Source: a virus
DNA: 27,307 nucleotides
Direction: 5' to 3' (one strand)
IMG/VR virus record: IMGVR_UViG_3300042559_002243
Location: 1 to 27,307 of that record
The position numbers and the translations under genes were made by a program. The notes under the pieces were generated by a model that did no database searches, was not told the origin of the DNA, and was given only the letters and a program-made list of their open reading frames with translations. Numbering within the stretch: position 1 is the stretch's first letter; every line of letters begins with the position of its first letter. Shown one piece after another: positions 1 through 27,307 of this stretch.

Positions 1-2
1 CT

Positions 3-1190
3 CTAATACGTAGAAATATTTCAGCTACATTAACTACTTCTGGATTTGGACAAGGTGCAATATTTGATGTGGTAGTAAATACTAATGGTACATATAGTTT
101 AAAAATAGTAAAAAAAGGCGAAGATTACGTAATAGGTAATCAATTGAAAATATCTGCTTCTCAACTTAATATACCAGGAGCAACAATAGCTAATGATATT
201 ACAATTACTGTTCAAATAGTTGGGGATGGATTATTTACTGGAAGAGTAGAAGGACAAAGACTTATACCTGGATTTGGATTAAAACCAGTTTATATTGTAA
301 ATAGAAAATTAAGTAGAGAACACTTACCACAGCATTATCATGGTGGTAGTTATGATACAATTAATAAAAGTGACGTTGGCGTTAATCCAGGAGTTGGTGT
401 TGGAATTTTTGAAAATCCATCTATCACTGTTTTAGAATATTGGGTTTATTGTGGACCTGATAATAATCCAATTGGTGCTGATGGGTGTCAAGTTGGCTCT
501 GTAAGTCATAATAGTACAGCAACTGTATGGGCAAATAGTAAACCAAATGGAGAAGTTAATGTTCCTGGTGGATTTTTTAGTCCATTTACATATGGAAGAT
601 TTGCATTGGCTACTATTCAAGGAACACCAGCGCCTCAACCACATTCACCCGAATTTTGTATAACAGCAAATGCACATGGAGTAGGAAGAGATTGGTTTAT
701 AAGAGGTACTGGAGTTGCAGGAACCCAATTTGAATTAAGAAATTTTAATAACGCAACATCTCTTGATAATGGTCCATTGCAATTATTAAGAGACACAGGA
801 AAATTAAATGTTGGTTCTACTATACCATTTTCTGATAATGGAAATCCAATATCGGCTCCAAATTATGACCCAGGTGGAAGTAATGCAGGAGATAGTGAAA
901 GTCCTATAGGAGCAATTAACACGACAAGACCAGTTTTGATGAATAATGCTGCTTTAAATTATAATCAAACTACTGAAACAAATCCAATTGCAAAGCAAGT
1001 TATAGACCCACATAACCATAATGGAGAATTTACTATTGAATACGATGGTGAGGGAATTGAAATAAGACCATATATTGATGTTAGTGTTAGGGCAAATATT
1101 ACTCCAGAATCTATCAATAATGCTTTTAATATAGAATTTATTACTCCAACAGCTTCGTTATCTGTAGTACATTTAATAAGAGCTTACTAA
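3..1190 (+). CDS. Tail fibre protein with paired HxH motifs, 5' end outside window
   Basis: The reading frame is open from the left edge (codon phase starts at base 3), so the GTG at 69 is only an internal valine and the true start lies upstream. The visible part is rich in beta-strand-forming, Gly/Asn/Thr-rich sequence, as in phage fibre shafts and tips. Two His-x-His motifs are visible, HYH at 333-341 and HNH at 1011-1019. In T4 gp12 and gp37 such motifs bind metal ions along the trimer axis, so a trimeric, metal-bound fibre tip is a reasonable inference. The C-terminal SLSVVHLIRAY resembles the hydrophobic ends of collar-type fibre proteins. The next fibre gene begins one base after the stop. 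Receptor binding is inferred from class; no enzymatic motif is seen. Confidence 0.75.
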   Translation, partial: LIRRNISATLTTSGFGQGAIFDVVVNTNGTYSLKIVKKGEDYVIGNQLKISASQLNIPGATIANDITITVQIVGDGLFTGRVEGQRLIPGFGLKPVYIVNRKLSREHLPQHYHGGSYDTINKSDVGVNPGVGVGIFENPSITVLEYWVYCGPDNNPIGADGCQVGSVSHNSTATVWANSKPNGEVNVPGGFFSPFTYGRFALATIQGTPAPQPHSPEFCITANAHGVGRDWFIRGTGVAGTQFELRNFNNATSLDNGPLQLLRDTGKLNVGSTIPFSDNGNPISAPNYDPGGSNAGDSESPIGAINTTRPVLMNNAALNYNQTTETNPIAKQVIDPHNHNGEFTIEYDGEGIEIRPYIDVSVRANITPESINNAFNIEFITPTASLSVVHLIRAY

Positions 1191-1191
1191 A

Positions 1192-2094
1192 ATGACTGTA
1201 TATTACACAAAAGAAAGATCAAAATTTGGAGGAATTACTGGTAGTATATTACCCTTCACTATCCAATTGCCAGATTTTAATGACCCAGCTGATATAAATT
1301 GGAAAAGATATTTACCTGCTGGTTATTTGCGTTGTAATGGGGATATATTAACCGCAACTACTTATCCAGCACTAGCATCTGTTTTGGGAGTAGGATCTGC
1401 ATCTAAGTTTGCAAAAGATCCAGAATCTATGTTACCAACAGAATTTCAACTTCCAGATCTAGGATCAAAATATATTAGAGCTTCTAATGCAAATGGAGAA
1501 TATTTTAATTTAACCTTAAGTGATGATCCCACAACTTTTAAAATAGGCACAGAATTAAATGTATCTAGTTTGATAGGTGAAGAAGAAATTTTTGGTTATA
1601 GTGGAGACTTTGAAATCATAGCAAAGGAAAATTTACCGTTTATTGGAAATGCTGTATTTAGAACAGAAACTGGATATACATCAAATGATGCTTTAACTAT
1701 TGATAATTTTCAAGCTCATAATCATGAAGCTCCCAGAGTAGGAGTTTTCACTTATCTAGCTCCTTGGTCAGATTCTGGTTTTGTTGGAACTCATTCTGAT
1801 GGTACTATTATAGGCAGAGGAGGAAATAATGCACAAACAGAAGGATCTAATAATTTAGTTGATATTGATTCCCCAACTGGTTCAACTATATCAACTCAGC
1901 ATAATCATAGAATTGTGCTACCAAAATCATCTGATATAAAAAGTAATACAACGTTTTCGTATGGTATTCCAAATAATATAAATGTTTCTGCAGAAGGTTT
2001 GGAAAGTACTGTTTTTGTTACAGCAGAAAGAATAAAAAAATTAGATGATGCTATTTCTCCATATATTTTAGTAGAATACATTATAAAAATATAA
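1192..2094 (+). CDS. Tail-collar domain fibre protein (short tail fibre-like)
   Basis: 300 residues. Residues about 41-98 (LPAGYLRCNGD..., then YPALASVLG, ending in FQLPDLGSKYIRAS) match the phage tail collar domain: an aromatic/Cys-Asn-Gly-Asp turn, a Tyr-Pro-x-Leu helix and an LPD motif. The rest resembles a gp12-type receptor-binding region with two HxH motifs, HNH at residues 176-178 and 237-239, likely metal ligands in a trimer. The C-terminal ISPYILVEYIIKI is the usual hydrophobic ending of such proteins (compare LLTPYVWVRWLIKAF in the 1874-residue protein). ATG 1192 lies one base after the preceding stop, with no Shine-Dalgarno sequence. The role is probably a structural adhesin on the baseplate or fibre. 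The exact equivalent of a named T4 gene is not clear. Confidence 0.85.
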   Translation: MTVYYTKERSKFGGITGSILPFTIQLPDFNDPADINWKRYLPAGYLRCNGDILTATTYPALASVLGVGSASKFAKDPESMLPTEFQLPDLGSKYIRASNANGEYFNLTLSDDPTTFKIGTELNVSSLIGEEEIFGYSGDFEIIAKENLPFIGNAVFRTETGYTSNDALTIDNFQAHNHEAPRVGVFTYLAPWSDSGFVGTHSDGTIIGRGGNNAQTEGSNNLVDIDSPTGSTISTQHNHRIVLPKSSDIKSNTTFSYGIPNNINVSAEGLESTVFVTAERIKKLDDAISPYILVEYIIKI

Positions 2095-2096
2095 AA

Positions 2097-3551
2097 ATGG
2101 CAATAATATCTTCAAACGAATGGAATACTTTATCATTATCAGCGTATAACGAATATTACACTCCAGTAGTTAGTACTGATGGATACGCAGATCTATTATA
2201 TAATTTTGGGGTTGAAGCATCCACTGGGATATTAGAATATGATATAATATTTGAAAATAAAGGACAACAAATATTTAATACAGCAGCAGATGATCAAGCT
2301 TGGCTTTTTATAGATGGAAGATTCCAAGGTATTTTTGGTAATAAAAGTCAAAGTTTTTTATTAATAACCAAAGATTATTACGAAGAAAATAGTGTACATA
2401 GAATACAAATTATTGCAAACAATACAGATCCTAAAACTGCCATATATGTAGCTGCGGACTGGTACGATTACAAATATGATCCAGTAAATATAAAAAGTTT
2501 TTTTGCATCTCCTAATCCTTTATATGGAATAAATGGAACTCCCACAAGTACCCTTACTTTAAATTGGGAAGTTTCTAATTACAAAAAAATAGAAATAAAT
2601 CAAGGCATTGGTGATGTTACATCTTCTCAAACAGGATTTACAACAATAGATACACAACTAAAATCAATTGTTCCTTCGAGATCTCCAGCCACAAAAACAT
2701 ATACATTATATGCATATGGATTTTTAGACACAGATGTAGTAGAACAAAATTTAATAGTACAGGTGTTTAATGATAATACACCTAATGATTTTAGCATCCC
2801 TGCAAGTGGATTTACTAGCAGTTTTATTGATAAAGAACCAAATCAAGTTATAATTCATAATTTGGGTACTATTAGAGGAATTGATATGAATACTAGAGTT
2901 GTTTGTAGTGATGGACTGCAAGCAACTACTAGTATAAATCCAGAAAGTAGTGCTTCAAACTGGTCTAGTAATTTTTTAATGGAGCCAAATAAAAATTTAA
3001 GTATAAGATTTAAAACTCCACCATTGAATCCAGATCCAGAAGGATTGCCAAATGTTGTGGAATATTTTTTGGAAATAGGTACAGTTCGTAAATATTTTAC
3101 TGTTTCTACCAGATCTCCATATACAGATGAATCTTTTGATTTTCAAGACAATAGTGAAGTTTACCCATATCCTAAACTTCATACAACTCCATTACCAATA
3201 CCAGAACCTTACATAGTTAGCAATTTACCCTCAAGTGAAAGTTTGATAATTGATGATACTGATTTATCTAATGTAGATACTGGACTAACTAGTGGTGGAA
3301 TAGAAATAAAAACAACATTAAATGATGCAGTTGAAGTGAGATTTAAGAGAAATTTTGATGGTTGGAGTGAATGGACACATCCAAATCAAATGTATGATAG
3401 TTTTACATCTCAAAACCCAAGAACATTAGAACTTATGGATATGGATTATTTAATTGATCGATCAAATCAAACAGTTACAAATAATAAACCGAAGGAAATT
3501 AACACTAGAAATTCTGGTAAATTATTTGCAAAAAATATTGATGTATTTTAA
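2097..3551 (+). CDS. Modular virion adhesin, Ig-like
   Basis: 484 residues, no catalytic motif. Residues about 1-130 form an all-beta domain with a DDQAWLFIDGRFQG strand-turn and an HRIQIIANNTD strand; by feel this is like carbohydrate-binding beta sandwiches such as PA14, but that is not established. Residues about 135-340 are an Ig-like module (A) that recurs at the C terminus of the protein at 3578-5338: shared KTY-L-A-G, V(F/Y)ND, NLG-(I/L)-G(I/V)DMN, NLS(I/V)R and (P/N)xDxxGL patterns. The C-terminal ~120 residues are a second module (B), shared with the protein at 5328-6200: FDFxDN, PYP, II(D/V)DD, then a Trp-rich end. ATG 2097 follows the previous stop by 2 bases without a ribosome-binding site. 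Likely a fibre-associated structural protein. Confidence 0.7.
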   Translation: MAIISSNEWNTLSLSAYNEYYTPVVSTDGYADLLYNFGVEASTGILEYDIIFENKGQQIFNTAADDQAWLFIDGRFQGIFGNKSQSFLLITKDYYEENSVHRIQIIANNTDPKTAIYVAADWYDYKYDPVNIKSFFASPNPLYGINGTPTSTLTLNWEVSNYKKIEINQGIGDVTSSQTGFTTIDTQLKSIVPSRSPATKTYTLYAYGFLDTDVVEQNLIVQVFNDNTPNDFSIPASGFTSSFIDKEPNQVIIHNLGTIRGIDMNTRVVCSDGLQATTSINPESSASNWSSNFLMEPNKNLSIRFKTPPLNPDPEGLPNVVEYFLEIGTVRKYFTVSTRSPYTDESFDFQDNSEVYPYPKLHTTPLPIPEPYIVSNLPSSESLIIDDTDLSNVDTGLTSGGIEIKTTLNDAVEVRFKRNFDGWSEWTHPNQMYDSFTSQNPRTLELMDMDYLIDRSNQTVTNNKPKEINTRNSGKLFAKNIDVF

Positions 3552-3557
3552 TAAATA
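3550..3557 (+). promoter_or_regulatory. T4-type late promoter box AATAAATA
   Basis: AATAAATA fits the NATAAATA form of the T4-like late promoter -10 box, which is read by a phage sigma factor and needs no -35. It sits in the short gap before the gene at 3578, 20 bases ahead of its ATG, similar to the boxes before 6236 and 6428. Chance matches are common in AT-rich DNA, so position carries most of the weight. Confidence 0.5.
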
Positions 3558-3577
3558 CAAATAGTAATATAATTTTT

Positions 3578-5338
3578 ATGGGAAGCGGAATTGTAAAGGA
3601 CGAATTATTTACAATTGAAAATGGGAAATCTTCTGGAGAGTGGAAAATTCCTTTCGCTGTGATCTCAGTTTACGCCGAAGCTTGTGGTGGCGGGGGTGGT
3701 GGAGCTGGTTGCAATAAAGATTTTGATTTTTATCCAGACAATGCTGGTGCTGGTGGCGGTGGAGCTGGATGGGGAGCTAAAAAATTTTCAGTTAGTTATG
3801 GGGGAAAATTTTTATATCAAGTTGGTGTTGGAGGTGCTGGAAATAAAAACGGCAATTTTGACCAAGGAGAGTTTGGAAATGGTGCAGCTGGAACAGCTTC
3901 AATCATACGTTACATAGCAAAAGGAGGAAATGAATCTCCAGGATATGGAGTTAAATTAGAAGCTGGCGGTGGTGGTGCTGGAGGAAAAGGATTTGGTGGT
4001 TTTGGTGGTGTAGTACAAGGAGCAGATACATCAAAACCTGGAACCAAAGGACAAGATGCTAGAGAAGGAATATCAGTATCATTAGGAGGCAATCCAAAAA
4101 ATGCTAAAGGTGGTGGTGGCGGTGGAGCAGCTGGTCTTGGATTTGGGGCAAGAACTGATGGTAAGGTAAATGTATCATATGACTATAATGTATGTGTCAG
4201 TATAACATATCCACAGCCAAAAACTGGTGATATGCCATATTGTAATGAATTTAAATCTGGAACTGGAAGTGAAGATGTAGTCATGAAGATTTGTGGTGGT
4301 GGTGGTGGAGATGGAGTTAATATTGGAGGAGAATTAAAAGAATCTGGTGAAGCAGCTACAAAAAGACCTGGAGGATATTATAATATTGATGGAAAGCCTG
4401 GAAAATTATATGGAGGTGGAGGTGGAGGTGCTTCATCTGGACATAATAAAACAACTTTTGCTTATCCAGATGATACTGAAGGTTGGAAAGTATCTGAATA
4501 TCCACTAAATTCAACAGATTATACTTATACTTATGCATTAGAATATTTTTCTCCAAACCCATTAGAAGAAGTTGAGTTAACAAATTCATTAAAAAATGGA
4601 GATGGCGCTGATGGTGCAAATGGATTTATCTATGTTAAATATGAATATGAAATACCAAAAATAGATTTATTACAAGTAACAGAGCAAAAAAGTACAGGGG
4701 GATTTCCACGAGATGATGTAATAATATCTTGGCGTACAACACATGCAAATGAAATAACTATAATCAATACATCTCAAAATAATCATGAAATTTTAAAATT
4801 AGTACATGATTTAGATACAGGAGAAAATACTATCACGACAAGTAGTACTAGAATTCCTTATCCAAATTCTGAGCAATTAGCTAATTTGACATACTCAAAT
4901 GGAGCCTATCAATTTAGTACTTTACAAAGATCTGTTGCTGGTGTTTGTTCACCTTCTGTAAATACTTATAGATTAATTGCAAAAGGTCCTGGAGGAGAAG
5001 CAACGAGAGACATAAATGCATCAGTATATAATGATGATAGACCATCATCTCCAAATAGTATATTAGATACTCCAAAAATGGAGCCAAATTCAACAAGAAT
5101 TTATAATCTTGGCTCTTTAAATGGGGTTGATATGAATTGCTATGTAGAAGCAGTTAATTGTCAATTTGATATAAATGCAGATGGAAGTTGGAGATCTAGT
5201 GCTTTAGTTGAAAATGGAAAAAATTTGAGGGTAAGAGTAACTGCTTTACCTTTCAATTCAGATGAAAATGGATTAATTAATATTAAGTCAGCATCATTAA
5301 AACTAGGAAGAGGATTTACAGAACCAAATGGCAACTAA
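3578..5338 (+). CDS. Glycine-rich adhesin-like structural protein
   Basis: 586 residues. After GEWKIPFAVISVYAEA comes a long glycine-rich domain (residues about 35-350) with repeated runs such as CGGGGGGAGC, GAGGGGAGWG, GGGGAGGKGFGGFGG and GGGGGGAAGLG. The layout of a (V/I)P strand, a hydrophobic strand, then Gly blocks is typical of phage glycine-rich fibre domains. Polyglycine-helix packing is known in the gp38 adhesin of Salmonella phage S16, so host-recognition loops between Gly blocks are possible here. Residues about 375-580 are module A, shared with the protein at 2097-3551. Several Cys (ACGG, AGC, YNVC, MPYC, MKICGG) could pair or bind metal. A NATAAATA box precedes the gene. Its last 11 bases overlap the next gene in another frame. 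Confidence 0.7.
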   Translation: MGSGIVKDELFTIENGKSSGEWKIPFAVISVYAEACGGGGGGAGCNKDFDFYPDNAGAGGGGAGWGAKKFSVSYGGKFLYQVGVGGAGNKNGNFDQGEFGNGAAGTASIIRYIAKGGNESPGYGVKLEAGGGGAGGKGFGGFGGVVQGADTSKPGTKGQDAREGISVSLGGNPKNAKGGGGGGAAGLGFGARTDGKVNVSYDYNVCVSITYPQPKTGDMPYCNEFKSGTGSEDVVMKICGGGGGDGVNIGGELKESGEAATKRPGGYYNIDGKPGKLYGGGGGGASSGHNKTTFAYPDDTEGWKVSEYPLNSTDYTYTYALEYFSPNPLEEVELTNSLKNGDGADGANGFIYVKYEYEIPKIDLLQVTEQKSTGGFPRDDVIISWRTTHANEITIINTSQNNHEILKLVHDLDTGENTITTSSTRIPYPNSEQLANLTYSNGAYQFSTLQRSVAGVCSPSVNTYRLIAKGPGGEATRDINASVYNDDRPSSPNSILDTPKMEPNSTRIYNLGSLNGVDMNCYVEAVNCQFDINADGSWRSSALVENGKNLRVRVTALPFNSDENGLINIKSASLKLGRGFTEPNGN

Positions 5339-6200
5339 AAAATATGATATCTCTTTACAAATCAACAATGCACAAAAAGTAAAGGTATATAGCCCTCCCT
5401 GTGTTAATTTATCATTGCAAATAATCAATTCTAGTACAGAATTATTAAAATTTTCTGATTATTCTGATGTTGCACTGCAAATAATTAATGGTAATTTACA
5501 AGAAAGTTATTGGGCTGGTGGAAGCAATGTAAATGCTTCTGTTCAATATACTGGTGCTGGGGGAAATTTAGGAACAATTTATAAAGCATCTTCTAATATT
5601 ATTATGACTATTGATGGAGTTGCAACAGTTCAATTTGATACTTCTATTGCAAACAATTCATCAGATCAATTGAGAATATATTTAAATGATGACGGATTTA
5701 TTAGTTACAATTTTTTAAATTTTGAAATTGGAAGAAATTATGAATTTACTTATACTAATGGATCTAGTACTGTAGGTATAAATTTTGTCAATCGTAATTA
5801 TACTTGTCCAATAGGAACTATACCAAATCCACCAGAAAATCCAGAAAATACTACTTTGCCGCCAGAACTTAATTGCGATGGGGATTTATGGAGATCTGCT
5901 GTTGAATTAAATTTTGATATTATAACAAGGGAACCAATAATATTAGAAAAATTTGATTTTGGGGATAATATTAATAAAGTACCATATCCTGGAAAAAATG
6001 ATCCATTACAACTATACGATTATACAGGAACCGAAACAATTAATCAATGGTTAGTTTCTCCTCCAGATGGTAAACCAATAATTGTTGATGATGTTGAATT
6101 ATCAGATCCATATGGAGTTCAAATAAAATCAAATGATAGTGAATTGCAAGTAAAATCAAACAGAACAAATAATCAATGGGTAAATCCAAATTTGTTATAA
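5328..6200 (+). CDS. Small virion adhesin-like protein with module B
   Basis: 290 residues, beginning inside the last codons of the glycine-rich gene (11-base overlap, ATG 5328). The N terminus holds three short repeats of one beta-strand pattern: ISLQINNA, LSLQIINS and VALQIING. A middle region rich in Asn/Gly/Ser follows. The C-terminal ~95 residues are module B, also present at the end of the 484-residue protein at 2097-3551: EKFDFGDN, VPYP, PIIVDDVELS, VQIKS, ELQVKSNR, W-NPN. Together with the preceding gene it contains the parts found in one chain in the 484-residue protein, so the two products may act together. Function is inferred only from setting. Confidence 0.65.
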   Translation: MATKKYDISLQINNAQKVKVYSPPCVNLSLQIINSSTELLKFSDYSDVALQIINGNLQESYWAGGSNVNASVQYTGAGGNLGTIYKASSNIIMTIDGVATVQFDTSIANNSSDQLRIYLNDDGFISYNFLNFEIGRNYEFTYTNGSSTVGINFVNRNYTCPIGTIPNPPENPENTTLPPELNCDGDLWRSAVELNFDIITREPIILEKFDFGDNINKVPYPGKNDPLQLYDYTGTETINQWLVSPPDGKPIIVDDVELSDPYGVQIKSNDSELQVKSNRTNNQWVNPNLL

Positions 6201-6206
6201 TAAATA
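6199..6206 (+). promoter_or_regulatory. T4-type late promoter box AATAAATA
   Basis: AATAAATA overlaps the TAA stop of the preceding gene and lies 29 bases before the ATG of the 55-residue gene at 6236. It matches NATAAATA in full. The spacing is nearly the same as for the box at 6392-6399. Confidence 0.45.
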
Positions 6207-6235
6207 TATACAAGTAAAGATTTATTTTAAATATT

Positions 6236-6403
6236 ATGAAATATGAATTAAATCCAAATGAAATGTTTTACTCGGAAATTATTGAAGTTGATGGATTAGA
6301 TGAAAATGAAAAAAAACCAATCTATTCAAATTTACCAATTGAAATTCGAATAAATTCTGGTGAATGGATAAAGATAAATCCATCAAATCAAGATAAATAC
6401 TAA
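6236..6403 (+). CDS. 55-residue protein related to module B
   Basis: A short open frame in the only sizeable gap inside the fibre cluster (6201-6427). It encodes 55 residues from MKYELNPNEMFYSE to PSNQDKY. The segment EIIEVDGL...LPIEIRINSGEWIKINPSNQ follows the strand-turn-strand and Trp ending of module B (compare IIDDTDL, IEIKT, GWSEWTHPNQ in the protein at 2097-3551). It could be a free-standing small structural protein or a remnant left by recombination of a larger adhesin. Late-promoter-like boxes occur both before it (6199) and across its end (6392). No Shine-Dalgarno sequence. Small size keeps confidence moderate. Confidence 0.55.
   Translation: MKYELNPNEMFYSEIIEVDGLDENEKKPIYSNLPIEIRINSGEWIKINPSNQDKY
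6392..6399 (+). promoter_or_regulatory. T4-type late promoter box GATAAATA
   Basis: GATAAATA is a full NATAAATA match. It lies in the last codons of the 55-residue gene and 28 bases before the ATG of the 1874-residue fibre gene, so it is well placed to drive late expression of that gene. Confidence 0.5.
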
Positions 6404-6427
6404 AAAATAAAGCATTTTAATCATTAA

Positions 6428-9400
6428 ATGGCGCAAAAAGTTCTCGTTGGCAATGGTGATTTAGTTGAAATTAGATATCCAACACCTTCTACTTGGAATA
6501 CTAAAGTAACTGTTCAAGTTCAAATAGGAACTGGGGTTGATCCAACTGACGTTACTTTTGGCACCAGAATACCAGATGCTACTATTGACCCAATATCATT
6601 TGATAACAATCAAGGTAGAATTTCAACATCGTCTACTACTTATCAAACAATATTTGAAAAAAATACTTTTTATTATTCGAAAGAAATTACAATTGAAGGA
6701 ATTGAAATTGTAGTTCCAGCAGTGATACAAACTTCTATTTCTGGACCAACACCAAATAAAACACTTACTAGTAACGCTTCACAGGCTGCGTTTAAAGTAA
6801 ATAATTCTGGAGATTGGGTAACTAGTGCGAATATAAAAAATGGAGACAAGATAATTTTTAGAATAAAAACTGAAGATTGGTATTGCAAAACAACCACAAT
6901 AAATTTTATAGTAGGAGATCAAACTTGGGGTACAAATATTGGAAGACCTTCTACTGTAGTATCGCATAGTTGGAGTATAACTACAAGAGCACAAAAACAG
7001 ACTGTAGATCCATATACATTACCAGACGAAGTTGATGCAAGATATGCATTTTTCAATAGTTGGAAAACAAGATCAGTCCAAATTAAAAATATTGATGAGG
7101 ATACTTTACTTACTGTTAGTGCAACTGGAGATGGTCAAGTATCAAAGGACAATATAAATTGGTATACATTAGGAACAACTAATCATGTAAATGCTCCAAA
7201 TGACGGTAGTATTGTTCACAGTGGTCTTTTAAAAAATGTTGTATTAAATGATACTCTTTATTTTAGAATTTTTACAAAAGATTATGCTAAAAAATCTACG
7301 TCTAAATTTGATGCATATGTAATTGAACAAGAGTATGCAACTGTAAATAATATTTACAGAGAAAATAATGTAGCTGGTACATATAATACAGTAGTTCAAA
7401 CTAAAGGAACTCAAAAAAATGATTGGCAAGTATGGACCGAAGTTGATAGGTATCCCGATCCAATATCTTTGTCACCAATTTATACGTATTCAGAAACAGG
7501 ACAAAAAGTAATTGTTTCTAATAGACATATATTCAATAATGCAGAAGTATCTACTTATTATTATGCAGAGTTTATAGTATCTGGATTAGGAGTTGAATAT
7601 GCTTCTTTAGATCCAAATACTATAAATGATCCAGAACCAAAACCAATGTATTGGGATGTGGGACCTGCAGTAGATTTAGGAGGAGAAAAAAATCCACCAT
7701 TTATCACAGAATTTGTAAATGGTAGAGATGTTGAAATACAATGTAGGGTAGATCAAGGATCTGCCAGAATGAAAAGAGTTAGAATTATTGATGGAGTAGA
7801 GGAAATATCACCAACATGGCGTGACAGATTTTATGTTAAAAATGGTGATAAAGTAATTGTTAGACTTTCTGCTAATTCAACGTATAATAGTCAATCAATT
7901 AGCAAAATTGAACTAGATGGTCCTCCATTGGGAGGAGATGTAGCTAATGGATATGGAAATCCTACTGAAGGACCATCTGTTGCTAATAGATCTTTTGAAA
8001 ATGCTACTGACACACTAACAATAAAAACAAGGGTTAAGCGAGATACGCCATCTCCATTTAAAGCAAGAAATGTTTATAATTCATCTACTTTAACAGAAGG
8101 TTTTGCTAGAATTGCCATTAAAGATTTTGATAGTCCAGCATTAGCAGATATTGTAGTGCAATCATTTGGAGCTAATGGAAAATTTTCTTATGGGGATGAA
8201 GAATCTTCTGATTTATTATCATTACCAGTGGGAACATCTAATGTTGATTTGGTAGCAACATCTCCCCAAGAAGATGGGGGAATTGCTTCAATAAATTATA
8301 AAATTGGTAGTTTTTTTGATAATTTTAGAATTTTTACTAAAAGAAAAAATTATGAATACTTTTCAGTAAGTGGTGATAATGATATTTACGTGGATGTAAA
8401 TATCCCAAATTACGCAAATACAATATATTTTTATATTGAGGGAGCTGGAGGTGGAGATGGTGGATCTGATGAAGGAACAAGCATTGGGGGTAGAGGTGGT
8501 GTTGGTAATTTTTTGGCTGGAAAAATAGATGTAACTGAAGATTTTTTAGAAGATTTTGGAGTACTCAGATTATATGCTGGGAAACCTGGGCAAGACGGAC
8601 TAAGTAAAGCAATTGGTAGTGATGGTGGAAATGGTGGATGGGGATATGCTACAGGAGGAAATGGTGGTAAATCTGGAGGAGCAGATGCTTCTGGATCTGG
8701 TGGCGGTGGTGGAGGTGGTTCTGCAATTGCATTAACTAATGGAACTCTGCTTGCTTTTGCTGGAGGCGGTGGAGGTGGAGGTGGAGGTGGTAATGATACT
8801 GCACCTCCAGATATAACATATGACCAAAATGGAAAAGCTATAGTTTTACAAAATGGAAATTATTGTCCTTATGATAATAATTTTGGCGAAGAAAGAGGAA
8901 ATTTTGGATCTTTAAATACTAGTACTTTACCAAATTTAAGTGGTTCTGATGGCCAATCTCAGTTAATTACATCAAAAGGTGGTGGTGGTGGTGGAGCTGG
9001 TGGTGGTTATGGAATTGCTGGATTAGTAAGAACAGAAAGATTAGATGAATTTGGCGAAGTTATACAAACTACTGATGTAGATGCTACTGGAGGAACTGGG
9101 GGAGGAGCTTATCATAGATTAAGTTATAGTTTAAATAATATTTCTTACTTAACGACAGAATTAATTGATAACACATCATTTTCTAATTATGGAGCACCAC
9201 CAAGAGAATCAGGAAGAGTAATTGTATTTTGGTCAGAACAGAATAGAACTCCTGCAGACTTTAGTATTTCAACAGTTTCAGATTTAAGCATTAATACTGA
9301 AATTGAATCCAATAAAGTTCAAATAACTGGATTTACAGGAAGAATTTCCGTTTCTGTTTCTGGAATGCAATCTAAAATTAGATCATGTGATATAAATGGA

Positions 9401-12052
9401 AACAATTGCGGAGAATATTCTTCTAATGAAGTACTGATAAAACCAGGACAGTATATACAAATATTAGCTACAACTGGATCTGAATATTTTAAAACTTATG
9501 CAGTTTCTGTAACTGCAGGTACATTATCAAGAGTATGGTATATTTCAACTGGAGAACCACCCGATAGATATCCAGATGGTTTCAATTATATACCACCAAA
9601 ATTAAATCAAGATCCAAGTACACCAGAAAATATAAATTATGTAGAAAGTGATGCTATACAAATTAATAATATTAATGTTCCCGTAGATATTACTGCTACT
9701 AACAACAATACAAAAATTTCTATATGTACGGATGAAAATACTTGCGGTTCATTCCAAAGTGGTGTTAGATCAATTGAAGGTGGTCAATATTTTAAATTAC
9801 AATTACCTGCCTCCACATCTTATAATACTAGTGTAACAACTGGTGTAACAGTTGGAACATCTTCTCTGGTAAGTTGGGAAGTTAAAACTTATTCTGAGCC
9901 AAATAGACGACCAAATGATTTAATTTTTAGAAATAAATCTAATACTCCATTATTAACAAGAGTAGATAGTAATAGACAAATAATTTCTGGAATTAGTATA
10001 GCAATTAATTTTACTGTTGATGGTGGAGCTTTAATAAATTTAAATGAAGAGGATACTGAATTATCATCATTACAAGTTGTAGAAAATGATGTAATTAGAT
10101 TATATTATACAACATCAAGTACTGCAGGTGATCAAAAAATATTTGACATTACTGCTGGAACTTATGAGACAACATGGACAGTTACCAATACAGGATTATT
10201 TGGAACAGTACCAAATGTTTTTGTTTTTGCTGATAAAAGAGGAAATCCAAATGAATATGTTGAAAGTAATGAAATAACAGTAAGTGGACTAGCAGAAAAT
10301 ATTTCAGTTCCTTTATATGCAACTAATAGAGCAGAAATTAAATTATATGGTACTCAAATTAATAATTCTATTTTAGATGAATCATCTGCTGTTTGGGTGG
10401 AATATACATTAGATAATCCAGCAAATGTAAAGAATGGTGCAAAGATAAAGGTAAGACTATTAGCAAGTGAATTTCCAGGATTTTCAGTAACTACTAATGT
10501 TAACATTGGAGGAAGAGATGCTGATTATAAAGTTACCACAAATGCTGCAATTCAGGATCCAATATTAGGACAGTATTACACTAGCCCAGCCGTAATTAGA
10601 TACATTGATATTGACGGTGAAGAAACACAAATTAGGTATCCATCAAAATTTGAAGGTCTTCCAATTGGTTGTTTAATGCCAGTATTTAAAGATCAAACTG
10701 AAGAAGATGGCTGGGGCAATTTGAATGGAAAAATTAATTCAAGATTCCATGGTTGGATATGGTGCAATGGTGATTATATTTCAAAATATGAGTATCCTCT
10801 ATTGTTTGAAACTATTGGATATGTTTATGGAGCACAAGGAGTTGGAGAGGCTCCTGAATTTTTCAGATTACCTGATTTTAGAAATAAAAAAGTTTTAGGC
10901 ACTGGTACTATAGATGGTAATCAACCAGCATCACCAATTGTAAACCCAACATTTGGCCCTGCAAAAAGCACAACTCAAGACAAAGGTGGATTTATTCCTG
11001 GATGTACTGGTGGAATGTGGTTTATTGATACAGTTGGGGATCCTGGAATAAGTGGTTTAGCATCAGAAAACAATAGAGAATTTGAGCAAATTTATACAAA
11101 TGAACTTGGCGATTTGCCAAATGAAAGTCCATTCTTCTCTATTGCAAATATTGTAACTAGAGGTTATTCAGAAATAACTGAATTAGTTGAATTTGAAGTT
11201 TCTGGTTATGTAAAAGGAGTTATTGGTATAGATAAAACAAAAATATTTGAAGTTCCTGCACATAGTCACCAAGTAGTTATGGGGCAACCAGACCCAATAA
11301 GAAATAAAGGTTATATTTCTTGGGGAGGAAAAGCTGGTCCAGCAAAAGTTGGTAGTTTAGGGCCACCAAATTCTTCTGCTCAGCCATACGAACAACCCTT
11401 ATTAACTAATTTATGGGGTTATTCTACAAATGATTACAATATTAACAAAGATAATGCAATTGACGTAACAAGTAATTCTACTTTTAAAGGTTGGTTAAAA
11501 AGTGAGGTAACTTGGACTGGTTTTGGTGGTTTTGGTGGACAATATCAAGGAACTATTGCGGAGGAAGGATGGGGAAGTATAACAGTAAAACAAAATATGT
11601 TAGATGATGCTGATGATTCTTTGGATATTAATAGGTATATTGATACATGGGGTGGAAATTTTTCTTCATATTCAGATAATAAAAATGGAGAAAAAATTAA
11701 ATTTATAGGTGCAGTAGATATACCAGTAACTCAAATCTCAATTTCTCCATATTCTTCTGCAGAAAAACCAGCACATAGTCATTATTTAAGTTTAATCGAT
11801 CCTGGAAGTTCTACGGCTATTTACAGTTATGGAAAAAATGATGGACCTGGAGTTGCAATTAATCCACAATTTGATGATTTAACTGTTGAAGTTCAATTTG
11901 ATTATGATGAAATTGGAATGGAAGTTTTACCAGGAGAATTTGTTTTAAATTCAGGTAAACAAATTATACCAACTCCTGGATTTTCTGCTCAAACACAGGT
12001 TCCATTATTAACACCATATGTTTGGGTTCGTTGGTTAATTAAAGCTTTCTAA
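6428..12052 (+). CDS. Giant tail fibre protein: Ig-like repeats, glycine-rich domain, collar domain
   Basis: 1874 residues, the largest gene here. Residues about 1-660 are beta-rich, with Ig-like units marked by xNGDKIxxR (near 137 and 471). Residues about 670-890 are glycine-rich, starting TIYFYIEGAGGGDGG and including runs of seven to ten Gly, as in the protein at 3578-5338. Residues about 940-1390 are four roughly 100-residue Ig-like repeats: a PxxFxF start, V(E/D)SN strand, GQY(I/F)xLxxxxS and W-V-T end. Residues about 1411-1495 form a tail collar domain (IGCLMPVF, GWIWCNGDYISKYEYPLLF, FFRLPDF). Two HSH motifs follow at 1612-1614 and 1783-1785, the latter in EKPAHSHYLSL. The C terminus ends LLTPYVWVRWLIKAF. 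Probably a trimeric long fibre or baseplate adhesin with a metal-binding tip. Start ATG 6428 has no Shine-Dalgarno sequence. Confidence 0.88.
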   Translation: MAQKVLVGNGDLVEIRYPTPSTWNTKVTVQVQIGTGVDPTDVTFGTRIPDATIDPISFDNNQGRISTSSTTYQTIFEKNTFYYSKEITIEGIEIVVPAVIQTSISGPTPNKTLTSNASQAAFKVNNSGDWVTSANIKNGDKIIFRIKTEDWYCKTTTINFIVGDQTWGTNIGRPSTVVSHSWSITTRAQKQTVDPYTLPDEVDARYAFFNSWKTRSVQIKNIDEDTLLTVSATGDGQVSKDNINWYTLGTTNHVNAPNDGSIVHSGLLKNVVLNDTLYFRIFTKDYAKKSTSKFDAYVIEQEYATVNNIYRENNVAGTYNTVVQTKGTQKNDWQVWTEVDRYPDPISLSPIYTYSETGQKVIVSNRHIFNNAEVSTYYYAEFIVSGLGVEYASLDPNTINDPEPKPMYWDVGPAVDLGGEKNPPFITEFVNGRDVEIQCRVDQGSARMKRVRIIDGVEEISPTWRDRFYVKNGDKVIVRLSANSTYNSQSISKIELDGPPLGGDVANGYGNPTEGPSVANRSFENATDTLTIKTRVKRDTPSPFKARNVYNSSTLTEGFARIAIKDFDSPALADIVVQSFGANGKFSYGDEESSDLLSLPVGTSNVDLVATSPQEDGGIASINYKIGSFFDNFRIFTKRKNYEYFSVSGDNDIYVDVNIPNYANTIYFYIEGAGGGDGGSDEGTSIGGRGGVGNFLAGKIDVTEDFLEDFGVLRLYAGKPGQDGLSKAIGSDGGNGGWGYATGGNGGKSGGADASGSGGGGGGGSAIALTNGTLLAFAGGGGGGGGGGNDTAPPDITYDQNGKAIVLQNGNYCPYDNNFGEERGNFGSLNTSTLPNLSGSDGQSQLITSKGGGGGGAGGGYGIAGLVRTERLDEFGEVIQTTDVDATGGTGGGAYHRLSYSLNNISYLTTELIDNTSFSNYGAPPRESGRVIVFWSEQNRTPADFSISTVSDLSINTEIESNKVQITGFTGRISVSVSGMQSKIRSCDINGNNCGEYSSNEVLIKPGQYIQILATTGSEYFKTYAVSVTAGTLSRVWYISTGEPPDRYPDGFNYIPPKLNQDPSTPENINYVESDAIQINNINVPVDITATNNNTKISICTDENTCGSFQSGVRSIEGGQYFKLQLPASTSYNTSVTTGVTVGTSSLVSWEVKTYSEPNRRPNDLIFRNKSNTPLLTRVDSNRQIISGISIAINFTVDGGALINLNEEDTELSSLQVVENDVIRLYYTTSSTAGDQKIFDITAGTYETTWTVTNTGLFGTVPNVFVFADKRGNPNEYVESNEITVSGLAENISVPLYATNRAEIKLYGTQINNSILDESSAVWVEYTLDNPANVKNGAKIKVRLLASEFPGFSVTTNVNIGGRDADYKVTTNAAIQDPILGQYYTSPAVIRYIDIDGEETQIRYPSKFEGLPIGCLMPVFKDQTEEDGWGNLNGKINSRFHGWIWCNGDYISKYEYPLLFETIGYVYGAQGVGEAPEFFRLPDFRNKKVLGTGTIDGNQPASPIVNPTFGPAKSTTQDKGGFIPGCTGGMWFIDTVGDPGISGLASENNREFEQIYTNELGDLPNESPFFSIANIVTRGYSEITELVEFEVSGYVKGVIGIDKTKIFEVPAHSHQVVMGQPDPIRNKGYISWGGKAGPAKVGSLGPPNSSAQPYEQPLLTNLWGYSTNDYNINKDNAIDVTSNSTFKGWLKSEVTWTGFGGFGGQYQGTIAEEGWGSITVKQNMLDDADDSLDINRYIDTWGGNFSSYSDNKNGEKIKFIGAVDIPVTQISISPYSSAEKPAHSHYLSLIDPGSSTAIYSYGKNDGPGVAINPQFDDLTVEVQFDYDEIGMEVLPGEFVLNSGKQIIPTPGFSAQTQVPLLTPYVWVRWLIKAF

Positions 12053-12055
12053 ATA
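12048..12055 (+). promoter_or_regulatory. Weak late-promoter-like box TCTAAATA
   Basis: TCTAAATA matches TATAAATA at seven of eight positions. It overlaps the stop of the giant fibre gene and ends 17 bases before the next ATG. It is offered only because a second CTAAATA sits at a similar place before 15043; the A-rich context makes chance likely. Confidence 0.25.
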
Positions 12056-12072
12056 ATAAAAAATATTCTATC

Positions 12073-13017
12073 ATGGCAACAATGTCTTTTAATCCAGATG
12101 ATTTTATCATTGAGGAATTTCTTCCTCCCGAAGAAAAAAAACCAATTTTGGAATATACTGCCGAAAATAATATTATCTTTGTGAGATTTAAAACAGAAGA
12201 TGGATCATACAAGTACAATTCTTTAGTATTGAATAATAATTTAAATAAAATACTATTAGAAAATATCCCAAATGAATGGTCTAATGATAAAGATAAATTA
12301 ATTTCTTTTGGGATATATGATGATGGCACATATTTAATGACAAAGAAAAAATTAAAATATGATTTCAATACAAATTCTACTAAATGGATTAGCTATGATT
12401 GTAATAATTTAACATTAAATCAGGCAAAAGAATTTTTTGAAATTTTAAAGTCATTATTATTTGTTGAGCAATCAATCAAAACCTATGAGAAAGACAAAGA
12501 AATTTTTGATATTGTAACTTCAACTCAAGCATATTTGGATGAAGAATATTTAAATAAATGTATTGAAAGAGATAATCTATTAAGATCAAGCGATTTTAGA
12601 ATTTTAGAAGATTATCCAGAAACTTTTGAAGGAGAAAAATTATTATGGATTGAATGGAGATCTAAATTAAGAGATATCGTCAAAAAAATGGAAGATTTTA
12701 ATGAAATAGTTGATTATGTAATTTACTTAGAAAATTTCAAATGGCCGATAGATCCATTGGTATATTATGAAAAATTTACAAATCAAGATACACAATATCT
12801 TTCATCAGAAGATCAATATGTAAAAGATAGTTCATTATCATCAATAGATTCTTTAAATACTATTAAACAAAATGTATTATCTTCAGCACAAAATTTAAAG
12901 AGTTACAATCAAGGTGGAATTCCTATTCCAACTCAAGTTAGTAATGTTTTAGAGAAATATCGTTTGCTTGATGAAATTTTAAATATGGACACCATTAATT
13001 TTACAATAGGAGAATGA
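12073..13017 (+). CDS. Tail fibre assembly chaperone-like protein
   Basis: 314 residues. The centre carries the signature seen in phage tail-assembly chaperone proteins found next to fibre genes: RDNLLRSSDF (from residue 166), a Trp about 25 residues later in LLWIEWRSKLRDIVKKMEDF, and WPIDP at 224-228. The family pattern from memory is RDxLLxxSDW, W-YRQALRD, WPxxP. The N-terminal ~130 residues are of mixed sequence and begin with an acidic PPEEKKP stretch; they may bind a partner. The C terminus is Ser/Asn/Gln-rich. The position directly after the giant fibre gene supports a role in folding or attaching that fibre. ATG 12073 gives MATMSFNPDD; no clear ribosome-binding site. A structural role instead of a chaperone is possible. 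Confidence 0.6.
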   Translation: MATMSFNPDDFIIEEFLPPEEKKPILEYTAENNIIFVRFKTEDGSYKYNSLVLNNNLNKILLENIPNEWSNDKDKLISFGIYDDGTYLMTKKKLKYDFNTNSTKWISYDCNNLTLNQAKEFFEILKSLLFVEQSIKTYEKDKEIFDIVTSTQAYLDEEYLNKCIERDNLLRSSDFRILEDYPETFEGEKLLWIEWRSKLRDIVKKMEDFNEIVDYVIYLENFKWPIDPLVYYEKFTNQDTQYLSSEDQYVKDSSLSSIDSLNTIKQNVLSSAQNLKSYNQGGIPIPTQVSNVLEKYRLLDEILNMDTINFTIGE

Positions 13018-13018
13018 C

Positions 13019-13396
13019 ATGATAGTAAAAGATTTTTATCACTTTTTAATTGATTCAACAAAAAGAAATCAATCAACCATAATGTTACTAAGAACAATTG
13101 GTCCTGATTCTGTTGATGATTTTGAAAAAGCAAATAAAATATATTCTACTTATCATCTAAATTTACAATCAGAAGATCCAGAATTATTTGATAAACTTTT
13201 ATACAATGAATTTGTGTTTGTTGAGTTTTCAGGAGAAGAAGAAGCATATAACTTTGCACTTGAGAATCTACCAATGAATAAAAACATTGATAATGATTAT
13301 TTTATTCAATTTTTTATTTTTTCTAATGGATTGTATGTTTATTCAAATGATTCTTTAGCAAGTCTTTCTGATATAAAAAGAAATATTACACTTTAA
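13019..13396 (+). CDS. Unknown 125-residue protein, end of fibre unit
   Basis: 125 residues, mixed alpha/beta composition, acidic, no recognised motif and no membrane segment. It is the one fibre-block gene with a good ribosome-binding site: AGGAGA at 13008-13013, five bases before ATG 13019 and formed by the last codons of the chaperone-like gene. The one-base gap suggests co-translation and perhaps a joint role in fibre assembly. It is the last gene before the terminator at 13449-13506. Confidence 0.6.
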   Translation: MIVKDFYHFLIDSTKRNQSTIMLLRTIGPDSVDDFEKANKIYSTYHLNLQSEDPELFDKLLYNEFVFVEFSGEEEAYNFALENLPMNKNIDNDYFIQFFIFSNGLYVYSNDSLASLSDIKRNITL

Positions 13397-13409
13397 TATA
13401 TTTTGTTTT

Positions 13410-13489
13410 AACCCCTGACAGAGTTATTCTACTGGGTTTCTTGAGGTTTGTCAACCCCCTATGCTAGTCAGCATTTCGTGACAGGGGTT
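13410..13489 (+). repeat. Imperfect inverted repeat competing with terminator arm
   Basis: AACCCCTGACA at 13410-13420 is the reverse complement, with one mismatch, of TGACAGGGGTT at 13479-13489. The second arm overlaps the 3' arm of the terminator hairpin (13484-13493). The RNA could therefore form either this long-range pairing or the terminator, not both. AACCC at 13410-13414 can also pair with GGGTT at 13434-13438. Confidence 0.5.
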
Positions 13490-13506
13490 GACAGCCTCCT
13501 TTTTTT
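13449..13506 (+). terminator. Intrinsic terminator after fibre genes
   Basis: TGTCAACCCC (13449-13458) pairs perfectly with GGGGTTGACA (13484-13493). Inside lies a small perfect hairpin, ATGCT-AGTC-AGCAT (13461-13474). A T-rich tract follows, ending in seven T residues at 13500-13506. The six bases between stem and T run are more than usual, and the outer loop is long, so strength is uncertain. It falls just where fibre genes stop and the helicase unit begins. Confidence 0.65.
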
Positions 13507-13516
13507 GTGCCATACT
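13488..13516 (+). promoter_or_regulatory. Sigma70-type promoter for helicase unit
   Basis: A consensus -35, TTGACA (13488-13493), a 17-base spacer, and a CATACT -10 (13511-13516) preceded by TG at 13508-13509, as in extended -10 promoters. Transcription would begin near 13523, about 17 bases before the helicase ATG. The -35 lies inside the 3' arm of the terminator stem and the T tract forms part of the spacer, so the two signals are physically fused. It resembles host-polymerase promoters used for phage early genes. Confidence 0.6.
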
Positions 13517-13539
13517 ATCTCTGTTGAAACGCTTTCGTC

Positions 13540-14766
13540 ATGAAACTCCGCCCCCAGCAAGAGCAATCCCTCATCGCCATGCAACGCCACCAGTTCGGGC
13601 AGATCATCGCTCCTACTGGTGCTGGCAAGACTTTGATCATGATTTTTGATGCCATGCGTCGTATGCGTGAGGCTACCACACCACAAACCATTGTTGTTTG
13701 TGCTCCTCGTATCCTACTTGCAGAACAACTATCCAGTGAGTTTCTTGAGTTTATTGATAATGCTAATATCCTTCACATTCATAGTGGAGAAACGCATCAC
13801 AAGAGCACAACCAACCCGCAGGTAATTGCTGCCTGGGATGAGATTGTTGATAATCACAAACTCATCTTTACCACTTACAACTCTCTTCGTCGTCTGAACG
13901 AATCTGAGATTCATATTGATGTCGCTTATTATGATGAAGCACATAACGCAACTCGCACTGACTTTTTCAATTCTGTGGCATCTTGTAATGCTACTAACTA
14001 TTATTATTTTACTGCTACTCCCAAGCATCGGCGTTCTTCGCTCGGTACTGGGATGAATAACAGTATTGTGTTTGGTCAGATTATTTCTAATATCTCTGCA
14101 CCAGAACTTGTTGAGCAAGGTTGCATCTTGCGTCCTACCATTGATATTCACGAGGTTGACTTTGAACGTCAGAAAGGTCTCAGTGCCGCTGACAACGACC
14201 ACGAGACCCTGCTGGATATGATCGACGGATTGGACGCTAGGAACGCCCAGAAGGTGCTTGTAGCCGCTCCTAGCAGTAAAGTGCTGTGGCAGATGCTTTC
14301 TCGCACCACGGTCCTCCAGGACCTGTCTGAGCGTGGTTACGATGTTCTTCATATCACCAGCAAGTTTGGTGCTTATGTCAACCAAACCAAAGTTGATCGG
14401 GAGACATTCTTCGATACCTTCAATGCTTGGGGTCAGCAACCTGAGCGTAAGTTCATCATCTTCCACTATAGCATTCTATCTGAAGGTATCAACGTTCATG
14501 GTCTAACTCATACTATTCTGCTTCGTAATCTTCCCATTGTAGAGATGGCACAAACCATCGGTCGTGTGATTCGTCTGAACAAGGATGATGCACAAGACAT
14601 TGCTGCTGGTAAGATTGAGGCAGGTAACTTTGCGATGTATCGCAAGAGCACTGGTTTCGTGACTGTGCCTGTGTTCAAAAACTACGGTAAGAAAACCCAG
14701 CGTCGTCTGGAAGAAGTCGTAGACACTATTTTTGTCAAAGGTCAACCCGCTATTGATGTCCGCTAA
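13540..14766 (+). CDS. DEAH-box superfamily 2 helicase
   Basis: 408 residues with the full helicase core in order: LRPQQEQSL (3-11, Q-like), Walker A APTGAGKT (24-31), motif Ia APRILLAEQ (55-63), Ib TTYNSL (111-116), DEAH (132-135), TATP (158-161), a motif V-like SEGINVHGL, and motif VI QTIGRVIR (338-345). This is the UvsW / restriction-type SF2 branch: ATP-driven unwinding or remodelling of DNA (or RNA) junctions. T4 UvsW has 587 residues, so this is shorter and lacks extra terminal domains; I do not assign uvsW. It starts a new transcription unit and is visibly richer in G+C than the fibre genes, with many C-ending codons, which suggests a different history. ATG 13540 has no Shine-Dalgarno sequence. 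The next gene overlaps its stop (TAATG). Confidence 0.93.
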   Translation: MKLRPQQEQSLIAMQRHQFGQIIAPTGAGKTLIMIFDAMRRMREATTPQTIVVCAPRILLAEQLSSEFLEFIDNANILHIHSGETHHKSTTNPQVIAAWDEIVDNHKLIFTTYNSLRRLNESEIHIDVAYYDEAHNATRTDFFNSVASCNATNYYYFTATPKHRRSSLGTGMNNSIVFGQIISNISAPELVEQGCILRPTIDIHEVDFERQKGLSAADNDHETLLDMIDGLDARNAQKVLVAAPSSKVLWQMLSRTTVLQDLSERGYDVLHITSKFGAYVNQTKVDRETFFDTFNAWGQQPERKFIIFHYSILSEGINVHGLTHTILLRNLPIVEMAQTIGRVIRLNKDDAQDIAAGKIEAGNFAMYRKSTGFVTVPVFKNYGKKTQRRLEEVVDTIFVKGQPAIDVR

Positions 14767-15014
14767 TGTCCACTTCAAAACAAACGAAAGAAGAATTTCT
14801 TTGCCCAATGCCAGCAATCAATCCAGACACTGGTATGAGTTTCTTGGAACTTGCTTTGACGAATAATCTAAACAATTTCACTACTCATGTTGGATACATT
14901 AATTCAATGGTAGTTGGTGGGAAAATAAAACCAGAGCAAGGTTATGAAGAGATTAAAAAACTTTATAAGGCAATGAAATCATCTCGTAAATCATTGAAGG
15001 GATCATGGTTTTAA
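14766..15014 (+). CDS. Small conserved protein, DUF7219-like by memory
   Basis: 82 residues starting in TAATG, where the helicase stop and this ATG share one base. The pattern FLCPMPA...NNLNNFTTHVGYI...GGKIKPEQGYEEIKKLYKAMKSSRKSLKG recalls a small, mostly helical family widespread in cyanobacteria (FLYPRSxY, ANLQEFAQRVSYI, GGKLSPEEAYQEIKxLWKxLKxSKK), which I believe is DUF7219. If right, it points to a cyanobacterial host. Function unknown. Tight coupling to the helicase suggests a joint role or simply shared timing. Confidence 0.7.
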   Translation: MSTSKQTKEEFLCPMPAINPDTGMSFLELALTNNLNNFTTHVGYINSMVVGGKIKPEQGYEEIKKLYKAMKSSRKSLKGSWF

Positions 15015-15022
15015 ACTAAATA
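15015..15022 (+). promoter_or_regulatory. Weak late-promoter-like box ACTAAATA
   Basis: ACTAAATA matches TATAAATA at six of eight positions and begins just after the stop of the preceding gene, 20 bases before ATG 15043. It is the same CTAAATA core as at 12049-12055, again in one of the few gaps. Low weight. Confidence 0.25.
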
Positions 15023-15042
15023 TCTTAGATGCAATGTAAATT

Positions 15043-15360
15043 ATGCTCTCATCTCAAACTCGTCTACGCCTTGAAGATATTGCAGCAAGAATCAAAGGGA
15101 AATTGAATGTTTCTTTTGAAGAAATGCAATGGGCACAGAAGTGGGCAGACCACAACAAAAGTGCAGAAGCAATCTTAAGGAAGGCAAGACGAATTGCAAT
15201 TCAAGGGGAGGCAGAAGCAGGCAGTTTAGATGAGCTAATGCAGGGCTTGGATATTGGCGATCCTGATCCTTCTAATCATCTGATTGGTCCTCAAGACCCT
15301 ACCACACTTGCTGATTGGTTTAAACAAGATAAAACAGATGATTGGAGGCAGAGGGATTGA
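15043..15360 (+). CDS. Conserved phage hypothetical protein, 105 residues
   Basis: 105 residues: a helical N terminus (SSQTRLRLEDIAARI), EMQWAQKWADHNKSAEAILRKARRIA, then LDELMQGLDIGDPDPSNHL and a C terminus ending DDWRQRD. I recall small proteins with the same order of features in T4-like cyanophages, with no known function. No enzymatic or membrane motif. The stop overlaps the start of the next gene (TGATG), and GGAGG/AGAGGG near 15344-15353 serves that gene. Confidence 0.65.
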   Translation: MLSSQTRLRLEDIAARIKGKLNVSFEEMQWAQKWADHNKSAEAILRKARRIAIQGEAEAGSLDELMQGLDIGDPDPSNHLIGPQDPTTLADWFKQDKTDDWRQRD

Positions 15361-15611
15361 TGCTATATTATTACGCATTATTTACTGTATTTGCTATTGT
15401 TACTTACATGATTGTCGTTGACAAAAATGTAGCAATTTTTATTGAATTGATGGCACGATTTGCCGTAGTTCAAGTAAAACGTGCCTGGTGGATTGTTAGA
15501 TTTCACCCAGCAAATCCAATTCCACGCTGGACATTAAACTGGCGTGTGGAACGAATGACTCGTAAACTTGAAAAGGAACTTAAAAATGACTCATTACGAC
15601 AAATTGATTGA
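15360..15611 (+). CDS. Small one-pass membrane protein
   Basis: 83 residues from ATG 15360. An upstream in-frame ATG at 15342 exists but would overlap the preceding gene by 19 bases; 15360 gives TGATG coupling and a purine-rich ribosome site (AGAGGGA) just ahead. Residues 1-22 (LYYYALFTVFAIVTYMIVV) form one membrane segment, followed by a semi-hydrophobic stretch and a basic, helical tail with KRAWW, RWTLNWRVERMTRKLEKELK. The topology predicts a short N terminus outside or in the membrane and a basic cytoplasmic tail. Similar one-pass proteins occur in cyanophage small-gene regions; function unknown. Confidence 0.6.
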   Translation: MLYYYALFTVFAIVTYMIVVDKNVAIFIELMARFAVVQVKRAWWIVRFHPANPIPRWTLNWRVERMTRKLEKELKNDSLRQID

Positions 15612-15759
15612 TTCTATTAAACAAGAACTTTATGAGCACCACACCAATACATCAGTGTGGGATGAAAGAAGTGCTAATGAAAGATCACATAAAATTCTAC
15701 GAATTGTAGAAGAATTTCAACAAACTCGTTTAACACCACGATGGAGGGCAAGCGACTAA
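15586..15759 (+). CDS. 57-residue helical protein
   Basis: Start set at ATG 15586 (MTHYDKLIDSIKQEL) because AAGGAA lies about 8 bases upstream; an ATG at 15568 would lengthen the overlap with the membrane-protein gene. 57 residues, mostly charged helix (IKQELYEHH..., SHKILRIVEEFQQ), ending LTPRWRASD. The arrangement of helix, variable loop and helix resembles loosely the short paralogues at 22066-23086, but no firm link is seen. The last codons contain GGAGG at 15743-15747 that serves the next gene. Confidence 0.5.
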   Translation: MTHYDKLIDSIKQELYEHHTNTSVWDERSANERSHKILRIVEEFQQTRLTPRWRASD

Positions 15760-15971
15760 TGGACTTACGTTCTGGTAGAATTGTAAAATACATTGGTTGT
15801 TCACAAGAACAAATTAATTGGGGAAATAATGATGATCCAAGACCTTTATTATTTGTCGGTGACCAATATTACGTTGAACACGTAGAACATCATGGTTACC
15901 ATACTAAAATAGAATTACGTGGTATCAAAGGTAAATTCAATTCGGTTTGTTTTAAATTATTAGAAAAATAA
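15759..15971 (+). CDS. Conserved phage small beta protein (MDLRSG...FNSVCF)
   Basis: 70 residues from ATG 15759, overlapping the previous stop as TAATG; an upstream ATG at 15741 is less likely. Features: MDLRSGRIVKYIGCSQEQINWG at the start, NNDDPRPLLFVGDQYYV, HHGYHTKIELRG, and KGKFNSVCFKLL at the end. This small all-beta, possibly SH3-like, layout with a final FNSVCF is familiar from T4-like phage hypothetical proteins. The gene is AT-rich like the fibre block, unlike the genes just upstream. Confidence 0.65.
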   Translation: MDLRSGRIVKYIGCSQEQINWGNNDDPRPLLFVGDQYYVEHVEHHGYHTKIELRGIKGKFNSVCFKLLEK

Positions 15972-15972
15972 A

Positions 15973-16251
15973 ATGAAACAATTATTTTTATTTGTACAAC
16001 AAGGCTGTAGAGCATGTACATTTACTGAAGTACAATTAAAAAAAATCAACAATTGGGAAAAAATAGTTGATATTGTAGATTTGCTTTCTGAAAATGGTGA
16101 GCCAAATAAATTGGCAAAAAAATATGATATTAATTTTACTCCATCTTTAATTATTCTTGATTCAACTGGAAATTTAATTGATAAAGTTGTCGGAGCTAAA
16201 AAAATGGGATTTGATTTTTGGAAATCTTTACTTAATAGATATTTGGGGTAA
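15973..16251 (+). CDS. Thioredoxin/glutaredoxin-like protein, CRAC active site
   Basis: 92 residues, a complete minimal thioredoxin fold: LFLFVQQGCRACTF places a CxxC (Cys12, Cys15) after the first strand, and NFTPSLIIL gives the cis-Pro (Pro57) before the next strand, followed by GNLIDKVVGAKK. It could reduce disulfides in phage or host proteins such as ribonucleotide reductase, as T4 NrdC does; the partner here is unknown. The paralogue follows 8 bases downstream but lacks the first Cys. The gene is AT-rich. ATG 15973 lies one base after the previous stop. Confidence 0.82.
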   Translation: MKQLFLFVQQGCRACTFTEVQLKKINNWEKIVDIVDLLSENGEPNKLAKKYDINFTPSLIILDSTGNLIDKVVGAKKMGFDFWKSLLNRYLG

Positions 16252-16259
16252 TTTTAATT

Positions 16260-16532
16260 ATGAAAATACATTTATTTGTGCAAGAAGGTTATAGACCTTG
16301 CATGTATGTCGAGACTCAATTAAAGAAAGTGGAAGGTTGGGAAAATGTAGTTACCATTACCAATGCTAAAGAAAATGGAGAATGGTCAGCATTTGCTAAG
16401 AAATGTGGTGTTGAGGCAACGCCAACGCTCGTGGCGTTGACAGATGGCAACATTGTTGCTAAGATGGCAGGGTCTCAGGACATGACTTCTGATTTCTGGA
16501 GGGCTACGGTAGAAAAGCATGGGCATGTTTGA
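16260..16532 (+). CDS. Thioredoxin-like paralogue with degraded active site (YRPC)
   Basis: 90 residues, aligning end to end with the protein at 15973: LFVQEGYRPCMY versus LFVQQGCRACTF, then ETQLKKVEGWENVV, AKKCGVEATPTLVAL and SDFWR. Tyr11 replaces the nucleophilic Cys; Cys14 remains, and the cis-Pro is kept (Pro55). An extra Cys49 is present. A normal two-cysteine reductase is therefore unlikely; it may bind partners, work through one thiol, or pair with the upstream copy. The 3' half uses more G+C-rich codons than its sister. The next gene starts inside its last codons. Confidence 0.75.
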   Translation: MKIHLFVQEGYRPCMYVETQLKKVEGWENVVTITNAKENGEWSAFAKKCGVEATPTLVALTDGNIVAKMAGSQDMTSDFWRATVEKHGHV

Positions 16533-16914
16533 TTATTTCAGATCTTCATATGATCTGGGAGAACAATTTACTAATGTAGTGTGTCAAACCAAAGACATCG
16601 AAGATGGTATTGGTGGCACAATGACTGACTACTGGTTAGATCCTGCTGGTCAGTTGTGGTATCCAGATTATCGTCACACACATACACTTGAAATCTATGA
16701 AGAGGGTCATCCAAAGTATGATCCAAAAAAGAGCTTTTTCAATCATGAATGGATACCAACTGGACAACACGGTAGATATCAACCTCACTACATCACTAAG
16801 TATGTTGAGGTGTATCCCGAACAATGGAAAGGAAAATGGGAAGATTGGCCACACTTAAAAATTCATTTTAAAAATGGTAAAGTACAAGATTACGAGGACA
16901 TCACAGGACGATGA
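16519..16914 (+). CDS. Conserved phage protein (MGMFDYFRSSYDLG family)
   Basis: 131 residues. The N terminus MGMFDYFRSSYDLGEQFTN followed by VVCQTKDIEDGIGGTMTDYW and LDPAGQLWYPDY matches, from memory, a small family common in T4-like phages including cyanophages: a compact beta protein with Trp, Tyr and His clusters. Function unknown. Start 16519 overlaps the preceding gene by 14 bases; ATG 16525 (MFDYF) is the alternative, but GGAGGG at 16498-16503 is nearer 16519. The C-terminal half repeats W/H/Y-rich strands (HEWIPTGQHG, EDWPHLKIHF). The stop overlaps the next start (ATGA). Confidence 0.75.
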   Translation: MGMFDYFRSSYDLGEQFTNVVCQTKDIEDGIGGTMTDYWLDPAGQLWYPDYRHTHTLEIYEEGHPKYDPKKSFFNHEWIPTGQHGRYQPHYITKYVEVYPEQWKGKWEDWPHLKIHFKNGKVQDYEDITGR

Positions 16915-17192
16915 AACTAATTTCTTTTAAGCACCGTTATGATTATGGTCATGACTGGTATGTTCAAATCCTACACACAAAACATTTTGCATTTCTTCAA
17001 GCATCTATTAGTTGGAATGATTATGCCAGCTGGCCATACCTTCAGATCAAATCTGGAACTGGCAGTGTATTCAACTTGATATTCTGGATTTATAGATTCG
17101 GAATTGATTTTGGGTTCCTTGAACATACATGGAACTGGGATTATTTGGAAGACATTGATTCGGAGGAGGAAGATGTACAGCACACCAGTTAG
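16911..17192 (+). CDS. Hypothetical protein with aromatic-rich central segment
   Basis: 93 residues, ATGA overlap with the previous gene. Aromatic-rich: YDYGHDWYVQIL, SWNDYASWPYLQIKSG, then VFNLIFWIYRFGIDFGFLEHTW, which could be a membrane-associated helix or a buried beta/alpha core. The acidic tail EDIDSEEEDVQ coincides with the GGAGGAGGAAG ribosome site for the next gene, so part of its acidity follows from that signal. I recall similar proteins in cyanophages but cannot name a function. Confidence 0.6.
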   Translation: MKLISFKHRYDYGHDWYVQILHTKHFAFLQASISWNDYASWPYLQIKSGTGSVFNLIFWIYRFGIDFGFLEHTWNWDYLEDIDSEEEDVQHTS

Positions 17193-17562
17193 ATCAACAG
17201 CGCCAAAAAAGAATAATAGAACCACCTTGAATTGGTGGGAGTATTGGGTTGGTCATTGTTGGATGACAGGATGGCAAAGCATTGGCATTAACTTTAGAGT
17301 GTGGGCAGATCTAATTGGATCTTCCTATGAGAATTATGCTTTACTTAAAGATGTTGATCCAGAACAAGAATGTATTGAATGGTTCTGGGTTGGACTGAAT
17401 GACGATGATGTTTATCCTAAAGAATTTCTTGAAGGTTTAATGGAAATGATGGATCGTATTGATCGAGGAGAAGAAAAACTCATTCCACTTGATGAAGATT
17501 TCTTTGATAGGTTGAAAGAACTTACTGATGGTGTTGAATTAAATAAGGAGGATTTTAAATGA
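17173..17562 (+). CDS. Hypothetical acidic protein, 129 residues
   Basis: Start set at ATG 17173 (MYSTPVRSTAPKKN) rather than 17104, because GGAGGAGGA at 17162-17170 directly precedes it and the longer form would overlap the upstream gene by nearly 90 bases. Basic N terminus, then WWEYWVGHCWMTGWQSIGINFRVWADLIG and an acidic helical half (DPEQECIEWFW, EFLEGLMEMMDRIDRGEEK, DRLKELTDGVEL). No known domain recognised. The last codons carry AAGGAGG at 17546-17552 for the gene at 17559. Confidence 0.6.
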   Translation: MYSTPVRSTAPKKNNRTTLNWWEYWVGHCWMTGWQSIGINFRVWADLIGSSYENYALLKDVDPEQECIEWFWVGLNDDDVYPKEFLEGLMEMMDRIDRGEEKLIPLDEDFFDRLKELTDGVELNKEDFK

Positions 17563-17765
17563 GTGATAGAGCACAAAAACTGATGGATTCTGTATGGCAT
17601 GAAAGAAATACTTGGGCAAATACAGAACAAAAACTTGTTGCAGCAATCATAAGAAAAAGCATTGAATATTGTAAAACATTGACTGCATCTAAGCTTGATA
17701 ATTTATCAGTAATTGATAAAAATGATATTCTTCAATTATCAAAAGAAATTGAAAATATTAAATAA
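17559..17765 (+). CDS. Distant member of the (E/V)EAL small-protein family
   Basis: 68 residues, ATGA overlap with the preceding gene. The opening SDRAQKLMDSVWHER corresponds to TERAQKVKEAFWEN of the paralogue at 22475. A middle AAIIRKSIEYC matches the A(A/L)xxIR segment, and the ending NDILQLSKEIENIK takes the place of the ELEAL helix. The predicted form is a short all-helical hairpin. It lies about 4.5 kb from the main array and is much more AT-rich, so the family is old or spread by recombination. No function known. Confidence 0.6.
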   Translation: MSDRAQKLMDSVWHERNTWANTEQKLVAAIIRKSIEYCKTLTASKLDNLSVIDKNDILQLSKEIENIK

Positions 17766-17786
17766 AATATACCTATAATTAAAAAA

Positions 17787-18047
17787 ATGGAACAAATTAA
17801 ATTGCGTAATATAGAATTTCGCTGGTCAGAAGAGTATCAACGTTATGAACTAATTAAATGGAATGGTGATCCATATTATTTTACAATTGCCTTATATGAT
17901 AAAACTGATAGAGGTTATGAATTAAGAATAGTACGACCATCCTTATTTTTCCAAGATAAAGATAGTTGGACTGTTGCAAAACATTCTATAACATTTTTGA
18001 AACGTGATTTTGATCAAAACATTACTGCAGAAGAAGTTGACACTTGA
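17787..18047 (+). CDS. Hypothetical 86-residue protein ending inside P1 cassette
   Basis: 86 residues: MEQIKLRNIEFRWSEEYQRYELIKW, a likely beta-rich fold with alternating aromatic residues, then TVAKHSITFLKRDF. AT-rich. A TATAAT at 17774-17779 with TTGAAA at 17749-17754 lies directly upstream, but the 19-base spacer and near-leaderless start make it a weak promoter candidate. The last three codons GAC-ACT-TGA are part of the dyad of promoter cassette P1. Function unknown. Confidence 0.55.
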   Translation: MEQIKLRNIEFRWSEEYQRYELIKWNGDPYYFTIALYDKTDRGYELRIVRPSLFFQDKDSWTVAKHSITFLKRDFDQNITAEEVDT

Positions 18048-18094
18048 TTAACTGTCATACTTCATGTTGCATGAAACGAGTTTTAATTTACAAT
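18037..18094 (+). promoter_or_regulatory. Promoter cassette P1 with dyad element
   Basis: Contains TGACACTTGATTAACTGTCA (18038-18057), a near-perfect dyad TGACA-c-TT...AA-c-TGTCA; a hairpin TTCATG-TTG-CATGAA (18061-18075); a -35 candidate TTGCAT (18067-18072); and the -10 TACAAT (18089-18094), 16 bases on. GACACTT begins exactly 50 bases before the -10, as in P2, P3 and P4. Expected to drive the two genes at 18116-18693. The dyad could be an operator or an RNA hairpin ending the upstream transcript. Confidence 0.65.
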
Positions 18095-18115
18095 GATTTC
18101 AGTTGAATTAAATCA

Positions 18116-18313
18116 ATGACCTACGACCAACTTTACGAGCACATTACCTTTTACGTTTCTCAAGAACTTGATGACAAGCGTAAAGCATGTTTGATTCTTG
18201 GTGCATTTATGGAGTTTAACCTTGATTGTCTTGATGAAGGTGTAGACCCTCGCACAATTGATATGACTGGATTTATTAAAGAGAAAGTTGATGAACTGGA
18301 GGCAATCAAATGA
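18116..18313 (+). CDS. Hypothetical 65-residue protein, first gene of P1 unit
   Basis: 65 residues: MTYDQLYEHITFYVSQEL, KRKACLILGAFMEFNLDCLDEG, then FIKEKVDELEAIK. All-helical and acidic. The ELEAI ending and length recall the small paralogues at 22066-23086, but the shared part coincides with the GGAGG (18298-18302) that serves the next start, so homology is uncertain. No Shine-Dalgarno sequence at its own start, about 15 bases after the expected P1 transcription start. Confidence 0.55.
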   Translation: MTYDQLYEHITFYVSQELDDKRKACLILGAFMEFNLDCLDEGVDPRTIDMTGFIKEKVDELEAIK

Positions 18314-18693
18314 GCGGTGGACATTTTGGAGACTGTGGTTACGATTACTACAAGGTAGCACAGTTTGCTGATGAACTTGAAGTAGAAATTGCCAATAATG
18401 GTAAAGAAGGGAATGCAGAGGATAGTTATTCTTGGTATCCTGATCACGAACCAGAAGTAATTGAGTATCTCAAACAACAACTACCTAAACTTCGTAAGAT
18501 GGCAGAGATTATGAGAATTGTAGATTATTTGTATTCTGGAGATATTGGTGATGATAACTTTTTTGGACGAATAAACGAAGTGGAAGCAAAGTATAATGAT
18601 CCTATTCAGCAGATCTTAAATGATCCTGATGATAACTTGAATGAAAGGATCGCAAATGCTATGCAAGAAGCAATAGCAGAATATGACACTTGA
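18310..18693 (+). CDS. Conserved MSGGHF-type phage protein
   Basis: 127 residues starting MSGGHFGDCGYDYYKVAQFADELEVEI. The MSGGHF-x-Y opening, followed by an (A/I)D-ELE helix, PEVIEYLKQQLPKLRKMAEIMRIVDYLYSGDIGDD and an acidic end, is a pattern I know from many phages and bacteria, always as an uncharacterised small protein. It has GGAGG seven bases before ATG 18310 and ATGA overlap with the upstream gene. It ends YDT-stop within the dyad of P2. No enzymatic motif recognised. Confidence 0.7.
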   Translation: MSGGHFGDCGYDYYKVAQFADELEVEIANNGKEGNAEDSYSWYPDHEPEVIEYLKQQLPKLRKMAEIMRIVDYLYSGDIGDDNFFGRINEVEAKYNDPIQQILNDPDDNLNERIANAMQEAIAEYDT

Positions 18694-18740
18694 TCAACTG
18701 TCACACTCCATGTTGTATGGGGTGTCTTTTGGTCTATAAT
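18684..18740 (+). promoter_or_regulatory. Promoter cassette P2 with dyad element
   Basis: TGACACTTGATCAACTGTCA (18684-18703) is a 20-base dyad broken only at one symmetric pair. A hairpin TCCATG-TTG-TATGGG (18707-18721) holds the same place as in P1 but with changed, still pairing bases. A -35 candidate TTGTAT (18713-18718) is followed after 16 bases by a perfect TATAAT (18735-18740). Transcription would begin near 18747 and serve the genes from 18762 to 21699. P1 and P2 align over the whole cassette. Confidence 0.75.
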
Positions 18741-18761
18741 GACAGCACACGCAACAAAGCG

Positions 18762-18932
18762 ATGACAGACCAACACACCATCAACGTCCAGATTGCTGAC
18801 ACGCTTGAGAAAATCCAAGAGATCAACCCTGTCCTGTATGGTATGTGGTATAGTAAGTTGTATCCTCCTCATGGTGACAACAAACACTGGACTACTGAAA
18901 CTCTTGCCCGATTGAACAATCTTTTGAAATGA
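18762..18932 (+). CDS. Hypothetical 56-residue protein, first gene of P2 unit
   Basis: Start set at ATG 18762 (MTDQHTINVQIADTLEKI), because the longer frame from 18690 would begin upstream of the P2 -10 box. 56 residues: a helix DTLEKIQEINPVLYGMW, SKLYPPHGDNKHW, and a short helix TTETLARLNNLLK. The layout of helix, loop and final (L/I)xxLL helix is like several neighbours. No ribosome site seen. The stop overlaps the next ATG (ATGA). Confidence 0.55.
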   Translation: MTDQHTINVQIADTLEKIQEINPVLYGMWYSKLYPPHGDNKHWTTETLARLNNLLK

Positions 18933-19102
18933 TCAGAACAATTCTTAATCAGTTTCCAGTTAAGTATGGATCTTATACTGCTGAAGGTAACAAGATCCGC
19001 CGAACATTCTCCAACGGTTTCAGTTACATCGTAGAAGAATTTAACTCACCAGAAGAAGCACAACGCATCGTAAAAGATCTCAATCAACTTTTAAGCAAAT
19101 GA
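18929..19102 (+). CDS. Hypothetical 57-residue protein
   Basis: ATGA overlap at both ends (18929 and 19099). 57 residues: MIRTILNQFPVKYGSYTAEGNK, RRTFSNGFSYIVEEFNSPEEAQRIVKDLNQLLSK. Two or three strands followed by a helix starting at SPEEAQ, a compact beta-alpha form typical of tiny phage proteins. The frame is confirmed by tight coupling to both neighbours. Function unknown. Confidence 0.6.
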   Translation: MIRTILNQFPVKYGSYTAEGNKIRRTFSNGFSYIVEEFNSPEEAQRIVKDLNQLLSK

Positions 19103-19386
19103 CTGAAACCAAAACCTATCCCTACCTCAAATACATTCCACATTTTGTTGCAATTCGGTTGATTGTGCTTGGTCCGTTTGCGATTGCACAATCAACGGCA
19201 GAGTTTATTTCCAACTCTCTGGACAATGTGTGCCATAAGATTGATAAATTTCTTCCATCACCTTATGTTGAAAAGCAAGTAGAATGGGATCAGTTGCCCA
19301 AACGAAATCAAGAAGCGATTGAGTATCTTGCAAAGAAACGAGACACTACCAAAGAACGAATTCTCATTCAAACTGTGAAACCATGA
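19099..19386 (+). CDS. Hypothetical protein with hydrophobic N-terminal segment
   Basis: 95 residues. Residues about 14-31 (PHFVAIRLIVLGPFAIAQ) are hydrophobic with one Arg, so the protein may sit at or in the membrane by a single helix. The rest is charged (DKFLPSPYVEKQVEWDQLPKRNQEAIEYLAKKRDTTKERIL). The final part resembles a short helix-turn-helix-like pair but without a convincing match. ATGA coupled on both sides. Confidence 0.55.
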   Translation: MTETKTYPYLKYIPHFVAIRLIVLGPFAIAQSTAEFISNSLDNVCHKIDKFLPSPYVEKQVEWDQLPKRNQEAIEYLAKKRDTTKERILIQTVKP

Positions 19387-19622
19387 CTAAATCATTACCA
19401 CAAAAAACACACGCAGAGACACTAATCAAGGTCACAGAAGAATATACTTTACGACCCAAAACAGGTGATCGTGCTCGGGTATGTATTGCTACTCTTCAGT
19501 ATCTGCTGGATAACTTTGCTTATGATTTTGATTATGATGTAAATGGTTGGGGTGGTTCTGTTAAATGTGTAGAAACTGAAGACATTGAACATCTTATTTA
19601 CCAACTGCAAAAACTGAAATGA
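19383..19622 (+). CDS. Distant member of the (E/V)EAL small-protein family
   Basis: 79 residues. DRARVCIATLQYLLDNFAYDFDYDVNG and ETEDIEHLIYQLQKLK align with AAAIRAMADSFAYDDNG and TADDFYEIANELEAL of the paralogue at 22889, with a GWGGSVKCV insertion between. The shared scheme is helix, FAYD-type loop, helix. ATGA coupling at both ends. The function of the family is unknown; the link is by eye and needs profile confirmation. Confidence 0.6.
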   Translation: MTKSLPQKTHAETLIKVTEEYTLRPKTGDRARVCIATLQYLLDNFAYDFDYDVNGWGGSVKCVETEDIEHLIYQLQKLK

Positions 19623-19927
19623 TCGAAATCACATTTACAAGAGAAGAACTCCATCATCTTTATGAGGTTCTTCTTAGAAATCATATTCAAGTCAAACAAT
19701 CAGTAATTGATAAGATTGGTAAAGAACTTATTGCCGATGAAATCTTTGATCTTCTTGACGATCTTGAGTGTTTAGATGCTCATTTAGAAGAAGAATGGCA
19801 AGACAAACTATGGTATGATGACCCAGAAGACGAGCACACTATTGCTGTAAAGAGAGATCCTAAAATGTGGAATCGCCAAACAATTGCTGAACTCAAAACT
19901 CTTATTGGTAAATTGGAGGCAAAATGA
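19619..19927 (+). CDS. Hypothetical acidic helical protein, 102 residues
   Basis: 102 residues: MIEITFTREELHHLYEVLLRNHIQ, then IGKELIADEIFDLLDDLECLDAHLEEEW and TIAELKTLIGKLEAK. Strongly acidic and helical. It opens like a helix-rich protein often found in phages (TxEELxxLYxVLLxNH), and the two inner helices could form an antiparallel pair. Its last codons GGAGGCAAAATGA carry the ribosome site (19915-19919) for the next gene. Confidence 0.6.
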   Translation: MIEITFTREELHHLYEVLLRNHIQVKQSVIDKIGKELIADEIFDLLDDLECLDAHLEEEWQDKLWYDDPEDEHTIAVKRDPKMWNRQTIAELKTLIGKLEAK

Positions 19928-20100
19928 ACTACCTTTGCCTTGTTGATGGTATCGTAGAATATGGCAGCACAGACCTCAACAACTTCAACCATTATCGTAT
20001 GATGTATTACGAAGACCACAAAGATGCTGAAAATGTGGAGTATCTTGTGCTGACTGATGAAGAGTATGGTGCTATGTTCCCTGTGGAGGATGAAGAATGA
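19924..20100 (+). CDS. Hypothetical 58-residue protein
   Basis: 58 residues from ATG 19924, with GGAGG four bases upstream. MNYLCLVDGIVEYGSTDLNNF...HYRMMYYEDHKDAENVEYLVLTDEEYGAMFPVEDEE looks like a small beta-alpha-beta fold with an acidic end. It overlaps both neighbours by ATGA. GGAGGATGAAGA just before the stop serves the next start at 20097. No family recognised. Confidence 0.6.
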   Translation: MNYLCLVDGIVEYGSTDLNNFNHYRMMYYEDHKDAENVEYLVLTDEEYGAMFPVEDEE

Positions 20101-20276
20101 CTGACACCTGGAAGAAATGGAATATCTGGACTTCTATTCATCTCTTTGAGTATTGTGTGTATTCTTGGAGAAATCATATGTGGAACCATCTTGATGGGTA
20201 TCCTAATGAAACCAGAATGAGAAACTTGTTCTGGCACTATCTAAACTATGGAAACACAAACACTTATTATGACTAA
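20097..20276 (+). CDS. Hypothetical Trp/Tyr-rich 59-residue protein
   Basis: 59 residues: MTDTWKKWNIWTSIHLFEYCVYSWRNHMWNHL, DGYPNETRMRNLFWHYLNYGNTNTYYD. Unusually rich in Trp (six), Tyr and His. Such composition appears in several neighbours (16911, 21149, 23301) and may reflect interaction surfaces or membrane-interface binding; this is inference. Preceded by GGAGGA at 20085-20090. A minus-strand frame over the same DNA is rejected. Confidence 0.55.
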   Translation: MTDTWKKWNIWTSIHLFEYCVYSWRNHMWNHLDGYPNETRMRNLFWHYLNYGNTNTYYD

Positions 20277-20550
20277 CGAAGAACTCCCAGTATCAAATGA
20301 ATTCATCACATTTGTAAGAATTCAACTTGACCACGAACAAAAACAACAACTCAATCGTTTCCTAAATCTCCATTATCTTGGTGATGTGAATTGTAATGAG
20401 TATGATGAGAACTTCAAACTTGTTCCCAAATACCCAGAGAAAGAAACAGAAGAGTTCAAAAATGCTATGTGGAGAGCAAATATGGTTCACGATTATCAAG
20501 TCAAAGTTGTGTATGATGTAAATGGTAAATGTAAATTGGAGTTGCTATGA
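20269..20550 (+). CDS. Hypothetical 93-residue protein
   Basis: Start set at ATG 20269 (MTNEELPVSNEFITF): ATGACTAAC is the same opening as several small genes here and overlaps the previous stop by 8 bases. ATG 20248 in the same frame would add seven residues with a 29-base overlap. The protein has FVRIQLDHEQKQQLNRFLNLHYLGD (strand then helix), an acidic middle and VKVVYDVNGKCKLELL. No known domain. GGAG at 20538-20541 serves the next gene. Confidence 0.55.
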   Translation: MTNEELPVSNEFITFVRIQLDHEQKQQLNRFLNLHYLGDVNCNEYDENFKLVPKYPEKETEEFKNAMWRANMVHDYQVKVVYDVNGKCKLELL

Positions 20551-20801
20551 ACTACGAAACTGAAATCATCAACGGACATACAGCAGTTGTCCGTCATTTC
20601 TTCAAACCACACGAAATCAAAGTTGGTTCCCGTTGGATTGGTTCTTCTGGTAGTATTGTTGTGGTTGAGGGCATCAATCAGTATGGTTCTACTGGCACTT
20701 GGTATGAGGTTGTTTATTCCTGGGAAGAGAATGGTGTGAAGAAAACACACGACAAAGACCAATTTGCCTTTCAATGTCGTTATTGTTTGATTGTAGGATG
20801 A
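20547..20801 (+). CDS. Small SH3-like phage protein
   Basis: 84 residues, ATGA-coupled. The pattern IKVGSRWIGSSGSIVVVEGINQ...WYEVVYSWEENGVKKTHDKDQF resembles small phage proteins of the DUF1653-like type (VGxxWxHKxGxxYxVxxI, VVYRxxxG, Fxx), probably an SH3-like beta barrel that may bind protein or nucleic acid. The C terminus AFQCRYCLIVG has two Cys separated by Arg-Tyr. Function unknown; the family link is tentative. Confidence 0.55.
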   Translation: MNYETEIINGHTAVVRHFFKPHEIKVGSRWIGSSGSIVVVEGINQYGSTGTWYEVVYSWEENGVKKTHDKDQFAFQCRYCLIVG

Positions 20802-21055
20802 AACTCTTCCAATACGATAAAAAAGTTTGGGACGATGGTGATACTGACCGCACCTGGCAGTTTGGTATCATCAACAATAAAACATTACTTTGGGTTCATT
20901 ATGAAAATCCCAGTCGTTTAGTTTTTAGTGATGGTGGATTACACATCCTATTCTCATTTTTTACTAATTCTTTATTTGGAGTAGATTTTCAACTTGGTAA
21001 GGTTGGTTTGAGTTTTAACTTTTTTACCGAATACTTTGATGGGTGGAGTGACTGA
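20798..21055 (+). CDS. Hypothetical beta-rich protein, 85 residues
   Basis: Start set at ATG 20798, overlapping the previous stop as ATGA; an upstream in-frame ATG at 20774 is less likely. MKLFQYDKKVWDDGDTDRTWQFGIINNKTLLWVHYENPSRLVF, then LHILFSFFTNSLFGVDFQLGKVGLSFNFFTEYFDGWSD. Strand-rich and aromatic. It shares the general style of the aromatic protein at 16911 but no clear alignment. TGATG coupling to the next tiny gene. Confidence 0.55.
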   Translation: MKLFQYDKKVWDDGDTDRTWQFGIINNKTLLWVHYENPSRLVFSDGGLHILFSFFTNSLFGVDFQLGKVGLSFNFFTEYFDGWSD

Positions 21056-21156
21056 TGTTCAACTTCAAAGAGGACTGGGAAGAACCAACCAAAAAAGCAA
21101 TTCAACAAATTATTTCCTATAAGGGATACATTCCATCCAAAGACCTCAATGACTAA
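21055..21156 (+). CDS. 33-residue microprotein
   Basis: ATG 21055 shares a base with the previous stop (TGATG) and has GGAG at 21044-21047 upstream. It encodes MFNFKEDWEEPTKKAIQQII, SYKGYIPSKDLND, a charged helix with a short tail, and overlaps the next start by 8 bases. It would be dismissed alone, but the chain of overlaps at both ends makes translation likely. Function unknown. Confidence 0.45.
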   Translation: MFNFKEDWEEPTKKAIQQIISYKGYIPSKDLND

Positions 21157-21325
21157 ACTCTACAATCGTCCTATAAACTTCTTTGAGAAAATCCAAGTTG
21201 GTTGGTGGTGGATAGGACAAATCTTTGATGAATGGTGCCATACTATGAGAAGTGAAGACGGGGAGTTCTTTAACTATCTTCAAAGTGATTATGTCCGTTA
21301 TGAACAGGAGATGTATTATGACTGA
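21149..21325 (+). CDS. Hypothetical 58-residue aromatic protein
   Basis: 58 residues: MTKLYNRPINFFEKIQVGWWWIGQIFDEW, then CHTMRSEDGEFFNYLQSDYVRYEQEMYYD. Three consecutive Trp in an amphipathic segment could bind a membrane surface. It shares the ending YYD and the opening style with the gene at 20097 (ends YYD) and may be a divergent relative. It overlaps the genes on both sides by 8 bases, with the recurring form ATGAC(T)-GAC/AAC. Confidence 0.5.
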   Translation: MTKLYNRPINFFEKIQVGWWWIGQIFDEWCHTMRSEDGEFFNYLQSDYVRYEQEMYYD

Positions 21326-21533
21326 CGAACAAATCCTTGAACTTGTGAGATTTCACTTTGAAGAGGGTGGGTTGAGAGACGATGGTAGTTGTTCTGAATA
21401 TTTCGGAACTCCTGAAGATTTTATTGATTTTGCTCAAGCAATCTATGAAATTGGCAATGAGAATGGTTGGGAAAGTCACCAAGAAAGTGTATCCCTGAAC
21501 TCCTCTTATCCTACTGATTATAACTATGACTAA
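21318..21533 (+). CDS. MT(D/N)EQILEL family protein, copy 1
   Basis: Start at ATG 21318 (MTDEQILELVRFHFEEGG), supported by the paralogue at 22654 that begins with nearly the same bases; the longer frame from 21252 overlaps the previous gene deeply. 71 residues with YFGTPEDFIDFAQAIYEIGNENGWESH. The paralogue has FSGTAEKIIQFAQAI at the same point. An EQILEL helix, an acidic loop and a GTxExxIxFAQAI helix form the conserved scheme. Ser/Tyr/Asn-rich tail. Function unknown. Confidence 0.65.
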   Translation: MTDEQILELVRFHFEEGGLRDDGSCSEYFGTPEDFIDFAQAIYEIGNENGWESHQESVSLNSSYPTDYNYD

Positions 21534-21699
21534 ACTACTCAAATACATCAAATCTCTAAAAACAATCTATGTTCCTTCACTTTGGTTTGGTGTTTTGTTA
21601 GTTGCTTTGTTCTTTCCACAGTATGTTTTGTGGTTTATGTTTGGAACTGCTTGGGGAGTATTGTGGATGATTGCTTATAATTGGTTTCACGACAAATAA
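21526..21699 (+). CDS. Small two-pass membrane protein
   Basis: 57 residues. MTKLLKYIKSLKTI is basic; residues about 15-31 (VPSLWFGVLLVALFFPQ) and 34-51 (VLWFMFGTAWGVLWMIAY) are membrane helices; the tail is NWFHDK. By the positive-inside rule both ends face the cytoplasm. It is the last gene before cassette P3. Small size and topology would fit holin-like, superinfection-exclusion or membrane-modifying proteins, but nothing specific supports any of these. Confidence 0.6.
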   Translation: MTKLLKYIKSLKTIYVPSLWFGVLLVALFFPQYVLWFMFGTAWGVLWMIAYNWFHDK

Positions 21700-21756
21700 G
21701 GACACTTCCCAAACTGTCCACTGACCTCACCACAGACCCTGTGGATGCCTTATAAT
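21700..21756 (+). promoter_or_regulatory. Promoter cassette P3
   Basis: GACACTT at 21701 begins exactly 50 bases before a perfect TATAAT (21751-21756). The dyad GGACA...TGTCC (21700-21719) keeps its symmetry although the outer pair differs from P1/P2 (G-C instead of T-A). A perfect hairpin CCACAG-ACC-CTGTGG spans 21730-21744. No good -35 is seen at 16-17 bases (ACCACA at 21729-21734). The stretch from GATGCCT to ACAAA, covering the -10 and start site, is almost identical to P4. Drives the genes from 21778 to 26734. Confidence 0.7.
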
Positions 21757-21777
21757 ATTCTCATACACAAAAGTCAA

Positions 21778-21909
21778 ATGCCTGACGACCTTCAAAGAGA
21801 AGAAGAACTATTCTTCAAAGCACTTGAAGAATACAAAGAGAAAAAATCACAAGAACCAACAGACAAAACCACAAACACTCTACCAGCAGTAATCGCAGCA
21901 GTATTATGA
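21778..21909 (+). CDS. 43-residue acidic protein, first gene of P3 unit
   Basis: MPDDLQREEELFFKALEEYK, then EKKSQEPTDKTTNTLPAVIAAVL. A charged helix followed by a flexible, Thr-rich part and a hydrophobic end. It starts about 15 bases after the expected P3 transcription start, and its stop overlaps the next ATG (ATGA). Too short for family assignment; reality rests on position and coupling. Confidence 0.5.
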   Translation: MPDDLQREEELFFKALEEYKEKKSQEPTDKTTNTLPAVIAAVL

Positions 21910-22073
21910 CCCTTACAAAAGATAGGATTGTATATTATAGTGCTTGGGTAGTTTGGATTTCTTGTTGTCTATCTCCTACATTTTTTGTTGCATATCTTTT
22001 GCATCAACAGTATGATTTTGATATAAAAATGAATGAATTAAGAACAGAACTTATAGGAGTGAAGAATGACTGA
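21906..22073 (+). CDS. Small one-pass membrane protein
   Basis: 55 residues: MTLTKDRIVYY, a membrane helix at about 11-32 (SAWVVWISCCLSPTFFVAYLL, with two adjacent Cys), then HQQYDFDIKMNELRTELIGVKND as a charged helix. ATGA overlap with the upstream gene, 8-base overlap with the first (E/V)EAL paralogue. AGGAG at 22055-22059 in its 3' end serves that paralogue. Function unknown. Confidence 0.55.
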   Translation: MTLTKDRIVYYSAWVVWISCCLSPTFFVAYLLHQQYDFDIKMNELRTELIGVKND

Positions 22074-22272
22074 CACCGCATACAAAGTTTGGGAAGCATT
22101 CAAAGCAGAATTGATTGTAGAACCCACAGAGGATATGAAACAAGCATTAGCATCTTCTATTCGTGTGATTTCTTCTCTCATTTATAGAGATGGAGTGCTT
22201 GCAAATGAACCTTGGCTTACTAATACTGCTCAAGAGCTAAATGAAATTGCTGGTGATGTGGAGGCACTATGA
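22066..22272 (+). CDS. (E/V)EAL array paralogue 1
   Basis: 68 residues: MTDTAYKVWEAFKAEL, DMKQALASSIRVISSLIYRDG, TNTAQELNEIAGDVEAL. It has the shared plan of an N-terminal (A/K)xKV-x-(E/D)AF/Y helix, a central ALxxxIR helix, a variable loop and a final helix ending in EAL. GGAGG at 22260-22264, encoded by Val-Glu-Ala, is four bases before the next ATG. Predicted to be a small helical bundle or oligomer-forming protein. No function known to me. Confidence 0.65.
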   Translation: MTDTAYKVWEAFKAELIVEPTEDMKQALASSIRVISSLIYRDGVLANEPWLTNTAQELNEIAGDVEAL

Positions 22273-22478
22273 AAGAACAAGCAAAGAAAATAGATGATGC
22301 CTACTGGAGAGCAATAACTAATGTTCCCGATATTTACACAAAGGGTCGGGTGCGTTTTGCTGCTGGTCTCCGTGAGATTGTGAATGAGTATCAATACCAT
22401 CACTTTGGAGAAGGTGAGGATATGGTAGTTGATGCTCGTGTGCTTTATGAACTTGCTGATGAATTGGAGGCACTATGA
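22269..22478 (+). CDS. (E/V)EAL array paralogue 2
   Basis: 69 residues: MKEQAKKIDDAYWRAITN, VRFAAGLREIVNEYQYHHFGEGEDM, VDARVLYELADELEAL. This is the clearest match to paralogue 3: xxAxKxxxAxW at the start, A-LREI/V in the middle, VLYELADELEAL against VLELCEELEAL at the end. ATGA coupling on both sides; GGAGG 22466-22470 feeds the next gene. Confidence 0.7.
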   Translation: MKEQAKKIDDAYWRAITNVPDIYTKGRVRFAAGLREIVNEYQYHHFGEGEDMVVDARVLYELADELEAL

Positions 22479-22657
22479 CTGAACGAGCACAAAAAGTAAA
22501 AGAAGCATTTTGGGAAAACACAGAATATCCAGATGACCTTGATGAATGGAACCTTGCTAATGCTCTCCGTGAAGTCATAAACCAACTCCAACAAAGCCCT
22601 GGTGTGATTATGTGTGCTGATGTGTTAGAATTGTGTGAGGAATTGGAGGCATTATGA
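22475..22657 (+). CDS. (E/V)EAL array paralogue 3
   Basis: 60 residues, the shortest copy: MTERAQKVKEAFWENTEYPD, LANALREVINQLQQSPGV, CADVLELCEELEAL. Its start also resembles the separate copy at 17559 (SDRAQKLMDSVWHER). The centre loop lacks the FAYD/HHFGE insert of other copies. GGAGG at 22645-22649 precedes the next start by four bases. Confidence 0.7.
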   Translation: MTERAQKVKEAFWENTEYPDDLDEWNLANALREVINQLQQSPGVIMCADVLELCEELEAL

Positions 22658-22887
22658 TGACTAACGAACAAATCCTTGAACTTGCTAATGAGTACCTTGA
22701 AGAATGGGAAGCAGATGAGGATGGTAAAACCTGGATGGAGTTCTCTGGAACTGCTGAAAAGATTATTCAGTTTGCTCAAGCAATTCGTAGAGATGCTCTT
22801 TATGAGGCAATCCATTTACTTTCAAATGTCCCTAATCCAGAAGCAAACCGAACAGCAATCAATCGTATTACTATGGAGTTAGATTGA
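22654..22887 (+). CDS. MT(D/N)EQILEL family protein, copy 2
   Basis: 77 residues; the opening ATGATG gives a double Met, and ATG 22654 keeps the usual four-base spacing from GGAGG. MMTNEQILELANEYLEEW, FSGTAEKIIQFAQAI, then a helical tail EAIHLLSNVPNPEANRTAINRI absent from copy 1 (21318). It interrupts the (E/V)EAL array between copies 3 and 4. A 21-base block is identical in the two copies (21325-21345 and 22664-22684), so the duplication is fairly recent or under exchange. Confidence 0.65.
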   Translation: MMTNEQILELANEYLEEWEADEDGKTWMEFSGTAEKIIQFAQAIRRDALYEAIHLLSNVPNPEANRTAINRITMELD

Positions 22888-22888
22888 A

Positions 22889-23086
22889 ATGACTAACCAT
22901 AAACAAGAACGAGCAAAAAAGATTATGAGAGCATACGAAGCAGAAGATACTTACAACTTTCCAAAAGACGGAGTTGCTGCTGCTATTCGTGCTATGGCAG
23001 ATAGTTTTGCGTATGATGATAATGGACTTGTTTGGGTTACTGCTGATGACTTTTATGAGATTGCGAATGAACTGGAGGCACTATGA
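22889..23086 (+). CDS. (E/V)EAL array paralogue 4
   Basis: 65 residues: MTNHKQERAKKIMRAYEAED, GVAAAIRAMADSFAYDDNGL, TADDFYEIANELEAL. It holds all family elements: ERAKKI-x-xAY start, AAxIR centre, FYEIANELEAL end. ATG 22889 follows the previous stop after one base, without the usual overlap. GGAGG 23074-23078 serves the following membrane-protein gene. Confidence 0.7.
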   Translation: MTNHKQERAKKIMRAYEAEDTYNFPKDGVAAAIRAMADSFAYDDNGLVWVTADDFYEIANELEAL

Positions 23087-23304
23087 AAAACTTTGATGGA
23101 ATTGATTGGGCAGTTTTGTTTGTATTTTTTATTGCAATCGTTGCTGGTGCTATCATCACCTATGATGCTCAACAACAACGAGTGCTCTTCCAACAAACAT
23201 ACAATAAGAACTTAGAGTGTCGTCAAGCACTCAAAGACCAAACAGTAGGAAGAGTGAATGAGATTTGTGGAGATGTTCCTGTGATTGGAGATTTTGTGAA
23301 ATGA
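23083..23304 (+). CDS. Small membrane-anchored protein, 73 residues
   Basis: Residues about 9-27 (WAVLFVFFIAIVAGAIITY) are one membrane helix. The rest (DAQQQRVLFQQTYNKNLECRQALKDQTVGRVNEICGDVPVIGDFVK) is polar and helical with two Cys 21 residues apart. With the short acidic N terminus, orientation is unclear; an outside C-terminal domain with a disulfide is possible. The outline resembles an inner-membrane spanin, but no partner gene or other lysis gene is visible, so that name is not given. Confidence 0.6.
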   Translation: MKNFDGIDWAVLFVFFIAIVAGAIITYDAQQQRVLFQQTYNKNLECRQALKDQTVGRVNEICGDVPVIGDFVK

Positions 23305-23555
23305 AACTCACAAGAATGATATTTGATAAGTGGAAAATCTGGATGCGAGTTCCAGTAAAAACTAATCTATGGTCTCTTGAAGGAGACAAGGAAGGATTGG
23401 GTTTTTATGACTGGTATTGTATGAATTTCTGGTGGTGTCTCAATCACGATTGGTATAAGATGAATAACAAAATGTATGCCTATACTGGTTGTGAAGACCC
23501 TTATACTGAACCCAGAGATTTTGATGATTATGAAGAGTATTGGAGTGAAAAATGA
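23301..23555 (+). CDS. Hypothetical aromatic-rich protein, 84 residues
   Basis: Start set at ATG 23301 (MKLTRMIFDKWKIWMRV), which overlaps the preceding stop as ATGA; ATG 23265 in frame is unlikely. Contains KTNLWSLEGDKEGLGFYDWYCMNFWWCLNHDWYKM and an acidic end YTEPRDFDDYEEYWSEK. Very rich in Trp, Tyr and Phe, with three Cys. No family recognised. ATGA coupling to the next gene. Confidence 0.55.
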   Translation: MKLTRMIFDKWKIWMRVPVKTNLWSLEGDKEGLGFYDWYCMNFWWCLNHDWYKMNNKMYAYTGCEDPYTEPRDFDDYEEYWSEK

Positions 23556-23728
23556 TTGAACTTCGTATCGTTGAGAATGAACTGGGAATGAAACCAGATA
23601 TTCAGTATCGTCATCATATGCTTAGAGTTGATGCAAATGGAGCATTATGCCCACCTCCATATGAGTATGTGTGGAGTGAATGGATGACTGCTCCTTATGT
23701 AAATGTGGAGGAGATTGAAAATGATTGA
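23552..23728 (+). CDS. Conserved phage mini-protein (MIELRIVEN type)
   Basis: 58 residues: MIELRIVENELGMKPDIQYR, DANGALCPPPYEYVWSEWMTAPYVNVEEIEND. This order (short strand, PDIQYR, DAxGxLCPPP, WSEWxTxPxV) is familiar from hypothetical proteins of T4-like cyanophages; function unknown. ATGA coupling at its start, 8-base overlap with the next gene, and GGAGGA at 23707-23712 upstream of that start. Confidence 0.6.
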   Translation: MIELRIVENELGMKPDIQYRHHMLRVDANGALCPPPYEYVWSEWMTAPYVNVEEIEND

Positions 23729-23876
23729 AATCAAAAAATCTTATGTCTTGGAACTAACAGAGCAACAAACAAAAGAACTCTACTGGATTTTGAAAGATGT
23801 AAATTTGGATGTTGATAATGAGTTGAAACTTGTTTATCACGAACTAAAAAAATTATTTGATACGGGGATACGATGA
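23721..23876 (+). CDS. Hypothetical 51-residue helical protein
   Basis: MIEIKKSYVLELTEQQTKEL, YWILKDVNLDVDNELKLVYHELKKLFDTGIR. One short strand and two charged helices. The stop overlaps the next ATG (CGATGA). GGAGGA precedes its own start at a usual distance. Its layout is close to the N-terminal part of the protein at 19619 (EITFTREELHHLYEVL), a possible distant relation. Confidence 0.55.
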   Translation: MIEIKKSYVLELTEQQTKELYWILKDVNLDVDNELKLVYHELKKLFDTGIR

Positions 23877-24037
23877 AACACATTATTTCTTTTCTATTTC
23901 AATTTCCACTTTACTATTTTTTGTATTATGGAGTCTCATCACAAACTGGTTTCAACTTCTGGTGGTGTATTCCAATTTGCACTGTGACTGGTTTGTCTTA
24001 TGAAATTGGTGAAATGGTGAGGAGAGGAGAACTGTGA
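23873..24037 (+). CDS. Small membrane protein, 54 residues
   Basis: MKHIISFLFQFPLYYFLYYGV (hydrophobic, about 3-21), then SSQTGFNFWWCIPICTVTGLSYEIGEMVRRGEL, with a second, weaker hydrophobic stretch at 27-42. Likely one or two membrane helices. Cys32 and Cys36 lie four apart. Its 3' end GAGGAGAGGAGAACTGTG provides a strong ribosome site for the next, GTG-started gene. Function unknown. Confidence 0.55.
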   Translation: MKHIISFLFQFPLYYFLYYGVSSQTGFNFWWCIPICTVTGLSYEIGEMVRRGEL

Positions 24038-24252
24038 AAAAGTATCGTATCAAAAAAGAAACTTATGGTAATACTACAAAGTATTTTCCACAAGAGAAAT
24101 TTTTGTATTCTTGGTATAATATCTTTGCCTATGAGGTTTATTTTGATGGTGGATACGATACTCTAGAAGAAGCACGGAAACGACTTTGTGACTATTGTAG
24201 AGAACCTGTTGTAGAATATCTGGACTTTGACCCTGCGAGGGATTGTAAATGA
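24034..24252 (+). CDS. Conserved phage small protein, GTG start
   Basis: 72 residues with a GTG start overlapping the previous stop (GTGA) and the strongest purine-rich ribosome site in the area (GAGGAGAGGAGAA at 24019-24031). MKKYRIKKETYGNTTKYFPQ, KFLYSWYNIFAYEVYFDGGYDTLEEARKRLCDYCREPVVEYL. The strand, strand, TLEEAxxxL helix, VVEYL strand order matches small phage proteins that I recall, function unknown. CDYC is a possible metal or redox pair. Confidence 0.6.
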   Translation: MKKYRIKKETYGNTTKYFPQEKFLYSWYNIFAYEVYFDGGYDTLEEARKRLCDYCREPVVEYLDFDPARDCK

Positions 24253-24509
24253 CTAACTGGAAACAACTCATCCAAGAAGCAATGAAAACTCACAACGAAA
24301 CCTTTGATGATGTTGTGAGTTCTACTCTTACAGAAGAAGAACTCCTTGAAATGTTTGATGATGGTTATGGTACAAATGAAGGAACCCCATTTACTTTATG
24401 GACTACAAATCGTGTGTATTTTCCAGTAGTTTATGATGGTGCTGAATGGGTAGAAAGTGTATCACGCAATCCTGATGGAAAACCAACATCTCATTTTGGA
24501 GGACAATAA
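24249..24509 (+). CDS. Conserved phage protein (RVYFPVVYDGAEWV family)
   Basis: 86 residues. MTNWKQLIQEAMKTHNETFDDVV, STLTEEELLEMFDDGYGTNEGTPFTLWTTNRVYFPVVYDGAEWVESVSRNPDG. The combination TEEEL, FDDGYGxxEGxPFTxWTxNRVYFPVxYDGxEWVxSVxRNP is a well-kept pattern in T4-like phage proteins as I recall them; function unknown. Probably a small alpha+beta fold. ATGA-coupled at the start; the next ATG is two bases after its stop. Confidence 0.65.
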   Translation: MTNWKQLIQEAMKTHNETFDDVVSSTLTEEELLEMFDDGYGTNEGTPFTLWTTNRVYFPVVYDGAEWVESVSRNPDGKPTSHFGGQ

Positions 24510-24511
24510 AA

Positions 24512-24853
24512 ATGAAAGTTTATTCACTATACTTTAAAGAAAAATTTGTAGTAGCATTTCCAAACAGGGAAGATGCTATTGATTATGGTAAGGAGTATTA
24601 TGATAGGTATGCTTGGGATTGTAATATCCTTGAAGAGTATTTGAATAAGACACCTTATCAAATGTATACTCCTCCTTATACTACACCTAATACTATTCCT
24701 TGTAGTTCTCCTAATACTACAAAGTTGGTTCATACTGCTCAACCTAATGACCCAAAGCCTTATTTTGATACTTATGGTGGAGTGAAAGCAGAACCTTATA
24801 AAGATGTGAGTATAAGTTGGTATGGAGGTTATAGGGACCATTTGGGATTATGA
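24512..24853 (+). CDS. Hypothetical protein with Pro/Thr-rich linker
   Basis: 113 residues. The first ~45 (MKVYSLYFKEKFVVAFPNREDAIDYGKEYY...) make a strand-strand-helix unit common in small phage proteins. Then a low-complexity linker of Pro, Thr, Ser and Asn (TPPYTTPNTIPCSSPNTT), then FDTYGGVKAEP and ISWYGGYRDHLGL. The linker, from 24663 to about 24725, suggests two parts joined flexibly. The stop overlaps the next start by ATGA. Function unknown. Confidence 0.6.
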   Translation: MKVYSLYFKEKFVVAFPNREDAIDYGKEYYDRYAWDCNILEEYLNKTPYQMYTPPYTTPNTIPCSSPNTTKLVHTAQPNDPKPYFDTYGGVKAEPYKDVSISWYGGYRDHLGL

Positions 24854-25140
24854 ACGAAACACTCAATAAGAACCTCACACTCATTCAAGAGGTTGCTACA
24901 AAGGCACTTGAAGAACTCAAGAATTCCACAGAACGATTTGGTGGTGTAAATTATGCTAACCTACGAGTGGTGGATGTATGGGTGAAGTATAGTATTCACG
25001 AAGAGGATTTGGAGTATGGTGTGCTGATTGAAGAGTGCTCACCAACTGCTTATGATTTACAGGATTATATGGTATTATATCTTGTAGAAAATCTTCCCAA
25101 ACATTTGGGATTGAATGTATCAGTGGAGTTGGATTGGTAA
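24850..25140 (+). CDS. Hypothetical 96-residue protein
   Basis: MNETLNKNLTLIQEVATKALEELKNSTERFGG (helices), then NYANLRVVDVWVKYSIHEEDLEYGVLIEECSPTAYDLQDYMVLYLVENLPKHLGLNVSVELDW (alternating strands and helix). A compact alpha+beta protein, acidic. ATGA coupling to the gene before and TAATG to the one after. GGAG at 25125-25128 lies before the next start. No match recognised. Confidence 0.55.
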   Translation: MNETLNKNLTLIQEVATKALEELKNSTERFGGVNYANLRVVDVWVKYSIHEEDLEYGVLIEECSPTAYDLQDYMVLYLVENLPKHLGLNVSVELDW

Positions 25141-25295
25141 TGACTAAAACTCAATCAGCATTAGAACGAGTTATTCTTGAACTTGATAGTTGGTGTGATA
25201 ATTGGACACCGACATCTTATAATGACCCTCGGATTAGTTTGAGACAGATTGCTGACCGTGCCCGTGATGTTTTAGAGGAAGAGAAAAATGACTGA
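25140..25295 (+). CDS. Hypothetical 51-residue helical protein
   Basis: MTKTQSALERVILELDSWCDNW, TPTSYNDPRISLRQIADRARDVLEEEKND. Two helices joined by a polar loop, much like the (E/V)EAL family in outline (loop followed by an IADxxxxVLEEE helix), but without the ALR or EAL signatures. TAATG at the start; 8-base overlap with the next gene, with GAGGAA at 25275-25280 as ribosome site. Confidence 0.5.
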   Translation: MTKTQSALERVILELDSWCDNWTPTSYNDPRISLRQIADRARDVLEEEKND

Positions 25296-25725
25296 CTTTC
25301 AACCAACACCACAAACACCAGAACAAGTTGCCGATGGATTGCGTAATGCTTTTAGACAAGCAATGAAAGATGGTGTGATGGATGCTACTCCTTACTTGAA
25401 AAAAATGACTTTTAGCACAGATATTGAAAAAACCGAAGCAGAAATCAAAGTGCTTCAAAAGAAACTTGAACTCCTGAAAGAGATTGAGACACATAAATCT
25501 CAACTACCAAGAATGACTTTTGATTATGGCGGAAAGTTTGAGATTGTTTCTTATAATAAAAAATCTTATTATCGTTTTGAGTTTCCTGATGAGGTTTATT
25601 GGTATAAGAGAACTAGTCACGAGACCTACTTGGATTTGAAGTTAGAACGGATTACTGATGGTGAAACTCACCGTCTTCTTGAAGGACTTTGGTTCAACGA
25701 TGTGCGAAAGGGAAATTATGACTAA
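25288..25725 (+). CDS. Hypothetical coiled-coil protein, 145 residues
   Basis: N-terminal PTPQTPEQVADGLRNAFRQAMKDG, then a coiled coil at about 49-70 (KTEAEIKVLQKKLELLKEIE), then strands MTFDYGGKFEIVSYNKKSYYRFEFPDEVYWYKR and a final KLERITDGETHRLLEGLWFNDVR. The coiled coil plus C-terminal beta part suggests dimer formation. A similar order, coil and then LDY...YFKFYMPDK, is seen in the protein at 26171, perhaps a remote paralogue. Function unknown. Confidence 0.6.
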   Translation: MTDFQPTPQTPEQVADGLRNAFRQAMKDGVMDATPYLKKMTFSTDIEKTEAEIKVLQKKLELLKEIETHKSQLPRMTFDYGGKFEIVSYNKKSYYRFEFPDEVYWYKRTSHETYLDLKLERITDGETHRLLEGLWFNDVRKGNYD

Positions 25726-25864
25726 CACTCAAAAAATTCAATCCGAAATTGATGAATTACATAAAAAGTTTGATGTTCTTCAATCACAATCTGCGTCTTT
25801 AAGTGAATTGAATGGTGTGCGAAGACAGTTAAATATTGCTTATGAAAAGTTGAGGAAGAACTGA
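25718..25864 (+). CDS. 48-residue coiled-coil protein
   Basis: Start set at ATG 25718 (MTNTQKIQSEIDEL), 8 bases inside the preceding gene; the longer frame from 25658 overlaps by 68 bases. Almost all coiled coil: IQSEIDELHKKFDVLQSQSA, SLSELNGVRRQLNIAYEKLRKN. It could pair with the coil of the 145-residue protein just upstream; this is inference from adjacency. Confidence 0.5.
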   Translation: MTNTQKIQSEIDELHKKFDVLQSQSASLSELNGVRRQLNIAYEKLRKN

Positions 25865-25865
25865 A

Positions 25866-26174
25866 ATGACTGAACCAGAAATCATCGTAGAACGAAAAAA
25901 ATATGGAAGTTCTGCTATGGATTATACTATGAGAGTTTATCAAAAACTTGATGAAGAAACTATAATGATTGATGGTGTGAAGTATCAAAAAGTAGAAGAA
26001 CCAAAACCAAAGATACTTTATGAGATGTTCTGTAAGGAACACGGACAATTTATAAACAGAGATGTTATTTGTGAGATTGTTGAAAGATGGTTGCCTGATG
26101 AAGATGATGGTGATGATAGATATGCTTGTGGTTGGAATGATTGTGTTGAAAAGTTGAAGTTGAGGTTAAAATGA
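25866..26174 (+). CDS. Hypothetical 102-residue protein (GWNDC motif)
   Basis: MTEPEIIVERKKYGSSAMDYTMRVYQKLDEETIMIDGVKYQKVEEPKPKI, then MFCKEHGQFINRDVICEIVERWLPDEDDGDDRYACGWNDCVEKLKLRLK. The C-terminal YACGWNDCVEKLK recalls a recurring small-phage-protein ending (GWNDCxxxxK). Four Cys overall (one before Lys-Glu-His-Gly) might bind metal, but spacing is irregular. One base separates it from the previous stop; ATGA coupling onward. Confidence 0.55.
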   Translation: MTEPEIIVERKKYGSSAMDYTMRVYQKLDEETIMIDGVKYQKVEEPKPKILYEMFCKEHGQFINRDVICEIVERWLPDEDDGDDRYACGWNDCVEKLKLRLK

Positions 26175-26734
26175 CTGAACCATTAAATCATAAACTTGAT
26201 ATAAGTAAAATCAAAACACTCACAGATGTAAAGAATGTCTTTGAGTGTATGAATTTGTATTCTTATGCTGAAGAAGACCACGAAAAGTATGAACTCCTCA
26301 AAGAATACTTCACAATTCCAAACGAAGCACAAGAACTCAAATTTGAATATCCACGCAAATCCTTGGAAGAAATCTCACAAGAGTTTGATGAGAAGATTGA
26401 TAAACAGATTGAGGATGTAGAGTATAAGTTCGCACAACTTAAATATTATCAAGAGTATCAGTTTAGTAAAAAGATTACCAAGATTATTGAGGATATTGAA
26501 TATGCTCGTGAGAATGGAAGATTTCCACTCAAACTTACATTAGATTACTCTAAACTTACTGCGACTGGTAGTAATATTACTTCCACTTTTGTAATCAAAC
26601 AAGGAAATAACCACGAAGGTTATTATACCTTTGGTAATCGTAAGTATTTCAAGTTTTATATGCCTGATAAACCTAATGCGATTGTTCGTTTCTTTATGAA
26701 AGTTTGTCTTTCTTTTGTATGGGTAGACACTTGA
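26171..26734 (+). CDS. Hypothetical 187-residue protein ending inside P4 cassette
   Basis: The largest product of the mini-gene series. MTEPLNHKLDISKIKTLTDV, an acidic helical middle (EYPRKSLEEISQEFDEKIDKQIEDVEYKFAQLKYYQEYQFSKKITKIIEDIEYA) likely coiled, then strands LKLTLDYSKLTATGSNITSTFVIKQGNN, YFKFYMPDKPNAIVRFFMKV and the end VWVDT. The last codons GAC-ACT-TGA form part of cassette P4. A remote relation to the 145-residue protein at 25288 is possible. Function unknown. Confidence 0.6.
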   Translation: MTEPLNHKLDISKIKTLTDVKNVFECMNLYSYAEEDHEKYELLKEYFTIPNEAQELKFEYPRKSLEEISQEFDEKIDKQIEDVEYKFAQLKYYQEYQFSKKITKIIEDIEYARENGRFPLKLTLDYSKLTATGSNITSTFVIKQGNNHEGYYTFGNRKYFKFYMPDKPNAIVRFFMKVCLSFVWVDT

Positions 26735-26781
26735 AGAACTGGCACAGGAGCATCCCACAGGGGCACCAGATGCCTTATAAT
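26725..26781 (+). promoter_or_regulatory. Promoter cassette P4
   Basis: GACACTTGAAGAACTGGC starts at 26726, exactly 50 bases before TATAAT (26776-26781). The dyad is degraded on its right side (TGGCA instead of TGTCA). A weak stem GCATC (26750-26754) / GATGC (26769-26773) precedes the -10. The -10 and start-site block matches P3 almost base for base up to ACAAA. AAAGGA (26794-26799) then gives the gene at 26807 a ribosome site. Confidence 0.7.
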
Positions 26782-26806
26782 ACTCTCATACACAAAGGAA
26801 CTTCAA

Positions 26807-27010
26807 ATGGCAATTGACACCAGCACCTGTATCAGCATCCTTCCTGATGAGGACTGGTATTACAAAGTTGAAGATTCAAATATTGTCACCAGGGATGATG
26901 GTTGTACTATTTCCTATTGGCAAGATGGAAAACAACATACTTACATTACTATGGAAAAAGAAGAAGCACTTGCAATCGCAGACGCAATCTACAAACTCTT
27001 TAAGAACTGA
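26807..27010 (+). CDS. Hypothetical 67-residue protein, first gene of P4 unit
   Basis: MAIDTSTCISILPDEDWYYKVEDSNIVTRDDGCTISYWQDGKQHTYITMEKEEALAIADAIYKLFKN: three or four strands followed by a helix EEALAIADAIYKLF. AAAGGA is seven bases upstream, and the start lies about 19 bases after the expected P4 transcription start. The final helix pattern is common in small phage proteins. Function unknown. TGATG coupling to the next gene. Confidence 0.6.
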   Translation: MAIDTSTCISILPDEDWYYKVEDSNIVTRDDGCTISYWQDGKQHTYITMEKEEALAIADAIYKLFKN

Positions 27011-27183
27011 TGCACTACGAAACTGACATCATCATTCATCAGTATTCATCTGATGGAGATTTTTATTACAAACTCAAAGTCACAGATGTAATGAATATGG
27101 ATTACTACTATGAGGGTAGTGCTCTAACTCTTGATAATGTTATGGAATGTATCCAACTTCACCTCAAACAACACCAGAACTGA
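27010..27183 (+). CDS. Hypothetical 57-residue protein
   Basis: MHYETDIIIHQYSSDGDFYYKLKVTDVMNMDYYYEGSALTLDNVMECIQLHLKQHQN: strands with alternating aromatic residues and a final helix starting at TLDNVMECI. ATG 27010 shares a base with the previous stop. The opening resembles MNYETEIINGH of the protein at 20547, though the rest differs. Function unknown. Confidence 0.55.
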   Translation: MHYETDIIIHQYSSDGDFYYKLKVTDVMNMDYYYEGSALTLDNVMECIQLHLKQHQN

Positions 27184-27184
27184 A

Positions 27185-27307
27185 ATGACTGACCAAGAAA
27201 AACTTTACAAACTCTGTATTCTTGAGTTGCTGATTGCGATTGATGAGGATGTAGTGGATTGGAGGAACTATCCTAAACTCTGGGAAGCAGTTAAACTTGC
27301 CGACAGA
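27185..27307 (+). CDS. Hypothetical protein, 3' end outside window
   Basis: Begins one base after the previous stop and remains open to the right edge: MTDQEKLYKLCILELLIAID, EDVVDWRNYPKLWEAVKLADR... A helical, acidic protein of at least 41 residues. Its MTDQEKLYKLC opening is of the same style as neighbours starting ATGACTGAC. The rest cannot be judged. Confidence 0.5.
   Translation, partial: MTDQEKLYKLCILELLIAIDEDVVDWRNYPKLWEAVKLADR

Follow-up and report, generated by a model that had tools for sequence, protein, structure and literature searches.

A two-gene counterpart of a single-chain head-A-B protein among the tail-fibre genes of a relative of T4-like myoviruses

Genes and modules of the tail-fibre slot

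The window, the whole stretch of 27,307 bases analysed, covers the tail-fibre region of a relative of the T4-like myoviruses, as judged by PHROG matches. On the plus strand, short tail fibre and tail collar proteins at 69..2094 (phrog_4591, 2.3e-24; phrog_4714, 7.2e-61) lie upstream of a slot of three genes, and a giant short-tail-fibre protein of 1874 aa at 6428..12052 (phrog_4924, 1.2e-80) and a tail assembly chaperone at 12073..13017 (phrog_4697, 5.7e-49) lie downstream. The slot, which begins after the collar/short tail fibre genes and extends to the following short tail fibre gene, has the same gene order in Synechococcus phage Sf-FR1 and also corresponds to slots in S-PM2 and Syn1. The tail assembly chaperone gene comes soon after it, with a 2OG oxygenase gene between in S-PM2 and Syn1. 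The three open reading frames, 2097-3551 (product 1), 3578-5338 (product 2), and 5328-6200 (product 3), were found where the original prediction had placed them, the last two overlapping by 11 nt. Each product matched one record alone in the phage collection, Sf-FR1 (E limit 0.01).

Product 1 (484 aa) carries a head and the modules A and B in a single chain, namely, a PA14-like head (about 2097-2486), the two beta-sandwich domains of A (about 2487-2771 and 2832-3110), and B (about 3111-3386). It was expected to end with A and then B; both are present in that order, but an extra C-tail of about 53 residues follows B (about 3387-3548). A profile of the A-B part (AB profile; 278 positions, built from single-chain relatives with the window excluded) matched positions 1-278 over residues 132-430. 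The AlphaFold2 model had a mean pLDDT of 78.5, with 83-98 for blocks inside both A domains (residues 131-224 and about 246-338), and B was poorly modelled. The head scored 13.2 bits against Pfam PF07691 (PA14; cut-off, 24), and the best viral fold match of the protein was a PA14-domain protein of cyanophage S-RIM44 at E 4e-15, with TM-scores of just 0.20-0.21. In the fold comparison, the first A domain aligned to a solved domain, 6za2 (Z 7.9, rmsd 2.1 over 83 residues), as well as to Ig-like and fibronectin-type tandems, and the second aligned solely inside two-domain matches; the Ig-like label is firmer for the first domain than for the second. No named fold family is claimed, because the TM-scores of the PDB fold matches were low and these matches were Ig-like tandems of a generic kind and GH2 enzymes. 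The AB profile found nothing at E 1 or better among the sequences of solved structures.

Product 2 (586 residues) consists of a Gly-rich head (residues 1-360, 3578..4657; 24% Gly in the N-terminal part) and module A (4658..5335; profile positions 10-184, E 4.5e-37) with the last strand of the second domain absent. The match to the profile extends as far as residue 578 (nt 5311), beyond which there are eight more residues. The coding score of the A region was +0.34 in frame versus -1.00 and -0.91 in the others. Against Pfam PF21722 (Gly_rich_2), the head scored 18.1 bits (cut-off, 24.3). A similarity of this head to that of L005:7668-9254 (1.5e-4) was discounted, the composition bias exceeding the score.

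The genes of products 2 and 3 overlap at 5328..5338, where the start codon of product 3 lies within the end of product 2, in the +1 frame. Upstream of this start there is an AG-rich stretch, AGGAAGAGGA, at 5305-5314, and the start itself, ATGGCAACT, resembles the structural-gene starts at 2097, 6428, and 12073. Product 3 (290 residues) begins with a new N-terminal region (5328..5900), which is probably beta-rich, contains a repeated SLQIIN-like motif (by eye), and ends in a Pro/Asn-rich linker at about 5808-5900. The region scored +0.37 for coding in its own frame versus -0.76 and -0.87 in the others. It had no relative at E 1 or better, itself excepted, among 1256 ORFs from the collected loci, and neither the phage search nor the single-protein search of viral contigs gave one. 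A decayed A module was rejected as its identity, the score against the profile being 0.0 bits. Next comes a strand, VELNFDIITREP (residues 192-203, 5901..5936), at whose first residue the profile match begins from position 185, and then module B with the stop codon (5937..6200); together they match positions 185-278 at E 3.4e-22. The model of product 3 was of low confidence (pLDDT 61).

The relationship of the modules was examined by pairwise and profile comparisons. By BLASTP, product 1 matched product 2 (residues 180-328 with 442-577, 1e-14) and product 3 (308-432 with 168-290, 5e-8), and products 2 and 3 were not alike (best E 0.76). The AB profile scored 119.8 bits on the A region of product 2 and 71.0 bits on the B region of product 3, and the best scores among 1000 unmasked shuffles per region were 7.4 and 5.2, respectively. 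The original prediction was to fall if the similarity vanished on masking of Asn, Ser, and Pro, and the outcome depended on the method. With these residues replaced by X in both sequences, the pairwise BLASTP significance was lost (E 0.031 for A and 0.76 for B), but the profile kept 53.4 bits for A and 30.9 bits for B. Because these masked scores stand far above the shuffle maxima, a low-complexity artefact was rejected, and on sequence grounds A and B are taken as homologous across the three products rather than as alike in composition.

Position of the break in module A

The AB profile covered positions 1-278 in product 1, 10-184 in product 2, and 185-278 in product 3, the exact abutment at 184/185 reflecting in part where local alignments stop. 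The same A-B order is thus present once in a single chain and once over two overlapping genes, as had been proposed. Product 1 by itself has head, A, and B on one chain; products 2 and 3 do not have them singly, and jointly they cover positions 10 to 278.

Positions 184/185 correspond to residues 329/330 of product 1, which lie between strands 320-327 and 330-338 of the AlphaFold2 model, in a part modelled with a mean pLDDT of 96 (321-330) and 93 (331-340). The strand carried by product 3 is equivalent to strand 330-338 in the AlphaFold2 secondary structure. Because the cut maps to the turn before this strand, product 2 is, by the model, without the last strand of the second A beta-sandwich, and product 3 carries that strand and then B. 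The earlier description of the second and third genes as ending in A and B, respectively, is correct as to the modules but needs amending at the boundary, the last strand of A being located on product 3, before B.

Single-chain relatives and related slots

The census of relatives comprised 38 records, namely, the window, Sf-FR1, and 36 viral contigs obtained in alignment-driven scans. A and B occurred in one chain in 91 genes (85 distinct proteins), a count that includes Sf-FR1_24 with its head on another ORF, 5' ends truncated by contigs, and near-identical contigs, and excludes five rows interrupted by the end of a contig as well as 14 rows for big fibres. A clean split between A and B was found in the window alone. 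The search may be biased towards whole A-B genes, since a match to the sequence that came first in the alignment was required of every candidate. Single-chain copies numbered one in eight records (including the window), two in 12, three in 14, four in three, and five in one, several of the records being fragments. Six other rows were formed by big fibres in L007 and L008, the window pair, a member with an internal deletion in L024, and one with a deletion and a frameshift in L023. Two of these full-length ORFs, apart from the window pair, are damaged: an internal portion of A is missing from L024:2922-4121, and L023:10001-10807 stops within A, its remainder being in another frame after the deletion. 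The members at L023:10001-11250 and L024:2922-4121 have PA14 heads and different internal A deletions and come from related contigs, the former being frameshifted as well.

Scanning viral contigs with product 1, 2, or 3 as a single query gave no relatives, but alignment queries did find them. A B-first alignment scan returned the already-known contigs and no B-only gene elsewhere, as far as the short-peptide patterns used in all these scans, which may miss divergent genes, could reach. A 40-base junction pattern was absent from the other viral contigs searched, a set from which records very near that of the window were possibly excluded. In the scan of genome contigs, the A region had four matches, all of them distant.

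The heads of the relatives matched SUEL lectin (D-galactoside/L-rhamnose-binding; 7.6e-10), PA14 (6e-6), and Gly_rich_2 (9.9e-10). In a Pfam scan of ten proteins, four had a head match at 1e-3 or better, that of L019:13372 being under its cut-off; the sole match of L061 lay outside the head and under the cut-off, and five proteins had none. The relative L016:11395-13338 passed the Gly_rich_2 cut-off with 39.2 bits. A member of 1099 residues at L063:7601-10900 has a front of 822 residues matching phrog_29022 and PA14, with A-B at its end.

In Sf-FR1 (PV340855), genes SfFR1_22 to _25 have the slot and the order of the window. SfFR1_22 resembles product 1 over 99% of its length with 35% identity, and SfFR1_25 is a Gly-rich head-A-B protein in a single chain. 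Genes 22, 24, and 25 all have A and B in one chain (3/3), unlike the window pair. Genes 23/24 (L003:14572-16480) look like a Gly-rich head-A-B gene that a +1 shift has interrupted close to where A begins; upstream of the start of Sf-FR1_24 its frame reads ANPNPVFSNAG, similar by eye to FFASPNPLYGING in product 1. This break, whether a true split or an error of sequencing, parts the head from A, whereas that of the window parts A from B.

Proteins in the same slot of other cyanophages, such as S-PM2 p223-p225 (T4-GC 737-739) and Syn1_035-037 (phrog_2155 and phrog_29022), share with the window a variable front, Gly-rich in some, Ig-like stretches, and the placement between collar and short tail fibre genes. 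A VEIKSN-type motif near the C-terminus was found in 14 of 15 slot proteins from S-PM2, Syn1, S-CAM1, ACG-2014e, and Sf-CH11; the sole one without it, SCAM1_022, may be a collar-type protein. The AB profile matched 12 of 14 of these proteins weakly (5e-13 to 1.9e-4), SCAM1_025 and ACG-2014e gp031 giving 0.16 and 5.3. In all 14, the ending and the front are on the same chain, unlike in products 2 and 3. PHROG files phrog_29022 and phrog_2155 under 'head and packaging', and the slot and the domains point to the tail.

The protein gp032 of ACG-2014e (L068:5332-10701, 1789 aa) apparently joins at least two members in one chain, with a C-terminal-type module near residue 1200 (seen by eye and missed by the motif search), then a further head, and at 1763 a second module. 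Slot neighbours may therefore have fused too, as in this protein.

Origin of the split and possible adhesin function

The earlier suggestion of domain shuffling had left fission and fusion side by side. The comparisons support fission of a Gly-rich head-A-B gene, because A and B as a rule share one chain (91 genes across the 38 records, compared with a single clean split) and because the halves meet at 184/185; by the same counts fusion is disfavoured. About 0.6 kb of new coding sequence, with a stop and a new start, would now occupy the turn that leads into the last strand of the second A domain. The first half would then comprise the Gly-rich head and an A module whose second domain misses its last strand, and the second half the new domain, the Pro-rich linker, the missing strand, and B. 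The split is known from one metagenomic contig.

Identity of the A half was 0.27-0.33 to Gly-rich members and 0.23-0.28 to PA14 members (14 and 8 members), and that of the B half was 0.38-0.45 and 0.28-0.39, respectively, in the same numbers of members, with ranges that touch. In L016 and L022, just a PA14 member and one Gly-rich member precede the giant fibre, and the product 2/3 pair can therefore occupy the place of a single gene. Because the best identities are to Gly-rich members and such two-member arrays exist, fission of one Gly-rich member is the simplest origin. The tree of the split member was undecisive, with long branches and AU p values of 0.31-0.46 for each of three groups. As a joint explanation we consider it rather probable that the slot is a tandem array of tail adhesins, that one Gly-rich member underwent fission, and that its products most likely re-form the constant part in trans.

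Three slot members are present in relatives such as L005, L006, and L019, and products 2 and 3 stand at the second and third places, as they would if two adjacent complete A-B genes had been truncated, the first losing B and the second losing A and gaining a new head. Separate trees of the A and B halves, in which neither half was firmly placed, are compatible with such a history. It is nevertheless unlikely, since an abutment at 184/185 would be rare for two independent losses (within about five profile positions by chance, of the order of 4% as a rough estimate rather than a computed value) and since the last strand of A remains on the B half.

A single gene that had gained a domain at the last turn of A and was then broken by an indel, whether from sequencing, assembly, or real mutation, would agree with the frame of product 3 being open upstream of its ATG to 5307, with both frames overlapping from there to the product 2 stop, and other members are indeed broken by frameshift or deletion (Sf-FR1_23/24, L023, and L024). 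The stretch 5307-5335, however, holds no run longer than three (six A follow just after, at 5337-5342), and no insert of at least eight residues at profile position 184 was seen in 65 aligned rows, a few of which do not reach 184. A mere indel is disfavoured, and in our estimate quite improbable, because the new region of product 3 is strongly coding in its own frame and because its start, ATGGCAACT, with the AG-rich stretch upstream, is like those of its neighbours. Programmed +1 frameshifting, yielding a short product 2 and a long product 2-3 fusion, would fit the +1 frames of product 3 relative to product 2 and of Sf-FR1_24 relative to Sf-FR1_23, but it is very hard to credit, as inspection by eye recognised no +1 slippery site at the junction, the +1 cases of the window and of Sf-FR1 fall at different module positions, and product 3 has a credible start of its own.

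Because the genes occupy a tail slot and relatives have sugar-binding heads, our best guess is that the slot proteins are tail adhesins with a variable head on a constant C-terminus, the latter being the likely anchor. Phage fibres usually have an N-terminal anchor and a C-terminal binding tip, and the N-terminal head of this family is the opposite of that layout. The census shows the design to be reusable, a changeable head being set on a rear end that stays constant; between one and five single-chain members were found per record. The window shows it broken into two chains with the constant part kept. Cyanophage host range is expected to depend on tail proteins, and the slot proteins are mostly labelled 'virion structural' or 'hypothetical' in the records examined. 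Titles and abstracts of the papers that literature searches returned gave no description of the A-B family or of such a split.

After fission of the Gly-rich member, one edge of the second A domain in product 2 would be left open. If the product 3 strand paired with it in trans, the constant part would be restored and a second head gained. The original idea that the two products interact through A and B gains a concrete form here, because product 3 carries the strand that product 2 is missing, and we infer that they may reassemble by strand pairing. The profile scores retained in both halves fit selection for joint use. With less than even confidence, we propose a split Ig-like domain to which the second protein brings the last strand, an anchoring C-terminal module, and a new head, the pair forming an obligate two-chain, two-headed adhesin where there had been a single head before fission. 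If reassembly holds, the pair would be a natural split protein and would allow a direct test of which end anchors and which binds.

In chaperone-usher pili, donor-strand complementation lets another chain supply the last strand that an Ig-like domain lacks. Product 2 may offer a parallel: its match ends at 184, which would leave a putative Ig-like domain short of its last strand for another chain to complete, the Ig-like fold of this second domain coming from two-domain alignments only. In the window, unlike in the pili, the product 3 strand is internal, with B after it. Several receptor-binding proteins of one phage are used together in the branched tail-spike complexes of Ackermannviridae, according to the available text of PMC11414711; the proteins themselves differ from those of the window. 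Virion proteomes of cyanophages have been reported (PMC3037559). For S-PM2d, early mutations were described in short tail fibre and adhesin-component genes (PMC9910659); they could not be mapped onto p223-p225 and are not counted as evidence here.

Further features were noted elsewhere in the window. The giant fibre at 6428..12052 has domains with a weak resemblance to the second domain of A, the AB profile giving an i-Evalue of 1.3e-4 over residues 118-189 in a search of four window proteins. Between product 3 and this fibre, a small frame at 6236-6403 (55 codons, by eye) resembles SfFR1_27, as a visual comparison of IRINSGEWIKINPS with VKINNGEWILIDPS suggests. Adjacent thioredoxin-like ORFs lie at 15973-16532, with CRAC in the first and a degenerate PCMY site in the second (by eye). 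The small, nearly end-to-end ORFs at 22066-23086 (starting at 22066, 22269, 22475, and 22889) share an ending in EAL and by eye appear to form a small paralogous family, to which the ORF at 17559-17765 also looks to belong.
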